From contig NZ_CP092427.2 in NCBI RefSeq assembly GCF_022374875.2, positions 3,534,001 to 3,598,000 of the forward strand: a DNA stretch of 64,000 bases, written 5' to 3'. The translations under genes were made by a program, and so were the position numbers. This stretch comes from Mycolicibacterium rufum (GTDB taxonomy: Bacteria; Actinomycetota; Actinomycetes; Mycobacteriales; Mycobacteriaceae). The notes below the pieces were generated by a model that worked only from the letters and a program-made list of their open reading frames with translations, made no database searches and had not been told where the DNA came from. Of this stretch, positions 1 to 64,000 are shown one piece after another. Every line of letters begins with the position of its first letter. The stretch's first letter is position 1.

Positions 1-543
1 GCCGCCCAGGGTTTCGCGCACCTGGACTGCGCAGGCATCGGTGCTGACGCGCTGTACTCCTCGTCGCGCAAGTGGGCGGCGGGCCCTCGCGGCGTGGGCG
101 TGCTGGCCACCCGGCCCGGTTTCCTGACCGAGGACACCCGCGGACGGCTCGATCACGCCGAGAAGAACGTCGCGTCACACGTGGGTCTGTCGGTGGCGCT
201 CGGCGAACACGTGGCGGCCGGTCCGGAGGTCATCCAGGCCCGGCTGCGCGAGGTCGGCGCCGCCACCCGCCGCGCGCTCGCCGCACTCACCGACTGGCAG
301 GTCCGCGAGGCCGCGGACGAGCCGAGTGCCATCACCACGGTGCTGCCGCCCGACGGCGTGGACCCGCTGCACGTGCGCGCCCGGTTGATCGCCGAGCACG
401 CGATCGTCACCACCTACGTCGGGGTCGAACGGGCGCCCGGCGAGATGGTCCGCCCCGCCCTGCGGGTCTCCCCGCACGTCGATGTCACCGACGACGACCT
501 CGAGGCGCTCACCGCCGCGCTCGCCGCTGTCTCGGGGGTGTGA
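1..543 (+). CDS. egtE: Ergothioneine biosynthesis PLP lyase EgtE, 3' part only
   Basis: This open frame enters from the left edge and gives the last 180 residues of a class V aminotransferase-fold protein. EgtE is the PLP-dependent C-S lyase that releases ergothioneine from hercynylcysteine sulfoxide in the cytosol. The PLP-binding lysine lies in [12 protein letters not shown] (Lys codon at 70-72), the usual class V context. The family is about 370-390 residues, so roughly the N-terminal half lies outside the window. It ends with TGA 52 bp before the next gene on the same strand. The exact EgtE assignment rests on remembered mycobacterial sequence; another class V lyase is possible but less likely. 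Confidence 0.82.
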
Positions 544-594
544 TCGGGCGCACTTCTGGTTACCCTGCTGCACCACCAGGGGAGGGACGCGCTC

Positions 595-1995
595 ATGACA
601 GCCACCGAGTCCGACCAGTCGAGGCCGGAGAAGAAGAAGCGCGACCGGACGCACTGGCTCTACATCATGGTGATCGTCGCGGTCGTCGCCGGCATCGTGG
701 TGGGCCTCGTCGCGCCCGACGCTGCCGCCTCACTCGGCGTGCTGGGCGAGCTGTTCGTCAAGCTGATCAAGATGATGATCGTCCCGGTCATCTTCTGCAC
801 CGTCGTGCTCGGCATCGGCAAGGTCAGGGCCGCCACCGCCGTCGGGAAGGTCGGCGGGCTCGCGCTCGGCTACTTCCTGGTGATGTCGACGGTGGCGCTG
901 GCCATCGGCCTGGTCGTCGGCAACCTGATCAGCCCCGGGACCGGGCTCGACGTCACCGCCGACCCGGGCAAGGGCGCCGAGCTGGCCGGTGAGGCCGAAT
1001 CCGCCGGCGGCGCCATGGATTTCATCTCCGACATCATCCCGTCCACGCTGTTCTCCTCGCTCACCGAGGGCAACGTGCTGCAGGCACTGTTCGTCGCGCT
1101 GCTCGTCGGGTTCGGCATCCAGTCGCTGGGCCGGACCGGTGAGCCGCTGCTGCGCGGCATCGAGGCGGTGCAGAAGCTGGTCTTCAAGATCCTGATCGGC
1201 GTGCTGTGGCTGGCCCCGATCGGTGCCTTCGGCGCGATCGCCGAGGTGGTGGGCGACACCGGGTTCGAGGCGGTGATCCAGCTCGGGGTGCTGATGCTGG
1301 CGTTCTACCTGACGTGCGTGATCTTCGTGTTCGGGGTGCTCGGGGCGCTGCTGTGGATGGTGGCCCGGGTATCGGTGTTCAAGCTGGCCCGCTACCTGGC
1401 CCGGGAGTACCTGCTGATCGTCGCCACGTCGTCGTCGGAGTCCGCGCTGCCGCGGCTGATCGCGAAGATGGAACACGCCGGCGTGGAGCCCGCGACCGTC
1501 GGCATCGTGGTCCCGACCGGCTACTCGTTCAACCTCGACGGGACCGCGATCTACCTGACCATGGCATCGCTGTTCATCGCCGACGCGCTCGGCGATCCGC
1601 TGTCGATCCCCGAACAGCTGGGCCTGCTCGCCTTCATGATCATCGCGTCGAAGGGCGCGGCGGGCGTGAGCGGCGCCGGCCTGGCCACCCTCGCCGCCGG
1701 CCTGCAGAGCCACCGGCCCGAGTTGCTCGACGGGGTCGGGATCATCGTCGGCATCGACCGGTTCATGTCCGAGGCCCGCGCGCTGACCAACTTCTCCGGC
1801 AACGCCGTCGCCACCCTGCTCGTCGGCTGCTGGACCCATACCGTGGACAGCGGCCGGCTCAACGATGTGCTCGACGGCAACCGGCCCTTCGACGAGTCGA
1901 CGATGGTCGACGACCACGACGCGACGCACGACGTGCGTGACACACACGAGGCGCGCGACACCTCCGAATCGAGGAAGACCTCTCCGACCGGGTAG
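595..1995 (+). CDS. Dicarboxylate/amino acid:cation symporter (SDF family)
   Basis: A 466-residue inner-membrane transporter of the sodium:dicarboxylate symporter family (GltP/DctA type), expected to import C4-dicarboxylates, glutamate or aspartate with Na+ or H+. Several hydrophobic helices are visible, starting about residue 20. The serine-rich re-entrant loop motif ATSSSESALPRLI (about residues 276-288) and the NMDGT-type motif, here FNLDGTAIYLT (about 306-316), are both present. The C-terminus is a hydrophilic Asp/His/Arg-rich tail of about 30 residues that is not part of the transport core. The ATG has a GGGAGGG Shine-Dalgarno about 7 bases upstream. The substrate cannot be read from the sequence. 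Confidence 0.85.
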   Translation: MTATESDQSRPEKKKRDRTHWLYIMVIVAVVAGIVVGLVAPDAAASLGVLGELFVKLIKMMIVPVIFCTVVLGIGKVRAATAVGKVGGLALGYFLVMSTVALAIGLVVGNLISPGTGLDVTADPGKGAELAGEAESAGGAMDFISDIIPSTLFSSLTEGNVLQALFVALLVGFGIQSLGRTGEPLLRGIEAVQKLVFKILIGVLWLAPIGAFGAIAEVVGDTGFEAVIQLGVLMLAFYLTCVIFVFGVLGALLWMVARVSVFKLARYLAREYLLIVATSSSESALPRLIAKMEHAGVEPATVGIVVPTGYSFNLDGTAIYLTMASLFIADALGDPLSIPEQLGLLAFMIIASKGAAGVSGAGLATLAAGLQSHRPELLDGVGIIVGIDRFMSEARALTNFSGNAVATLLVGCWTHTVDSGRLNDVLDGNRPFDESTMVDDHDATHDVRDTHEARDTSESRKTSPTG

Positions 1996-2142
1996 GTCGT
2001 GTCCCCTCCGGTCGTCCGCACTTGCGCTGCCCGACGATTCGGTTGTGGGTCCGAGGTGTTCTCCAGGTCACATCTGCCGTGCCATGTTGGTGCTCGACAC
2101 CGCCACGCACTGCAGATCGGCTCTGGAAAGGAACCCGTCGCC

Positions 2143-3435
2143 ATGAAGGTCGAAGATCTCCTCAAACCGTTCCCCATCAAGGAGTTTCACCCGTTCCCCC
2201 GCGCCATGATGGGCCCCGGCGCCCACGAGATGGTCGGCCCCGAAGCGCTGAAGATGGGCTTCAAGCGAACGCTGCTGATGAGCTCGGGCCTGCGCGGCAC
2301 CGACATCGTGCACAACATGGCCGAGTCGCTGAAATGGCACGGCCTCGAGGTCGTGGTCTACGACCAGGTGGAATCCAATCCCAAGGACTACAACGTCATG
2401 GATGCGGTCAAGCTGTACCAGGAGAACGAGTGTGACAGCTTCGTCTCCATCGGCGGCGGCTCCACCCACGACGCCTGCAAGGGCGCCCGCATCTCGATCG
2501 CGCATGACGGCCGCAACGTCAACGATTTCGAGGGCTTCAACAAGAGCGAGAATCCCAAGAACCCGCCCCACATCGCGATCTCGACCACCGCAGGCACCGG
2601 CTCGGAGACCTCGTGGGCCTACGTCATCACCGACACCACCACCGATCCGGACAACCCGCACAAGTACGTCGCGTTCGACGACGCGTCGGTGGCGACCCTG
2701 GCCGTCGACGACCCGGTGCTGTACTTCGAGTGCCCCGTCGACTACACCGCGCAGTGCGGCTTCGACGTGCTCGCCCACGCCTCCGAGCCCTACGTCTCCC
2801 GGCTGAACTTCGAGCCGTCACTGGGCAACGCGATCCGCGCGATCAAGCTGACCGCCGAGAACCTGCGCGAAGCCACCTGGAACGGAACCGATCTCAAGGG
2901 CCGCGAGGGCATGATGTACGCCCAGTACATCGCGGCGCAGGCGTTCAACTCCGGCGGGCTGGGCATCATCCACTCGATCTCGCATGCGGTGTCGGCGTTC
3001 TACGACACCCACCACGGGCTGAACAACGCGATCGCGCTGCCCCGGGTGTGGGCGTTCAACATGCCGGTGGCCTACAAGCGCTTCGCCGACATCGCACAGG
3101 CGATGGGGGTGGACACCTACGGCATGACCGATGTGCAGGCCGCCGACGCCGCGCTGGCCGCCGCGATCCGGCTGCTGCGTGACGTCAACATCATCGAGCG
3201 CTTCGTCGACGTCAAGCAGGACAGCTACTCGAAGAACCGGCTGGGGCAGGGCCCGACGAAGTTCTACGAGAATGCCAAGGTGATCACGGGCGACAAGGCC
3301 GACGTCGACCGCATCACCAACCATGTTCTCGGCGATGCCTGCACCCCGGGCAACGCGAAGGAGTGCACGTTCGACACCGTGCGCCCCGTGGTCGAGCACT
3401 GCATGAACGGCAGCCTCGACGAGCTGCTGCCGTAA
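2143..3435 (+). CDS. mno: Methanol dehydrogenase-type, mycofactocin-linked type III alcohol dehydrogenase (Mno/Mdo)
   Basis: A 430-residue iron-containing (type III) alcohol dehydrogenase. The closest remembered relatives are actinobacterial NDMA-dependent methanol dehydrogenases, which hold a tight nicotinamide cofactor and pass electrons to an external acceptor, in vivo mycofactocin. The nucleotide-binding GGGSTHDACKG is near residues 103-113. Metal-ligand histidines lie in HSISHAV (His277, His281) and DTHHG (His290, His291). The chosen ATG has GGAAAGGA 10 bases upstream; earlier in-frame starts would add a non-conserved, Arg-rich leader. It heads a tightly packed run with a MoxR ATPase and a VWA protein only 2 and 3 bp apart, suggesting a chaperone-assisted enzyme. 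Substrate (methanol, ethanol or small diols) is inferred. Confidence 0.85.
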   Translation: MKVEDLLKPFPIKEFHPFPRAMMGPGAHEMVGPEALKMGFKRTLLMSSGLRGTDIVHNMAESLKWHGLEVVVYDQVESNPKDYNVMDAVKLYQENECDSFVSIGGGSTHDACKGARISIAHDGRNVNDFEGFNKSENPKNPPHIAISTTAGTGSETSWAYVITDTTTDPDNPHKYVAFDDASVATLAVDDPVLYFECPVDYTAQCGFDVLAHASEPYVSRLNFEPSLGNAIRAIKLTAENLREATWNGTDLKGREGMMYAQYIAAQAFNSGGLGIIHSISHAVSAFYDTHHGLNNAIALPRVWAFNMPVAYKRFADIAQAMGVDTYGMTDVQAADAALAAAIRLLRDVNIIERFVDVKQDSYSKNRLGQGPTKFYENAKVITGDKADVDRITNHVLGDACTPGNAKECTFDTVRPVVEHCMNGSLDELLP

Positions 3436-3437
3436 CG

Positions 3438-4553
3438 ATGTTCGCAACCGTCGAGGACGTGCGCGAGGCGCTCGCCGGCGAGGGCTACATCGCCGACGAG
3501 CGCCTGGCCACCACGGTGTTCCTGCAGACCCGGCTGGACAAGCCACTGCTGATCGAGGGACCCGCCGGTGTCGGCAAGACCGAACTGGCCAAGGTGCTGG
3601 CCGCGGCGACCGGCCGCCGCCTGCTGCGGCTGCAGTGCTACGAGGGTCAGGACGAGACCAAGGCGCTCTACGAGTGGGACTACGGCAAGCAACTGCTCTA
3701 CACCCAGATCCTGCGGGAGAAGATCGGTCAGATCGTCTCCGACGCCACGGATCTGACGGAGGCCGTCGAACGGATCGGCGCGCAGGAGAGCGTGTTCTTC
3801 TCCGACCGCTTCCTCGCTCCGCGACCTCTGCTGGAAGCGGTCCGGTCCGAGGAACCGGTGGTGCTGCTCGTCGACGAGATCGACCGCGCCGACGAGGCGT
3901 TGGAGGCGGTGCTGCTCGAATTGCTCGGCGAATACCAGGTGTCGGTGCCCGAGATCGGCACCTTCACCGCGAGGCATGCGCCGTATGTGATCCTCACGTC
4001 GAACAACACCCGCGATCTGGCGGCGGCACTGAAACGACGCTGCCTGCACCTGTTCCTGGACTATCCGGCGGCCGAGCGCGAACTGGAGATCGTGCGGTCC
4101 AAGAACACCGGGTTGACCGACGCGCTGGCCGCGCAGCTCGTCGACATCGTCCGCGGCCTGCGGGAGCTGGAACTGCGCAAGGCGCCGAGCATCTCGGAGA
4201 CCATCGACTGGGCCCGCACGCTGGCGGTGCTCGGCGTCGACGAGTTGTCGGCCCAGATGCTGTCGGACACCGTGTCGGTGGTGGTGAAGTACGACAAGGA
4301 CGTCCGCAAAGCGCTCGACGCGCTGCCGCGGCTGGTCGACCCGAATGCGACGGTGCCCGAACAGCACCCGCACCGCCACGGCCATGACCACGGTCACGAC
4401 CATGATCACGACCACGGTCACGGTCACGATCACGGCGACGACGGGAAAGCGGCCCGGCTGGCCAAGGACCGGCCCGGTCGGTTCACCGACGGTTACTACG
4501 GCACACCCAAAAAGACCGCGGCGGCGACGCTGGGCCGGCGCCGGGCACTGTAG
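3438..4553 (+). CDS. MoxR-type AAA+ ATPase with histidine-rich C-terminal tail
   Basis: A 371-residue MoxR-like AAA+ ATPase. Walker A is GPAGVGKTE (Lys about residue 47), Walker B VLLVDEIDRAD (about 142-152), and sensor 1 is in ILTSNN. MoxR ATPases team with VWA proteins to remodel or metal-load partner enzymes. After the AAA+ core, about residues 310-335 form an almost uninterrupted His/Asp/Gly tract (HGHDHGHDHDHD and onward) with at least ten histidines, followed by a basic end. This tract is not part of standard MoxR and resembles metal-storage stretches of HypB or UreE. The gene starts 2 bp after the mno stop and ends 3 bp before the VWA gene. Metal delivery to the dehydrogenase is an inference. 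Confidence 0.85.
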   Translation: MFATVEDVREALAGEGYIADERLATTVFLQTRLDKPLLIEGPAGVGKTELAKVLAAATGRRLLRLQCYEGQDETKALYEWDYGKQLLYTQILREKIGQIVSDATDLTEAVERIGAQESVFFSDRFLAPRPLLEAVRSEEPVVLLVDEIDRADEALEAVLLELLGEYQVSVPEIGTFTARHAPYVILTSNNTRDLAAALKRRCLHLFLDYPAAERELEIVRSKNTGLTDALAAQLVDIVRGLRELELRKAPSISETIDWARTLAVLGVDELSAQMLSDTVSVVVKYDKDVRKALDALPRLVDPNATVPEQHPHRHGHDHGHDHDHDHGHGHDHGDDGKAARLAKDRPGRFTDGYYGTPKKTAAATLGRRRAL

Positions 4554-4556
4554 GCC

Positions 4557-6077
4557 ATGGAGGCCACCCTGCACCGGTTCGTCCGGCTCCTGCGTCTGGC
4601 CGGGGTCCGCGTCTCGATCCCCGAGGCGCTGGACGCGATGCGGTGCGCCGGGCAGCCCGGTGTGTTGTCGTCCCGGGCTGTCCTGCGGACCGCATTGCGC
4701 GTCGCGCTCGTCAAAGACGAGCGCGACGCCCCGGTGTTCGACGAGATCTTCGACGCGTTCTTCTCGCTCGTGCGGGTCGGCGGCGCGGAAGACGGCCACG
4801 GGCACTCGCATGCGCACGACGATCTCGTCGACACCGGAGAACTCGAATCCTTCACGCTCTCCGAGGAACCCAGCGACACCCCCGAACAGGGACACGAGCA
4901 CGGCAAGCCGTCCAGCATCCGGGACTACTTCAAACAGGAGGACCTGGCGCAGCGCTACAACCTGCACCAGGAGGCCAACAAGATCGACCTCGCCGCGCTG
5001 ACCGACGAGATCGCGTTCTCCAAGGACAGCCGCAGCGGCGCCGACGACGCGGTGCGGATCCAGTTGTCCACCGACCGGCTGAGCGGCGCCACGTCCGCGG
5101 GTGATCTGGCCACCTCCGCAGGCACCGCCGTCGACGCCGAGTTGACCATCGCCGAGCAGGACGCCCTGCTCGGGTGGCTCGACAGCGAAATGGATTGCGC
5201 AGGAGACGAATCCGACGCCGCAGCGCTGCGCAAACGGTTGGCCGGGGTGCTGGAGAACCTGCCGGCGGCGCTCAAGCGGCACCTGGAGGCGCTGCTGGCG
5301 TTGGAGACCGCGATCGTCGAGACCCGGGAGCGGCGCGAGGCGCGGGTGGACCGCATCGCCGAGACCGAGCGCGCCGACCTGGAGGACTCACTGCGGCGGC
5401 TGGCCCGCACCCTGCACGGGGCGCTGACCCACCGCCGCCGCGTCGCCGCTGCCGGCCGCGTCGACTCGGGCCAGACCATGCGACGCAACATGCGCTTCGA
5501 CGGCGTGCCGTTCATGCCCGTCACCGTGCGCCGCGCCGAGGACCGGCCGCGGCTGGTGGTGCTGGCCGATGTGAGCCTCTCGGTGCGGGCCACGTCGCGG
5601 TTCACCCTGCACCTGGTGCACGGCCTGCAGGACCTCTTCACCCAGGTGCGGTCGTTCGTGTTCGTCGCCGACGTCGCCGAGACCACCGAAATGTTCCGCG
5701 ACCACCCGAGCGAACGGGCGCTCGGCCTGATCTTCGGCGGGGACGTCATCGACATCTCGGCGAACTCCGACTACGGCAGCGTGTTCGGCGAGTTCCTCGC
5801 CGAACACTCCTCGGCGATCACCCGCCGGACCACCGTGCTGGTGCTCGGCGACGGCCGCACCAATGCGCGCGACCCCAACCTCGCGGCGTTCGAGGAGATC
5901 ACCCGCCGTGCACGGGAGACCGTGTGGCTCACGCCCGAGCCGCGCTACTCCTGGGGCCTGGGCAGCTGTGACCTGCCGGCGTACGCCGAATACTGCGACC
6001 GGGTGCGCGTGGTGGCCGACCTGTCGGGGCTGGAAACCGCCGCGCACGAGTTCGCCGCGGACGCCGTGGGGAGATGA
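4557..6077 (+). CDS. VWA-domain protein (CoxE-like), partner of the MoxR ATPase
   Basis: A 506-residue protein whose C-terminal half is a von Willebrand A domain of the CoxE type. The MIDAS motif is ADVSLS (Asp about residue 338). The middle (about 190-310) is charged and probably helical. Near residues 80-90 there is a short histidine cluster (GHGHSHAHDD) and a second GHEHG further on, echoing the His tract of the preceding ATPase. MoxR/VWA pairs act in enzyme maturation, for example CoxD/CoxE and NorQ/NorD. The tight linkage to two alcohol dehydrogenases suggests these are the clients. Its TGA (6075-6077) is followed one base later by the GTG of the next gene, so translation is probably coupled. 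Confidence 0.82.
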   Translation: MEATLHRFVRLLRLAGVRVSIPEALDAMRCAGQPGVLSSRAVLRTALRVALVKDERDAPVFDEIFDAFFSLVRVGGAEDGHGHSHAHDDLVDTGELESFTLSEEPSDTPEQGHEHGKPSSIRDYFKQEDLAQRYNLHQEANKIDLAALTDEIAFSKDSRSGADDAVRIQLSTDRLSGATSAGDLATSAGTAVDAELTIAEQDALLGWLDSEMDCAGDESDAAALRKRLAGVLENLPAALKRHLEALLALETAIVETRERREARVDRIAETERADLEDSLRRLARTLHGALTHRRRVAAAGRVDSGQTMRRNMRFDGVPFMPVTVRRAEDRPRLVVLADVSLSVRATSRFTLHLVHGLQDLFTQVRSFVFVADVAETTEMFRDHPSERALGLIFGGDVIDISANSDYGSVFGEFLAEHSSAITRRTTVLVLGDGRTNARDPNLAAFEEITRRARETVWLTPEPRYSWGLGSCDLPAYAEYCDRVRVVADLSGLETAAHEFAADAVGR

Positions 6078-6078
6078 C

Positions 6079-7365
6079 GTGAGTCGTACGCTGGAGCTGT
6101 CCGGGTCACACTCCGTGCGCCCGGCCCGGGGCGTGCGAGGCGAGGCAGTGACGAGATCGGACAGCGGCGCGGCAGCGGTCGGGACGTGCGACGACCGGCG
6201 CCGCGCGGAGTCCGGGGCACGGCTGCTGAAATTCCACGCCCCCGAGATCGTGTTCGGCATCGACTCCATGGCCGAGGCCGCCCACGCCGCGCTGCGGCTC
6301 GGCGCGCTGCGGCCGATGCTGGTCACCGACCCCGGGCTCATCGAGGCCGGCTGGGCCGATGAGATGGTCGACCACCTGGCCGAGCAGGGCATCGCGGCCC
6401 GGATGTGGCACCACCTCACACCCAACCCGAAAGACCACGAGATCGCCGCCGGGTTCGACACCTACGCCGAGCACGGCTGCGACGTCCTGCTGGCCGTCGG
6501 CGGCGGCTCGGTGATCGACGCGGCCAAGGGCGTGGCGATCCTCGCCGCCAACGGCGGGGACATCCTCGACTACGAGGGCGTCGACAAGGCGGAGATGCCG
6601 ATCCCGCCGCTGGTCGTCGTGCCGTCCACGTCGGGAACCGGCGCCGACGTGTCGCAGTTCTGCATCGTCACCGACACCACCCGCAACACCAAGATCACCA
6701 TCCTGGGGCGCGCGCTCGTCCCCGACATCACGGTCATCGACCCGCGGCTACTCACCACGATGCCCGAGTGGCTCAACGCCGCCACCGGTCTGGACGCGCT
6801 CACCCACGGCATCGAGGCGTTCGTCTCGCTGGGCCACAACCAACTCACCGACCACCACGCGCTGCGTGCCGTGCAGATGGTCACGGACAACCTGGCCGCC
6901 ACCCTGGAGCGGCCGCAGGACATGCCCGCCCGGGTGCTGATGGCCCAGGCCGCGCTGGAGGCGGGGTTGGCGTTCACCAACGCGATCCTCGGCGCCGCCC
7001 ACGCGATGAGCCATCAGGTGGGCGGCCTGCTCGATCTGCCGCACGGCGTGGTCAACGGCGTGCTGCTGCCGCACGTCATCCGCTTCAACGCCGAGGCGGA
7101 CCCCGAGCCCTACAAGACCATCGCGACGTTCCTCGGGGTCGCCGAGGCGGGGGCGCCCGCCGCTGAGGCGGCCCTGGCGCTGGCCGATCGCATCGACCGG
7201 CTGGCCCGCGACGTCGGGGTGCCGCGCGGCCTGGCGCAACTCGGCGTGTCCGAGGACGACCTGCCCCGGCTGGCGAAGACGGCGCTGGCCGACGCCTGCA
7301 TGAGCACCAATCCGCGCCCCGCCGACGAGAGGCAGATGCAGGCGCTGTTCCGGGCGGCGATGTGA
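6079..7365 (+). CDS. Second iron-containing (type III) alcohol dehydrogenase, 1,3-propanediol dehydrogenase-like
   Basis: A cytoplasmic type III alcohol dehydrogenase of 428 residues from this GTG. It carries GGGSVIDAAKG (nucleotide binding), a conserved GLDALTHGIEAFVS block, and the fingerprint HAMSHQVGGLLDLPHG with metal-ligand histidines. It is clearly distinct from Mno and closer to 1,3-propanediol or lactaldehyde-type enzymes. The GTG at 6079 is chosen because GGGGAG sits 5 bases upstream and it nearly abuts the VWA stop. The first 48 residues are unconserved and Arg-rich, so GTG 6148 (405 residues) is a real alternative; recognisable homology begins at LLKFHAPEIVFG. It is the fourth gene of the alcohol-oxidation run. 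Substrate unknown. Confidence 0.83.
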   Translation: MSRTLELSGSHSVRPARGVRGEAVTRSDSGAAAVGTCDDRRRAESGARLLKFHAPEIVFGIDSMAEAAHAALRLGALRPMLVTDPGLIEAGWADEMVDHLAEQGIAARMWHHLTPNPKDHEIAAGFDTYAEHGCDVLLAVGGGSVIDAAKGVAILAANGGDILDYEGVDKAEMPIPPLVVVPSTSGTGADVSQFCIVTDTTRNTKITILGRALVPDITVIDPRLLTTMPEWLNAATGLDALTHGIEAFVSLGHNQLTDHHALRAVQMVTDNLAATLERPQDMPARVLMAQAALEAGLAFTNAILGAAHAMSHQVGGLLDLPHGVVNGVLLPHVIRFNAEADPEPYKTIATFLGVAEAGAPAAEAALALADRIDRLARDVGVPRGLAQLGVSEDDLPRLAKTALADACMSTNPRPADERQMQALFRAAM

Positions 7366-7375
7366 GGCGGCTCTC

Positions 7376-8746
7376 GTGACCGCCGCGGACGCCGGCCCTC
7401 CCGACCTCGCCCGGTTGACCGGCCTGCGCTCGGGCAAGGGTCGCTTCTATCCCGAATTACGGCTCACCGCACAGCGTTTGGACCGGGTGATCGCGGCGCT
7501 CGACACCATCTCCCGGGCGCTGGTGCAGACCATCGAGGGCCCGGAGAACCTGGTGCGCGCGGTCGCCGAGGCCGCGCGGGCCACCCTCGACGCGGACTGG
7601 GTGCTGCTGGCACTGGCCGACGGCGCGCTGCCCGAGGCCAGTGTGCGGCACCTCATCCTGGACTCGGCCGGTGTCGCCTACGCCTTCGAAGGACTCCACA
7701 GCGCGGCCGATCCCGGCGCGTCACTGCCCGACGCGGTGCTCAACCGCCTCAACGACATCCTGCGGGGCCAACTCGCGCAGTTCCGGCTGCCGGTGATCGA
7801 GACGCAGCACGCGCACGTGCCGATCGAACTGAACGGCACGGTGATCGGGGCGTTCGCGGCGTGGACGCCGCCGCACCGGACCCTCGACGGCACCGACGCC
7901 ATGGTGATGCGCATCCTGGCCGGGCAGACGGCGGTCGCGTTGCAGAACTCGGCGCTGTTCACCAAATCGGTGACGCTGCTGGCCCAGTCCGAGGCCCGCA
8001 ACGCCGAGCTGCTGGCCACCCAGCGCGAACTCGGTGCGGCACAACGCCATCAGGTGCTCAACTCCGAGCGGCACCGCATCGCCAGGGAACTGCACGACAG
8101 CGTCGCCCAGACCGTGCTGTCGGCCGGCATGCAGATCGAGGTGTGCCGCAGCGAGATCGGTCCGGGCGCAGGGGAGCTGGCCGACAGGCTGGACCTCGCG
8201 AAGGACCTCACCCGCTCGGCGACCGAACAGCTGCGCTCGGCGATCTACGCGCTCAACCAGTCCGACGCCGAACGTTCCGGGCTGGCCGCCATGCTCGGGC
8301 AGCTGGCCACCGTGCACATGCCCGAGGATCTGCGGGTGACGCTGCGGGTGGCGGGCCCGTCCGTGGAGCTGCCCAGCGATGTCGAGCACGCCTTGCTGCG
8401 GATCGCCGGGGAGGCGCTGTTCAACACCGCGATGCACGGCCACGCCACCCGAGCCCTGGTGCGGCTGACCTACGGTGACGACGCGGTGGCGTTGTCGATC
8501 GCCGACGACGGCACCGGGGACCCCGACAAGCTGCGGCTGATGCTGCGGATGGCCGAGGCCGCCGACGTCGACGGCCGGCACCGCGGGCTGGCCAACATGC
8601 GGGCCCGGGCCGCCGAACACGGTGGCACCTTCGACGTCTACCGCTCCCGCATCGGCGGGGTGCGGGTCGTGGCGCGCATCCCGTACGTCGCGGAACGCCG
8701 TGCGGAAAGCCTCGCAGAAAGCCTTGGAGAAAGCCGGAGTTCATGA
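7376..8746 (+). CDS. GAF-domain sensor histidine kinase (NarL/DegS class)
   Basis: A 456-residue soluble histidine kinase with no obvious membrane segment. A GAF-like sensor region spans about residues 40-195, followed by a HisKA_3 dimerisation domain with the phospho-acceptor in RIARELHDSVAQ (His240), and an HATPase domain (about 320-440) with ADDGTGD and RGLANMRARA boxes. It starts at a GTG 10 bp after the second dehydrogenase, preceded by GAGGCGG, and overlaps the response regulator by 4 bp. Cytoplasmic GAF kinases of this class often sense small ligands or redox state. Its position suggests that it reports alcohol or aldehyde availability to the island; this is inferred. Confidence 0.88.
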   Translation: MTAADAGPPDLARLTGLRSGKGRFYPELRLTAQRLDRVIAALDTISRALVQTIEGPENLVRAVAEAARATLDADWVLLALADGALPEASVRHLILDSAGVAYAFEGLHSAADPGASLPDAVLNRLNDILRGQLAQFRLPVIETQHAHVPIELNGTVIGAFAAWTPPHRTLDGTDAMVMRILAGQTAVALQNSALFTKSVTLLAQSEARNAELLATQRELGAAQRHQVLNSERHRIARELHDSVAQTVLSAGMQIEVCRSEIGPGAGELADRLDLAKDLTRSATEQLRSAIYALNQSDAERSGLAAMLGQLATVHMPEDLRVTLRVAGPSVELPSDVEHALLRIAGEALFNTAMHGHATRALVRLTYGDDAVALSIADDGTGDPDKLRLMLRMAEAADVDGRHRGLANMRARAAEHGGTFDVYRSRIGGVRVVARIPYVAERRAESLAESLGESRSS

Positions 8747-9381
8747 CACCCATCAGGCTCGTTCTCGTCGACGACCATGCCATCCTGCGCCAGGGCCTGC
8801 GTTCGGTGCTCGAACGCGCCGACGACCTCGTCGTCGTCGGGGAGGCGGCGTCGGAGGCCGAGGCCGAGGCCGTGGTGCGGGCCACCCAGCCTGACGTGGT
8901 GCTCCTGGACCTCAAGCTGTCGGCCGGCTCGGAGTTCGAGGGACTCACGTTGTGCGCCAAGCTGTCCGCGGAGTATCCGGCGCTCGGCCTGCTGGTGCTC
9001 ACCACGTTCCTCGACGAGGACCTGGTGGTGCGTGCCGTGCACGCCGGCGCGCGGGGGTACGTGGTCAAGGACGTCGACACCACCGAACTGGTCCGGGCGA
9101 TCCGAGCGATCTCGGCGGGAGAGAGCGCGTTCGACTCGCGCAGCGCCGCCGCGGTGGTGCGGTCCCTGTCGGGCCGCGCGGAGCCGCGCGCACAGCTCAC
9201 CGACCGCGAGGTCGAGGTATTGCGATTGCTCGCGGCCGGGTTGTCCAACAACAAGATCGGCGAGAAGCTCTACATCTCCGCGACGACCGCGAAGTTCCAC
9301 GTCAGCAACATCATGCGCAAACTCGAGGTCAGCAGGCGGGCCGAGGCGGTGTACGCGGCGAGCAAGCGGGGCCTGATCTAG
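8743..9381 (+). CDS. LuxR/NarL-family response regulator
   Basis: A 212-residue two-component regulator. The receiver has the acidic pair in LVLVDDH (Asp10, Asp11), the phospho-acceptor Asp56 in VVLLDLKL and the conserved Lys in YVVKDVD. A LuxR-type helix-turn-helix covers about residues 152-205 (LTDREVEVLRLLAAG through KFHVSNIMRKL). The ATG overlaps the kinase stop (ATGA), so the two proteins should be made together. The likely target is the promoter ahead of mno in the 147 bp upstream of 2143, but no operator can be assigned. The gene converges with mftM and their stop codons overlap. Confidence 0.9.
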   Translation: MTPIRLVLVDDHAILRQGLRSVLERADDLVVVGEAASEAEAEAVVRATQPDVVLLDLKLSAGSEFEGLTLCAKLSAEYPALGLLVLTTFLDEDLVVRAVHAGARGYVVKDVDTTELVRAIRAISAGESAFDSRSAAAVVRSLSGRAEPRAQLTDREVEVLRLLAAGLSNNKIGEKLYISATTAKFHVSNIMRKLEVSRRAEAVYAASKRGLI

Positions 9382-10253
9382 CGATCCAGCACCAGCCAGC
9401 CGCCGTGAAAGGCGTAGGTGTGGGCGGTGATTCCCGCATGCCGGCCTGTCAGCTCGTCGGCCAGCCGCTGTAGCCGCAGTAGGTCGAACCGCTGGACGTG
9501 GCCGTAGCAGTCCCGCGGTTGCTCCTCGAACGGCACCGCGACGACGACGCGGCGGCGGGCCAGCCGCAGCGCCTCGTCGAGCACCGCGTGCAGCGCGTCG
9601 GTCGGCAGATGCTCGATCAGGTGCAGCGCGGTCACGGTGTCGGCGCTGCCGTCGGGCAACACGACGTCGGTGGCATCGCACGCCAGCGTCGCCACCGGGC
9701 GGCACAGCCGGGTACTCACCCGGTCCAGCAGCCCCATCGCCGAGGGGCTCAGATCGGTGGCCAGGACGTCGTGTCCGAGCGCGGCCATCCGCAGCGGGAA
9801 GAACCCGAAGCACGAGCCGAGATCGATCAGACGCGGCCCGCGGACCTGCGCGGCCGCCTCGGCGTGGATCGGGGCGAAGGCCGCGTCACCGTGCTCGAGA
9901 GCGGCCAGCGAGTTGCGGTAGAACCGCAGCCAGGAGGACAACCCGCCGTCGACGGTGGAGCGGACCACACCGGTGAACACGAGCTCGAACTCGGACTGCC
10001 CGCGCAGTACGCCGGTGTCGACCAGGTGTTCGGTCAGCAGCAGCGTGAGCGCGTCGGACAGCTCACCGGGCGTCAGGTCGTGCTCCACGGTGAGCCACGC
10101 GCCGCGCCGGTGCACACAGAACCGGGGGGTGCACACGGTCGCGACGGCCGGGTGCGGCCGGTGCGGGCCGTGCCGGCGGGTGACCTGGACGCCGTGGCCG
10201 CTCCAGCGTCCGCGCGGGCACGGGGCGAGCGGATCGAGCAGGGCTGCTTGCAT
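9378..10253 (-). CDS. mftM: Mycofactocin oligosaccharide methyltransferase MftM
   Basis: A 291-residue class I SAM-dependent methyltransferase. SAM motif I is in LIDLGSCFGFFPLRMA (about residues 140-155) followed by the acidic ATDLS, and the post-I block DATDVVLPDGSADTVTALHLIEHLP is typical of the fold. The overall sequence matches my memory of MftM, the enzyme that methylates a glucose in the mycofactocin glycan and lies outside the main mft cluster in M. smegmatis, next to this same kinase/regulator pair. The N-terminal 55 residues are His/Arg/Pro-rich. The start is an ATG without a clear ribosome-binding site. It is convergent with the response regulator and divergent from the MftD-like gene. 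Confidence 0.75.
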   Translation of the reverse strand: MQAALLDPLAPCPRGRWSGHGVQVTRRHGPHRPHPAVATVCTPRFCVHRRGAWLTVEHDLTPGELSDALTLLLTEHLVDTGVLRGQSEFELVFTGVVRSTVDGGLSSWLRFYRNSLAALEHGDAAFAPIHAEAAAQVRGPRLIDLGSCFGFFPLRMAALGHDVLATDLSPSAMGLLDRVSTRLCRPVATLACDATDVVLPDGSADTVTALHLIEHLPTDALHAVLDEALRLARRRVVVAVPFEEQPRDCYGHVQRFDLLRLQRLADELTGRHAGITAHTYAFHGGWLVLDR

Positions 10254-10408
10254 ATTCGTCGACGTTAGGGCCCGGGCGGGGGCCTCCGCGTGCCCCGAAC
10301 GGGTGCGATACCGGGCCCGCCCGGATGGGTGCCGACTGCCCGATCGGCGAGTTCTGCAGCGCGGTGGCCGGTTTTACCGTGGAGACACCGTGGAAGAGGG
10401 AGACACCA

Positions 10409-11575
10409 ATGGCCACCTGGTTCGAGACCGTCGCCGAAGCTCAGCTGCGTGCCCGAAAGCGGCTGCCGCCCAGCGTCTACAGCGCGCTGGTCGCCGGATC
10501 GGAGAAGGGCCTCACCGTCGCCGACAACATCTCGGCGTTCGCCGAGCTCGGCTTCGCACCCCACGTCGCCGGACTGTCCGGTAAGCGGGACATGGCGACG
10601 ACGGTGATGGGGCAGGCGATCTCGCTGCCGGTGCTGATCTCCCCGACCGGTGTGCAGGCCGTGCACCCCGACGGCGAAGTGGCGGTGGCGCGCGCCGCCG
10701 CGGCCCGTGGCACCGCGATCGGCCTGTCGTCGTTCGCCAGCAAGCCCGTCGAGGAGGTGGCGCAGGCCAACCCGGCGACGTTCTTCCAGATGTACTGGAC
10801 CGGTGGCCGGGACACGCTGGCGGCCCGGATGGAGCGGGCCCGGCGCGCCGGCGCCGTCGGGCTGATCATCACCACCGACTGGTCGTTCTCCAACGGCCGC
10901 GACTGGGGCAGCCCCGCCATCCCCGAGCGGATGGACCTCAAAGCCATGCTGCGCTTCGCGCCGGAGGGGATCCGCAGACCGCGTTGGCTTCTCGAGTTCG
11001 CCAAGACGGGTCGGGTGCCGGACCTGACCGCGCCCAACCTCGCCGACGGCGGCGCGGCCCCGACGTTCTTCGGCGCCTACGGCGAGTGGATGCAGACCCC
11101 GCTGCCGACGTGGGAGGACATCGCGTGGCTGCGGGAACAGTGGGGCGGGCCGTTCATGCTCAAGGGCGTGATGCGCGTCGACGACGCGCGCCGGGCCGTC
11201 GACGCCGGGGTCACCGCGATCTCGGTGTCCAACCACGGCGGCAACAACCTCGACGGTACGCCCGCACCGATCCGTGCGCTGCCCGCGATCGCCGAGGCCG
11301 TCGGCGATCAGGTCGAGATCGTGCTCGACGGCGGCATCCGGCGCGGCTCCGACGTCGTCAAGGCCGTCGCCCTCGGCGCCCGCGCCGTGATGATCGGCCG
11401 CGCCTACCTGTGGGGCCTGGCCGCGGGCGGTCAGGCCGGCGTCGAGAACGTGCTCGACATCCTGCGCGGCGGTATCGATTCCGCGCTGCTGGGGCTCGGG
11501 TTGTCCTCGATCCAGGAACTCGACGCGACGAATCTGGTTGTTCCCGAGGGGTTCCGACGCGACCTGGGGGTCTAG
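10409..11575 (+). CDS. FMN-dependent alpha-hydroxy-acid dehydrogenase, MftD-like (pre-mycofactocin synthase family)
   Basis: A 388-residue FMN alpha-hydroxy-acid oxidase/dehydrogenase. The catalytic block SVSNHGGNNLDGTPAPIRALP (His about residue 275) and the FMN phosphate loop VLDGGIRRGSDVVKA are intact. The N-terminus (WFETVAEAQ) and the body resemble M. tuberculosis LldD1/MftD (Rv0694) much more than lactate dehydrogenases. MftD oxidatively deaminates the peptide-derived precursor to pre-mycofactocin. The ATG has GAGGGAGA upstream at good spacing. It is divergent from mftM across 155 bp. No other mft gene is in the window, so this may be a second copy, a relocated mftD or a relative with another substrate. 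Confidence 0.72.
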   Translation: MATWFETVAEAQLRARKRLPPSVYSALVAGSEKGLTVADNISAFAELGFAPHVAGLSGKRDMATTVMGQAISLPVLISPTGVQAVHPDGEVAVARAAAARGTAIGLSSFASKPVEEVAQANPATFFQMYWTGGRDTLAARMERARRAGAVGLIITTDWSFSNGRDWGSPAIPERMDLKAMLRFAPEGIRRPRWLLEFAKTGRVPDLTAPNLADGGAAPTFFGAYGEWMQTPLPTWEDIAWLREQWGGPFMLKGVMRVDDARRAVDAGVTAISVSNHGGNNLDGTPAPIRALPAIAEAVGDQVEIVLDGGIRRGSDVVKAVALGARAVMIGRAYLWGLAAGGQAGVENVLDILRGGIDSALLGLGLSSIQELDATNLVVPEGFRRDLGV

Positions 11576-11997
11576 GCGCGCACCACCACCAGCGTCGCCC
11601 GGTAGTCCCCGAACGGGATCGGCTGCTGCGGGGACTGCGGATACGGGTCCAACGCCTGCAGCGTGATCTCGTAGTCGCCTGCCCGCGCCGAGGTCACTGT
11701 CATCCGGGGCGCAGGGTTGGTGTTGAACTCCACCCTGCTCGGTGCGAGGCCAACAGGCTGGGCAACGATCGTGATCCGGGCCTGGCCCGTCCAGAAGCAC
11801 TCGACATGTGCCGGGCACCTGGAGTCCTCGAGCACCTCGGCGAAGCGCACCGTCAGGCCGCCGCCGAGGAGATCCGCCTGCTCTCCGCCGCCGAGGACGA
11901 ACGGCTGCTGCAGCACGAACGGCGGCGAATCAGCCTGCGCCGCGGGGCAGCTCGCGAGCGACAGGACAGCGACGACCGCAACGGACCAGACTCTCAT
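11572..11997 (-). CDS. Putative secreted lipoprotein, unknown function
   Basis: A 141-residue protein. Its start (MRVWSVAVVAVLSLASC) has a short positive N-region, a hydrophobic stretch and a lipobox LASC ending at Cys17, so lipidation and outer-face anchoring are likely; cleavage after AQA (about residue 22) is the alternative. The mature part is beta-rich in appearance, with alternating hydrophobic residues and two cysteines (SRCPAHVECFWTGQ) that could form a disulfide. I do not recognise a family. Its ATG shares one base with the stop of the ligase upstream, so the two genes form one transcriptional unit. Its stop overlaps that of the MftD-like gene. Confidence 0.7.
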   Translation of the reverse strand: MRVWSVAVVAVLSLASCPAAQADSPPFVLQQPFVLGGGEQADLLGGGLTVRFAEVLEDSRCPAHVECFWTGQARITIVAQPVGLAPSRVEFNTNPAPRMTVTSARAGDYEITLQALDPYPQSPQQPIPFGDYRATLVVVRA

Positions 11998-13481
11998 CAC
12001 GGATCCGGCCAGGTGTGCACCGGCTCGTTGGTGTGCATGTGATCGCAGTACAGCCGCAGCATCTCGGCCAGCGCCGCGGGCCGGCTCATGCCCCGTTCCT
12101 GCAGTGCCGCCACCGCCGACGCCTGCCACACCGCGCCGTTGCGGCCCGACTTCGCGCGGCCCTCGATCACCCCGAGGTACCGGTCGCGCACCTCGGCGGA
12201 GACCTCCCATCGGCGCAGCCCCTCGTCGGCCATCGGGAGCAGTTGGCGCAGCACGAGTTCGTCGGGCGTCACCTCGCCCACCCCCGGCCAGTACAGCCGG
12301 GCGTCCATGCCCTGTTGGGCGGCCGACTCGAAATTCGACCGCGCCGCAGCGAAACTCAGCTTCGTCCACAGCGGTCTGTCCTCCTCGGACAGGGTCCGCA
12401 GCGTGCCGTAGTAGAACGCCGCGTTGGCCATCATGTCGACCACGGTCGGACCGGCGGGCAGCACCCGGTTCTCCACCCGCAGGTGCGGCCGGCCGCCGAC
12501 GACGTCGTACACCGGCCGGTTCCAGCGGTAGATGGTGCCGTTGTGCAGCCGCAGTTCCGACAGCGTCGGGGTGCGACCGGCGGCGAGTTCGGCGACCGGG
12601 TCCTCGTCGGACAGCTCGGGCAGCAGCGACGGGAAGTAGCGGACGTTCTCCTCGAACAGGTCGAAGATCGACGTGATCCACCGCTCCCCGAACCACACCC
12701 GTGGCCGAACCCCCTGCGTCTTCAGTTCGTCCGGCCGGGTGTCGGTGGCCTGGGCGAACAGCTCGATGCGGGTCTCGGCCCACAGGTGGTGGCCGAAGAA
12801 GAACGGCGAGTTGGCGCCGAGCGCCAACTGCGGCCCGGCCAGCACCTGGGCGGCGTTCCAGTTGTTCGCGAAGTCGCCCGGGGAGACCTGCAGGTGCAAT
12901 TGCATGCTGGTACAGGCGGATTCGGGCGCGATGGAGGCGGTCTGCAGGCTCAGCCGTTCCGGGCCTGCGATGTCGATGTCGATGTCCTCGCCGCGTGCGG
13001 TGAAGATCGAGTCGTTGAGTGCCTGGTAGCGCACCGACTCGCTCATCCAATGCCCCGACAGGTGCTGAGGCATCAGTGTCGGCAGGATCCCGATCATCAC
13101 GATGTGCGAGCCGTCGGTGTTGGCCTTGTCCTCCGCGGCGTTCAGGCTGGTGCGGACCTCGGCTTCGAGGTCGAGCGCCGCACGGCCCGGCAGCCGGCGC
13201 GGCGGCACGTTGAACTCGATGTTGTAGGCGCCCAACTCGGTCTGGTACGCCGGGTCGGCGATCGCGGCGAGCACCTCGGAGTTGTTCATCGCCGGCTGAT
13301 AGTCGGCGTCGACGAGGTTGCACTCGATCTCCATGCCCGTCAGCGGCTTCTCGAAGTCGAAGCTCGACTGCGCCAGCATCGTCTCGAACACGTCGAGACA
13401 CAGCTGCACCTTGCGCCGGTACTCGCGCCGCTGCGCCCGAGTGAACTCGGTCTGCTTCAGTTCCTCGCCCACGACAGCCAT
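11997..13481 (-). CDS. Glutamate-cysteine ligase-like ATP-dependent carboxylate-amine ligase (GCS2 family)
   Basis: A 494-residue protein of the GCS2 glutamate-cysteine ligase superfamily, which joins an amino acid to a carboxylate using ATP. The conserved N-terminal glutamate motif TGMEIECNLVD is at about residues 38-48, and the central LRVENRVLPAGPTVVDMMANAAF matches the substrate/ATP-binding part of the fold. Mycobacteria make mycothiol and ergothioneine rather than glutathione; gamma-glutamylcysteine is needed for ergothioneine and is made by EgtA. Whether this enzyme supplies that product or ligates other substrates cannot be decided here. The ATG is chosen because upstream codons are unconserved. 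It overlaps the lipoprotein start by one base and is divergent from the EmbR-like gene. Confidence 0.78.
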   Translation of the reverse strand: MAVVGEELKQTEFTRAQRREYRRKVQLCLDVFETMLAQSSFDFEKPLTGMEIECNLVDADYQPAMNNSEVLAAIADPAYQTELGAYNIEFNVPPRRLPGRAALDLEAEVRTSLNAAEDKANTDGSHIVMIGILPTLMPQHLSGHWMSESVRYQALNDSIFTARGEDIDIDIAGPERLSLQTASIAPESACTSMQLHLQVSPGDFANNWNAAQVLAGPQLALGANSPFFFGHHLWAETRIELFAQATDTRPDELKTQGVRPRVWFGERWITSIFDLFEENVRYFPSLLPELSDEDPVAELAAGRTPTLSELRLHNGTIYRWNRPVYDVVGGRPHLRVENRVLPAGPTVVDMMANAAFYYGTLRTLSEEDRPLWTKLSFAAARSNFESAAQQGMDARLYWPGVGEVTPDELVLRQLLPMADEGLRRWEVSAEVRDRYLGVIEGRAKSGRNGAVWQASAVAALQERGMSRPAALAEMLRLYCDHMHTNEPVHTWPDP

Positions 13482-13583
13482 TAGACGCCATCGCGGGGCC
13501 CGGGCGGGCCAGTTGCGCGGTGCGGCCTTCTCCACCGCCGGTACAGTCACGGTCATCACCGTGGGGGGAGGGTGCAGCGGCCG

Positions 13584-14720
13584 ATGGCGTCGAGTCCCAC
13601 GTTCCTGCTGCTCGGACCCTTCCGGATGACGGTCGGGGACGCCCCCGTCACGTTGGGCACCCCCAAACAGCGGGCGGTGCTCGCGGCGCTGGTGCTGCAC
13701 CGCAACCGGCCGGTCGCCACCGACGCGCTGATCGACGCCGTCTGGGGTGAGGGTGCCCCGCCCGAGGCGCGAGCCAGCCTGCACGCCTACGTGTCGAACC
13801 TGCGCCGGCTCATCCGCACCGCAGGCGCCGACGACCGCCGGCTGCTGGAGAAGGCGTCGCCCGGCTACCGGCTCACCATCGCCGACGACGCCGTCGACCT
13901 GGGTCGGTTCGTCACCGCCAGAACCGCCGGGCTCGAGGCCGCGGCGGCGGGCCGCTTCGCCGAGGCGAGCCGGCACCTGTCGGCCGCGCTGTCGCAGTGG
14001 CAGGGTGCGTTCCTCGAGGACCTGTCCGGCTTCGCGTTCGTCGAGAACCACGCCGTCGCGCTCGACGAGGACCGCATCTCCGCGCACACGGTGTGGGCCC
14101 AGGCCGAGATCGCGTGCGGGCGCGCCGCGTCGGTGATCGGCGAGCTGGAGGACCTCGTCGCCCGGTATCCGTACCGGGAACCGTTGTGGGAGCAGCTGAT
14201 GAGCGCCTACTACCTCGAGCGCCGGCAGTCCGACGCGCTCGAGGCCTACCGCCGCGTCCAGACGGTGCTCGCCGACGACCTCGGCATCGACCCCGCCCCG
14301 GCGCTGCGGGACCTGCACGAACGGATCCTGCGTCAGGAGCCGCTGAACATCGAGGGCGCGGCCCGTAAGACCGCCGCCGACACGATGATCGCGACCGTCA
14401 ATCGGATGGCGCTGCCCGCGACCAGCCGACCGGCGCGCCTGCGCTCGGCCACCGGGACGGCGTATCCCGTCGCCGACACCGTCACCCGCATCGGTCGCCA
14501 GTCCGACAACGACATCGTGCTCGCCGATCCCCGGGTGAGCAGGTATCACGCCGTCATCGTCGGCTCGGGACCCGGTCACGTGATCATCGACGCCGACTCG
14601 GCCAACGGTGTCTTCCTGTCGGGCAGGCGGATCGACGGCAGCGCGGCGCTGTCCGACGGCGACGCGATCACGATCGGTGACGGCGTGTTCGTCTTCGAGA
14701 TCGACGACGCCGCCGGGTAG
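13584..14720 (+). CDS. EmbR-like transcriptional regulator (winged helix + BTAD + FHA)
   Basis: A 378-residue regulator of the SARP/AfsR class resembling mycobacterial EmbR throughout. Order: winged-helix OmpR-type domain (about 1-95), bacterial transcriptional activation domain (about 100-245), linker, and a C-terminal FHA domain (about 280-375) with the phosphothreonine-binding signature RIGRQSDND and RVSRYH, then SANGVFL. EmbR activates embCAB after phosphorylation by the kinase PknH. Here a Ser/Thr kinase gene lies convergently downstream, across a strong hairpin. ATG 13584 is preferred; a GGGGGGAGG sequence lies 12 bases upstream, and GTG 13572 would add four residues but sits directly on that sequence. 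Confidence 0.85.
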   Translation: MASSPTFLLLGPFRMTVGDAPVTLGTPKQRAVLAALVLHRNRPVATDALIDAVWGEGAPPEARASLHAYVSNLRRLIRTAGADDRRLLEKASPGYRLTIADDAVDLGRFVTARTAGLEAAAAGRFAEASRHLSAALSQWQGAFLEDLSGFAFVENHAVALDEDRISAHTVWAQAEIACGRAASVIGELEDLVARYPYREPLWEQLMSAYYLERRQSDALEAYRRVQTVLADDLGIDPAPALRDLHERILRQEPLNIEGAARKTAADTMIATVNRMALPATSRPARLRSATGTAYPVADTVTRIGRQSDNDIVLADPRVSRYHAVIVGSGPGHVIIDADSANGVFLSGRRIDGSAALSDGDAITIGDGVFVFEIDDAAG

Positions 14721-14879
14721 TGCCGCGCGCCGATCGGCCGGTCCAAGAAACTTCCAAGGTCAACGAGTCAGGGTGGGTTTCACTCACCGCGGACGACGGG
14801 ACCCGGCCGACCGGGGGACGGACCGGCCCGGAAGCCCGGCGAGTGAGGTCGGTGATGCGAGGGGGCTCACCCGACCGAA

Positions 14880-14922
14880 GGTCAAGCCCAGGATCGTGGT
14901 GATCACGCTCCTGGGCTTGACC
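14880..14922. terminator. Bidirectional hairpin between embR-like gene and kinase gene
   Basis: Perfect 14 bp inverted repeat (GGTCAAGCCCAGGA at 14880-14893 with its complement at 14909-14922), extended inward by CGTG/CACG after one mismatch and closed by a 5-base loop. No T-run follows on either strand. The TGA of the kinase gene (14905-14903) lies in the loop and inner stem, so the hairpin overlaps the last codons of that gene. It sits at the convergent junction, where a terminator for both transcripts is expected. Confidence 0.7.
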
Positions 14923-17900
14923 ACCCCAGGAGGGAGCGGGCGTGCACCACGTCGGGCAGCGCGCAGTCCGGAGGCAGCCGCGACAGCGCGTCGGCGAGGG
15001 CGCCGCGGGCGTCGTCGCCGCGCAGCACGACGTCGTCGCAGGCGGCGCGCACCTCGAACAGCGGCGCCCCCTGGTGGCGGGCCAGCGCCACGGCGACGCC
15101 GAGATCGGCGGCCCGGGTGTCCGGATCGTGGTGCGTGCGGGCCCGGGCCCGCAGCAACTCGGCGTCGAAGAAGTGCATGTCGGTGTCGTCGGCGATGCGC
15201 AGAGCGGTGTCGATCCGCGCCCGCGCCTCGCCCAGACGGCCCGCCGCGATGAGCAACTGGCTCAGCACGCAGTCGTACTGGGTCTGATAGGCGAACAAGC
15301 CCAGGGACCGCCAGAAGTCGGTGAACTGGGTGAGCAGGTCGATCTGGGCGCCGAGTCGATCCGGATCGGCCTGCTCGGCGCGCATCGCGATGTCCGCGTC
15401 GACGGTGGCCTGCCCCAGCGTGGAGCCCAGCGCGTGCCAGAAGTCGATGCCGTACCGCTCGGCCCGCTCGACCATGTCGGCCACCACGCCGCGGGCCCGG
15501 TCGAGCTGGCCGCACTCGCGGCGCAACCACACCTCGATGTGGCTCGCGTACGCCTGGTTGTACGGACCCCAGGGGAACGCGAGCTCGTCGCCGCGATCCA
15601 TCGCCCTGGCCATCGCCGCGTCGGCGGCCGCCTGGTCGCCGTGCAGGATGTGCCACATCGACAGGTGCTCGTAGGCGAGCGCGACGACATCCCACGGGAT
15701 GAACCACAGCTCCTGCATGCTGTTCTGGCCCTCGTCGTCGAAGCCGGCGCTGGCCTCCTCGAAATACCCTCGCGCCCGGCTGAACTCGCCGCGCAGGAAC
15801 GTCACCATGCCCTGCACGCACGCGATCGCCGGGCTCCACACCCGCCGCTGCTCGTCGGGCTTGGCCTGCATGGCCTCGGCCAGCTGGTTGGCCCGGCGCA
15901 GATCCGACTTGTTGATGTAGTAGCTGCTGACGGCCAGCAGCGTGCCGAACACCTGATCGTCGTGCAGATCGGAGCCCACGATCTGCAGACATCGCTCCAG
16001 ATCCGCTGCCACCGAGGGACTCTGATATCCCTCGGAGGTCGAGGTGAGGAAGCCCCGCTCGAGCCGGGGCTCGATCTCGAGGCGGTCGCGGTCGCGCCCG
16101 GGCGGGCAGAGCTCGAGTTGCGTCAGCGACCGGGTGAGGTACGTGCGCGCCTCCTCCAGCGCGCCGCGGCGTCGCGCGTCGGCCGAAGCCTGCCGGTAGG
16201 CCGCCGCGGCGTCGGCGTGCCGCTCGGCATGCTCGTAATGTGCTGCCACCAGCCGCCAATCGGGCTCCCCGGCGGCGCCACCGACCAGCACGTCGGCGGT
16301 CTTGCCGTGCAGGGTGCGGCGCACACTGGGCGGTGCAAGCTCCGCGGCCACCTCGCGCAGCAGCTCGTGCCGGAACTTCCAGGCATCACGCCCGTGCGGC
16401 TCGAAGACCTTGGCGTCCTCGAGCTCGTCGATGACGTCGTCGACCGCGTCCTCGCTCAGCGAGGACACGGCGATCAGCAGCGCGCGGTCCACGTGCCGGC
16501 CGATCACGGCCGCCGCGGACACCACCGGCACCACGTCGGGGACGGCCAGCAGGCGCGCGAACAGCGGTTCGTAGAGGGAGTCGGGCACCGTCGAGTGGTG
16601 CACGTCGGTGCCCGGATCGAGTCCGTTGACCACCTGCTCGATGTAGAACGGCACGCCGCCGCAGCGCTGCCGGACCGCGGCGCACTGCTCGGGCGCCACC
16701 CGCGGATCCAGGGCGAGCACCAACTCGTCGGTCTGTTCGTCGGTCAGCGGGCTCAGGTCGAAGACCTTGGCGGGCCACCGGTCGGAGAGCCAGTTGCCGT
16801 CGCGGCCGGTGATCACCGCCAGGAGCCGGCCCTCGGTCGCGCCCAGCAGCGCGCCCACCAGTTCCAGCGTCGAGCCGTCGAACCAGTGCGCGTCCTCGGC
16901 CAACAGCAGCCCGGGCGCATCGCCGAACGCGGTCAGCAGGTACGTCTTCACCGCGGCGGCGATCAGCTCCTGCAGCTTACGGCCCTCGGCCCGCGGGGTC
17001 TCATACCCCAGCGATGCGTCGAGGCCGAGAATCGGTGCCAGCAAGGGGATCTCGGTCTGTGGGTCGAGGCCCAGCCCGGCGACCTCGGCTTCGAGCAGCT
17101 GTAGCCGGCGCACCGGTTCGGTGAGCCGGGTGATGCCGGCGCGGCGCTCCAGCAGGAGCCGGACCGGGTGCAGGCCGACGTCGGCGTGCACCGGTGAGCC
17201 GACGAGTTCGAGCACGGTGCCGCCGTCGCGCTGCACGAGTTCGGTGGCCGCCGCCGCCAGCCGGCTCTTGCCGATGCCCGCCTCACCGCGCAGCACCACG
17301 GCAGGCACCGTCAGGGTGCCTGCCTTGGCCCGTCGCCAGCTCTTGTCGAGCCGCGCGAATTCGCGGTCGCGGCCGACGAGCGGACCCATCGGTGTCAGCC
17401 CGGCGTAAGCCCGCTCGCCGAGCACACGGAACGGGTTGACCACCTCGTGCGAGCCCGGCATGGCCACCGACGGCATCTTCTCCAGCTCGAAGGCGTTGCG
17501 GATCAACGGTTCCACCGAATGCGACACCGCCACCCCGCCCGTCGGGGCCAGCGCCGAGACCTCCGCGGCCTGCGTGACCGCCAGGCCGTACACGTCGTCC
17601 TGGTCGGTGTCGAGATAGACCGGGCCGCGGTGCACGCCGATCCGAACCGCGACCGTCGCCCCGAACCGGCGCTGAGCCTGCTCGCTGAGCCGTTCGATGT
17701 CGTGCGCGATGTCGAGCCCGGCCTGCACCGCGCGGTGCACGTCGTCTTCGTGGGCGTTGGGATAGCCGAACACCACCAGCAGACCGTCGGCCTTCGACGA
17801 CGCGACGTGGCCCTCGTAGTGCGCGGCGATCTGGCGGACCACGTCCCGGAACCGGCCGATCAGCAGCCGGTAGGTCTCGGGGTCCACCCGCAGCGCGAGG

Positions 17901-19030
17901 TCGGTGGCGTCGACGACGTCGGCGGACACGATGGTCAGCCGGCGAATCTCGCCCCGGTCGGTGGGGACCCGCAACAGGTCCTCGGCCTCGGGGTTGCGGT
18001 GGTCGACGGCGAGCACCTGATCGGCGAGCGCGGAGGCGACCGCCCGGTCTCCGCGGTTGATCGCGGCGACGGCCCGGTCGAGCAGGTCGTCGATGGAGTC
18101 GCCGGTCCGCGACAGCGGGGCATCGTCGACGGGCGGGCCCAGCAGCGTGGCGGCCGCCTCACCGGGCCCGGAGCCGTTGGCCGTCGGCGGTGCGGCGCCG
18201 ACGTGCTCGCGGCCCGCCGCGTCACCGAGCGCGGCGCGGGCGGCCAGCGCGAGTTCCCACGCGCTCTGGTAGCGCTCGCCGGGGTTCTTGGCCATCCCCT
18301 TGGCGATGACGGCGTCGAAGGCCGCCGGGATGTACGGGTCGACCTGCGACGGCAGCGGCGGTGGGGCGGTCAGATGGCCCATCATCTGTTCCTCGACACT
18401 GTGGCCGATGAACGGCGTTGTCGCGGTGAGACATTGGGCCAGCACGCAGGCCAGGGAGTAGACGTCGGAGCGGGCGTCGCTGACACCGTTGCGGAACCGC
18501 TCGGGTGCCATGTAGGGCAGCGTCCCGACCAGATGGGCGGAGTTGGTCAGGCCCGTGTCCTGCGACGCGCGGGCCACCCCGAAGTCGATCAGATACGCGA
18601 AGTCGTACCGGGCGATCAGGATGTTCGACGGCTTGACGTCGCGGTGCACCAGCCCGGCCTGGTGGGCGGCGTCGAGGGCCATCGCGATCTGTTCGACGAT
18701 CGCGACCGCGCGCGCCGGCACCAGCGGCCCGCCGTGCAGCAGCGTCTGCAGATCGCTGCCGTCGATGAGGCGCATGTCGACGTAGAGCCGCCCGTCGATC
18801 TCGCCGTAGTGGTGGATGGGGACGACGTGGGGTTCGTTGAGGCGGGCGGCCGCATGCGCCTCGCGGCGGAACCGCTGCAGATAGGTCTCGTCGGAAGCCC
18901 ACTGCTCGGGCAGCACCTTCAGGGCCACCACCCGGTCGGTCTCGGTGTCGTGGGCGCGCCAGACCTCGCCCATACCTCCGCGTCCGAGCACCTCGATCAA
19001 TCGATAGCGCCCGAAGGGAGTCCCCTCCAT
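14903..19030 (-). CDS. Ser/Thr protein kinase fused to class III cyclase-like, AAA ATPase and TPR regions
   Basis: A 1375-residue multidomain protein. Residues about 8-265 are a complete PknB-type kinase: GRGGMGEVW loop, ALKVL lysine, HRDVKPSN catalytic loop, DFGVARA and MAPERF. About 363-530 is a class III nucleotide cyclase homology domain ([14 protein letters not shown] and flanks). It keeps both metal aspartates (SADVV, KADGLL), but the transition-state Asn and Arg positions read Thr and Glu, so catalysis is doubtful. About 555-800 is an AAA/NB-ARC-like ATPase with Walker A GEAGIGKS. The rest is helical and TPR-like. ATG 19030 with GGGGGGAGG upstream is chosen; TTG 19057 also has AAGGAGG. 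It probably links a signal to phosphorylation of partners, perhaps the EmbR-like FHA protein nearby. Confidence 0.85.
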
Positions 19031-19146
19031 CCAGCCTCCCCCCTGCACTTTCGGCAACCCCCTCCTTGTCTACAGGTTATTCGAAGTGTCTGCGCCACGA
19101 TCGGTTTGGGTGTCGGGGCCCCCGCGCCGGCACACTGGTTAGTTGC

Positions 19147-19944
19147 TCAAGCAAGGACTTGGGCGTCGCGCCGGGCGAGCAGCACCTGGGGCCCGGTCAG
19201 CCCGCCGCGCAACTCGACGCGGATCGTCGGGTCGGCGTGCGCGGCCAGGGCCCGCAGCGCCGACGGGCTGTACGCCCGCAGCGAGCTGATGACGCCGTCG
19301 TGCACGAACGGCAGGAACGGCGCCAGCGGCACCATGGCCGCCAGCCGCATCAGGTGCAGCGGCGCCGGCGGCCGGGGCAGGTCGATGATCAACAGGGTGG
19401 CCGCGGCGCGGGTGCCCTCGGCGAGCACCCGTGCGGCCGCCGCCGGCGGCAGGTGGTGGAACGACAGCGCGAACACCGCGAGGTCGAACTCGCCGTCGGC
19501 GGCGTCGAGTGCCGTGGCGTCCATGTGCCGGACCGTCGCCCGGGGATGGGAGCCCAGGTCGCCGGCCGCGATCGCCGCCACCGAGGACGGCTCGACGTCG
19601 GTGACCGTGACGCGCGCCGACGGGTGCCACTCCAGCAGCCGGCGGGACAGGCCGCCGTGCCCGGCGCCTAGTTCGAGGATCCGCGGGTCGGCGACGTCGG
19701 CCACCGCGTCGAGCGCCAGCGCGGCGAACCGGTCGTGGTTGCCGAACACGCGCCCGGCCCAGTCGAGCGCCCGGATCACGCTGCGCTTGCGGGCGACGTC
19801 GGCGGGGGCATCGGACTCGCGGTCGAGGTACTCCTGCCGGTCGGTCTGCAGCAGACGGTCCAGGCATGATGCATTCGGTCCGCCGCGGGGCATCCGGTCG
19901 ATGTCGTCATCGGTGATCGCTGGCACACCCATGTGGTCCATCAT
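19147..19944 (-). CDS. Class I SAM-dependent methyltransferase
   Basis: A 265-residue cytoplasmic methyltransferase. Motif I is [16 protein letters not shown] (about residues 87-102), followed by the acidic [34 protein letters not shown] (post-I/II) and [10 protein letters not shown] (III). A hydrophobic stretch near [11 protein letters not shown] may contact a lipid-like substrate, but no substrate can be named. Two ATGs in tandem (19944 and 19941) follow GAGG; the first is used. It is divergent from glpK with only 25 bp between starts, so both promoters must overlap the opposite gene. A homologue beside glpK is remembered in other mycobacteria. Confidence 0.8.
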
Positions 19945-19969
19945 GGACCTCTACCGAGAAGGAGCGCGC

Positions 19970-21487
19970 GTGGCCGATTTCGTGGCAGCCATCGACCAGG
20001 GCACCACCAGCACCCGGTGCATGATCTTCGACCACGACGGAGCCGAGGTGGGACGCCATCAGCTCGAGCACGAGCAGATCCTGCCGAAGGCGGGCTGGGT
20101 GGAGCACAATCCCGTCGAGATCTGGGAGCGCACCGGGTCGGTGCTGGCCACGGCGCTGAACTCGACCAAGCTCTCCACCACCGACCTGGCGGCGCTCGGC
20201 ATCACCAACCAGCGCGAGACGTCGCTGGTGTGGAACCGGCGAACGGGACGGCCGTACCACAACGCGATCGTCTGGCAGGACACCCGCACCGACCGGATCG
20301 CCTCGGCGCTCGACCGCGACGGCCGCGGGGACGTCATCCGGCGCAAGGCCGGTCTGCCGCCGGCCACCTACTTCGCCGGCGGCAAGGTGCAGTGGATCCT
20401 CGACAACGTCGACGGGGTGCGCGCCGACGCCGAGAAGGGCGACGCGATCTTCGGCACCACCGACACCTGGGTGCTGTGGAACCTGACCGGCGGGCACCGC
20501 GGCGGCGTGCACGTCACCGACGTCACGAACGCCAGCCGCACCATGCTGATGAACCTGGAGACCCTCGACTGGGACGACGAACTGCTGTCGTTCTTCGGGA
20601 TCCCGCGCCAGATGCTGCCCGAGATCCGCCCGTCGTCGGTCACCGATCCCTTCGGCACGACACTCGACACCGGACCCGCCGACGGCGAGATCCCGATCAC
20701 CGGCATCCTCGGCGACCAGCAGGCCGCGATGGTCGGCCAGGTGTGCCTGGACGTCGGCGAGGCCAAGAACACCTACGGCACCGGCAACTTCCTGCTGCTC
20801 AACACCGGCGAGAAGATCGTCCGCTCCGACAACGGCCTGCTGACCACGGTCTGCTACCAGTTCGCGGACGCGAAGCCGGTGTACGCGCTGGAGGGCTCGA
20901 TCGCGGTGACCGGCTCGGCGGTGCAATGGTTGCGCGACCAGCTCGGCATCATCAGCGGCGCCTCGCAGAGCGAGGCGCTGGCCCGTCAGGTCGAGGACAA
21001 CGGCGGCGTCTACTTCGTTCCCGCGTTCTCCGGGCTGTTCGCGCCGTACTGGCGCTCCGACGCCCGCGGCGCGATCGTCGGGCTGTCCCGCTACAACACC
21101 AACGCCCACGTCGCCCGCGCCACCCTCGAGGCGATCTGCTACCAGAGCCGCGACGTCGTCGACGCGATGGAGGCCGACTCCGGCGTGCACCTCGAGGTGC
21201 TCAAGGTCGACGGCGGCATCACCGCCAACGACCTGTGCATGCAGATCCAGGCCGACGTGCTCGGCGTCGACGTGGTGCGCCCGCAGGTCGCCGAGACCAC
21301 CGCGCTCGGCGCCGCCTACGCGGCGGGGCTGGGCGTCGGGTTCTGGGACGGACCGGAGGACCTGCGCGCCAACTGGCAGGAAGGCAAGCGCTGGAGCCCG
21401 GACTGGTCCGACGAGCAGCGCTCCGACGGCTACGCGGGCTGGCAGAAGGCCGTGCAGCGCACCCTCGACTGGGTCGACGTCGATTAG
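19970..21487 (+). CDS. glpK: Glycerol kinase GlpK
   Basis: A 505-residue FGGY-family kinase that phosphorylates glycerol to sn-glycerol 3-phosphate in the cytosol. It shows the N-terminal ATPase loop [10 protein letters not shown] (about 7-16), GITNQRET (about 78-85), the substrate block IVWQDTRT and the second FGGY signature near residue 347 ([18 protein letters not shown]). Length is typical for GlpK. The GTG start has AGAAGGAG 6 bases upstream. The gene stands alone: no glpD or glpF follows, and its TAG overlaps the stop of convergent prfC. Nothing unusual is seen in the active-site segments. Confidence 0.96.
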
Positions 21488-23103
21488 TCCTCGGCGGCGA
21501 CCAGCGAGCGCAGGCTCACCGTCGGGTTCTCCCGCGCCACGTTCTCCAGGCGCCACTTCGTGGAGAACACCGCCAGCAGCACGCCGTCGGTGCGGGTGAA
21601 CACCTCCACCGAGGCCAGCTTCTGCAGCGTCTCGGCGCCGTCCGGATCGCAGACCCGGGCCACGGTGTAGGGCAGCCCCTCGAGCGCGACCGGGGCGCCG
21701 AACTCGGTCGCCATCCGGTGGCTGGCCACCTCGAACTGCATCGGGCCCACCGCTGCCAGCACTGGGGCCTGATCGCCGCGGCGGTCCGAACGCAGCACCT
21801 GCACCACGCCCTCTTGGTCCAACTGCTCGATGCCCTTGCGGAACTGCTTGTGCTTGCTGGGATCCGTGCCGCGGGCGACCGCGAAGTGTTCCGGCGAGAA
21901 GCTCGGGATCGGCGGGTACTCGACGGCGACGTCGGCGTAGAGCGTGTCGCCCGGGCGCAGCGCCGCGGCGTTGGCGAGCCCGATCACGTCCCCCGGCCAG
22001 GCGGTGTCCAGCGTGGAACGCTGCTGGCCGAACACCGACTGCGCGTACTTGGTGACGAACGGCTTGCCGGTGGTGGCGTGGGTCAGCACGTCACCGCGTT
22101 CGAAGGTGCCCGAACACACCCGGGCGTACGCGATCCGGTCCCGGTGGGCGGAGTCCATACCGGCCTGCACCTTGAACACGAACGCGCTGAACGGCGCCGT
22201 CGCCTCGCGGCGGTTGCCGTCGACGTCGAGCGCGCCGCTGGGCGGGGGCGCCAGTTCGGCGAGCACGTCGAGCAACTGGTTGACGCCGAAGTTCAGCGCG
22301 GCCGAGGTGAACAGCACCGGCGTGGAGCTGCAGTCGCGGAACGTCTCCGGGTCGAAGTCCGCGTCGTCGGCCGACAGCAGTTCGGACTCCTCGACCGCGG
22401 TGTCCCAGTCGACACCCGCGGCTTTGTGCGCGGCGTCCGGCGCGAGGTGTTCCTCGGGTGCCGCGGTGGCGCCGCCCGCGGTGCGGGTGTAGCGGATGAA
22501 CATGCCGGTGCGGCGGTCCAGCACGCCCTGGAAGTCACCGGCGATGCCGACCGGCCACGTCAGCGGCGTGGGCTTGAGCCCGATGCGCTCGTTGATCTCG
22601 TCCATCAGCTCCAGCGCGTGCCGGCCCGGCCGGTCCCACTTGTTGATCACCGTGATGATCGGGATCCGGCGGTGCCGGCACACCTGAAAGAGCTTGAGCG
22701 TCTGCGGTTCCAGGCCCTTGGCCGCGTCGATCAGCATCACCGCGGAATCGACCGCGGTGAGCACCCGGTAGGTGTCCTCGGAGAAGTCGGCGTGGCCCGG
22801 GGTGTCGAGCAGGTTGATCACGCAGGTGTTGCCTGCCTGCGTCGTGTACGGGAACTGCAGCGCCGTCGAGGTGATCGAGATACCGCGCGCCTTCTCCATC
22901 TCCATCCAGTCCGACACCGTGGCGCGCCGGCCCGCCTTGCCGTGGATGGCGCCGGCCTCGGTGATCGCCTTGGCATGGAGCACCAGCGCCTCGGTGAGCG
23001 TGGACTTGCCGGCGTCGGGGTGGCTGATGACGGCGAACGTGCGCCGACGGCCCGCCTCGGCCGACAGCAGGTCGGGTTTGGCGCTGGCGGTTGAGGTCGT
23101 CAT
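21484..23103 (-). CDS. prfC: Peptide chain release factor 3 (RF3)
   Basis: A 539-residue translational GTPase that removes RF1/RF2 from the ribosome after termination. G1 is SHPDAGKST (27-35), G3 [14 protein letters not shown] (about 99-112) and G4 INKWDRPGR (about 153-161). RF3-specific switch and domain II/III features ([28 protein letters not shown]) distinguish it from EF-G. The ATG is the natural start because the G1 loop falls at its usual position. It is convergent with glpK (4 bp overlap of stops) and followed on the same strand by the aldo/keto reductase gene's opposite end only after 63 bp upstream of its own start. Confidence 0.95.
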
Positions 23104-23166
23104 GATGACGCCGATTTTATTGCCGGGGGCCGCGAAACGAAGAATCGCTCCCGCGCAGGCTGCGGC

Positions 23167-24039
23167 TCACGCCGCGGCGTCGAGGGCCTGTTTGGTCTCC
23201 GCATCGAGTTCGATCTGCGCGACGGCCGTGTTCTCCTCGAGGTGCGCCACCGACGACGTACCCGGGATCAGCAGCACATTGGGCGCCACGCTCAGCGTCC
23301 ATGCCAGCGCGATCTGGGCCGGGGTGCGCCCGAGTTTCTCGGCCTCAGCGCGCACGGCCGGGTGCCCGAGCACCGGGTTGTCGGCGTGGAAGGCCGAGCC
23401 CAGCGGGAAGAACGGGACGAACGCGATGCCGCGCTCGGTGCACAGGTCCAGCACCGGCTGCGAGGTCCGGTCGACCAGGTTGTAGGCGTTCTGCACGGTC
23501 GCGATCTCGGTGCGCTCGAGCGCGATCTGCAGGTGCTCCACGGAGACGCTGCTCAGCCCGATCCCGTCGATGAGCCCTTCGTCGCGGGCGGCGATCATCG
23601 CGTCGAGCTGACGGTCGAACAGCGCACGGTCGACGGGGCCGACCGCGTTCGGATCGCCGGAATGGATGCGGAGATTGACCGCGGCCAGCCGGTCGGTGCC
23701 CAGGGTGGCGAGGTTCTGCTCGATGTCGGCACGCAGCTCGTCGGGCTGCTGGGCGGGCGTCCAGTTCCCCTCGGCGTCACGGCGGGCGCCGACCTTGCTC
23801 ACCAGCGCCAGATCGGCGGGGTAGGGGTGCAGGGCCTCGCGGATCAGGTCGTTCGCGACGTCGGGGCCGTAGAACTGGGCGGTGTCGATGTGGTTGATGC
23901 CGAGTTGCGGGACCCGCTGCAGCACCGCGATGGCCTGGTCGTGATCGCGGGGCGGGCCGAACACCCCGGGCCCGGGAAGCTGCATGGCGCCGAACCCGAC
24001 GCGGCCGACGGTGTGCGAGCCGAGCGCAAAACTGTCCAT
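23167..24039 (-). CDS. Aldo/keto reductase
   Basis: A 290-residue NADPH-dependent (beta/alpha)8 oxidoreductase. The catalytic tetrad is readable: Asp and Tyr in NHIDTAQFYGPD (about 50-62), Lys in LALVSKVGARRD, and His in AAVNLRIHSG. The C-terminal cofactor loop is LLIPGTSSVAHLEEN. Substrates are probably reactive carbonyls. ATG 24039 is used; GTG 24054 would add five residues. A 20 bp hairpin ends 20 bp upstream of the start, so this gene seems insulated from the padR gene behind it and has almost no room for a leader. Confidence 0.88.
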   Translation of the reverse strand: MDSFALGSHTVGRVGFGAMQLPGPGVFGPPRDHDQAIAVLQRVPQLGINHIDTAQFYGPDVANDLIREALHPYPADLALVSKVGARRDAEGNWTPAQQPDELRADIEQNLATLGTDRLAAVNLRIHSGDPNAVGPVDRALFDRQLDAMIAARDEGLIDGIGLSSVSVEHLQIALERTEIATVQNAYNLVDRTSQPVLDLCTERGIAFVPFFPLGSAFHADNPVLGHPAVRAEAEKLGRTPAQIALAWTLSVAPNVLLIPGTSSVAHLEENTAVAQIELDAETKQALDAAA

Positions 24040-24058
24040 GCCTTCTGTGTACACGGAT

Positions 24059-24101
24059 CCGGCGCGATTTCTTCCCCGGGTCGGGGAGGAAATCGCGCCG
24101 G
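24059..24101 (-). terminator. Strong hairpin downstream of padR
   Basis: Two 20-base arms (24059-24078 and 24082-24101) pair with a single G-U wobble around a 3-base loop. The hairpin begins 5 bp after the stop of the minus-strand padR gene and ends 20 bp before the aldo/keto reductase start, so it should end the padR transcript. No T-run follows. It could alternatively act as an attenuator in a padR-reductase readthrough transcript. Confidence 0.7.
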
Positions 24102-24106
24102 ACGGG

Positions 24107-24817
24107 TCAGTCCTCGCCGAGGACCTGGTAGATCTCGCGGCGGGCGGTGTTGACGATCTCGACGATGCGCTGCTGCTGTTCGGTGCTCGCGGCGTGCGCG
24201 GACTGCGCGACCGCGCCCATCAGCTGGCCCACGGCGCTGCGCAGGCCCATCGCGGTGGGGTCGGCGCCCTCGGTGATCTCGTCCCACGGCGGGGTCTCGA
24301 TCTTCCCGGCGGCGGCACGCCCGTCGTCGGTCAGCTCGAAGAGCTTCTTGCTGCCCTCGGATTCGGTGGCCACCAGCAGGCCCTCGTCGACCAGCAGTTG
24401 CAGGGTGGGATACACCGAGCCGGGGCTGGGCTTCCACAGTTGCTGGCTGCGCTCGTCGATCTCCTGGATCATCTCGTAGCCGTGCATCGGCCGTTCGGTC
24501 AGCAGGGTGAGGATCGCCGCGCGCACGTCGCCGCGTCGACCGCGGCCACCGCCGCGTCGTCCGCCGCCGCGTCCGCCGGGCCCGAAGCCGAAGCCGGGGC
24601 CGAAACCGCCGCCCGGGCCGAACCCGGGACCGGGGCCGAAACCGCCGAAGCCCGGGCCGAATCCGGCCTGACCGCGGTGCTCGCGCAGGTGGTCACGGAA
24701 CTCGCGCCGGGCGGCCCGGCGGTGCTCGTGCAGGGCGCGACGCTGCTGGGGGCCGAAGCCGAAGCCGAAGCCGCGCCCCTCGAAAGGGTGTTCCGGGGGT
24801 GTGAAAGGGGTGTTCAT
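24107..24817 (-). CDS. PadR-family regulator with Gly/Phe-rich N-terminal extension
   Basis: A 236-residue repressor. The C-terminal half carries the PadR winged helix: DVRAAILTLLTERPMHGYEMIQEI (about 108-131), then SPGSVYPTLQLLVDEGLL with the recognition helix and wing, and a helical dimerisation tail. The first 105 residues are low complexity: an Arg/His-rich helix followed by repeated GFGPGFG units and a Gly/Arg stretch, which looks disordered and may bind nucleic acid. ATG 24817 follows AGGAGA at proper spacing. The upstream 80 bp hold a nested palindrome, a likely autoregulatory operator. A second PadR gene lies upstream on the same strand. Confidence 0.85.
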   Translation of the reverse strand: MNTPFTPPEHPFEGRGFGFGFGPQQRRALHEHRRAARREFRDHLREHRGQAGFGPGFGGFGPGPGFGPGGGFGPGFGFGPGGRGGGRRGGGRGRRGDVRAAILTLLTERPMHGYEMIQEIDERSQQLWKPSPGSVYPTLQLLVDEGLLVATESEGSKKLFELTDDGRAAAGKIETPPWDEITEGADPTAMGLRSAVGQLMGAVAQSAHAASTEQQQRIVEIVNTARREIYQVLGED

Positions 24818-24859
24818 CGTTGTCTCCTGATGTCGGGGAGGAAGCACGGATCGCGCTTC

Positions 24860-24890
24860 CGATACGTTGACGATATATCGAAAACTATCG
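24860..24890. promoter_or_regulatory. Nested palindromic operator upstream of padR
   Basis: The sequence reads CGATA, 6 bases, CGATATATCG, 5 bases, TATCG: a perfect 10 bp palindrome flanked by outer half-sites of the same sequence. It is the only AT-rich patch nearby and lies 43 bp before the padR start, in the right place for autoregulation. Binding is inferred; the other PadR protein is an alternative ligand. Confidence 0.55.
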
Positions 24891-24901
24891 GGATGCAACG
24901 T

Positions 24902-25438
24902 TCATTTCCGGCGGCGGTCCATCCGGGTGAGGACATCGCGCGCCCACTCGGCCTGCATGGCGTTGAGGCGCAGGCCGTAATCGAGCGCCGCCAGGGCGAA
25001 GAACGCGTCGTCGTCGACGGGAGACGAATCGGTCAGTCCGACGGTGTCGCGCAGGTCGGCGAGCCGGGCGATCTCCGCCCGGGACTGCTCGACGGTCTCC
25101 TCGAGGTGCTGTCGCGCCTGGCGCTCCGGAATCTGGCCGAGGAGGAACACCCGGAGCAGCGAGGCGCTGCGGAACGGCGGATCCTCGCCCGGGTCGGCCA
25201 TCCAGCGGCGCAGTTCAGCACGCCCCGGCGCGGTGATGCGGTACACCTTGCGACCGCGCGGACCGATGTCGCAGACCTCGATGAGGCCGGCGTCGGCGAG
25301 TTTGTTCAGTTCGGAGTACAGCTGGCTCTGGGTGGCGGGCCACACGTTGGCCATCGAGTTCTCGAACAGCTTGAGCAGGTCGTAGCCGCTACCGGGCCGC
25401 TGAGCCAGCAGGCCGAGTGCCGCCATCCGAAGACTCAT
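24902..25438 (-). CDS. PadR-family transcriptional regulator
   Basis: A 178-residue compact PadR/Vir-type protein. The winged helix is MAALGLLAQRPGSGYDLLKLFE (about 5-26) and WPATQSQLYSELNKLADAGLIEV (about 33-55), followed by a basic wing GPRGRKVYRIT and a long helical Vir-like C-terminal dimerisation segment. It is divergent from the carotenoid oxygenase, with 92 bp containing two perfect palindromes between them, so it probably controls that gene and itself. It is same-strand with the other PadR gene, whose operator lies just after this stop. Confidence 0.88.
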   Translation of the reverse strand: MSLRMAALGLLAQRPGSGYDLLKLFENSMANVWPATQSQLYSELNKLADAGLIEVCDIGPRGRKVYRITAPGRAELRRWMADPGEDPPFRSASLLRVFLLGQIPERQARQHLEETVEQSRAEIARLADLRDTVGLTDSSPVDDDAFFALAALDYGLRLNAMQAEWARDVLTRMDRRRK

Positions 25439-25462
25439 GGCGGCATCGTAAGCGCTGACCTT

Positions 25463-25520
25463 CCACTAGTGGAGGATCACGCGACAATCCACCATTGACA
25501 TGTCACTTATGGAATGTCAC
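25463..25520. promoter_or_regulatory. Palindromes in the padR / carotenoid oxygenase divergent promoter
   Basis: CCACTAGTGG (25463-25472) and TGACATGTCA (25496-25505) are perfect 10 bp palindromes. The second contains the ACATGT core resembling PadR half-sites. TGTCAC also recurs directly at 25501-25506 and 25515-25520. They lie between the starts of the PadR regulator and the carotenoid oxygenase, the expected place for an operator. Confidence 0.5.
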
Positions 25521-25530
25521 GCTGAGACGC

Positions 25531-26865
25531 ATGACCGAGATCGAGACCGAGCAGCGCAACCTGCCCGGCGAAGGCGACTTCTACCGCACCGGAAATTACG
25601 CACCCGTTCCTGCCGAACTCACCGAGTTCGATCTGACCGTCGACGGCGCGATCCCGCCCGAGCTGGACGGGTGGTACCTGCGCAACGGGCCGAACCCGCG
25701 CGCCGGAACCGGCCACTGGTTCACCGGGGACGGCATGATCCACGGCGTGCGCATCGAGGGCGGCCGAGCGGCCTGGTACCGCAACCGCTGGGTGCGCACC
25801 GACAGCTTCGACGACCCGTTCCCGCTCTACCGCGAGGACGGCACGCGCAACCTGCGCTCGAGCGTGGCCAACACCCACGTCGTCAACCACGCAGGCAGGA
25901 CCCTCGCGCTCGTCGAATCCTCACTGCCGTACGAGATCAGCAACGACCTCGAGACGATCGGCGCCTACGATTTCGACGGCAGGCTCTTTGACGCGATGAC
26001 CGCGCACCCCAAGATCTGCCCCACCACAGGGGAATTGCACTTCTTCGGCTACGGCAACCTGTTCGAGCCGCACGTCACCTACCACCGGGCCGACGCGTCC
26101 GGGGCGCTGGTGGTCGACCGGCCGCTGCAGGTGCCGGCGCTGACGATGATGCACGACTTCGCGCTGACCGCGAATCACGTGGTGTTCATGGATCTTCCGA
26201 TCGTGTTCGACGCCGAGGCGGCCATGAGCGGCGGCATGCCCTACCGCTGGGACGACGACTACGGGGCACGTTTCGGGGTGATGCGCCGCGACGACCCGTT
26301 CGCCGAGGTGCGGTGGTTCGACATCGACCCGTGCTACATCTTCCACGTGGTCAACGCCCACGAGGCGGGGGACGTGCTCACCGTGCAGGCGGTCCGCTAC
26401 CCCGAATTGTGGCGTCACGACGGTGGTTTCGACGCCCAGGCCGTGATGTGGACGTATGCGATCGATCTGCGGCGCGGCACCGTCACCGAGTCGCAACTCG
26501 ACGACCGCGCCGTGGAGTTCCCGCGGATCGACGACCGTCTCGCGACGCTGCCGGCCCGGTACTCGGTGTCGGTCGGTAAGGCCAGCCTGGTCCGGCACGA
26601 CCTCGTGACCGGCGAGGCGGCCGTGCACCGCTTCGGGACGGCGACCTCGCCCGGCGGGCCGGGGGAGGCGGTGTTCGTGCCGTCGACCTCGGGTCCGGCC
26701 GGCGAGACCAGCGGCTGGTATCTGGCCTACGTCTACGACCCCGCGCGCGACGGCAGCGACCTGGTGATCCTCGACGCGTCCGACTTCACCGGTCCGCCGG
26801 TCGCCAGAATCGCTCTGCCGCAGCGGGTTCCGTACGGCTTCCACGGGAACTGGATTCCCGCCTGA
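25531..26865 (+). CDS. Carotenoid cleavage oxygenase family protein
   Basis: A 444-residue non-haem iron dioxygenase of the carotenoid/stilbene cleavage family, which splits polyene or stilbenoid double bonds. The four iron-ligand histidines are visible: His159 (AHPKIC), His208 (MMHDF), His272 (IFHVVNAHE) and His438 in the C-terminal FHGNWIPA. The N-terminal signature GWYLRNGPNPR is intact, and length is close to the usual 450-500. It is divergent from a PadR gene and overlaps the convergent AraC gene by 80 bp. A homologue (Rv0654) exists in M. tuberculosis; the natural substrate here is unknown. Confidence 0.9.
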   Translation: MTEIETEQRNLPGEGDFYRTGNYAPVPAELTEFDLTVDGAIPPELDGWYLRNGPNPRAGTGHWFTGDGMIHGVRIEGGRAAWYRNRWVRTDSFDDPFPLYREDGTRNLRSSVANTHVVNHAGRTLALVESSLPYEISNDLETIGAYDFDGRLFDAMTAHPKICPTTGELHFFGYGNLFEPHVTYHRADASGALVVDRPLQVPALTMMHDFALTANHVVFMDLPIVFDAEAAMSGGMPYRWDDDYGARFGVMRRDDPFAEVRWFDIDPCYIFHVVNAHEAGDVLTVQAVRYPELWRHDGGFDAQAVMWTYAIDLRRGTVTESQLDDRAVEFPRIDDRLATLPARYSVSVGKASLVRHDLVTGEAAVHRFGTATSPGGPGEAVFVPSTSGPAGETSGWYLAYVYDPARDGSDLVILDASDFTGPPVARIALPQRVPYGFHGNWIPA

Positions 26866-27787
26866 TCGCGCGCCGGTGCGCGTGCGGGCTGACGCCGTGG
26901 ACCCGTTTGAACGCGGTGCTCAGCGCGAACGGGCTGCCGTAGCCGACCTGCCGGGCCACCGCGGCCACCGTCGCGCCGGAGCGCAGCAGGTCGGCGGCCA
27001 GCGCCAGCCGCCAGCCCGTGAGGAAGGCGATCGGGGGTTCGCCGACCTGATCGGCGAACCGGCGCGCGAACGCCGCCCGTGAGCAGCCCACCGCGGCGGC
27101 CAGACTCGCCACCGTCCAGGGGTGAGTCGGGTTGTGGTACATCAGTTTCAGGGCCGGTCCGACGAGGGCGTCCTGTTCGGCCGCCCACCATGTCGGCGCG
27201 GTGTCCCCGCGGTCGAACCAGGCCCGCACCGCCGCGATGAGCAACAGGTCCAGCAGCCGATCCAGGTAGGCCTCCTGGCCCGGCCCGTCCCGCCCGGCCT
27301 CGTCGGACAGCATGCCGACCAACGGGGTGTCCCAGTCGTCGGCGCGCAGCACCGCCACCGCGGGCAGCGCGTCGAGCAGGCGGGCGCCGACGGCGCTGTG
27401 CCCTTGGTAGGCGCCGATCACCGACCGGCAGGAGCCCGCGGGGCTGTTGCCCCACGTGCGCACGCCCAGTGCCATCTCGAAGCGCAGGTCGTCACCGGCC
27501 ACCGTGGTGCACCGCTGGCCGGGATGGATGACGATCATCGGCGGGGTACGAGGATCGTCGGCGTAGACGTAGTGCTCGGTGCCGCGCGTCAGCGCGAGGT
27601 CGCCGGCCTGCAGCCACACCGTGTTTCCGTCGTCGGGGACGATGGCCGCCCGGCCGTGGGTCTGGCAGATGACGGTCAGCGGCGCCTCGTCGCGGATGCG
27701 CATCGACCACGGCGGATCCAGCCGCATCCGCAGCACGAACGCCCCGCGCGCACGGACGCCGTCGAGCAGTCCGGCCACCGCGTCCAT
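26786..27787 (-). CDS. AraC-family regulator with cupin-like sensor domain
   Basis: A 333-residue AraC-type regulator. The N-terminal half is a cupin_6-like domain (VICQTHGRAAIV, GDLALTRGTEHYVYADD), and the C-terminal half has two HTH motifs (WTVASLAAAVGCSRAAFARRF and GATVAAVARQVGYGSPFALSTAFKRVHGVSPHAHRR). The last 26 residues, beyond the HTH core, are read from DNA that also encodes the end of the carotenoid oxygenase on the other strand. The start ATG lacks a clear ribosome-binding site. It is divergent from the DUF1772 gene, the usual AraC arrangement, so that gene is the likely target. Confidence 0.87.
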   Translation of the reverse strand: MDAVAGLLDGVRARGAFVLRMRLDPPWSMRIRDEAPLTVICQTHGRAAIVPDDGNTVWLQAGDLALTRGTEHYVYADDPRTPPMIVIHPGQRCTTVAGDDLRFEMALGVRTWGNSPAGSCRSVIGAYQGHSAVGARLLDALPAVAVLRADDWDTPLVGMLSDEAGRDGPGQEAYLDRLLDLLLIAAVRAWFDRGDTAPTWWAAEQDALVGPALKLMYHNPTHPWTVASLAAAVGCSRAAFARRFADQVGEPPIAFLTGWRLALAADLLRSGATVAAVARQVGYGSPFALSTAFKRVHGVSPHAHRRAIRRESSSRGSRTEPAAAERFWRPADR

Positions 27788-27868
27788 GGTGGGCAGCGTA
27801 GACGCTCGATGATGCTCTCGGCACGCTCGACGATGGATCGTCTCGATCCGGTGGTCTTGACTCGGGGG

Positions 27869-28336
27869 ATGAGCCCTCTCACCGTCCTCGCCTCCGCGTC
27901 GGCCGTCGCCAGCGCCGCGGCCGGCGGCATGATGTTCGTCTTCTCCAGCTTCGTGATGAAAGGCCTCGACCGTGCCGGCCCGTTCGTGGCGATCGACGCG
28001 ATGCGCGGGATCAACGCCGAAGCGAAGACCAGTGCGGTGTTCCTCGTCGCGTACTTCGGTGCCGCGCTGTTGGCGCTGGTGGTCGGTGTGCTGGCCGCAC
28101 TGCACTGGCGGGCGACCGGAAGTGCCTGGCTGGTCGCCGGCGCGGTGCTCGGCGTCGCCGGGGCCATCGTCACCGTGGTCGCCAACGTGCCGCTCAACGA
28201 GGGACTCGACACCGCCGATGTCTCCCCGGCGGTGTGGCAGACCTATCTCGGGGGCTGGGTGGCGTGGAACCACATCCGCTCGGCGACGAGCCTGGCGGCA
28301 GCGGTCCTCACGATGATCGGGGTGACGCAGCGCTGA
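27869..28336 (+). CDS. DUF1772 membrane protein (anthrone oxygenase-like)
   Basis: A 155-residue integral membrane protein with four predicted helices (about residues 3-25, 50-72, 80-102, 135-153). The conserved FVMKGLDRAGPFVAIDAMRGIN and VPLNEGLDT segments are typical of the DUF1772 family, some of whose members act as anthrone oxygenases; no enzyme activity can be claimed here. ATG 27869 is chosen because the first helix begins at once. In-frame ATGs at 27809, 27812 and 27833 would add a short basic leader. It is divergent from the AraC regulator and its stop is one base from the end of the RDD gene. Confidence 0.75.
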   Translation: MSPLTVLASASAVASAAAGGMMFVFSSFVMKGLDRAGPFVAIDAMRGINAEAKTSAVFLVAYFGAALLALVVGVLAALHWRATGSAWLVAGAVLGVAGAIVTVVANVPLNEGLDTADVSPAVWQTYLGGWVAWNHIRSATSLAAAVLTMIGVTQR

Positions 28337-28337
28337 G

Positions 28338-29096
28338 TCAGGGGCGCGGTTGCAGCCGCAGCACCGCCCGGCGGTGGCGCTCGGCCAGCACGGCGGCCAG
28401 CACCGCGGGCGCGGGTGCGCCCGGCGGGGGCGGCGGGGAGATCTGCGCGACCACCTCACCGGTGATGCGGCCGGCCATCTGGTCGCGGATCCGCGGATCG
28501 AGCTGGTGTGCGCGGGTGAGGAATTGCCGTGCCAACTCGGCACTCTCGGGCCGCAGCGCGGACAACTCGAGGGCACCCGCCCAGGCCGCGAGCTGCGGCG
28601 GCATCGGCGGTGGGGGCGCCATCCGGGGGCCACGCTCGCTGATCACCAGCGTTCCGGCGAAGATGTCGCCGATGCGCTTGCCCTTCGGGGAGAGCAGACT
28701 GCAGATCACCGCGGGACCGCCGGTCAGCATCCAGATCTCGATCACCCCGGACAGCGCGCGGAACAGGGCCTGGCGGAAGCGCTCCGGGCTTCCGTCGTCG
28801 GACACCACCCGCAGGCCCATCGCCATCTTCCCGAGCGTCCTGCCGCGGGTGGCCGTCTCGAAGATCAGCGGGTAGCCGACCAGCGCCAGCACGGTGAACA
28901 CGACGAGCACCGCGTCGGAGAACGCCGAATCCCACTGAGAGAGCGTCATCGCCCACAGCACCACGCCCAGCACGTAGGCGATGAACACCACGACGACGTC
29001 GATGAGCGCCGACAGCGCCCGGACCGGCAACTGGGCGATCTGGATGTCGAGGACGACCGCGTCACCGGTCACCACCGGTTGCTGCGGACTGACCAT
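28338..29096 (-). CDS. RDD-family membrane protein
   Basis: A 252-residue protein with an RDD domain: the conserved Arg/Asp helices LPVRALSALIDVVVVFIAYV (about 24-43) and RGRTLGKMAMGLRVV (about 85-99), with further membrane segments near 60-80 and 120-138. A Pro-rich linker and a soluble, charged C-terminal region follow. It sits beside, and divergent from, the SpoIIM-like gene; in M. tuberculosis the same pair (Rv3695/Rv3694c) neighbours moxR2. Function is unknown; a role in envelope assembly with the MoxR cluster is plausible. Start ATG 29096 has only a weak GGCGGG upstream. Confidence 0.83.
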   Translation of the reverse strand: MVSPQQPVVTGDAVVLDIQIAQLPVRALSALIDVVVVFIAYVLGVVLWAMTLSQWDSAFSDAVLVVFTVLALVGYPLIFETATRGRTLGKMAMGLRVVSDDGSPERFRQALFRALSGVIEIWMLTGGPAVICSLLSPKGKRIGDIFAGTLVISERGPRMAPPPPMPPQLAAWAGALELSALRPESAELARQFLTRAHQLDPRIRDQMAGRITGEVVAQISPPPPPGAPAPAVLAAVLAERHRRAVLRLQPRP

Positions 29097-29123
29097 GCCC
29101 GCCACGCTACTAAAATCGCCGGG

Positions 29124-30116
29124 ATGGATGTCGACGCGTTCGTGCTGGCGCACCGGCCGGCCTGGGATCGCCTCGATCATCTGGTGCGCAAACGCAGGCG
29201 GCTGTCCGGCGCCGAGGCCGACGAGTTGGTCGACCTCTACCAGCGGGTGTCCACCCATCTGTCGATGGTGCGGTCGTCGTCGACGGACGCCGTGCTCGTC
29301 GGCAAGCTGTCGAGTCTGGTGGCGCGGGCCCGTGCGGTGGTCACCGGCGCGCATGCGCCGCTGTGGCGAGAGTTCGTCCGGTTCTGGACGGTGTCGTTCC
29401 CCGTCGTGGCGTACCGGTCGTGGCGGTGGTGGCTCGGCACGGCGGCGGCGTTCCTGCTCGTGTCGGTGGTGCTCGCGGTGTGGGTGGCCGCCAACCCGGA
29501 GGTGCAGGCGACCATCGGCACGCCGAGCGAGCTGGAACAGTTGGTCAGCAGCGAATTCGCCTCGTACTACAGCGAACATCCGGCGGCGTCGTTCGCGCTC
29601 AGCGTGTGGACGAACAACGCATGGATCGCCGCGCAGTGCGTGGTGGCGGCCGTCCTGCTGGGCCTGCCGATCCCATACATCCTGTTCCAGAACGCATTGA
29701 ACGTCGGGGTGCTGGCCGGGGTGATGTTCGGGGCGGGCCGGGGCGACGTGTTCCTCGGACTGATCACCCCGCACGGGTTGATCGAGCTGACGGCGGTGTT
29801 CCTCGCCGCGGCTGTGGGGATGCGGCTGGGCTGGTCGGTGATCGCGCCGGGGGACCGGCCCCGCGGGCAGGTGCTCGCCGAGCAGGGCCGGGCGGTGATC
29901 TCGGTGGCGATCGGTCTGGTCGCGGTGCTCGCGGTCGCGGGCCTGATCGAGGCGTTCGTCACGCCGTCGCCGCTGCCGACGTTCGTCCGCATCGCCATCG
30001 GTGTCGCGGCTGAGCTCGCGTTCCTGGGGTACGTGGTGTACTTCGGCCGCCGGGCGGCCCGGCGCGGCGAGACCGGCGACATCGACAACGCCCCGGACTA
30101 CGCGCCGACGAGCTGA
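29124..30116 (+). CDS. SpoIIM/DUF95-type membrane protein
   Basis: A 330-residue membrane protein of the stage II sporulation M-like (DUF95) family found in non-sporulating actinobacteria next to MoxR/DUF58 clusters. A cytoplasmic helical N-terminus (to about residue 95) precedes five or six membrane helices (about 108-130, 165-200, 205-225, 250-275, 285-310). The motif NNAWIAAQCVVAAVLLGLP with PYILFQNALNVG is typical of the family. It is 27 bp from, and divergent to, the RDD gene, and converges with the DUF58 gene after 14 bp. Molecular role unknown. Confidence 0.83.
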   Translation: MDVDAFVLAHRPAWDRLDHLVRKRRRLSGAEADELVDLYQRVSTHLSMVRSSSTDAVLVGKLSSLVARARAVVTGAHAPLWREFVRFWTVSFPVVAYRSWRWWLGTAAAFLLVSVVLAVWVAANPEVQATIGTPSELEQLVSSEFASYYSEHPAASFALSVWTNNAWIAAQCVVAAVLLGLPIPYILFQNALNVGVLAGVMFGAGRGDVFLGLITPHGLIELTAVFLAAAVGMRLGWSVIAPGDRPRGQVLAEQGRAVISVAIGLVAVLAVAGLIEAFVTPSPLPTFVRIAIGVAAELAFLGYVVYFGRRAARRGETGDIDNAPDYAPTS

Positions 30117-30130
30117 GTTTCTCCGGCGCG

Positions 30131-31449
30131 CTACAGGCGGCCGGTGGCCTTCATCGCCAGGTAGTGGTCGGCCAGCGCGGGGGCCAGGTCCTCCGGGGGC
30201 GCGTCGACGACGTCCACGCCGTGGCCGCGCAGCCGCGACGCGACCGCACGGCGGTCCCCGCGGGCGCGTTCGGCCGCCGCGGCGTCGTACACCTCGACGG
30301 CGTCCGCGCGGCCGGCGGCGAGCGTGTCGACCCGCGGATCGGACACCGCCGCCAGCAGCACCTGGTGCTTGGCCGTCAGCTGCGGCAGCACCGCCATCAG
30401 CCCCTCGTCGATCGCGGTGCCGTTCAGATCCGTCAGCAACACCACCAGCGCCCGGCGCCGGACCCGCCGCTGCACCGCCGCGACCATCGCGCGGGCGTCC
30501 GACTCGACCAGCGCGGGCTCCAGGGGCGCCATCGCGTCGACGAGCGGCGCGAGCAGTTCGGTGCGCGAGGCGTTGAACACCCCGGCGCGGGTGACCCGGT
30601 CGTGGGCGAGGAAGTCGACGTGGTCACCCGCGCGGGCGGCCAGCGCGGCGAGCAGCAGCGCCGCATCCATAGACCAGTCCAGCCGCGGCCAGCCGGCCGG
30701 GCCCGGGGCCGTGGGATCCACACCCACCCGTCCCGCCGATGTGCGGCCGGTGTCCAGCACGATGACCACCCGGCGGTCGCGTTCCGGGCGCCACGTCCGC
30801 ACGACGACGTCGGCGCGCCGGGCGGTGGCCCGCCAGTCGATCGAGCGGATGTCGTCGCCGATGACGTACTCGCGCAACGAATCGAATTCAGTGCCCTGCC
30901 CGCGGATCAGCGCGGGTGTCGCCCCCTCGAGTTCCCGCAAGCGCGCCAGCCGCGACGGGAGGTGCTTGCGCGACAGGAACGGGGGCAGGATCCGCAGCGA
31001 CCCGGCGACCTCGTGCGAACCCTGCCGGCCCGCCAGGCCCAGCGGGCCGACCGAGCGGGCGGTCACCCGACCGGGCACCTGATCGCCGCGCCGGACCGGG
31101 GTCAGCCGGGTGCGCACCGTGGTTCGGTGCCCCACAGCAAGATTCACCGGGTGCAGGCGCGGGGTGGCGTTCGCGCTCGGGGCCCAGGCGTCGCGGACCA
31201 CGCCGCGGAAGCGAGATCGACCCCGGTTGGTGACGGCCAGCTCCGCATCGACGGGCTGACCCAGCCGGGCCGACGTCGGGCCGCCGCGCGCCACCTCCAG
31301 GGCGCGCGGATTGCCCGCGAGCGCAGCGTCGACGATCACCGCGGCGGCCAGCAGTCCCAGCAGTGCGACGAAAGTGACTGCGGGACTGGGGGAGAGCGCG
31401 ACCGGTAGCGCGCAGATCAGCGCGATGACGCCGGCGCGCCCGGTCAGGA

Positions 31450-31453
<4 letters not shown>
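30131..31453 (-). CDS. DUF58 domain protein, partner of MoxR
   Basis: A 440-residue protein with two N-terminal membrane helices (about 5-50), a beta-rich middle and a DUF58 region of VWA-like fold. The family motif EFDSLREYVIGDDIRSIDWRATARR is at about residues 193-217, and VIVLDTGRTSAG resembles a MIDAS site. DUF58 proteins work with MoxR ATPases in envelope or enzyme assembly. The GTG start overlaps the moxR stop (GTGA), so the two are co-translated. It corresponds in order to Rv3693 of M. tuberculosis. Client proteins are unknown. Confidence 0.85.
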
Positions 31454-32411
<958 letters not shown>

Positions 32412-32415
<4 letters not shown>

Positions 32416-33551
32416 GACTGTGCGACCTGCCTTTCGATGTCGTCGAGCGCGCGGGCGAGCTCCACCAGCTCGGTGTCACTCACCGGTGGCGCTCCGTCGA
32501 GGATAGGGGCGACGGCCTGCGGATCGAGTCCGCACCGCTGGGCGACGGCCGCGACGACGGCCGGCGGGGCCGCGTCCGTCCGCAACCCCAGACGCGGAGC
32601 CAGGCGCTGCCGTGCCGACGACCGCAGCGCGTCGGCGGCACGGTCCCGTGCGCGGCGCGACCGGTACAGCCGGCCGCGGCCCTCCACGGTCTCCGACGCG
32701 CGGACCACCACCGGCAGCGGCTCCACCAGCAGCGGCCCGACCCGGCGACCCCTCCAGAACGCCAGCAGGGCGACCGCCACGACGAGCTGGACGACCAGCC
32801 ACGTCACCTGGTCGGGGATGAGGTCGGTGAGGGAGGCGTCCCCGACCGAACCGGCGCCTTCGCCGTGCTGCGGGGCGTACCAGATCACGGTGGGGCGGCT
32901 GCCCGCGAGGTTCATCGCCAGCGCGGCGTTGCCCTCCTCCAGCAGGCCCGCGTTGGTCATGAATCCCGAGCCCCCGACCACGGTGACGGTGCGGCCGTCA
33001 TCGTCGTAGCGGGCCAGCACGCCGCGGTAGCAGCGTGTCACCGCCGTGGCGCCGTCGCTCTCGTAGGTGTCGGCCGCGTCGAACTGCACGGGTCCGGCCC
33101 GCTGGGCGGCACGGAGGTCGCAATCGGGTGTCAGGCCGCCGAATTCGGTCGACTCGCCGCTGCGCAGCGCGGGGGCGAGCGCTTCGCGGGTCTTGCCGAC
33201 CGGCTCGACGAGCAGGCGGTCTCCGGGCAGCGCCGCGAGCCGGGCCAGCTGGTCGTCGTCGTACAGCCAGAACGTCTGCGCGGCGACGACGAGGGTGTCC
33301 GGACGCGCGGCCCGCTCCACATCGCCCACGGTGTCGGCGACGATGACGTCGATCCCGTTGTCGCGCAACAGTGTGACGAGTGCCCGGGCTCCGTCGGGCG
33401 AGGTCGCCGTCGCATCCAGGTGACCGCCGGGGCGTGGCGCCGTCAGCCAGGTGCTGACCGCGGCGACCGCGACGACGGCGGCCAGACCCAGCAGCACCCA
33501 GCGCCAGGTGCGCCACCGCTGACCCAGGGTGGGACCGACGGCGGTGGTCAT
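32412..33551 (-). CDS. DUF4350 membrane-anchored protein
   Basis: A 379-residue protein with a membrane helix near the N-terminus (about 17-37) and another at about 255-275. Between them is a DUF4350-like extracytoplasmic domain (GARALVTLLRDNGIDVIVADTVGDVE, DTLVVAAQTFWLYDDDQL), and a cytoplasmic basic/Ala-rich helical tail follows. It has the position of Rv3691. It overlaps the moxR2 start by 4 bp and the DUF4129 gene by 4 bp. Such proteins are thought to be accessory parts of MoxR/DUF58 assemblies; no activity is known. Confidence 0.82.
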
Positions 33552-34201
33552 CCGAGTGCCGCCCAATCCTGCTGTGGTGCAGCGCCCGTGGAGCCGTCCG
33601 ACGAGGCGGGCGGGCGGGCGACGAGCTCGTCGTCGAGCGCGACGATCATCCGGTACTGCTCCGGGTGCCCGGCCAGCTCGCCGTAGGTGACGTCGTTGAA
33701 AACGTCGGCGGCCGAGGCGAATCGGCCGTCGAGGTCGGGGAGGACGCGGCCGGCGTCGCGCGCGAGTTCGGTGGCGGTGCGCCCCGGCGCGGCGGGCAGC
33801 GTGCCGTTCTCCTCGAGGTGGCGGGCGACCGCCCGCAGCCGGTGGCGGATCGCGGGCGCCCACTCGGCGGCTGCGGCGTGCCGCTGCGCGGCCGCGCGGT
33901 GGTCGGCGGCGCTCATGTCGTGCTCGTCGAACAGCAGGTCGCCGCCGGATCGGCTGCTGCGCATGGCCCGTCGCGCAATGCGCACGGCGACCAGCACCGC
34001 GACGGCGAGCAGCACCAGCAGGACCGCGACGGTGAACCAGCCGCCGGGCAGCGACGCGGCGCCGGCGGTGATCCGGTACAGGAGCCGCTCGATCCAGGTG
34101 AGGATCTGGTCGGTCAGCGACTCCCGTGGATAGATCGCCTTGGACAGTTCGCGGCGGGCGGCGTCCCGGGCGGCGTCGCGGTCGATGTCGATCGGCACCA
34201 C
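33548..34201 (-). CDS. DUF4129 membrane protein
   Basis: A 217-residue protein: a helical N-terminus, one strong membrane helix (about residues 55-75) and a cytoplasmic C-terminal DUF4129 domain (AEWAPAIRHRLRAVARHLEENG, RTATELARDAGR, FASAADVFNDVTYGELAG). This domain is a regular companion of MoxR/DUF58/DUF4350 proteins and resembles the C-terminal part of some transglutaminase-like proteins. Two tandem GTGs (34201, 34198) could initiate; the first is used. It lies 1 bp after the preceding gene's stop and overlaps DUF4350 by 4 bp, so all five genes read as one operon. Confidence 0.82.
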   Translation of the reverse strand: MVPIDIDRDAARDAARRELSKAIYPRESLTDQILTWIERLLYRITAGAASLPGGWFTVAVLLVLLAVAVLVAVRIARRAMRSSRSGGDLLFDEHDMSAADHRAAAQRHAAAAEWAPAIRHRLRAVARHLEENGTLPAAPGRTATELARDAGRVLPDLDGRFASAADVFNDVTYGELAGHPEQYRMIVALDDELVARPPASSDGSTGAAPQQDWAALG

Positions 34202-34202
34202 G

Positions 34203-35363
34203 TCAGCGCTGGCCGGTCAGCCACAGGTCGTCGGTGGTGTGCGGTGCCACCGGCGTCTGGGCCGCGCCGGTCTGCAGCACCAGGTCGAATGCCTCGGCCC
34301 GGATCCGCCGATCGGTGTACTGCAGCACCACGATCCCGGCGTTGAACGGTCCGGTGATGATCTGGCCGATCGCACCGCCGATCGCGATGATGACCAGGGC
34401 GATCATCGCGGCGGTCACCGTGGTCCCGGTGGTGAGCAGGAGTTGGCCGCCGAAGCTGAAGGGGATCGCGACGGCGCTGGCGACGAGCTGGGCCACCAGC
34501 ACGGCGAGCAGCCGGATGCCGAGCACCCTCCAGAAGTCGTTGCGCACCAAGGCGAATGAGCGCTTGATGGAAGAGACGATGTCGCGGCGTTCCAACACGA
34601 TCGCCACCGGCGTGAACGACAGCATCGTGCCGAGATAGACGAGTGCGGCGATCAGGGCGAGCACCAGCGGGGCGCCCACCGCGAACGCCGCCCAGCCGTT
34701 GGCGACCACGGCCACCACCGCGATGACGGCCGCCACGACGATCATCAACAGGATCGCGCCCAGGGCTTCGAGGACGGTGAACCCGAGCAGCGCCCAGAAC
34801 CGCGGCCGCAACCGGTGCCACGCCTCGCCGATCGAGATGCCGGCACCGAAGATCGAGCGCCCGATGACGACGGTCAGCAGGCCGCTGAGCAGGATCGTGG
34901 ACAACGCGGTGGCCACGCCGGCGGCCAGACTGGACACCAGCGACGCGATACCGGCCCCGGTCTCGAACATCGTGGCGCCGGGGGCCGCGCTGTCCACCGC
35001 CTGGTCGACGTCTCCGCTGAACGCCAACGGCCACACCGACAGGATCAACGCGAGCAGCTGTGCGGCGACCACGACGATGGTCGTGAGCCCGAGTGTGGCC
35101 TTGGGATTGCTGCGCATGTAGGCGAACGCGCCATTGAACATGTCGGAGAGCGTGAGGGGCCGCAGCGGGACGATCCCGGGCCGCAGCACCGGGGGCGGCT
35201 GGTGTCCCGGCGGCGGACCGTACCCGGGCGGGGGACCGTAGGCGTATCCCGGCGGTGGGCCGTACGCGGGCGGGGGACCATACCCGGGCGGCGGGCCCCA
35301 CCCCGGTGGGGGACCGTAGCCGGGCGGAGGGCCGTAGCCGTAGCCCGGCGGCGGGTAGGTCAT
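34203..35363 (-). CDS. Polytopic membrane protein with Pro/Gly/Tyr-rich N-terminus
   Basis: A 386-residue protein. Residues 1-60 are repeats of the PPPGYGP type, disordered and probably cytoplasmic. They are followed by about six membrane helices (roughly 95-120, 150-180, 205-235, 240-265, 295-320, 325-350). The core resembles the membrane domain of glycerophosphodiester phosphodiesterases (GDPD membrane/DUF7847-like), with no catalytic motif. It is the first gene of the MoxR2 operon. ATG 35363 (MTYPPPGYG) is the usual kind of start for such proteins; ATG 35372 and GTG 35405 are alternatives. Confidence 0.78.
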   Translation of the reverse strand: MTYPPPGYGYGPPPGYGPPPGWGPPPGYGPPPAYGPPPGYAYGPPPGYGPPPGHQPPPVLRPGIVPLRPLTLSDMFNGAFAYMRSNPKATLGLTTIVVVAAQLLALILSVWPLAFSGDVDQAVDSAAPGATMFETGAGIASLVSSLAAGVATALSTILLSGLLTVVIGRSIFGAGISIGEAWHRLRPRFWALLGFTVLEALGAILLMIVVAAVIAVVAVVANGWAAFAVGAPLVLALIAALVYLGTMLSFTPVAIVLERRDIVSSIKRSFALVRNDFWRVLGIRLLAVLVAQLVASAVAIPFSFGGQLLLTTGTTVTAAMIALVIIAIGGAIGQIITGPFNAGIVVLQYTDRRIRAEAFDLVLQTGAAQTPVAPHTTDDLWLTGQR

Positions 35364-35454
35364 GATCACCATCTTGTCGATCACGGTCCCGATCGGCAAC
35401 GTCACCTGCGCGCCCTGACCGTTTCGGAGCCGCCGTCAGGGGTACTCCGGCCGC

Positions 35455-36441
35455 ATGACGCGTTTCGGCTACACCCTGATGACCGAGCAGAGCGGACCGA
35501 AAGACCTTGTCCGCTACGCCGTTTCGGCCGAGCAGGTGGGCTTCGACTTCGAAGTCTCCAGTGACCACTACTTCCCATGGCTGGCGTCGCAGGGCCACGC
35601 TCCGTACGCCTGGTCGGTGCTCGGCGCCGTCGCGCACGCCACCGAACGTGTCGAGTTGATGACCTATGTGACCTGCCCGACGATTCGCTACCATCCGGCC
35701 GTCGTCGCGCAGAAGGCGGCGACACTGCAGATCCTGGCCGACGGCCGGTTCACCCTGGGGCTGGGCTCCGGCGAGAACCTCAACGAGCACGTCGTGGGCC
35801 AGCGCTGGCCGACGATCGCGCGGCGGCAGGAGATGCTGCGGGAAGCGATCCAGATCATCCGCGAACTGCACACCGGGGAGCTCGTCGACTGGAAGGGCGA
35901 GCACTTCGAGGTCGACTCCGCGCGGATCTGGGATGTGCCCGACGTCCCGGTACCGATCGCCGCGGCCGTCTCGGGGGACCGCTCGGTGCAGACGTTCGCG
36001 CCGCTGGCCGACCACCTGATCGCCGTCGAGCCGAAGAAGGACCTGGTGGACGCCTGGCATGATGCGCGGCGCGCCACCGGCCTGCCCGGCGACGTCCGGG
36101 TGATCGGCCAGATCCCGATCTGCTGGGATCCCGACCGCGATGCGGCCGTGGAAAGGGCCCACGATCAGTTCCGCTGGTTCGCCGGCGGTTGGGCGGTCAA
36201 CGCCGACCTGCCCACCACGATGGGCTTCGACGGTGCGACGCAGTTCGTCCGTCCGGAGGACACCGCGGAGTCGATTCCGTGCGGACCCGACCTCGACGCG
36301 ATCGTCGAGGCGGTGAGCGAGTACTGGAAGGCCGGGTTCACCGACATCGCGCTGGTGCAGGTGGGTGGCGACACGCAGGACGCGTTCTTCAAGGAGGCGG
36401 CCGCACCGCTGCTCGACAAGCTCCGCGCCGCCGCACAGTGA
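35455..36441 (+). CDS. F420-dependent LLM-class oxidoreductase (G6PDH-like subgroup)
   Basis: A 328-residue TIM-barrel enzyme of the luciferase-like F420 family, subgroup resembling F420-dependent glucose-6-phosphate dehydrogenase (TIGR03557 type). It shows FGYTLMTEQSGPKDLVRYA at the N-terminus, SSDHYFPW (about 35-42), TLGLGSGENLNEHVVG (about 99-114) and IAAAVSGDRSVQTFAPLADHLI (about 164-185). The substrate is unknown; sugars, alcohols or lipids are possible. It is followed after 10 bp by a small acidic protein with its own ribosome-binding site, probably in the same transcript. Confidence 0.86.
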   Translation: MTRFGYTLMTEQSGPKDLVRYAVSAEQVGFDFEVSSDHYFPWLASQGHAPYAWSVLGAVAHATERVELMTYVTCPTIRYHPAVVAQKAATLQILADGRFTLGLGSGENLNEHVVGQRWPTIARRQEMLREAIQIIRELHTGELVDWKGEHFEVDSARIWDVPDVPVPIAAAVSGDRSVQTFAPLADHLIAVEPKKDLVDAWHDARRATGLPGDVRVIGQIPICWDPDRDAAVERAHDQFRWFAGGWAVNADLPTTMGFDGATQFVRPEDTAESIPCGPDLDAIVEAVSEYWKAGFTDIALVQVGGDTQDAFFKEAAAPLLDKLRAAAQ

Positions 36442-36451
36442 GGAGTCAGCA

Positions 36452-36580
36452 ATGACGCGAGGCAGTGGCCTCTACGACGACGAGGACGGTTCCACCGCCG
36501 ACAAGGCGAAGGACACCGAGAAGGATCCCGACCGCGACACCCCCGACGTCGACAAGGACGGCGGCGAACCGACGGCGTAG
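36452..36580 (+). CDS. Small acidic disordered protein
   Basis: A 42-residue protein (MTRGSGLYDDEDGSTADKAK and on) made mainly of Asp, Glu, Lys, Thr and Gly, with no hydrophobic core and hence likely disordered. The ATG is preceded by GAGGAG at 7-8 bases, a good initiation site for such a short frame, and it begins 10 bp after the F420 enzyme. Its stop is one base from the end of the convergent TetR gene. No family recognised. It could be a small accessory or stress protein, or a spurious frame; the ribosome-binding site favours a real gene. Confidence 0.6.
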   Translation: MTRGSGLYDDEDGSTADKAKDTEKDPDRDTPDVDKDGGEPTA

Positions 36581-36581
36581 C

Positions 36582-37289
36582 TCAGAGGCTGTCGATGCCG
36601 CGCAGGATCGCGCGCAGGCCGAACTCGTAGTGGGCGTCCGCGTCGTGCGCCGCGGAATGGGTTTGCCCCGTAGCCGTTCCGATCCGTGACGCCAGCGGGA
36701 AGCGTTCGGTCACGCCGAGGGCCGCGAGTTTGGCGCCCTCGCGATGCCACCACCGGTCCGGTGATTCCTGCGCGCGCTCCCGACGCGCGTGGGCACGCGC
36801 TCGCGCGCAGGATCGCACGAAGTCCAGCACCAGCGTCAGCGCCGCGTCCTTGTCGGCGTCGCGCAGGGGCAATTTCTCGACTGCCGCCAGCTCGCGGTCG
36901 TACTTCGCCAAGGTGCCCGGACCGAGAACCGCGCGTTCGGACTCGAGGTCGGCGAGCCAGGGATGGTCGTCGAACAGCCGGGCGTTGTCGGCGGCCACGG
37001 TGCGCATCCGGGTCTGCCAATCGCCGGACAGGCGGCGGTGCTTCATGTCCGCCCGGCACTGGTCGGTCATGAGCTCCACGAGCTGCTCGCGGCCGTCGAT
37101 GTAGGAGTACACCGACATCACCGGTGCATCCAGGGCGCGCGCGACGTCCCGCAGCGTGAAGGACAGGCCGGCCTCGTCGGCCACCGCGATTCCGGCGGCG
37201 ACGACGGCGTCGACGGTGTAGCGGGGCGGCCTGCCGCGCCGCGGCGGGGTGGGCCGTTCGCGGCGCCACAGCAGATCGAGCGTGTCCAT
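36582..37289 (-). CDS. TetR-family transcriptional regulator
   Basis: A 235-residue repressor. The N-terminal HTH (about 24-70) reads YTVDAVVAAGIAVADEAGLSFTLRDVARALDAPVMSVYSYI in two pieces around the turn. The C-terminal part resembles the tetracycline-repressor-type ligand domain, with a long helical segment and RWWHREGAKLAALGV. TGGAGG precedes the ATG. It is divergent from a VOC-family gene, with 80 bp between them holding two overlapping inverted repeats, so it almost certainly regulates that gene and itself. Ligand unknown. Confidence 0.88.
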   Translation of the reverse strand: MDTLDLLWRRERPTPPRRGRPPRYTVDAVVAAGIAVADEAGLSFTLRDVARALDAPVMSVYSYIDGREQLVELMTDQCRADMKHRRLSGDWQTRMRTVAADNARLFDDHPWLADLESERAVLGPGTLAKYDRELAAVEKLPLRDADKDAALTLVLDFVRSCARARAHARRERAQESPDRWWHREGAKLAALGVTERFPLASRIGTATGQTHSAAHDADAHYEFGLRAILRGIDSL

Positions 37290-37323
37290 GGGCCTCCAGC
37301 CGGGCCGGTTGCATTTCCGTGCA

Positions 37324-37359
37324 GTGTACGGATACTAGTTCTCGTACACGATACGAGAA
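37324..37359. promoter_or_regulatory. Overlapping inverted repeats, TetR operator candidate
   Basis: TTCTCGTA (37339-37346), 5 bases, TACGAGAA (37352-37359) is a perfect 8 bp inverted repeat. A second repeat, GTGTACG (37324-37330) and CGTACAC (37343-37349), overlaps its left arm. They lie between the TetR and VOC starts, the second ending 11 bp before the VOC ATG, so binding would block both promoters or initiation. Confidence 0.65.
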
Positions 37360-37369
37360 AGAGGTGCAC

Positions 37370-37747
37370 ATGCTGGTGACCGGAACGGCGATCTCCCTGA
37401 ACGTCGCCGACCCCCTCGCGTCCGCGGAGTTCCTGACCCGGCACGTCGGCCACACGGTGGCGATGCAGGCCGACGGCTTCGTGTCGCTGCAGCATCCGGA
37501 CGGCGGACCGAACGTGATCTTCCTGCGCACGGGGCTGCCGACGTTCCGGCCCGCCCACCGCGCCGGTAGCGCCGGCGACGGCCTGCTTCTGGTGTTCGTC
37601 GTCGACGATGTCGACGCCGTCTACGACACGGTCCGCGCCGCCGGCGCCCCCGCCGTCACGCCCCCCGAGACCGAACCGTGGGGCGAGCGGTACTGCCAGT
37701 TCGAGGACCCGAACGGCATCATCGTCCAGTTCGTCACCTGGGTGTGA
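37370..37747 (+). CDS. VOC-superfamily (glyoxalase/bleomycin-resistance-like) protein
   Basis: A 125-residue single-copy VOC protein made of two beta-alpha-beta-beta-beta modules: ISLNVADPLASAEFLTRHVG (about 8-27) and VFVVDDVDAVYDTVRAAGA through YCQFEDPNGIIVQFV (about 75-123). The Glu/His metal-ligand pattern is incomplete, so it may bind and sequester a toxic compound rather than catalyse. AAAGAGG precedes the ATG. It is divergent from a TetR repressor with a strong operator, suggesting an inducible resistance or detoxification function. A GC-rich hairpin terminates the region downstream. Confidence 0.85.
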   Translation: MLVTGTAISLNVADPLASAEFLTRHVGHTVAMQADGFVSLQHPDGGPNVIFLRTGLPTFRPAHRAGSAGDGLLLVFVVDDVDAVYDTVRAAGAPAVTPPETEPWGERYCQFEDPNGIIVQFVTWV

Positions 37748-37752
37748 ACGCG

Positions 37753-37785
37753 AAAAAGCCCTGACCGGCTGAGCCGGATCAGGGC
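37753..37785 (-). terminator. Intrinsic terminator of tRNA-Pro
   Basis: GCCCTGACCGGC (37758-37769) pairs with GCCGGATCAGGGC (37773-37785), with one bulged A and a 3-base loop. On the minus strand the stem is followed by five T (37757-37753), a classical intrinsic terminator 23 bp beyond the tRNA 3' end. On the plus strand the same hairpin may help end the VOC transcript. Confidence 0.85.
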
Positions 37786-37807
37786 CTTCCCTTGCTGTTC
37801 ACACGAG

Positions 37808-37881
37808 TCGGGGTGGCGGGATTCGAACCCACGACCTCTTCGTCCCGAACGAAGCACGCTACCAAGCTGCGCCACACCCCG
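37808..37881 (-). tRNA. tRNA-Pro (anticodon CGG)
   Basis: A 74-nucleotide cloverleaf on the minus strand. The acceptor stem CGGGGTG pairs with CACCCCG, with discriminator A (37808). The anticodon stem CTTCG/CGAAG encloses the loop TTCGGGA, giving anticodon CGG, and the T-arm GTGGGTTCGAATCCCGC has the invariant TTCGAAT. No CCA is encoded. A stem plus T5 terminator follows. CGG reads CCG, the common proline codon in this high-G+C genome. Confidence 0.97.
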
Positions 37882-38022
37882 GGTGAAGCCACGACAGCGT
37901 ATCGCACCGGCCACGGTTGAAGCCAAACGCGTCCCCGCCCGGCGACACGCCGCGGGATGGAACCGAACTGTCGGTGGCGTTATGCACACTGACGGCAACG
38001 AACGAACGAAACGAGGCGGGAC

Positions 38023-38220
38023 ATGACCGGTCTGGGCGCATCGATTTACCTGGGCTTCTTCGCGCTGGCGGCGCTGTGGCTGTTCCTGACCTCCGACGGC
38101 CCGCTGACGCGGCGCTCCGAGGATCAGGGCCAGCGGCCGGACCGCTCGAACTCGGCCAGCACCTCGGCCGGTTCCGACGGGTCCAGCCCGTGGCTGGTGA
38201 GCCACTCCGCGCGGAAATAG
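38023..38220 (+). CDS. Possible small membrane protein (65 aa), overlaps cds1 antisense
   Basis: The ATG is preceded by CGAGGCGGG. The first 25 residues ([20 protein letters not shown]) are one clear membrane helix; the remaining 40 are hydrophilic and Ser/Arg-rich. The last 97 bases lie over the 3' end of cds1 on the other strand, so the tail may only reflect antisense coding. The hydrophobic start lies entirely in the otherwise empty 140 bp between the tRNA and cds1, which favours a real gene. No family recognised. Confidence 0.4.
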
Positions 38221-39230
38221 GTCTCCGCGTAGCGCTCGCCGCCGTCGGCGAGCAGCGTCACCACCGATCCGCTGCGCCCCTGCGATCTCATCTCGGCCAG
38301 CAGGCCGAACGCCCCCCACAGATTCGTCCCGGTGGACGGCCCCACCCGCCGGCCGAGGACCCGGCTGACGTGATGGGCGGCAGCCACCGACGCCGCGTCG
38401 GGCACCACGACCATCCGATCCACCACTCCCGGCAGGAACGACGGCTCGACCCGCGGCCGGCCGATGCCCTCGATCCGTGACGACATGCCGGTGACCACAC
38501 CGGGGTCGTCGTGCAGATACGACGGATAGAACGCCGAATTCTCCGGATCCACGACACACAGCCGGGTGGGATGTCGGCGGTAACGCAGGTAGCGCCCGAT
38601 CGTCGCGCTGGTGCCGCCGGTGCCCGCGCCGACCACCACCCACTCGGGTACCGGGTGGGACTCCTTGGCCATCTGGTCGAAGATCGACTCCGCGATGTTG
38701 TTGTTGCCGCGCCAGTCGGTGGCGCGCTCGGCGTTGGTGAACTGATCGAGGTAGTGCCCACCGGTCTGCTCGGCCAGCCGCTGCGCCTCAGCGTAGACCT
38801 GGGCCGATTCGGTGACGAAATGGCAACGGCCACCTTGGGATTCGATCAGCGCGACCTTGGGTGCGCTCGTCGAGGCCGGCATCACCGCGATGAACGGCAG
38901 CCCGAGCATCGACGCGAAGTACGCCTCCGACACCGCCGTCGACCCCGACGACGCCTCGATGACCGTCGTGCCCTCACGGATCCAGCCGTTGCACAGCGCG
39001 TACAGGAACAGCGAGCGCGCCAGCCGGTGCTTGAGGCTGCCGGTGATGTGAGTGCTCTCGTCCTTGAGGTACAGCGCCAGATCGCAGTCCTGCGACCAGC
39101 TCGACGGCAGCGGATAGCGCAGCAGATGGGTGTCGGCGCTGCGGCGGGCGTCCGCCTCGATCAGCCGCACCGCGTTGTCGACCCACGGCCGGGAACAGTC
39201 ACGCGCGGCCGAGGAGGCCGAGTGGTTCAC
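38124..39230 (-). CDS. cds1: Cds1-type PLP-dependent L-cysteine desulfhydrase
   Basis: A 368-residue fold-type II PLP enzyme of the cysteine synthase superfamily. The PLP lysine is in [19 protein letters not shown] (Lys67), and the phosphate loop is [17 protein letters not shown]. Sequence and neighbours match mycobacterial Cds1 (Rv3684), which degrades cysteine to pyruvate, ammonia and sulfide and supports redox balance and respiration. The GTG start overlaps the metallophosphoesterase stop (GTGA), so the two genes are coupled. Cysteine synthase activity is the main alternative. Confidence 0.87.
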
Positions 39231-40216
39231 CGCGCCGATACGGTGGGGTGCGACTGCCCGGCCCGCGTCCCCGCGTCCGAGCCGCCCGTGGGCGCCGCCA
39301 CCAGCGTCAGCAGCGTCGCCTCCGGCCGGCAGCAGAACCGCAGCGGCGCGAACGGCGACGTGCCGATGCCTGCCGAGACATGCAGCTGGGTGCGCGCGCC
39401 CCACTGGGAGGGCCCCTTGGCCCGGGACCGGTCCAGGTCGCAGTTCGTGACGATCGCGCCGTAGAACGGCAGGCACAACTGGCCGCCGTGGGTGTGCCCC
39501 GCCATCACCAGCTGATAGCCGTCGGCGGCGAAGCGGTCCAGCACGCGCGGCTCCGGCGAGTGCGTCAACCCCAGCGTCAGGTTCGCGGTCGGGTCAGCCG
39601 CGCCGGCGATGGTGGCGTAGCGATCCCGCGACAGGTGCGGATCGTCCACGCCCGCCACGGCGATGCGTTGCCCCGCCACGTCGAACTCGCGCCGGGTGTG
39701 GGTCATGTCCAGCCAGCCCCGCTCGGTGAACGCGGCCCGCAGGTCCTGCCAGGGCAGCGGCTCACCGTGGACGCGATGCCCGGGGTTGGTCAGGTAGTTG
39801 GCCGGGTTCTTCAGCCGCGGCGCGAAATAGTCGTTGCTGCCGTAGACGAACACCCCGGGCACCGACAGCAGGTCACCGAGGGCCTGGACCACCGCAGGCA
39901 CCGCCTTGGGGTGCGCGAGATTGTCGCCGGTGTTGACCACCAGGTCGGGCTTCAAGCTCGCCAGCTCGCGCAACCACGCCTGCTTGCGGCGCTGGGCCGG
40001 CCGCATGTGGATGTCACTGATGTGCAGCACCTTCAGCGGGGACGACCCGGGGGTGAGCACCGGCATCGTCGCCTCGCGCACCACGAACGCGTTGCGCTCG
40101 ATCAGCGAGGCGTAGCCGACACCGGCGACGAGCGCGCCCGCGGAGGCCAGCGCTGAGTTCCTCGCGGTGCTTTTCCAGACGGCGGACTTCACCAACGAAC
40201 CAGCAGAACCAGGCAT
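39227..40216 (-). CDS. Metallophosphoesterase
   Basis: A 329-residue calcineurin-like phosphoesterase with the complete metal-ligand set: SDIH (about 67-70), GDN in NTGDNLAH (about 95-102), GSND (about 126-129), HSPEP and GHTHGGQ (about 238-244). A hydrophobic stretch near residues 20-40 suggests a membrane anchor, as in YkuE-like enzymes acting on lipid-linked phosphates. It lies between ponA2 and cds1, the order of Rv3683 in M. tuberculosis. The start is 46 bp after the ponA2 stop. Substrate unknown. Confidence 0.87.
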
Positions 40217-40262
40217 CGTCCCAGCCTACTGCCACGCGCTGTGCCGTGAGTGGGCTGCGCGA

Positions 40263-42716
40263 TCACGGAGGTGGCGGCGGCGCCGGCGGGGGCCCGAGCA
40301 CCGGGACCGTGATCGGCGGCAGACCCGGGATCTGGATCACGGTCTCGCCGACCGGCGCCGGTGGGCCGCCCGGGGGCGGGGCACCCGGCGGCGGGGGCGG
40401 CGGGGCCGGAGCGATGCCGTTGGAGATCTGGATCGTGATGATCGACCCCGGCACCGTCTGGCCGCTCGGCGTCGTTCCCACGACCGTGCCGTACGACGAC
40501 GCACTGTTCACCGGTGTGGCCTGGTCGGCGACCTGAAACCCGGCCTCGCGCAACCGCTGCCGCGCCGTATCCTGACTCATGCCCGCCACACTCGGCACCC
40601 GCGAACCCGGCGCGCCGTCGACGTAACGCGGGTCGGTCGGCGGCAGCGCCACGTCCCCGAACTGGGTCGCGATGGGCTGCATGGCCGTGAACCATGTCCG
40701 CGCCGGCTCGTTGCCGCCGAACAGGTTGCCGTCACCGCACTGGCGCAGCGGGAACGAGCAGAGCTCGCCGGGGGCGTTGGAGTCGTCGTAGATGTAGTTG
40801 GCGGCCGCGAGCTGGTTGGTGAAGCCCAGGAAGCCCGAGGACCGGTGCGCCTCGGTGGTCCCGGTCTTACCCGACATCGGCAGGGTCCAGCCCACCGAAC
40901 CGGCCGCGCCTGCGGCGGTGCCCGAGCCCTGGTCGTCCTTGCTCATCGCGTTGGCCAGCGTGTTGGCCAAACCCTCGGGCACTGCCTGCTCGCAGGTCTC
41001 GGTGGTCACCGACACCTCCTCGCCGTTGCGGTCCAGCACCTGGGCGATCGGGTTCGGCGGGCACCAGGTGCCGCCCGAGGCCAGCGTCGCGGCCACGTTC
41101 GACAGCTCGAGCGCGTTCACCTCGATCGGGCCGAGCGTGAACGACCCCAGGTTCTGCCGCTTGACGAAGTCGGCCAGGCTCTCGTTGCTCTCCGGGTCGT
41201 AGTCGCGCGCCGTGCCCGGCAGCGCGTAGGACCGCAACCCCAACCGGACGGCCATGTCCACCGCGCGCTGCACGCCGACCTGGGCGATCAGCTTCGCGAA
41301 CGCGGTGTTCGGCGAGGTCGCCAGCGCGTCGGTGACACTCATCTGTCCCCGGTAGTTGCCGGCGTTCTGCACACACCAGGTCGCGGGCGGGCAGCCCCTC
41401 GCGCCGCCGGTGCCCAGGCCCTTGGCCTCGAACCGAGACGGCGCGTCGAGCGTCGCGTTGATACCCATCCCCATCTCCAGCGCCGCGGCGGTGGTGAAGA
41501 CCTTGAAGATCGAGCCCGCACCGTCACCGACCAGGGAGAACGGCTGCGGCTGCATGGTCTCACCGGCGTCCAGGTTCAGCCCGTAGGTGCGGTTGCTGGC
41601 CATCGCGAGCACCGGATGGGATTCCTTGCCCGGCCGGATCACGCTCATCACGCTGGCCACGCCCTGCAGGTCGGGGCTGGCGATGCCGTCGATCGACGAC
41701 TTCACGGTGTTCTGGATGTCGGGGTCGAGCGTCGTCTTGATCAGGTAGCCGCCCTTGGCGACCTGATCCTTGCTGATGCCGGCGCGGGCCAGGTAGTCCA
41801 GCGCGTAGTCGCAGAAGAAGGCGCGGTCACCGGCGGCGATGCAGCCCCGCGGCAGCTCCTTGGGCGTTGGCAGGATGCCCAGCGGCTCCTGCTTGGCCGC
41901 GCGCAGCTCGTCGGCGTGTTCGGGCAGGTTCTCGATCATCGTGTCGAGCACCAGGTTGCGCCGCGCCAGCGCACCATCGGGATTGGTGTACGGGTTCAGC
42001 GTGCTCGTCGACTGGACCATGCCGGCCAGCAGCGCGGCCTGCTGCCAGTTCAGCTCCGTGGCGTTGATCCCGAAATAGGTCTGCGCGGCGTCCTGCACCC
42101 CGAAGGCGCCGTTGCCGAAGGAGACGAGATTGAGGTAACGGGTCAGGATCTCCGGTTTGGTGAACGTCTTGTCCAGCGTCAGCGCCATGCGGATCTCCCG
42201 CAGCTTGCGCGCCGGGGTGGTCTCGATCGCCGCACGCTTCTCCGCGTCGGTCTGCGCGATGACCAACAACTGATAGTTCTTGACGTACTGCTGCTCGAGC
42301 GTCGAGCCGCCGCGGGTGTCGAGGTTGCCGGAGAGATAGCCCGACAAGCCGGTCAGCGTGCCCTGCCAGTCGACGCCGTTGTGCTCGGCAAACCTCTTGT
42401 CCTCGATCGACACGATCGCGAGCTTCATCGTGTTGGCGATCTGGTCGCTGGGCACCTCGAAGCGGCGCTGGCTGTAGAGCCAGGCGATGACATTGCCCTT
42501 CGCGTCGACCATCGTCGACACCTGCGGTACCTCACCCTCGACCAGCTGGGCCGAGCCGTTGGCCACCACGTCGGAGGCGCGGTTGGACATCAACCCCACT
42601 CCGCCGACGACGGGGAACATCAGGCCCGCGGCCACCACGCTCGCGAGAAGCACGCACCAGGCGAGCTTGATGACCGTCACCGCCTTCGGCGGCCGGGTCG
42701 TCTCGTCCTCTGGCAT
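40263..42716 (-). CDS. ponA2: Bifunctional penicillin-binding protein PonA2 with PASTA domain
   Basis: An 817-residue class A PBP that polymerises and cross-links peptidoglycan outside the membrane. One N-terminal membrane helix (about 15-40) precedes the glycosyltransferase domain (EDKRFAEHNGVDWQG and GGSTLEQQYVKN, about 100-140). The transpeptidase has SIFK (active-site Ser about 400), SPNT and the KTG box SGKTGTTEA (about 612-620). A PASTA domain (VPSVAGMSQDTARQRLREAGF, about 705-770) and a Pro-rich tail complete it. It is divergent from whiB4 across a 297 bp gap in which I identify no operator with confidence. The symbol follows domain order and synteny with Rv3682. Confidence 0.95.
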   Translation of the reverse strand: MPEDETTRPPKAVTVIKLAWCVLLASVVAAGLMFPVVGGVGLMSNRASDVVANGSAQLVEGEVPQVSTMVDAKGNVIAWLYSQRRFEVPSDQIANTMKLAIVSIEDKRFAEHNGVDWQGTLTGLSGYLSGNLDTRGGSTLEQQYVKNYQLLVIAQTDAEKRAAIETTPARKLREIRMALTLDKTFTKPEILTRYLNLVSFGNGAFGVQDAAQTYFGINATELNWQQAALLAGMVQSTSTLNPYTNPDGALARRNLVLDTMIENLPEHADELRAAKQEPLGILPTPKELPRGCIAAGDRAFFCDYALDYLARAGISKDQVAKGGYLIKTTLDPDIQNTVKSSIDGIASPDLQGVASVMSVIRPGKESHPVLAMASNRTYGLNLDAGETMQPQPFSLVGDGAGSIFKVFTTAAALEMGMGINATLDAPSRFEAKGLGTGGARGCPPATWCVQNAGNYRGQMSVTDALATSPNTAFAKLIAQVGVQRAVDMAVRLGLRSYALPGTARDYDPESNESLADFVKRQNLGSFTLGPIEVNALELSNVAATLASGGTWCPPNPIAQVLDRNGEEVSVTTETCEQAVPEGLANTLANAMSKDDQGSGTAAGAAGSVGWTLPMSGKTGTTEAHRSSGFLGFTNQLAAANYIYDDSNAPGELCSFPLRQCGDGNLFGGNEPARTWFTAMQPIATQFGDVALPPTDPRYVDGAPGSRVPSVAGMSQDTARQRLREAGFQVADQATPVNSASSYGTVVGTTPSGQTVPGSIITIQISNGIAPAPPPPPPGAPPPGGPPAPVGETVIQIPGLPPITVPVLGPPPAPPPPP

Positions 42717-43013
42717 GCGTACAGAGTAGCGACGGGTGCCGGGCACACTGACGCCGAGCGGACCCGACTGACTCCTGGCAGGGCCTGACAAATGCAGAGG
42801 TCGGGCACTGTACCGGCCTGACGGCACGGTCGTCCCAAAAAAGTGGTCACGAATGTATTGCGCAGAATGCCTGTGACCACCTAAATTGAGCGCACAGTGC
42901 GATACAGGTCACACTAGACCCTCGCAATGTGGCGTAGATCGCATGCGGTGGTCGACGTCGGTGTATCAGCCGTCTGCGTTGTCGGGGCGCGGCCAGAACG
43001 AAGGGGATCGCTG

Positions 43014-43370
43014 GTGTCAGTTACCAAGCCCGCCGCTCGCAAGACCACTGTGAGTCCGTCTGGTGAGTCCATTCTGCACGGCGCCGAGGCCGAAGCCCGT
43101 ATTGCGTGGGTTTCGCAGGCCCGGTGTCGCCAGACCGATCCCGACGAACTGTTCGTCAGAGGCGCAGCGCAGCGCAAGGCGGCGGTCATCTGCCGGCACT
43201 GCCCGGTGATCGCCGAGTGCGGGGCCGACGCCCTGGACAACCGGGTCGAGTTCGGCGTCTGGGGTGGCATGACCGAGCGCCAGCGTCGCGCGCTGCTCAA
43301 GCAGCACCCGGAAGTGGTCTCCTGGTCGGAATTCTTCGCCGCGCAGCGCAAACACCGCAGCGCCGGATAG
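43014..43370 (+). CDS. whiB4: WhiB4 iron-sulfur redox regulator
   Basis: A 118-residue WhiB protein that binds a [4Fe-4S] cluster through Cys38, Cys60, Cys63 and Cys69 (C-x2-C-x5-C at the end) and carries the turn GVWGGMTERQRR followed by a basic tail. The sequence is close to remembered WhiB4 (Rv3681c), an oxygen/oxidative-stress-responsive nucleoid and transcription regulator. The GTG start has AAGGGGA about 8 bases upstream. It is divergent from ponA2 and converges on the ArsA-like operon, with a strong hairpin at the junction. Confidence 0.95.
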   Translation: MSVTKPAARKTTVSPSGESILHGAEAEARIAWVSQARCRQTDPDELFVRGAAQRKAAVICRHCPVIAECGADALDNRVEFGVWGGMTERQRRALLKQHPEVVSWSEFFAAQRKHRSAG

Positions 43371-43409
43371 ACACGACGGCTTTCGCCACCGTCAAAATTT
43401 GCTTCGAAT

Positions 43410-43439
43410 GCCGCGGCCTGACTGAGTTCAGGCCGCGGC
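43410..43439. terminator. Hairpin at the whiB4 / ArsA-like gene junction
   Basis: A perfect 12 bp stem, GCCGCGGCCTGA (43410-43421) with its complement at 43428-43439, and a 6-base loop. No T-run follows on either strand. The stop codon of the minus-strand ATPase gene is the first three bases of the right arm, so the structure partly lies in coding sequence. It is 40 bp after the whiB4 stop, a position expected for a bidirectional terminator. Confidence 0.7.
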
Positions 43440-44558
43440 TGCTTCTCCGGTGATCTGATCGGCGATGGCGCGCAGCGCCTCGAGATCGGACACGTCGAAG
43501 GGCAGTGACGGCACTCCGACGATCGCGACGTGCGGGTTCGCGCCGGTGAAGCGCGACAGCAGCCGGACCTCCCGCTTGGCGGTCGAGGCGCGGTCGGCGT
43601 GCACCCGCAGCACCGCGGCGGCCAGCGAGTCGGGATCCGCCTTCTCCAGTTCGTCGGCCGCCTCCGCCGCCTTGTCGGCGTGCAGATCACACAACGTCGG
43701 GTGCGTCCGGTTCAGGATCAGACCGGCCAGCGGCATCCGCTCGCTGGAGAGCCGATCGACGAAGAACGACGCCTCACGCAGCGCGTCCGGTTCGGCCGCC
43801 GACACGACGACGAACTGCGTGCCGCGACGCTTGAGCAACTCGTAGGTGCGGTCCGCCTTCTCCCGGAACCCGCCGAACGTCGCATCGAGGGACTGCACGA
43901 AACCCGCTGCGTCCGAGAGCATCTGCGACCCCAGGATCGTCGACATGCCCTTCATCGCCAGACCGACCGCACCGGTCACCAGCCGGCCGATGCCGCGGCC
44001 CGGTGCCAGCAGGATCCGCCACAACCGACTGTCCATGAAGCTGCCCAGCCGTTTCGGGGCGTCGAGGAAGTCCAGCGCGTTGCGTGACGGCGGGGTGTCC
44101 ACCACGATCAGATCCCATTTGTCCTCTGCCAGAAGCTGTCCCAGCTTCTCCATGGCCATGTACTCCTGCGTGCCCGCCAGAGACGTAGCCACCGTCTGAT
44201 AGAACTGGTTGTCCAGGATGGCGTCCGCGCGGTCGGCTCCGGAGTACTGGACCACCATCTCGTCGAACGTCCGGCGCATGTCGAGCATCATCGCGTGCAG
44301 TTCACCCGACACCTCGGGGGCCAGCGGCACCCGCTGCGGGGTGTTGCCCAGATCCTTGATGCCCAGCGCCTGGGCCAGCCGCTTGGCCGGGTCGATGGTC
44401 AACACCACGACGGTGCGGCCGTACTCCGCGGCGCGCAGCGCCATCGCCGCGGCCGTGGTGGTCTTGCCGACACCGCCGGCGCCGCAGCACACCACCACCC
44501 GATTGCCGGGGTCGCGCAGGATCGAGGCCATGTCCAGGGCCGTAGGGGTGGTGCTCAT
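43428..44558 (-). CDS. ArsA/Get3-like anion-transporting ATPase (second of pair)
   Basis: A 376-residue deviant-Walker ATPase: [21 protein letters not shown] (about 25-45 in two pieces around the P-loop), [17 protein letters not shown] (switch I) and [19 protein letters not shown] (switch II). Such proteins in mycobacteria (order of Rv3680) are paired with a second ArsA-like subunit and have been linked to stress tolerance; arsenite export is not implied because no arsB is present. It starts 13 bp after the partner gene. Heterodimer formation is inferred. Confidence 0.88.
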
Positions 44559-44571
44559 CGGTTCCCTCCCG

Positions 44572-45615
44572 TCACCGCACGCCCTGCTGGGCGAGCGCTT
44601 CGGCCAGTTCGTACAGGCTGCCCAGGTCTACTCCGTCGGGCAGCGCGGGCAGGTCCAGACGCGGGATGTCCAGTTCCACGAGCTGCTCGGCGCTCTCGGC
44701 GCGGGCCGCGATGCGCGTCGCGTGCTCAATGGTCTCGGTCAGCAGTCCGGCGAAGTCGTTGTCGGACAACGTGATTCCCACACTCTCCAGGCTCGAGCGG
44801 ATCGCGTCGGCGTCGATGCCGCCCTCGGCGGCCTTGGCGAGGTCGTCGGGCGGCAGGTAGGCCGGGATGTTGCGGTTGATGATCACGCTGCCGATCGGCA
44901 GCTCCATCTCCCGTAGCTCGGCGATCGCCTCCAGCGTCTCCTGCACCGGCAGCGCCTCGAGCAGCGTGACCAGATGAATGGCGGTCAGGTCGGAATGCAG
45001 CAGCCGCACCACCCCGTCGGCCTGCGAGTGCACCGGGCCGCCCTTGGCTAGATCCGACACCGCCTTGGTGACGTCGAGGAACCGCGCGATGCGCCCGGTC
45101 GGCGGCGAGTCGACCACGACCGCGTCGTAGTAGCCGTACTTGCCCTTGGCCTCTTTCCGGGTGCGGGTCACGACCTCTTTGATCTTGCCGGTGAGCAGCA
45201 CGTCGCGCAGACCGGGAGCGATGGTAGTGGCGAACTCGACGGCGCCGATGCGGCGCATCGCGCGCCCGGCGAGCCCGAGGTTGTAGAACATGTCGAGGTA
45301 CTCCAGGAACGCCGCCTCGGTGTCGATGGCCAGCGCGTTGACCTGACCGCCGCCCTCGGCGGTCGCGATCTTCACCTCTTCATAGGGCAGCGGTGGCACG
45401 TCGAACAGCTGCGCAATGCCCTGGCGCCCTTCGACTTCCACCAGCAGCACCTTGCGCCCGCCCGCCGCCAGCGCCAGGGCCAGCGCGGCGGCGATGGTCG
45501 ATTTGCCGGTGCCGCCCTTGCCGGAGACGAAATGCAGCCGCGCCTCGGTCAGGCGCGACGGCCAGCCGACCGGCTTCGAAGCATGCGGTGTCGCCTCTGG
45601 TGTGGTTGCCACCAC
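44572..45615 (-). CDS. ArsA/Get3-like ATPase (first of pair)
   Basis: A 347-residue ArsA-type ATPase with P-loop [17 protein letters not shown] (about 30-46), switch [25 protein letters not shown] in two parts, and switch [19 protein letters not shown]. Compared with its partner the P-loop has the canonical GKGGTGKS form. It corresponds to Rv3679. The GTG start lies 45 bp from the divergent DUF4177 gene, so a compact shared promoter region separates two operons. A membrane-protein targeting or metabolite-sensing role is possible; not determinable here. Confidence 0.88.
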
Positions 45616-45660
45616 TGCATGCTAGCCATACCGGATCGGGCGCCGGATAAGCTCAGCCGC

Positions 45661-45822
45661 ATGAGCGAACCGACCCGCTGGGAGTACGCCACCGTTCCGC
45701 TGCTGACGCACGCGACCAAACAGATCCTCGACCAATGGGGCGAGGACGGCTGGGAGCTGGTCTCGGTGCTGCCCGGCCCGACCGGTGAGCAGCACGTCGC
45801 GTATCTGAAGCGGCCCAAGTGA
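45661..45822 (+). CDS. DUF4177 small protein
   Basis: A 53-residue protein with the family motif WEYATVPLL and QWGEDGWELVSVLPGP, predicted as a small alpha/beta fold. Homologues precede the RidA-like gene in many mycobacteria (position of Rv3678A). Its stop overlaps the next GTG, so they are co-translated. Function unknown. Confidence 0.85.
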   Translation: MSEPTRWEYATVPLLTHATKQILDQWGEDGWELVSVLPGPTGEQHVAYLKRPK

Positions 45823-46277
45823 CGTCCTGGTCCGCCCGGCTCGAAGAGCTGGGAATCGCGCTGCCCGAGGTCGTCGCCCCGCTGGCGGCGTACGTGCCCG
45901 CGGTGCGGACCGGCAACCTCGTCTACACCGCCGGCCAGCTGCCCATCGTCGGCGGCGAACTGACCGACACCGGCAAGGTCGGCGCCGAGGTGTCGGTCGA
46001 GGACGCCGCGCAGCTGGCCCGCCGGTGCGCGCTGAACGCGCTGGCCGCCATCGACGCGCTGGTCGGTATCGACGCGGTGGTCCGCGTGGTCAAGGTCGTC
46101 GGCTTCGTCGCCTCGGCGCCCGGCTTCGGTGGACAACCCGTGGTGATCAACGGAGCGTCCGAACTGTTCGGCGAGGTCTTCGGCGACGCCGGGGCGCACG
46201 CCCGCTCGGCGGTCGGGGTGTCGGAGTTGCCGCGCAACGCGCCGGTGGAAGTGGAAGTGATCGTCGAGGTCCGGTAG
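45819..46277 (+). CDS. RidA/YjgF-family protein
   Basis: A 152-residue Rid-superfamily protein of the longer actinobacterial subgroup: NLVYTAGQLPIVGGEL (about 30-45), ALNALAAIDALVG, RVVKVVGFVAS and a C-terminal SAVGVSELPRNAPVEVEVIVEV. Classical RidA deaminates reactive enamine intermediates; the conserved Arg is replaced in the C-terminal segment (SELPRNAPVEVE keeps one Arg), so activity is likely but unproven. The GTG start overlaps the previous stop by 4 bp, and a metallo-hydrolase gene follows after 10 bp. Confidence 0.87.
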   Translation: MTSWSARLEELGIALPEVVAPLAAYVPAVRTGNLVYTAGQLPIVGGELTDTGKVGAEVSVEDAAQLARRCALNALAAIDALVGIDAVVRVVKVVGFVASAPGFGGQPVVINGASELFGEVFGDAGAHARSAVGVSELPRNAPVEVEVIVEVR

Positions 46278-46287
46278 GCAGGTCAGG

Positions 46288-47061
46288 GTGGAGCACCCCG
46301 CGTACGGACTGCTGCGGCCGGTGACCGACACCGCGTCGGTGCTGCTGTGCGACAACCCGGGGCGGATGACCCTCGACGGCACCAACACCTGGGTGCTGCG
46401 CGGACCCGGCAGCACCGAGATGGTGGTCGTCGACCCCGGACCCGACGACCGTGACGAGCACATCGAGCGGCTCGCGGCGCTCGGCCCCATCCCGCTGGTG
46501 CTGATCAGCCACCGGCACGGCGACCACACCGGCGGCATCGACCGCATCGTCGAGCTGACCGGCGCCGTGGTCCGCTCGGTCGGCAGCGGGTTCCTGCGCG
46601 GACTCGGGGGACCGCTGACCGACGGTGAGGTGATCGACGCGGCCGGACTGCGGATCACCGTGATGGCCACGCCCGGGCACACCGCCGATTCGCTGTCGTT
46701 CCTCGTCGACGACGCCGTGCTGACCGCCGACACCGTGCTGGGGCGGGGGACCACCGTGATCGACTCCGAGGACGGCGATCTCGGCGACTACCTGGAGTCG
46801 CTGCGGCGTCTGCACGGCCTCGGGCATCGCCGGGTGCTGCCGGGACACGGGCCCGACCTCGAGGACATGGCCGCCGTCACCGACACCTACCTGGCGCATC
46901 GGGAGGAGCGGCTGGACCAGATCCGTGCCGCGCTGCGCGCCCTCGGCGACGACGCCGACGCCCGCGCGGTGGTCGAGCACGTCTACACCGACGTCGACGA
47001 GAGCCTCTGGGACGTCGCGGAGTGGAGCGTGCAGGCGCAGTTGAACTACCTGCGCCGCTGA
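46288..47061 (+). CDS. MBL-fold metallo-hydrolase
   Basis: A 257-residue metallo-beta-lactamase-fold enzyme. The zinc-ligand motif SHRHGDHTGGIDR (about 72-84) is complete, with GHTADSLSF, the bridging Asp in LTADTVLG and GHGPDLED (about 188-195). The C-terminal helices resemble the beta-lactamase-like-2 / glyoxalase II group (position of Rv3677c). Substrate unknown. It starts with GTG 10 bp after RidA and converges on crp, ending 13 bp from the crp stop. Confidence 0.88.
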   Translation: MEHPAYGLLRPVTDTASVLLCDNPGRMTLDGTNTWVLRGPGSTEMVVVDPGPDDRDEHIERLAALGPIPLVLISHRHGDHTGGIDRIVELTGAVVRSVGSGFLRGLGGPLTDGEVIDAAGLRITVMATPGHTADSLSFLVDDAVLTADTVLGRGTTVIDSEDGDLGDYLESLRRLHGLGHRRVLPGHGPDLEDMAAVTDTYLAHREERLDQIRAALRALGDDADARAVVEHVYTDVDESLWDVAEWSVQAQLNYLRR

Positions 47062-47074
47062 CCTACCTCGCTCG

Positions 47075-47749
47075 TTACCTCGCTCGGCGGGCCAGCCGCT
47101 CGGAGTCGCTGATCAGCACGCTCTTGCCCTCGAGCCTGATCCAGCCGCGGTGGGCGAAGTCGGCCAGCGCCTTGTTCACCGTCTCGCGGGAGGCGCCGAC
47201 GAGCTGGGCGATCTCTTCCTGCGTGAGGTCGTGGGTGACGCGCAGCGCGCCGCCCTCCTGCGTGCCGAAGCGCTGGGCGAGCTGCAGCAGCTGCTTGGCC
47301 ACCCGGCCGGGCACGTCGGTGAAGATCAGGTCGGCGAGGTTGTTGTTGGTGCGGCGCAGCCGGCGGGCGAGCACGCGCAGCAGCTGCTCGGCGATCTCGG
47401 GGCGGTCGGCGATCCACGCCCGCAGCGCCTCCCGATCCATCGAGACGGCCCGCACCTCGGTGATGGTGGTGGCACTCGACGTGCGGGGACCCGGATCGAA
47501 GATCGACAGCTCGCCGAACATGTCGGACGGGCCCATGATCGTCAGCAGGTTCTCCCGACCGTCCGGCGAACGCCGTCCGATCTTCACCTTGCCCGAGATG
47601 ATGATGTAGAGCCGGTCCCCGGGCTCACCCTCGGCGAACACGGTGTGCCCGCGGGGGAAGTCGACAGGTTGCAGCTGCTTGGTCAGCGCGGAAACGGCGC
47701 TGGGTTCGACCCCCTGGAAGATTCCGGCCCTGGCCAGGATCTCGTCCAC
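47075..47749 (-). CDS. crp: CRP/FNR-family cAMP receptor regulator
   Basis: A 224-residue global regulator, very close to mycobacterial Crp (Rv3676). The cyclic-nucleotide domain (about 10-125) has the phosphate-binding block [19 protein letters not shown] dimer helix follows, then a winged HTH ([28 protein letters not shown] in two parts, about 170-200). It binds TGTGA-N6-TCACA-like sites. Two matching sites lie in this window, next to acs and in the Ms1-like RNA promoter. The GTG start gives exactly the length of known orthologues. No site was found at its own promoter. Confidence 0.95.
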
Positions 47750-47851
47750 GTTGCCCCTCTTTGGAGATGTTGGTGGTCAGACATGCTCACGCTGACCCGC
47801 GATGAATCGTGGGATCAGTCTAGAGGCACGGCTTCCCGTGACCAGCCCACG

Positions 47852-48184
47852 CTACACAGGATTGGCATGCCGGGTCTGCTGAAACCCCGTATTCACGCGT
47901 GGCGGGAACGACCGGACGGTCGGCAAACTCGGCGGTGCCGCGCTGCGCACGGCCGCCGCGGTCGCGGCCTCCCGCTCGCCGCGGCGCCGGTGCTGATCGT
48001 GGATCGCCGTGTCGAGGCCGTCGCGCACCAGGGCGTCGACGTCGCTGGCCTCGGCCTGATCGAGGAACTCGGCGACGTCGGCCGCAGAGATCGTCTGACG
48101 ACTGAGGCCGGCCTCCACCCGCTCCAAACCGAACGTCGCCAGCATCAACATCCCGGGTATCAGCGCGACGAGCAACCACGACAC
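47852..48184 (-). CDS. Small membrane protein (Rv3675-like)
   Basis: A 110-residue protein with an N-terminal membrane helix (MSWLLVALIPGMLMLATFGL) and a hydrophilic cytoplasmic remainder with an acidic helix (ISAADVAEFLDQAEASDVDAL) and a basic tail. It lies between crp and nth, the position of Rv3675, whose function is unknown. The GTG start is 117 bp from the divergent nth start; 102 bp separate its end from crp. Confidence 0.7.
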   Translation of the reverse strand: MSWLLVALIPGMLMLATFGLERVEAGLSRQTISAADVAEFLDQAEASDVDALVRDGLDTAIHDQHRRRGEREAATAAAVRSAAPPSLPTVRSFPPRVNTGFQQTRHANPV

Positions 48185-48300
48185 AAGTCGGAAGTAAACA
48201 CGGCCAAGGTCTCGGCGGGATCACGAAAAGCCCTCGTTAAGGACCGATCCGCGGCCCGGCGCGTCGCCGACGTGTCCGAGGTGCTCAGTACGCTGGCCTG

Positions 48301-49053
48301 GTGACCGTGACGCAGCGGACCGGCAAATGGGACAAAGAGACCCACCTGGGTCTCGTCCGGCGCGCCCGCAGGATGAATCGCACTCTGGCTCAGGCGTTTC
48401 CGCATGTGTACTGCGAACTGGACTTCACCAACCCGCTCGAGCTGACGGTGGCCACCATCCTGTCCGCCCAGAGCACGGACAAACGGGTCAACCTGACCAC
48501 TCCCGCGCTGTTCGTGCGGTACCGCACGGCCGCGGACTATGCCGGCGCCGATCGGGCCGAACTCGAGGAGCTGATCCGGCCCACCGGGTTCTTCCGGAAC
48601 AAGGCCAACTCGCTGATCCGGCTGGGCCAGGAACTCGTCGAGCGGTTCGACGGGCAGGTGCCGGCCACCCTCGACGAGTTGGTGACGTTGCCCGGGGTGG
48701 GCCGTAAGACGGCCAACGTCATCCTCGGCAACGCCTTCGACATCCCCGGCATCACGGTGGACACCCATTTCGGCAGGCTGGTCCGCCGGTGGCGGTGGAC
48801 CGCCGAGGAAGACCCGGTCAAAGTCGAACACGCGATCGGCGCGCTCATCGAGCGCAGCGAGTGGACGCTGCTCAGCCACCGGGTGATCTTCCACGGCCGC
48901 CGGGTGTGCCACGCCCGCAAGCCGGCCTGCGGCGTCTGCGTGCTCGCCAAGGACTGCCCGTCCTACGGCACCGGGCCCACGGATCCGCTGGTGGCGGCGC
49001 CGCTGGTCAAGGGTCCGGAGACCGAGCACCTGCTGGCGCTCGCCGGGCTGTAG
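48301..49053 (+). CDS. nth: Endonuclease III (base-excision repair)
   Basis: A 250-residue DNA glycosylase/AP lyase for oxidised pyrimidines. The helix-hairpin-helix [17 protein letters not shown] holds the catalytic Lys (about 137) and TVDTHFGRL the catalytic Asp (about 155). Four cysteines, Cys203, 210, 213 and 219 (C-x6-C-x2-C-x5-C), ligate a [4Fe-4S] cluster. The GTG start agrees with the usual length plus a short N-terminal extension. It heads a run with a thioredoxin-like protein (7 bp gap), a NUDIX hydrolase and MarP. Confidence 0.95.
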
Positions 49054-49060
49054 GGCGCCG

Positions 49061-49714
49061 ATGAGCGTCTCGGCACGCTGGAGCGTCGTCGCGCTGGTCG
49101 TCCTCATCGCGGTCGGGGTGGCGCTGTTCGCCGAATTGGGGGATGACAGCGCGGGTCCTGCCGGTTCCGCCGTGCCCGGCGCGGTGTCCGCCCGCGACAA
49201 GCGCGACGCCGACACCGCCGCCGCGCTGGGTCCCCCGCGGGCGAAAGCCGACCTCGCGCCCTGCCCCGGGCCGGGCACCGGGCCCGGCCCGGAGGCCCTG
49301 CGCGGCATCGTGGTCGAGTGCGCCGGGGACGGAACGCCCGTCGACGTGGCACAGGCCGTCGCGGGACGGCCCACGGTGCTGAACCTCTGGGCCTACTGGT
49401 GCGGTCCCTGCGCCGACGAACTGCCCGCCATGGCCGAATACCAGCGCCGTGTGGGCCCCGGCGTCACGGTCCTGACGGTGCACCAGGACGAGAACGAGAC
49501 CGCGGCGTTGCTCCGGCTCGCCGAACTCGGGGTGCATTTGCCGACGCTGCAGGACGGGCGCCGCCGCATCGCCGCTGCGCTGCAGGTCCCCAACGTGATG
49601 CCGGCGACGGTGGTGCTGCGCGCGGACGGTAGCGTGGCCGAGATCCTGCCCCGGTCCTTTGCGACCGCCGACGAGATCGCCGCCGCGGTCGACCCGAAGA
49701 TTGGAGTGAGGTGA
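49061..49714 (+). CDS. Membrane-anchored thioredoxin-like (TlpA-type) protein
   Basis: A 217-residue protein. An N-terminal signal anchor (WSVVALVVLIAVGVALFAEL, about 7-26) and a linker lead to an extracytoplasmic thioredoxin fold with active site WCGPC (about 111-115) and cis-Pro in NVMPATVVLR. It probably keeps secreted proteins reduced or supports cytochrome and disulfide chemistry (position of Rv3673c). It overlaps the NUDIX start by 4 bp, in the nth-marP operon. Mature-domain cysteines outside the active site (APCPG, VVECAG) could form an additional disulfide. Confidence 0.88.
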   Translation: MSVSARWSVVALVVLIAVGVALFAELGDDSAGPAGSAVPGAVSARDKRDADTAAALGPPRAKADLAPCPGPGTGPGPEALRGIVVECAGDGTPVDVAQAVAGRPTVLNLWAYWCGPCADELPAMAEYQRRVGPGVTVLTVHQDENETAALLRLAELGVHLPTLQDGRRRIAAALQVPNVMPATVVLRADGSVAEILPRSFATADEIAAAVDPKIGVR

Positions 49715-50493
49715 ACTGGGACAGCAGGGACGGTGAGTTGACCCCCGGCGCGGCGCCGCCCTGGCTCACCCCGCTCGTCACCCAGCCCGACGCGGTCAAG
49801 AACGCCTACCGCCGCCGGGTGCCCGCCGAGGTGCTCGCCGCACTCACCGCCGCCAACGCGACCGCCGCCGTCACCGGTACGCGCCGCGACGCGGCCGTGC
49901 TGGTGCTGTTCTCCGGGCCCGAGGACGGAACGCCGGGCGTGCTGCCCGACGACGCCGATCTGCTCGTCACGGTGCGCGCGTCGACGCTGCGCCACCACGC
50001 CGGCCAGGCCGCGTTCCCCGGTGGGGCCGCCGATCCCGGTGACCAGAGCCCGGTGCACACCGCGCTGCGGGAGGCCACCGAGGAGACCGGGCTGGAAGCC
50101 GGCAGGCTGCGTCCGCTCGCCACGCTGGAGAAGATGTTCATCCCGCCGTCGGGGTTCCACGTGGTGCCCGTCCTGGCGCACTCCAGCGACCCCGGTCCCG
50201 TCGCGGTCGTCGACGAGTCCGAGACCGCGCTGGTCGCCCGCGTCCCGGTGCGCGCGTTCGTGAACCCGGCCAACCGGATCATGGTGTATCGCAAGGAGAA
50301 CACCCGCCGCACGGCCGGACCGGCCTTCCTGCTCAACCAGATGGTGGTGTGGGGTTTCACCGGTCAGGTGATCGCGGCGATGCTCGACGTCGCCGGTTGG
50401 GCGGTGCCGTGGGACACCGACGCCGTGTACGAACTCGGCGATGCAATGGCGCGACTCGACGCCGAGGACAGCTACGGTGAGGTCCAACGATGA
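49711..50493 (+). CDS. NUDIX hydrolase (CoA pyrophosphatase-like)
   Basis: A 260-residue NUDIX protein. The box GGAADPGDQSPVHTALREATEETGLEAG fits GX5EX7REUXEEXGU apart from the first acidic position, and the upstream HHAGQAAFPGG matches the CoA/ADP-ribose pyrophosphatase (UPF0035/YeaB-type) signature (about 92-103). It probably hydrolyses CoA or related dinucleotides. The GTG overlaps the thioredoxin-like stop and its own end overlaps the marP start by 4 bp, so translation is coupled along this operon (position of Rv3672c). Confidence 0.88.
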   Translation: MNWDSRDGELTPGAAPPWLTPLVTQPDAVKNAYRRRVPAEVLAALTAANATAAVTGTRRDAAVLVLFSGPEDGTPGVLPDDADLLVTVRASTLRHHAGQAAFPGGAADPGDQSPVHTALREATEETGLEAGRLRPLATLEKMFIPPSGFHVVPVLAHSSDPGPVAVVDESETALVARVPVRAFVNPANRIMVYRKENTRRTAGPAFLLNQMVVWGFTGQVIAAMLDVAGWAVPWDTDAVYELGDAMARLDAEDSYGEVQR

Positions 50494-51680
50494 CATCGTC
50501 ACAGTGGCTGGACATAGCCGTACTCGCCGTAGCGCTCATCGCCGCCATCTCGGGCTGGCGATCCGGGGCGCCGGGTTCCGTGCTGGCCCTGGTCGGGGTG
50601 GTGCTGGGCGCGGTCGCCGGGGTGCTGCTGGCCCCGCACGTGGTCAACCACATCGACGGGCCGCGCACCAAGCTGTTCGTCACCTTGTTCCTGATCCTCG
50701 CGCTGGTGGTGATCGGCGAGATCGCCGGTGTGGTGCTCGGCCGCGCCGTACGCGGCGCGATCCGCAACCCGACGCTGCGCGTCGTGGACTCGGTGATCGG
50801 CGTCGCCGTGCAGTTGGTGCTCGTCCTGACCGCGGCGTGGCTGCTCGGCACCGCGCTGGTGTCCTCGCCGCAGCCGAATCTGGCCGCGGCCGTGCAGGGT
50901 TCCAAGGTGATCGCCGAGGTCGACTCGGTGGCGCCGAACTGGCTGCGCACCGTGCCGGGCCGGCTGTCCGGGCTGTGGGACACCTCCGGACTGCACGACG
51001 TGCTGAAGGACTTCGGCCCGACGCCGGTCGCCGCGGTCGACGCGCCCGACGCGTCACTGGCCACCTCCGCGGTGGTGGGCACGACCCGCTCGAGTGTGGT
51101 GAAGGTGCGCGGCGTCGCGCAGAGCTGCCAGAAGGTGCTCGAGGGCAGCGGTTTCGTCGTGGCCCCCAACCGGGTGATGTCCAACGCGCACGTCGTCGCC
51201 GGGTCGGAGAGCGTCACCGTCGAGGTCGACGGCAAGACCTACGACGCCGGGGTGGTGTCCTACGACCCCAACGCCGACATCTCGATCCTCGACGTGCCGA
51301 ACCTGCCGTCGGCACCGCTGCAGTTCGCCGACGCGCCTGCCCCAAGCGGCACCGACGGCATCGTGATGGGCTACCCGGGCGGCGGCGACTTCACCGCGAC
51401 GCCCGCGCGGGTGCGTGAGGTCATCGAGCTCAACGGACCCGACATCTACCGCAGCACCACGGTGACCCGCGAGGTGTACACGATCCGGGGCACCGTGAAG
51501 CAGGGCAACTCCGGCGGCCCGATGATCAACCGTTCCGGCAAGGTGCTCGGGGTGGTGTTCGGGGCGGCCGTCGACGATGTCGACACCGGGTTCGTGCTCA
51601 CCGCCGAGGAGGTGTCGCGCCAGATGGCCAAGGTCGGCAACATCGAGCGGGTGCCGACGGGGACCTGCATCAGCGGATAG
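50490..51680 (+). CDS. marP: Membrane serine protease MarP
   Basis: A 396-residue acid-resistance protease. Four N-terminal membrane helices (about 5-25, 28-50, 58-80, 100-125) of colicin V production-like type lead to a chymotrypsin-like periplasmic domain with triad His234 (SNAHVVAG), Asp263 (NADISILD) and Ser341 (KQGNSGGP). These lie within two residues of the M. tuberculosis MarP triad. Two cysteines (near 220 and 394) likely form the disulfide known in MarP. The stop codon is embedded in the first copy of a 61 bp tandem repeat. Confidence 0.95.
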   Translation: MTSSQWLDIAVLAVALIAAISGWRSGAPGSVLALVGVVLGAVAGVLLAPHVVNHIDGPRTKLFVTLFLILALVVIGEIAGVVLGRAVRGAIRNPTLRVVDSVIGVAVQLVLVLTAAWLLGTALVSSPQPNLAAAVQGSKVIAEVDSVAPNWLRTVPGRLSGLWDTSGLHDVLKDFGPTPVAAVDAPDASLATSAVVGTTRSSVVKVRGVAQSCQKVLEGSGFVVAPNRVMSNAHVVAGSESVTVEVDGKTYDAGVVSYDPNADISILDVPNLPSAPLQFADAPAPSGTDGIVMGYPGGGDFTATPARVREVIELNGPDIYRSTTVTREVYTIRGTVKQGNSGGPMINRSGKVLGVVFGAAVDDVDTGFVLTAEEVSRQMAKVGNIERVPTGTCISG

Positions 51681-51798
51681 CCGGGCGACGATCAAGCGGC
51701 GAGGGACGAGCCGCGTTGAGGAGCTCGGCAGTCAGGGATAGCCGGGCGACGATCAAGCGGCGAGGGACGAGCCGCGTTGAGGAGCTCGGCAGTCAGGG
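51676..51798. repeat. 61 bp tandem duplication between marP and ephE
   Basis: Two essentially identical copies of a 61 bp unit lie head to tail (first from 51676, second from 51737); identity continues to about 51800 and then decays after a further partial match (CGCCGGG). The marP TAG is at the very start of copy one. Each unit has a GCGGC...GCCGC inverted pair. No reading frame runs meaningfully through it. It lies at a convergent junction, so it might double a terminator. Confidence 0.9.
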
Positions 51799-51808
51799 AT
51801 CGCCGGGC

Positions 51809-52768
51809 TCAGCCGTAGACCTGGCCCAGGAAGCGGGTCAGCTGCTCGTTCACCGGGCCCGGGGCCTCTTCGTGGCCGAAATGCCCTGCGCCGGTGACGG
51901 AGACGTAGCGACCGTGCGGCGCGTAGTGCTGGGTCCGGACCACCGGGTCGGCCAGCACATAGGGGTCGGCGTCGCCGCGCAGGTGCAGCACCGGCACCGA
52001 GATCGGCCGCTTCATCGACCGCATGAAACGGCGCCCCTCACCGCGCAGCTGGCTGCGCACCGCCCACCGCTGGTACTCCAGCGCCGAGTGCGCCGCCGAC
52101 GGGATCTGGATGGCGCGCCGCATGTGCCCCATTGTTTCCGAAAAGTCCTCTGTTGCTTGCCATGTCGCGCTGGAACGGCTGCGCACGATGCGCTCCAGCT
52201 CGGCGGCGTCGTGTCGGGTGAGGCTGTGTTCGGGCCACGTCGGCATCTGGTAGCGCAGCATCCACGGCAGCAGCGCGCGGCCCTGGTCGCGCCGCCTCAG
52301 CGTCGATGCCCGCAGTGCGGCCGGATGCGGCGAGCTGACCGCGGCGATCGCGGTGACCACTCGGGGGTGCAGCACCGCGGTGGCCCAGCAGACCAGTCCG
52401 CCGTCGGCGTGACCGACCAGCGTCGCGGAGTTGTGGCCCAACGCGCGCACCAGGCCCGCGGTGTCCCCGGCCAGCGTCCAGCCGTCGTAGCCGCGCGGCG
52501 GTTTGTCGCTGCCACCGTAGCCACGCAGATCCACCGCGACGACGCGCGCACCGGACAGGCCGCGCAACTGATGACGCCACGACCACCAGAACGAACCGAA
52601 GCCGTGCAACAGGATGACCAGCGGCCGGTCCGTCAGCGGCCGCGACTGATCGTCGGCACGCGCTTCCCGTTCGGCCTCGACGACGTGGAAGCGAATGCCG
52701 TTGGCGTGCACATCGAGATGCCGCCACGGTCCGTCGATGCGCACCACCGACGGATCGGGTTTGCCCAC
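51809..52768 (-). CDS. ephE: Alpha/beta hydrolase, epoxide hydrolase EphE-like
   Basis: A 319-residue alpha/beta hydrolase. The oxyanion motif LLHGFGSFWWSW (about 53-64) is followed by DLRGYGGSDKPPRGYDG, and the nucleophile elbow is GHADGG with Asp (about 118) as in epoxide hydrolases. The catalytic His is in GAGHFGHEEAPG (about 292) and the acid in LRGDADPYV. The GTG start overlaps the stop of the preceding membrane protein gene. It takes the position of Rv3670 (ephE); the physiological epoxide is unknown. Confidence 0.87.
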   Translation of the reverse strand: MGKPDPSVVRIDGPWRHLDVHANGIRFHVVEAEREARADDQSRPLTDRPLVILLHGFGSFWWSWRHQLRGLSGARVVAVDLRGYGGSDKPPRGYDGWTLAGDTAGLVRALGHNSATLVGHADGGLVCWATAVLHPRVVTAIAAVSSPHPAALRASTLRRRDQGRALLPWMLRYQMPTWPEHSLTRHDAAELERIVRSRSSATWQATEDFSETMGHMRRAIQIPSAAHSALEYQRWAVRSQLRGEGRRFMRSMKRPISVPVLHLRGDADPYVLADPVVRTQHYAPHGRYVSVTGAGHFGHEEAPGPVNEQLTRFLGQVYG

Positions 52769-53274
52769 TACCAGCCGGAGGGATCGGCGGGCGCCGCCTG
52801 CTTACCGTCCGTCGTGGCGACAGCCTTCTTGTCCGCGCCCGACGTGAACGCCTCGGGGATCTCCTTGACCGACTCGATGGTCTTCTGCGGTCCGCGGATC
52901 CGGCGCACCTTGAGGTAACCCAGCAGCCCCAGCGCCGCCGTCACCACCACCATGATCCCGAAGACGATCAGGAAGGCCGCCCAGCGCCACAACCAGTTGT
53001 CGAGCAGCTCGGCGAGGAAGAAGAAGAAGAAGAACGTCGAGTAGAACAGCACCACCAGCGCCAGGATGAAGAAGACGCTTCCGGTGAGGCCCTTCTTGAC
53101 GTCGCGGGTGATCTCCGCCTTGGCCAGTTCCACCTCGGCGCGCACCAGTGTCGACACCTGAGCGGTCGCATCCTTGACCAGATCACCGATGGACGGGTCG
53201 GGCTTCGGCGCGTGCGGATCCACCAGCGGTATCGATGTCACCGTGGCCGGCACGCCGTTTCTGCGATCGCTCAC
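52768..53274 (-). CDS. Phage-holin-superfamily (DUF1469-like) membrane protein
   Basis: A 168-residue protein with a soluble N-terminus containing an amphipathic helix (DLVKDATAQVSTLVRAEVELAKAEI in two turns), two close membrane helices (about 66-87, very Phe-rich, and 97-118) and a charged tail. This is the actinobacterial ACC3/DUF1469 holin-like family (position of Rv3669). No lysin is nearby, so a holin role is not implied. The GTG start is 138 bp from the divergent secreted protease start. Confidence 0.82.
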   Translation of the reverse strand: MSDRRNGVPATVTSIPLVDPHAPKPDPSIGDLVKDATAQVSTLVRAEVELAKAEITRDVKKGLTGSVFFILALVVLFYSTFFFFFFLAELLDNWLWRWAAFLIVFGIMVVVTAALGLLGYLKVRRIRGPQKTIESVKEIPEAFTSGADKKAVATTDGKQAAPADPSGW

Positions 53275-53412
53275 CAGAGCTTCCCTTCCCGCATGTGTCT
53301 TTGACGCGGCTTATGTTGCCACGTGGCGGAGAACGAAACGATTCCGCAGTGACGTTAGACTGCCTTGATTGTCTGCAGGGCGGGTCGGGGCCACGTCGAT
53401 TGGGGTGAGCAG

Positions 53413-54123
53413 TTGAGGACCAGCGACCAGCCTGGTATCCGCAGCAGGGGTTTCCGCGTGATCATCGCGGCCGTGTCGGCGCTTGTGCTGCTCGGCGGTG
53501 GGGTGGCCCACGCGGCCGCGCCGGTCCCGCTCGGCGGAGGTTCCGGCCTGGTGGTCAACGGGGACACGCTGTGCACCCTCACCACGATCGGCACCGACAA
53601 CCGGGGCAATCTGATCGGCTTCACCTCGGCACACTGCGGCGGTCCAGGGGCTGTCGTGGCGGCCGAGGCCGACCAAGAGGCCGGCATCGTCGGGACGATG
53701 GTGGCCGGCAACGACGTGCTGGACTACGCGGTGATCAAGTTCGATCCGCAGAAGGTCCGGCCGGTCGACGAGGTCAACGGGTTCCGCATCGACGGTCTGG
53801 GCGCCGACCCGGTGTTCGGTCAGGTGGCCTGCAAGCTCGGCCGCACCACCGGCTATTCGTGCGGGGTGACCTGGGGTCCCGGCGAGCAGCCCGGCACGAT
53901 CGTCAACCAGGTCTGCGGGCAGCCGGGCGATTCCGGCGCTCCGGTGACCGTCGACAACAAGCTCGTCGGCATGATCCACGGGGCGTTCTCCGAGGAGCTT
54001 CCGACGTGCGTCATCAAGTACATCCCGCTGCACACGCCGGCGGTGACGATGTCGATCAACACCCAGCTCGCCGACATCGCCGCCAAGGACCGGCCCGGGA
54101 CGGGTTTCGTCCCGGTCGCCTGA
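53413..54123 (+). CDS. Secreted S1-type serine protease
   Basis: A 236-residue exported protease. A basic N-region and hydrophobic helix (GFRVIIAAVSALVLLGGGVAHA) form a signal peptide cleaved near residue 36. The triad is visible: His in GFTSAHCGGP, Asp in VLDYAVIKF and Ser in GQPGDSGAPV. Cysteines pair as expected for a streptogrisin-like fold. TTG 53413 with GGTGAG upstream is the likeliest start; TTG 53365 would add 16 unconserved residues. It takes the position of Rv3668c. It converges on acs with 15 bp between stops. Confidence 0.83.
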   Translation: MRTSDQPGIRSRGFRVIIAAVSALVLLGGGVAHAAAPVPLGGGSGLVVNGDTLCTLTTIGTDNRGNLIGFTSAHCGGPGAVVAAEADQEAGIVGTMVAGNDVLDYAVIKFDPQKVRPVDEVNGFRIDGLGADPVFGQVACKLGRTTGYSCGVTWGPGEQPGTIVNQVCGQPGDSGAPVTVDNKLVGMIHGAFSEELPTCVIKYIPLHTPAVTMSINTQLADIAAKDRPGTGFVPVA

Positions 54124-54138
54124 CCGTCTTCTCGTCGG

Positions 54139-56103
<1,965 letters not shown>

Positions 56104-56106
56104 GAC

Positions 56107-56122
56107 TGTGAGGGTAGTCACC
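56107..56122. promoter_or_regulatory. Candidate CRP-binding site upstream of acs
   Basis: TGTGA (56107-56111), GGGTAG, TCACC (56118-56122) matches the mycobacterial CRP consensus TGTGA-N6-TCACA in nine of ten specific positions. It ends 19 bp and begins 4 bp from the acs ATG, overlapping the leader. The crp gene itself lies 8 kb away in this window. Inference from consensus only. Confidence 0.6.
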
Positions 56123-56240
56123 CAACGTTGCATCGACGTTGGCAACTCACATGCGCCGCTGCGGGCGGCAGTTGGCGCGCGCCGAACGTCACGGCCTGCG
56201 CGCCCATCGGTACCCCGCACATCTACTACCGTGTGCGGGC

Positions 56241-57002
56241 GTGACCGATCCGCTCGCCCCGCTGACCGCTCTGCCCGGCGTCGCCGAGGCGGGTGACGAG
56301 GCTCGCGAGGCGCTCGGCCGGGCGCATCGGCACCGCACCAATCTGCGCGGCTGGCCGGCGACGGCCGCCGAGGCCGCGCTGCGCGCCGCGCGCGCGTCGT
56401 CGGTGCTCGACGGCGGCCCGCTGCAGTTCGCGCCGGATGGTTCCCTCGGTTCGAAGGGCACGGACAACGACCCGGTGCTCGCCGGTGCGCTGCGGGTGGC
56501 CGAGGCGCTGGAAGGCGGACAGGGCGCGCTGATCGGGGTCTGGCGCCGCGCGCCGCTGCAGGCCATCGCGCGACTGCACTCCCTGGCCGCCGCGGACCTG
56601 GTCGCCGACGACGCCCTGGGCCGGCCTCGCGGCGACGCCGACATCGGGCGCCGGCTGGAGCTGCTGGCAGATCTGGTCACCGGCGGCACGCGGGTGCCCG
56701 CGACAGTGCTGGCCGCCGTCGCACACGGCGAACTCCTGACCCTGGCGCCGTTCGGCAGCGCCGACGGTGTCGTGGCGCGCGGGGTGTCGCGGCTGATCAC
56801 CATCGCCAGCGGGCTGGATCCGCACGGACTCGGCGTCCCCGAGATGCACTGGATGCGCCGTTCGGGTGACTACACCGCCGCGGCACGGGGATTCGCGTCG
56901 GGAACGCCGAGCGGGCTGGCCGCGTGGCTGGTGCTCAGCAGCGAGGCCCTGCATGCCGGCGCCCGCGAAGCGCTGGCGATCGCGGCGGCCCAGACGTCCT
57001 GA
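56241..57002 (+). CDS. Conserved actinobacterial protein (Rv3662c-like), function unknown
   Basis: A 253-residue, Ala/Leu/Arg-rich, all-helical-looking protein without signal peptide or membrane segment. Recognisable pieces are GRAHRHRTNLRGW, APLQAIARLHSLAAADL and LLTLAPFGSADGVVARGVSRL. I recall orthologues in other mycobacteria at the same place next to the Ms1 RNA gene, often loosely labelled oxidoreductase, but no cofactor motif is visible here. The GTG start follows GTGCGGGC only weakly. It converges with the small RNA gene; 31 bp separate the stop from the RNA 3' end. Confidence 0.75.
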   Translation: MTDPLAPLTALPGVAEAGDEAREALGRAHRHRTNLRGWPATAAEAALRAARASSVLDGGPLQFAPDGSLGSKGTDNDPVLAGALRVAEALEGGQGALIGVWRRAPLQAIARLHSLAAADLVADDALGRPRGDADIGRRLELLADLVTGGTRVPATVLAAVAHGELLTLAPFGSADGVVARGVSRLITIASGLDPHGLGVPEMHWMRRSGDYTAAARGFASGTPSGLAAWLVLSSEALHAGAREALAIAAAQTS

Positions 57003-57033
57003 CCGGCCGGTCGCGGTCCCTCTGCAGCAAAGA

Positions 57034-57341
57034 AAAACGGGCGGCGTCCGAAGTAATTCGAAAAGTACTTCGGCGCGCCGCCCGCGAGCACGAGCCTCCG
57101 GTTACCATGCGTGCGTATGGGGTTGCGTGGGTGGCCTCGGCGCCTGTGCGATCCGCTTCGACTGCGGCCCCACCCAAAGGACCGTCGACGTCATCCGATC
57201 TTCGCACTTACGCAGGCCCGCAACACTTTTGCCGTTCCGCGGCATGTGCGCCGCGTGGGTTCCGGGACCCGTGCTGGGGAGCCGAGATCGGGAGATCGAG
57301 CCTTCTCTTCCGGCTCGGCCTTGGCCTCACCCGGCTTCCGT
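57034..57341 (-). ncRNA. Ms1/MTS2823-like small RNA
   Basis: No gene-like frame fits 57003-57430. On the minus strand a -35 TTGATG and -10 TACAAA with 17 bp spacing (57348-57376) predict a start near 57341. An excellent terminator follows: a stem of 9+8 bp (arms 57038-57055 and 57066-57084) and five T at 57037-57033. The product would be about 308 nt. Location (between the Rv3662c- and Rv3661-like genes), strand and length match MTS2823 of M. tuberculosis and Ms1 of M. smegmatis, an abundant stationary-phase RNA that binds sigma-free RNA polymerase. Identity is by position and signals; secondary structure was not computed. Confidence 0.78.
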
Positions 57342-57347
57342 GCTTCC

Positions 57348-57376
57348 TTTGTACTCCGTGACCACGGTCACATCAA
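57348..57376 (-). promoter_or_regulatory. Promoter of the Ms1-like RNA with embedded CRP-type site
   Basis: On the minus strand the order is TTGATG (57376-57371), 17 bp, TACAAA (57353-57348). Between them TGTGA-CCGTGG-TCACG (57372-57357) fits the CRP consensus TGTGA-N6-TCACA at nine of ten positions, overlapping the -35. A protein bound there should exclude RNA polymerase. Confidence 0.65.
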
Positions 57377-57430
57377 GGGCCAATTCCGGATTGTGACCCG
57401 AGCCCCGTCAGCAACAGCTCCGGCCCGTGC

Positions 57431-58288
57431 TCAGAACGCGAACCGGCGCAGCAGCGTGTAGGTCAGCGCGCCGGCGGCCAGCGCGCTCACCCCGACCGCA
57501 AAGCTCGTCGCGACCGCGGCGCCGGACGGCGCCGCGGGGAGCCGGTCGCGCAGGGACACCGGCTTGGAGAACGAGCGCGTCTGCCACCCGCGCGCGGCGG
57601 CTTCCTTGCGCAATGTCCGGTCTGGGTTGACCACGGTCGGGTGGCCGACGGTCTCGAGCATCGGCACATCGGTGATCGAATCGGAGTAGGCGTAGCAGTG
57701 CTCGAGGGCATACCCCTCGCGGGCGGCCAGCGCGCGGATGGCCTCGGCCTTGGCGTCGCCGTAGCAGTAGAACGCGATGTCGCCGGTGTACTTGCCGTCT
57801 TCGACGACCATCCGGGTGGCCATCGCGTGGGTCGCGCCGAGGGCGCGCGCGATCGGCCCGACGATCTCCTCGCCGGAGGCCGAGACGATCACCACGTCGC
57901 GCCCGCACAGCTTGTGGTCGGCGATCAACTCCGCGGCTTCGGCAAACACGAGCGGGTCCACGATGTCGTGCAGCGTCTCGCCGACCACCGACTTGACCTG
58001 CTCGACGTCCCAGCCGGCGCACATCGTCGTGATGTAGTTCCGCATGCGGTCCATCTGGTCGTGGTCGGCGCCCGACATCAGGAACAGGAATTGCGCGTAT
58101 GCGGACTTGAGAACCGTGCGCCGATTCATTAGCCCTTGGCTGAAGAAGGGTTTGCTGAAAGCGAAAGTGCTGGATTTTGCGATGACGGTTTTGTCGAGAT
58201 CGAAGAACGCCGCCGTGAGCACCGGGCGCTCGGCCGAGGGCAGACCGTCAGCTGCTCGGAGGCTCGTCACCGGGTCGGATGAGGTCAC
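57431..58288 (-). CDS. HAD-IB family phosphatase (SerB-like) with C-terminal membrane helix
   Basis: A 285-residue HAD phosphohydrolase. Motif I is FFDLDKTVI (about 28-36), motif II VIVSASG, motif III has GDAKAEAIRAL and motif IV YSDSITDVPML (about 199-209). The C-terminal 30 residues contain one membrane helix (AVATSFAVGVSALAAGALTYTLL), unusual for true phosphoserine phosphatase and typical of the SerB-like/CicA group (position of Rv3661). GTG 58288 is chosen; a longer frame upstream lacks conservation. It is divergent from the 6C-like RNA and lies upstream of the Ms1-like RNA on the same strand. Confidence 0.85.
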   Translation of the reverse strand: MTSSDPVTSLRAADGLPSAERPVLTAAFFDLDKTVIAKSSTFAFSKPFFSQGLMNRRTVLKSAYAQFLFLMSGADHDQMDRMRNYITTMCAGWDVEQVKSVVGETLHDIVDPLVFAEAAELIADHKLCGRDVVIVSASGEEIVGPIARALGATHAMATRMVVEDGKYTGDIAFYCYGDAKAEAIRALAAREGYALEHCYAYSDSITDVPMLETVGHPTVVNPDRTLRKEAAARGWQTRSFSKPVSLRDRLPAAPSGAAVATSFAVGVSALAAGALTYTLLRRFAF

Positions 58289-58410
58289 AGCGCCAGCATA
58301 GAGCGCCGTCGAGTGACAAATCGCGACAGATCGTACAAATTGGCAGTTCACGACAGGTGGCTAGAACTGCAATCTTTTCTGGATTCGACCGACTTCTCTG
58401 CGTTGCGGTC

Positions 58411-58441
58411 TTGCGCCAGTCCGCTCTGCCGTGTGTATAGT
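58411..58441 (+). promoter_or_regulatory. Promoter of the 6C-like RNA
   Basis: TATAGT (58436-58441) is a near-consensus -10; TTGCGC (58411-58416) may serve as a -35 at a rather long 19 bp. Transcription would start about 58448, giving an RNA of about 97 nt to the T-run at 58540-58544, which agrees with known 6C RNAs. Confidence 0.6.
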
Positions 58442-58447
58442 GGGCAT

Positions 58448-58544
58448 CACTCGGCTTATGCCGGGTGTGCATCAGCCCGACCCCCCGGGGCTGATACACG
58501 ACGACCTCCGCCTCCTCCCCCCCTGGCGGGGGTCGTCCCTTTTT
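58448..58544 (+). ncRNA. 6C (B11) small RNA
   Basis: Three stems are visible. The first is CACTCGGC/GCCGGGTG (58448-58467). The second is ATCAGCCC/GGGCTGAT (58471-58478, 58488-58495), whose loop holds six C. The third is a 13 bp stem (58500-58512, 58525-58537, one G-U) with a second C-run in its loop, followed by CCTTTTT. Two hairpins with runs of at least six C are the defining feature of the 6C family. The place, between the Rv3661-like and ssd genes and divergent from the former, matches B11 of M. tuberculosis. 6C regulates targets through C-rich loops pairing with G-rich mRNA. Confidence 0.85.
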
Positions 58545-58704
58545 CAGGGTCATTCGTAAAGCGGATAGGTCCGCTTCTCTCAGATGGTTGCGGAACGCCG
58601 TTTTCGGCGAAGTCGACCCGATTCCTTGTGGATAACTCCGCGACGATCCACAGATCGTTCGGCAGCCCTTTTCCACGGGTCGCACCGCGCTGAGGCTGAG
58701 AGGC

Positions 58705-59799
58705 ATGACGAGCCCCGCCGCCATCCTGATCGTCGTCGAGGACGCCACGCTGACGATGACGGTCGATCGAGTGCTGGCCGCCGCGGGACTTCAGGTGGTC
58801 CGCGCCGCCGAACCGCCCAACCGGAGTGCGTGGACGGGTGCCGCCGCGGTGCTGCTCGACGCGGCCGCGGCCCGTCGCTGCGCGGCGCAGGGCCTGCCGC
58901 GCCGCGCCCGTGTGCTGCTGGTCAGCGGTTCTGCGCCGGACCCGGCTGCGTGGGAGGCCGCGGTGACGGTCGGCGCGCAGCGCGTGCTGACGATCCCTGC
59001 CCAGGAGGCGGACCTGATGGCCGTGCTGGCCGAGGCCGCCGAGGACTCCCGTGACGGCGGCGCCCGCGGCGCGGTGGTGGCCGTGATGTCCGGGCGCGGC
59101 GGTGGCGGCGCATCGGTGTTCGCGGTCGCGCTCGCGCGGTCGGCAGCGGAGTGTCTGCTCGTCGACGGCGACCCCTGGGGCGGCGGGCTCGACCTGGTGC
59201 TGGGCAGCGAGACCGAGCAGGGTTTGCGCTGGCCCGATCTCACGGTGGCGGGAGGGCGGCTGACCTATCCGGCGCTGCGCGACGCGCTGCCGCGGCGGCA
59301 CGGTGTCAGCGTGCTGTCCGGAAGCCGGGTGCTGTCCGGGGAGCGCCCGTGCGACGACGTCGACCCTCTGCCCCTCGGCGCGGTCATCGACGCCGGCAGC
59401 CGGGGCGGTGTCACCGTGGTCTGCGATGTCGCCCGGCGACCTTCGCCGGCCTCCGACACGGCGCTCGCCGCGGCGGATCTGGTGGTGTTGATCACACCCG
59501 CCGACGTCCGGTCATGCGCCGCCGCGGCGGCGACCGGTCAATGGGCGGCCAGGAGCAACCCCAACACCGGCGTCGTGGTCCGCGGGCCGGCCCCCGGCGG
59601 GCTGCGTCCCATCGATGTCGTGCGGATCGTCGGGCTGCCGCTGCTGGCGGCGATGCGGCCGCAGCCGCGCGTCGACGCGCAGCTCGAGCGGGGTGGACTG
59701 CGCCTGCCCCCACGCTCACCGCTCGCGGCGGCGGCGCGAGAGGTGCTGGCCGTGCTGCAGAACAAACCCGCAGGCATCGGCGCCGAGGCGGCGGCGTGA
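58705..59799 (+). CDS. ssd: Septum-site/CpaE-like protein Ssd, first gene of the tad locus
   Basis: A 364-residue MinD/CpaE-like protein. Its N-terminal 100 residues resemble a degenerate receiver domain, followed by a P-loop ATPase-like fold with a deviant Walker A VMSGRGGGGASVFAVALA (about 117-134, Lys missing) and LLVDGDPWGGGLDLVLG (about 151-167). CpaE proteins place Tad pilus machinery; in M. tuberculosis Rv3660c is called Ssd for its effect on septation. The lack of the P-loop lysine suggests it does not hydrolyse ATP normally. Its stop overlaps the tadA start (GTGA). Confidence 0.85.
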   Translation: MTSPAAILIVVEDATLTMTVDRVLAAAGLQVVRAAEPPNRSAWTGAAAVLLDAAAARRCAAQGLPRRARVLLVSGSAPDPAAWEAAVTVGAQRVLTIPAQEADLMAVLAEAAEDSRDGGARGAVVAVMSGRGGGGASVFAVALARSAAECLLVDGDPWGGGLDLVLGSETEQGLRWPDLTVAGGRLTYPALRDALPRRHGVSVLSGSRVLSGERPCDDVDPLPLGAVIDAGSRGGVTVVCDVARRPSPASDTALAAADLVVLITPADVRSCAAAAATGQWAARSNPNTGVVVRGPAPGGLRPIDVVRIVGLPLLAAMRPQPRVDAQLERGGLRLPPRSPLAAAAREVLAVLQNKPAGIGAEAAA

Positions 59800-60974
59800 A
59801 CGCCCCACTGCTGGACCGGGTCCGGGAGCGGCTGGCCGCCGACGGCGCGCCGCTGCGGCCGGCCGCCGTCGCCGCGGCGATCCGCGCCGAATCGGGCGGG
59901 GTGCTCGGCGACACCGAGGTGCTGACCACCTTGCGCGAGCTGCAGACCGAGCTGGTGGGCGCAGGCATCCTCGAACCGTTGCTGTGCGCGCCGGGCACCA
60001 CCGATGTGCTCGTCACCGCGCCCGACGCCGTATGGGTAGACGACGGAACCGGTTTGCGACGCACCCCGATCTCGTTCGCTGACGAGGCGGCGGTGCGGCG
60101 CCTGGCGCAGCGCCTGGCGCTGGCCGCGGGGCGCCGCCTCGACGATGCGCAGCCCTGGGTGGACGGTCACCTCAGCGGCCTGGGCCTCGCGGCGCCCGGC
60201 GCGCCACTGAGTGTGCGCCTGCACGCCGTGCTGCCCCCGGTCGCCGCGGCCGGCACCTGCCTGTCGCTGCGCGTGCTGCGGCCCGCGACGCAGGACCTGG
60301 ACTCGCTGGTGGCGTCGGGGGCGATCGCGGCCGACGCGGGGGAGCTGCTGCGCGGTGTCATCGCGGCCCGGCTGGCGTTTCTCGTCTCGGGGGGCACGGG
60401 GGCAGGGAAGACGACTCTGCTCGCTGCGCTGCTCGGCGCCGTCGCGCCCGCGGAGCGGATCGTGTGTGTCGAGGACGCCGCCGAACTGGCGCCGCGACAC
60501 CCGCACGTGGTCAAGCTGGTCGCCCGCTGCGCGAACGTCGAGGGGGTCGGTGAGGTCACGGTTCGCGACCTGGTTCGGCAGGCACTGCGCATGAGGCCCG
60601 ACCGGATGGTCGTCGGGGAGGTGCGGGGAGCCGAGGTCGTCGACCTGCTCACGGCGCTCAACACGGGCCACGACGGCGGTGCCGGCACCGTGCACGCGAA
60701 CAATCCGGCCGAGGTGCCCGCACGCTTCGAGGCGCTCGCCGCCCTCGGCGGTCTGGAACGCACCGCCCTGCACAGCCAACTCGGCGCCGCGATCCAGGTC
60801 GTGCTGCACGTGTGCCGTGACCGCTCCGGCAGGCGGCGGCTCAGCGAGATCGGGCTGCTCCGGCGCGGCGACGACGGCCGCGTGGAGGTGCTGCCGTGCT
60901 GGCACATCGATGGCGGCGCCGGTCGGTGGGCCGAGGATCTGCGCCGGCTCATCGAGGTCCGGAGCGCGTCGTGA
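59796..60974 (+). CDS. tadA: Tad pilus assembly ATPase (TadA/CpaF)
   Basis: A 392-residue type II/IV secretion ATPase: a helical N-terminal domain, Walker A VSGGTGAGKTTLLAALL (Lys205), Asp box CVEDAAEL, and Walker B with VVGEVRGAEVVDLLTALNTGHDGGAGTVHANNPAE (about 270-305, quoted in part order). It powers assembly of Flp-type pili or a related secretion structure. GTG start overlapping ssd; TGA overlapping the tadB start. Position of Rv3659c. Confidence 0.92.
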   Translation: MNAPLLDRVRERLAADGAPLRPAAVAAAIRAESGGVLGDTEVLTTLRELQTELVGAGILEPLLCAPGTTDVLVTAPDAVWVDDGTGLRRTPISFADEAAVRRLAQRLALAAGRRLDDAQPWVDGHLSGLGLAAPGAPLSVRLHAVLPPVAAAGTCLSLRVLRPATQDLDSLVASGAIAADAGELLRGVIAARLAFLVSGGTGAGKTTLLAALLGAVAPAERIVCVEDAAELAPRHPHVVKLVARCANVEGVGEVTVRDLVRQALRMRPDRMVVGEVRGAEVVDLLTALNTGHDGGAGTVHANNPAEVPARFEALAALGGLERTALHSQLGAAIQVVLHVCRDRSGRRRLSEIGLLRRGDDGRVEVLPCWHIDGGAGRWAEDLRRLIEVRSAS

Positions 60975-61750
60975 CGGCGGCGCTCGCGTTGGCACTGGCG
61001 GTACTCATGGCGCCGTCCACGTCGCGCGGGCGGGCACCGGTCCTGAAGACGCCCGACCGCCGGCGTCGGCCGCCCGCCGCAGCCTGGGCCGTCCTCGCGT
61101 GTCTGGCGCTGGCGCTGGCGCTTCCGCCGAGTGCGGTCGTCGCGGCCGCCGTGATGCTCGGCGTGCTGGCGCTGCGGCGCCGGGCCCGTCGGCGCCTCCG
61201 CGCCGCCGTCGACGAAGCCGCGGCGCTGCAGGGCGCGCTCGACGTTCTGGTTTCGGAGTTGCGGGTCGGGGCCCATCCGGTCGCCGCCATCCGGGTCGCC
61301 GGCCGGGAGGGCCACGGCCGCGTCGCCCACTCGTTCGGCGCGGTGGCAGCGCGCGCGCTGCTCGGCGCCGACGTGGCGGCCGGACTGCGGGCCGAGGCGG
61401 GGCGCTCGCTCGCGCCCGCGCACTGGGAGCGGCTGGCCGTGTGCTGGCAGCTCGCACAGGATCAAGGGTTGGCGATCGCGACATTGATGCAGGCCGCGCA
61501 GCGGGACCTCTCCGAGCGCGAACGGTTCCGGTCACGCGTCGACGCCGGGATGGCCGGCGCGCGGGCCACCGGCACCGTGCTGGCCGGGCTGCCCCTGCTC
61601 GGGGTGCTCCTGGGCTGCGCCATCGGCGCCGACCCGCTGGGGTTCCTGTTCTCGGGCGGGCCCGGCGGCTGGCTGCTGTGCCTGGGGACGCTGCTCATCG
61701 GGGCCGGGCTGCTGTGGTCGGACCGCATCACCGCGCGGGTGCTGACGTGA
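60971..61750 (+). CDS. tadB: Tad pilus membrane protein (TadB-like)
   Basis: A 259-residue T2SSF-type inner-membrane platform protein. An N-terminal helix pair (about 35-65), a cytoplasmic helical segment with the conserved ELRVGAHPVAAIRVA and WQLAQDQGLAIATLMQAAQRDL, and two C-terminal helices (about 190-215 and 225-245) are visible. The GTG start overlaps the tadA TGA and its own TGA overlaps the tadC ATG. Shorter than typical TadB (about 300), as in other mycobacteria (Rv3658c). Confidence 0.86.
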   Translation: MTAALALALAVLMAPSTSRGRAPVLKTPDRRRRPPAAAWAVLACLALALALPPSAVVAAAVMLGVLALRRRARRRLRAAVDEAAALQGALDVLVSELRVGAHPVAAIRVAGREGHGRVAHSFGAVAARALLGADVAAGLRAEAGRSLAPAHWERLAVCWQLAQDQGLAIATLMQAAQRDLSERERFRSRVDAGMAGARATGTVLAGLPLLGVLLGCAIGADPLGFLFSGGPGGWLLCLGTLLIGAGLLWSDRITARVLT

Positions 61751-62319
61751 TGTGGGCAGCGGCGCTGCTCGCCGCCGCGGTGCTGGTGCTACCGCGCGCC
61801 GCGGGCGCGCGGATTCCGGGCGGCCCGCGGTCGCCCATCGACGCCGGCACACCGGCCGACTCCGATGACCCACTGGCCGTCGCGGCCACGCTCGACGTGT
61901 TCGCCGCGTGCCTGCGTGCCGGTATGGCGGTCTCGACGGCGGCCGCAGGGGTCGCCGGGTCCGCGCCCGCACCGCTCGCGGCGGTGCTGCGTCGGGCCGC
62001 CGACCTGCTGGCGCTGGGCGCCGACGCCGGCCAGGCCTGGGCGGATCCGCACGACGGTAGCGATTCGCACGTGCGGGCCGTGGTGCGGATGGCGCGCCGG
62101 TCGGCGGCCTCGGGCGCCGCGTTGGCGCAGGGCGTCGAAGACCTCGCGGCGACGCTGCGCGCCGACGCCGCCGATGCGGCCGGGGCGCGGGCCGAGCGGG
62201 CGTCCGTACTCATCGCCGGTCCGCTGGGGCTGTGCTACCTGCCGGCCTTCCTGTGCCTGGGGATCGTGCCCGTCGTGGCGGGGCTGGCCGGAGACGTCCT
62301 GTGGTCAGGGGTGTTGTGA
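61750..62319 (+). CDS. tadC: Tad pilus membrane protein (TadC-like)
   Basis: A 189-residue T2SSF-type protein. It begins with a membrane helix (MWAAALLAAAVLVLPRAAGA), has a cytoplasmic helical domain with FAACLRAGMAVSTAAAGVAG and ends in a hydrophobic helix pair (GPLGLCYLPAFLCLGIVPVV). It shares one base with the tadB stop (TGATG). The flp gene follows after 21 bp with its own AGGAGGA site. Position of Rv3657c. Confidence 0.83.
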   Translation: MWAAALLAAAVLVLPRAAGARIPGGPRSPIDAGTPADSDDPLAVAATLDVFAACLRAGMAVSTAAAGVAGSAPAPLAAVLRRAADLLALGADAGQAWADPHDGSDSHVRAVVRMARRSAASGAALAQGVEDLAATLRADAADAAGARAERASVLIAGPLGLCYLPAFLCLGIVPVVAGLAGDVLWSGVL

Positions 62320-62340
62320 CAACCATCGAGGAGGAAACAC

Positions 62341-62544
62341 ATGGTCAGACAACGGATGGCAGTTCTGCGGGCCCGCGTGCTCGGGCTCGCGGTCGACGAG
62401 GACGGCATGTCGACCGTCGAGTACGCGATCGGCACGATCGCCGCCGCGGCGTTCGGCGCCATCCTCTACACCGTGGTCACCGGCGACTCGATCGTCGGCG
62501 CGCTGACGAACATCATCAGCCGGGCGCTCACCACCAACATCTAG
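62341..62544 (+). CDS. Flp-type pilin (DUF4244)
   Basis: A 67-residue prepilin. A basic leader ends in DEDG (Gly22), then MSTVEYAIGTIAAAAFGAIL with Glu five residues after the cleavage point, the hallmark of Flp pilins, and a hydrophobic helix. It follows tadC by 21 bp, with GAGGAGGA just upstream, the best ribosome-binding site in the operon, as expected for the major structural subunit. Position of Rv3656c. The prepilin peptidase is not in the window. Confidence 0.88.
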   Translation: MVRQRMAVLRARVLGLAVDEDGMSTVEYAIGTIAAAAFGAILYTVVTGDSIVGALTNIISRALTTNI

Positions 62545-62870
62545 ATGGCTCGGCCGGTTTCGCCACCGTCGAGGCGGCGTTGGCGATCGGGTCGCTGGTG
62601 GCGATGGTGGTCCTCTGCCTGGCCGGGCTCACGGCGGTCACTCTGCAGGTGCGCTGCGTCGACGCGGCCAGGGAGGCCGCGCGGCTGGCCGCCCGCGGAG
62701 ACGATGCGGTGGCCGCCGACACCGCGCGGCGGGTCGCACCGGCCGGCGCGGGGGTGCAGCTGCGCCGCGACGGCGGCTACGTGGTCGCGACCGTCACGGC
62801 GCGTTCGGCGCTGCTGCCGGGCATCGAGATCGCCGCGCACGGGGTGTCGGCCGTCGAACCCACGGGCTGA
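62544..62870 (+). CDS. TadE-like pseudopilin; start codon unclear, possible frameshift
   Basis: The frame encodes DGSAGFATVEAALAIGSLVA and onward, the prepilin-like N-terminus of TadE (Gly, Phe, Glu+5) and a helix, then VRCVDAAREAARLAARGD typical of Rv3655c. No ATG, GTG or TTG precedes the conserved Gly in this frame after the flp stop. The ATG at 62545 (TAGATGG) is out of frame by +1. TTG 62580 would remove the processing motif. So the gene either starts at a non-standard codon, uses a frameshift, or has lost bases near 62545. Coordinates here give the frame from the flp stop. About 108 residues. Confidence 0.6.
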   Translation, partial: DGSAGFATVEAALAIGSLVAMVVLCLAGLTAVTLQVRCVDAAREAARLAARGDDAVAADTARRVAPAGAGVQLRRDGGYVVATVTARSALLPGIEIAAHGVSAVEPTG

Positions 62871-62889
62871 CGAACGCGGCGCGGCGACG

Positions 62890-63213
62890 GTGCTCGCCGC
62901 GCTGATGCTGCTCGCGCTGGGCGTGGTGACGGCGGGGGGCGCGCTGGTCGGATCGGCCGTGGTGGCCCGGCACCGGGCAGCGGCGGCCGCCGACCTGGCC
63001 GCGCTGGCCGCTGCGGCGCAGCTGCCCGCGGGGCCGCAGGCCGCGTGCTCGGCCGCCGAGTCGGTCGCCCGGTCGATGGCCTCTAGGGTGGCACGGTGCG
63101 ATGTCGACGGACTGGACGTCGTTGTGATCGCCGAGGCGACGCCCGGCGTCGGGGCGCGATGGGTGGGACCGGCGACGGCGTCCGCGCGGGCAGGGCCGGT
63201 GGACTCCGGATGA
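62890..63213 (+). CDS. TadE/TadG-like small protein (Rv3654c-like)
   Basis: A 107-residue protein from GTG 62890. The frame upstream already shows the conserved ADERGAATVLAALMLLALGVVT, but no start codon exists before GTG within it, as for the preceding gene. A membrane helix (about 1-28) is followed by AVVARHRAAAAADLAALAAAAQLP, typical of pilus-associated TadE/TadG-like proteins, and a Cys-containing C-terminal part. It overlaps nothing and is the last gene of the tad locus. Function: a minor pseudopilin or assembly factor. Confidence 0.65.
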   Translation: MLAALMLLALGVVTAGGALVGSAVVARHRAAAAADLAALAAAAQLPAGPQAACSAAESVARSMASRVARCDVDGLDVVVIAEATPGVGARWVGPATASARAGPVDSG

Positions 63214-63265
63214 CAGCCGCCTCCGAGCGGGTTTACGGCGTCGTAAGGCGGGATACGCACACCTC

Positions 63266-64000
63266 ATGACCGGCGGCGAACTCCTCGCTGGCCGCTACGA
63301 GATGCGCGGCCTGCTCGGCCGTGGCGGCATGGCCGAGGTCCATGACGGCTGGGACAGCAGGCTGTGCCGGCCGGTGGCCATCAAGGTGCTGCACCCTGCG
63401 TTCACCACCGACCCCGACCTCCGTCGACGCTTCGAGGTGGAGGCGCGCGCCGCCGCTGCGCTGGCGCACCCGAACGTCGTCGCGGTGCACGACTTCGGTG
63501 AGCACGAGGGATCGCCGTTCATCATCATGGAGCGCCTGCCCGGCCGCACGCTGCACGATGTGATGGGCGCAGGGCCGATGTCCCCGCACCAGGTGCGCGC
63601 CGCCCTCGACGACGTGCTCGCCGGGCTGAGCGCCGCCCACGCCGCCGGCGTGCTGCACCGCGACATCAAGCCCGGCAACATCCTGCTCTCCGCCAGTGGC
63701 GACCGGATGAAGGTCGCCGACTTCGGCATCGCCAAGACGGGCGGAGCCGCCGAGACCAAGACCGGCCAGATCATCGGCACCATGTGCTACATGAGCCCCG
63801 AACGGGTGATGGGCGCGCCCGCGTCGGTCGCCGACGACCTCTACGCGGTGGCCGTCATCGGCTACGAGGCGCTTCTCGGCCAGCGTGCGTTCCCGCACGA
63901 TCATCCGGTCGCCCTCGCGCGCGCCATCATCGACACCCCGCCGCCCCCGCTGAGCGTGCGTCGCACCGACGTCGACCCCGCGCTCGCCGGCGTCATCGAC
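63266..64000 (+). CDS. Ser/Thr protein kinase, PknB-like, truncated by window end
   Basis: The first 245 residues of a Hanks-type kinase: LLGRGGMAEVHDGWD glycine loop (about 15-29), VAIKVL (Lys about 42), HRDIKPGNILL catalytic loop (about 132-142), DFGIAK (about 152-157) and MSPERVMG. All catalytic residues are present. Sensor domains, if any, lie beyond the edge. A small palindrome TTACG-gcgt-CGTAA (63233-63246) lies 20 bp upstream and might be an operator. It is not the gene expected here from M. tuberculosis order. Confidence 0.88.
   Translation, partial: MTGGELLAGRYEMRGLLGRGGMAEVHDGWDSRLCRPVAIKVLHPAFTTDPDLRRRFEVEARAAAALAHPNVVAVHDFGEHEGSPFIIMERLPGRTLHDVMGAGPMSPHQVRAALDDVLAGLSAAHAAGVLHRDIKPGNILLSASGDRMKVADFGIAKTGGAAETKTGQIIGTMCYMSPERVMGAPASVADDLYAVAVIGYEALLGQRAFPHDHPVALARAIIDTPPPPLSVRRTDVDPALAGVID

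Follow-up and report, generated by a model that had tools for sequence, protein, structure and literature searches.

Does the alcohol-oxidation locus of Mycolicibacterium rufum, which ends in two mycofactocin genes, tie the supply of this cofactor to the sensing of alcohols? Alcohol oxidation requires mycofactocin, but the repressor known so far, MftR, responds to long-chain acyl-CoAs. Because alcohol pathways do not involve such acyl-CoAs, the MftR authors expect further regulators (PMC8728441). We analysed a 64,000-nucleotide stretch of contig NZ_CP092427.2 (the window). Family profiles and coordinates confirmed the block that a sequence-only reading had placed in positions 2143-11575; it comprises eight genes, six of them crowded on the plus strand:

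1978-1997, no strand: box 1, palindrome ACCTCTCCGACCGGGTAGGT, likely MadR/MnoR operator for the mno operon
2143-3435, plus: mno/madA, NDMA-dependent (mycofactocin-linked) type III alcohol/methanol dehydrogenase (TIGR04266, 667.7 bits, cut-off 625)
3438-4553, plus: madB-like, AAA+ ATPase of the MoxR type, C-terminal tail rich in His (NF047784, 390 bits, cut-off 475)
4557-6077, plus: madC-like, VWA-domain partner protein, CoxE-like (NF047783, 271 bits, cut-off 600; PF05762, 114.7)
6079-7365, plus: ErcA-like second type III alcohol dehydrogenase (NF041833, 476.7 bits, cut-off 550)
7376-8746, plus: madS/mnoS, GAF-domain sensor histidine kinase (NF047786, 614 bits, cut-off 500)
8743-9381, plus: madR/mnoR, NarL/LuxR-type response regulator (NF047785, 356 bits, cut-off 300)
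9378-10253, minus: mftM, mycofactocin oligosaccharide methyltransferase (NF041255, 362.8 bits, cut-off 200)
10334-10353, no strand: box 2, palindrome GACTGCCCGATCGGCGAGTT, in the mftM/mftD2 divergent promoter, probable MadR operator (16.8 bits)
10409-11575, plus: mftD2, second pre-mycofactocin synthase (TIGR03966, 712.9 bits, cut-off 470.85)

The plus-strand junctions from mno through madR are +2, +3, +1, +10 and -4 bp, and the earlier statement that these genes overlap or stand no more than 10 bp apart was right. The mftM gene is antisense to the operon with a 4-bp tail-to-tail overlap with madR, and mftD2 diverges from mftM across 155 bp. What had been entered as one GAF kinase/LuxR regulator comprises two genes, madS and madR, which stand beside mno and both exceed their curated cut-offs; MadS carries HisKA_3 and HATPase_c domains and a weak GAF_2 match. 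For the "MftD-like" flavoenzyme the hedge can be dropped, since the curated MftD cut-off is exceeded (713 vs 471). The genes and boxes are direct observations. In the island we recognise the Mno/Mad alcohol-oxidation locus, whose core (mno, madB, madC, ErcA-like gene, madS, madR) was already known. What is added here is the second box at mftM/mftD, the MftD2 lineage and the existence of two mno-madB-madC types.

Experimentally, the core is known from M. smegmatis, as an mno operon with the MnoSR pair, which the cells reportedly need to grow on 1,3-propanediol and on ethanol (PMC11303327). Like the island, that operon (msmeg_6242-6238 and 6236) holds Mno, an AAA ATPase (6241), 6240, a second type III alcohol dehydrogenase (6239), a kinase, a regulator and a SAM methyltransferase (6237), with ethanol upregulation reported there. 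MSMEG_6236-6242 were reported to be upregulated by ethanol in the wild type only, and 6242 to be needed for growth on ethanol (PMC6529628). The proposed role in C1/diol use is therefore too narrow, as ethanol belongs with methanol and 1,3-propanediol among the alcohols linked to the M. smegmatis system (PMC11303327, PMC6529628). In the window there is also an mftD that points away from mftM, with a second box between the two. In Rhodococcus jostii RHA1, MadA/EgaA is described in reviews as a mycofactocin-associated alcohol dehydrogenase for ethylene glycol oxidation. Many rhodococcal loci resemble the window in having the ErcA-like gene, madS, madR and mftM, and add mftABCD and an mftA box; most of those examined keep mftABCD beside mftM, whereas the window keeps mftD alone. 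The R. jostii locus (L164) shows no madR in view.

MftM was found in 17 of 98 genomes of the genus (16 above the cut-off; the other, in G024, is incomplete where the contig ends). All 17 carry mno, counted at E <= 1e-100 with 18 of 19 above the mno cut-off, and only 2 of the 81 genomes without MftM do (G008, G082); because of this difference, the two genes group together beyond chance. Eighty named mftM loci, M. smegmatis not among them, make up the named set used below. A candidate triad of ErcA-like gene, madS and madR without mno in rhodococci was dropped, the loci examined stopping right after the ErcA-like gene.

In the Pseudomonas ErcA/ErcS/ErdR system of ethanol regulation, an alcohol dehydrogenase-like protein likewise stands beside a kinase and a LuxR-type regulator; unlike ErcA, the window protein misses the ErcA cut-off and may be an enzyme. 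Its gene starts with GTG at 6079, the start codon being uncertain, and the profile was scored on the longer ORF from 5863. That this dehydrogenase serves as an alcohol sensor or signal-modifying partner of MadS, and not as a growth enzyme, is a possibility we take seriously while leaning towards an enzyme. Its best model is the regulatory protein ErcA. Its gene is present in every one of the 63 named loci that have both madS and madR, stands immediately 5' of madS, and has a separate box in 6 of the 15 first-set loci; the MadS signal is also probably internal, because no membrane segment was seen when the MadS sequence was inspected by eye. Set against this are the shortfall in score (476.7 against 550), metal ligands that look intact by the family motif, and the closest solved chains, which are a methanol dehydrogenase (8zrl) and a 1,3-propanediol oxidoreductase (3bfj). 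The M. smegmatis counterpart has been termed a putative 1,3-propanediol dehydrogenase (PMC11303327).

The mno-madB-madC genes occur in two types, 42 loci of one and 26 of the other with none of the 68 mixed, and a tree built from neighbouring genes shows at least four changes of type. Mno presumably has the four metal-ligand positions of its family, which look present when the sequence is read by eye against the family motif. MoxR-type AAA+ ATPases paired with VWA proteins act on a client enzyme in RavA-ViaA, NorQ-NorD and CoxD-CoxE; here, the client of MadBC would be a type III alcohol dehydrogenase, and the window-type ATPase differs in its His-rich tail. Both window proteins score under their curated cut-offs (390 < 475; 271 < 600), best family match and position agree, and they are MadB-like and MadC-like proteins of a divergent type. 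The His-rich tail (12 His within one 30-residue stretch), conserved in mycobacteria for the window type, suggests metal delivery by this MadB. It is rather unlikely, in our estimate, that MadB and MadC have no specific role for Mno and that the trio travels together merely as neighbours. Adjacent genes can co-transfer without functional need, the literature yielded no biochemical data on MadB/MadC, and both scores fall short, but the trio stays unmixed through repeated changes of type, and the window type has its conserved tail. The M. smegmatis operon also responds to zinc status (PMC7174638), a further point against mere neighbourhood.

The canonical mycobacterial mft cluster (mftA-F, MftR-controlled) encodes an MftD as well. 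In this genome that copy lies 1.65 Mb from the island, as does the sole MftC above the cut-off (both at C1:1.88 Mb), so that mftABC do not stand with mftD at the locus and the island is not self-contained, as had been supposed. MftD2 is 75% identical to the canonical MftD of the genome, and the two belong to separate lineages: all 36 canonical MftD1 rows form a single clade (100/98), and 27 of 29 mad-linked mycobacterial rows form another (100/98), adjacent to Antrihabitans (97/80). Exceptions on the canonical side of the tree, all of them mad-side, are two mycobacterial (L072, L086) and two rhodococcal loci (L155, L169). MftD2 is thus a second copy, of the lineage that stands beside the mad genes in most rhodococci examined. 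Both MftDs of G090 fall in the canonical clade; in G011, two MftD matches of equal score at opposite ends of one contig were left uncounted. As a model for MftB, PF05402 (PqqD) gave no match and is unsuitable, MftB having its own model, and the canonical-locus ORF labelled mftG had no Pfam match, a label on which no result depends.

Among the 27 loci of the mad-linked clade, all with mftD, the mftBC state changes at least four times on the MftD tree, or by our reading through seven losses if regain is barred; the tree covers only loci that retained mftD, and 13 of 37 full-context Mycobacteriaceae loci retain no mft gene beside mftM. None of these 37 has mftB or mftC without mftD, and the Nocardiaceae loci tabulated as "ABC" have mftD just past the 3.5 kb limit. 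MftD2 seems to be what survives of a mad-linked mftABCD set, with loss as the probable direction of change, and would make premycofactocin. It is improbable that mftD2 is instead a decaying and now functionless leftover at the last stage of that loss. The loci already emptied of mft genes, the broken mftD2 frame in M. iranicum H39 (L103) and a dN/dS (0.06-0.14 in ten pairs) above that of canonical MftD (0.03-0.05; two to three times, in two pairs) would fit decay. Yet these values are far under 1 and place MftD2 under purifying selection, the changes of mftBC fall among 27 loci that all retain mftD, and MftD2 of the window departs from 160 invariant columns (74 MftDs) only once, near the C-terminus. 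The 14 D-only copies are alike in this, seven having no change and seven having one, five of the latter at position 375.

The view of the island as one regulated system gains sequence-level support from the mno-promoter palindrome, which is repeated in the mftM/mftD2 promoter, and fits the ethanol response in M. smegmatis. Box 1 lies 145 bp upstream of the mno ATG and has the top score in the window (26.7 bits), being itself one of the 18 sites that trained the PWM, which was built solely from 18 mno promoters. The palindrome at 1978 is conserved upstream of mno: sites with at most six consensus mismatches start 143-217 bp before the mno match in 18 of the 20 loci, and 47 of 49 named loci have a site of at least 9 bits within 800 bp. 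Box 1 may be the published MnoR palindrome, which lies 137 bp before msmeg_6242 (PMC11303327), an identity judged by place and symmetry.

Box 2 scores 16.8 bits against a background maximum of 10.9 (82,944 positions). In the first set, 13 of 17 loci have an upstream mftM site with a per-region p of at most 0.011. Within 800 bp upstream of mftM, 63 of the 80 named loci have a site of at least 9 bits where 0.017 per locus is expected (61 exceed the background maximum), counts that come from loci sharing ancestry and hence not independent, some genomes having supplied both training and test sites. Where madR is in view, 56 of 63 loci have the mftM box, as against 7 of 17 where it is not; 7 of the 17 loci with no 9-bit site show madR, and L150 falls just under the threshold (8.97 bits). 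Many rhodococci also have the box before mftA. Of all 47 loci whose mftA lies on the mad side, 37 have it there (31 of 33 with madR in view, 6 of 14 otherwise), and 8 of the 10 without a box show no madR. Among D-only named loci, 11 of 13 have a site, and in the ten measured its distance is 54-91 bp to the mftD match and 61-81 bp to mftM.

A chance match at box 2, with mftM and mftD2 under other regulation, is hard to reconcile with these frequencies, the spacing or the distribution of madR, and we give it little credence. It would draw on the departure of box 2 from the consensus at 5 of 20 positions, on the 17 relatives without a site and on two of the eight canonical promoters, whose weak sites (in L093 at 10.7 bits with a per-region p of 0.014, in L096 at 8.3 bits with p 0.028) equal the weakest accepted mftM sites in strength. 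The best score in the canonical mft promoter of this genome is 3.4 bits. For M. smegmatis MnoR, affinity drops with mismatches (2.37 to 11.7 uM at two, none at four), and motif and expression reportedly correlate at the mno operon only (PMC11303327). We concluded that both boxes are probably MadR/MnoR sites, through which MadSR may directly control mycofactocin supply. Three near-matches outside the island (C1:831526, C1:1153322, C2:12222) were taken as chance; all lie inside long mechanical ORFs, a position that counts for little in GC-rich DNA.

It is very improbable that MftD2 has switched to oxidizing a 2-hydroxy acid (glycolate, lactate) from diols, although it shares a superfamily with L-lactate dehydrogenase/oxidase and ethylene glycol and 1,2-propanediol would yield such acids: D-only copies change at most one invariant column, TIGR03966 gives 713 bits vs 245 for the L-lactate dehydrogenase model, and MftD2 is nested within rhodococcal mad-side MftDs. 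M. tuberculosis mftD was reported to be dispensable for growth on L-lactate (PMC8406134).

Regulation and function are here deduced from sequence, and we give the whole proposal, an Mno/Mad locus with two MadR boxes, alcohol-driven mftM and mftD2, and mftD2 as a remnant of mad-linked mftABCD, a probability of about 0.7. MadS and MadR would sense alcohol use, and MadR would bind both palindromes. From box 1 the six-gene operon would be driven; Mno would oxidize primary alcohols, its bound NAD(P) being re-oxidized by mycofactocin. MadB and MadC may help to activate Mno, probably by metal loading in the His-tailed type, and the ErcA-like dehydrogenase may handle another alcohol or feed the sensor. 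Box 2 would drive mftM and mftD2 in opposite directions, and alcohol would thereby raise two steps of cofactor synthesis, the redox-forming one (MftD) and the methylation of the sugars (MftM), with the precursor and remaining enzymes supplied by the canonical cluster elsewhere. MftD2 would then be what is left of the mftABCD set still carried by many rhodococci.

More tentatively, and at somewhat less than even odds, MadSR could be the missing alcohol-responsive mycofactocin regulator of Mycobacteriales, acting on rhodococcal mftABCD directly and, after repeated gene loss, on a second MftD and MftM in mycolicibacteria, so that MftD (with MftA) would be dosage-limiting, and mno-madB-madC could be an exchangeable enzyme-plus-metallochaperone cassette. 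The MadR-type box before mftM/mftD2 and rhodococcal mftA would connect alcohol sensing directly, and in a testable way, with the supply of the cofactor. The lineage of MftD2, the repeated change of mftBC and the low dN/dS are seen directly, and retention of mftD where mftBC are absent marks the pathway step of first interest in strains engineered to use alcohol, ethylene glycol or methanol. The precursor core IDGMCGVY of canonical mftA is identical in the mad-linked mftA of G024, G041 and G042.

The eight island genes were found where the sequence-only reading had placed them, and the tight packing it described for the six plus-strand genes was borne out by junctions of +2, +3, +1, +10, and -4 bp (mno/madB/madC/ErcA-like/madS/madR).

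Genes of the island
2143-3435, plus strand, mno; above the NCBIfam cut-off
3438-4553, plus strand, madB; MadB is the best family, NCBIfam cut-off not reached
4557-6077, plus strand, madC; MadC is the best family, NCBIfam cut-off not reached
6079-7365, plus strand, ErcA-like type III ADH gene; ErcA is the best family, NCBIfam cut-off not reached
7376-8746, plus strand, madS; above the NCBIfam cut-off
8743-9381, plus strand, madR; above the NCBIfam cut-off
9378-10253, convergent with madR, mftM; above the NCBIfam cut-off
10409-11575, divergent from mftM, mftD (mftD2); above the NCBIfam cut-off

On the 3' side, a regulator with BTAD and FHA domains (13572-14720) is presumably EmbR-like. Just 5' of the window, locus L012 carries genes with GCS2, class II glutamine amidotransferase, and histidine-specific methyltransferase domains, which we take to resemble the ergothioneine cluster (egtA, egtC, egtD).

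The island had also been called self-contained, a description we abandon: it cannot make the cofactor alone, as the only MftC above cut-off in the 6.1 Mb genome (window at C1:3534001-3598000) lies at C1:1.883 Mb. The first MftD adjoins it, and the locus also carries mftA, an MftB-like stretch, mftE, and mftF; the island MftD is therefore a second copy. Of 98 genus genomes, taken evenly from a larger group, 16 have MftM above cut-off and one has a partial MftM, and mno was found in 19 at E <= 1e-100 (17/17 genomes with MftM vs 2/81 without). Ten of the 17 MftM genomes carry an MftD no more than about 3 kb from mno or mftM, as a second copy in nine genomes (G000, G009, G019, G024, G041, G042, G054, G056, and G067) and as the sole copy in G083. 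The nearest MftM loci among the named genomes listed are those of M. chubuense (90% MftM identity) and M. chlorophenolicum (88%). The named survey consisted of the best 80 of 197 MftM relatives, some duplicating genus genomes, and its counts therefore describe the closest relatives.

The core of the island is a known system, because the M. smegmatis mno cluster and MnoSR, R. jostii MadA/EgaA, and the zinc data have been published. According to these reports, ethanol upregulates M. smegmatis MSMEG_6236-6242 in wild type only, untreated mft mutants have higher basal levels of these genes, and growth on ethanol requires MSMEG_6242 (PMC6529628). Use of 1,3-propanediol and ethanol requires MnoSR (6238/6236), and a single copy of the published MnoR palindrome lies 137 bp 5' of 6242 (PMC11303327). 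In R. jostii, MadA/EgaA uses mycofactocin to oxidise ethylene glycol (PMC13210347, PMC11166783). The SAM methyltransferase MSMEG_6237 is up 7.4-fold in zinc starvation and down 11-fold in zinc excess, and 6240-6242 are 24- to 28-fold lower without zur (PMC7174638). MftR responds to long-chain acyl-CoA, and its authors anticipated further regulators (PMC8728441). The MftD family was described as single-copy per genome (PMC3023750). In the part of the literature covered by the search, which included PMC3023750, PMC11778925, PMC11162802, and PMC8406134, no description was found of a second, mad-linked mftD or of mft genes preceded by a MadR/MnoR box. The primary MnoSR, MftM, or R. jostii MadA/EgaA papers may well already describe the rhodococcal neighbourhood.

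When 20 mno upstream regions were aligned, a palindrome emerged (consensus ACCTGCCCGATCGGGCAGGT). In 18 of them its start lies 143-217 bp ahead of the mno match; the other two, L077 and L086, have none at <= 6 mismatches. Its place, symmetry, and company with madR point to a putative MnoR/MadR site. By the matrix built from the 18 mno-promoter sites, box 1 (1978-1997) scores 26.7 bits and is itself a training site. It overlaps the end of a DctA-like dicarboxylate transporter gene (595-1995) immediately 5' of the island; DNA resembling this region precedes mno in only a few close relatives. Box 2 (10334-10353), a non-training site between mftM and mftD2, scores 16.8 bits, compared with a top score of 10.9 bits over 82,944 background positions. 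The island pattern matched perfectly genome-wide only at boxes 1 and 2, with one further match at one mismatch; it was written from these two boxes, so only the absence of other matches is informative. The ErcA-like gene has no box in the window, and has one in 6/15 first-set loci (five carrying the other cassette type, and L090 of window type).

A site upstream of mftM was accepted (p <= 0.011 per region) at 13 of 17 first-set loci, and none at L072, L074 (p 0.06), L077, and L086. In the named survey, a site of >= 9 bits lies no more than 800 bp upstream of mftM at 63/80 loci, and 61 of these sites score above the background maximum; the expectation is 0.017 per locus (29 hits in 1,377,733 other positions). 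Such sites occur at 56/63 named loci with madR in view vs 7/17 without. Mad-side mftA is preceded by a box at 37/47 loci (31/33 with madR in view vs 6/14 without; Fisher p 0.0003, uncorrected for relatedness). The box is also present at 11 of 13 named mad-side loci having mftD without mftA/B/C (D-only; exceptions L119 and L135); in the 10 measured, 54-91 bp separate it from the mftD match and 61-81 bp separate it from mftM. As counter-evidence, two of eight canonical-cluster promoters carry weak sites (L093, 10.7 bits; L096, 8.3 bits), with scores like those of the poorest mftM sites accepted.

MftD2 shares 75% identity with the first MftD of its genome; for most rhodococcal mad-side MftDs the figure is 79-85% (lower for L155, 76%; L169, 74%; and the tandem copies in L177/L178, 74-75%). 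In these two Rhodococcus loci the tandem MftD genes lie within one mad-side mft cluster. A midpoint-rooted tree of 95 MftDs omitted L073, L081, L106, L135, and L141 (genomes identical or close to those of kept rows) and L103 (broken frame). The 36 canonical mycobacterial rows form one clade (100/98), and 27 of 29 mad-linked mycobacterial rows a separate one (100/98), beside Antrihabitans (97/80) and on the same side of the tree as 26 rhodococcal rows (91/89). On the canonical side are mad-linked L072 and L086, with long branches, and rhodococcal L155 and L169.

Among 28 full-context Nocardiaceae loci, 26 have mftABC beside mftM with mftD following, and L172 and L175 have none of mftABC there. 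The 37 full-context Mycobacteriaceae loci comprise 9 with ABCD, 3 with A and D, 12 with D only (L103 broken), and 13 with none; mftB or mftC without mftD was seen in 0/37. Among the 27 clade rows, which include only mftD-keeping loci, there are at least 4 changes of mftBC state; we read the tree as 7 losses if regain is barred. L107, L113, and L115 keep mad-side mftA and mftD without mftB/mftC, as if precursor and MftD merit duplication, and the mad-side MftA peptides of G024, G041, and G042 have the canonical core IDGMCGVY at their C-terminus. The mad-linked mftD2 frame is broken in M. iranicum H39 (L103) and intact in M. iranicum DSM 45541 (L109).

Seventy-four other MftDs share 160 invariant columns; at these, the 14 D-only MftD2s have <= 1 change each, L072 has 4, and L086 has 9. 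dN/dS was 0.06-0.14 for MftD2 (ten pairs) vs 0.03 and 0.05 for canonical MftD (two pairs); MftD2 is under constraint, less tight than canonical MftD. Given the nearly unchanged invariant columns, the low dN/dS, and the data on origin and distribution, MftD2 has most likely been retained by selection as a working MftD.

As the most likely mechanism we propose that MadS/MadR would sense alcohol metabolism and, through box 1, switch on Mno with its MadBC helpers, the second dehydrogenase, and the madSR genes themselves. Through box 2, MftM and MftD2 would be induced, so that in the presence of alcohol AHDP from the canonical cluster could be converted to methylated, active cofactor. We give this scheme as a whole a probability of about 70%, slightly reduced because of the two weak canonical-promoter sites and the two rhodococcal MftDs that group with the canonical ones.

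The mno-madB-madC genes may be viewed as a swappable cassette. Among 68 loci with all three (some genomes twice), 42 are entirely window-like, 26 entirely of the other type, and 0 mixed, and a quick tree of the neighbouring ErcA-like/MadS/MadR proteins (69 rows, 56 typed) shows at least 4 changes of type. Window-type mycobacterial MadBs have 9-17 His in a 30-residue stretch (39/39 records), as does L169 (Rhodococcoides trifolii); other-type MadBs have <= 4 in a comparable stretch. Three Pseudonocardiaceae MadBs (L144, sequence cut short; L157; L170), 76-77% identical to the window's, lack it, so the His tail is not universal in the window type. The tail and the published zinc response together suggest that His-tailed MadB may deliver metal to Mno.

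Second MftF-type glycosyltransferases, possibly giving different sugar chains on mycofactocin, lie beside mno/mftM in L077 (G037; 2853-4247), L072 (G009; 15213-16625), and L086 (G083; 5736-7100). They score 375-393 bits on TIGR03965 (cut-off 280) and are 36-40% identical to canonical MftF. In M. austroafricanum DSM 44191 (L077/L138), mno-madB-madC-mftM and an extra mftF-like gene lie between canonical mftD and mftE.
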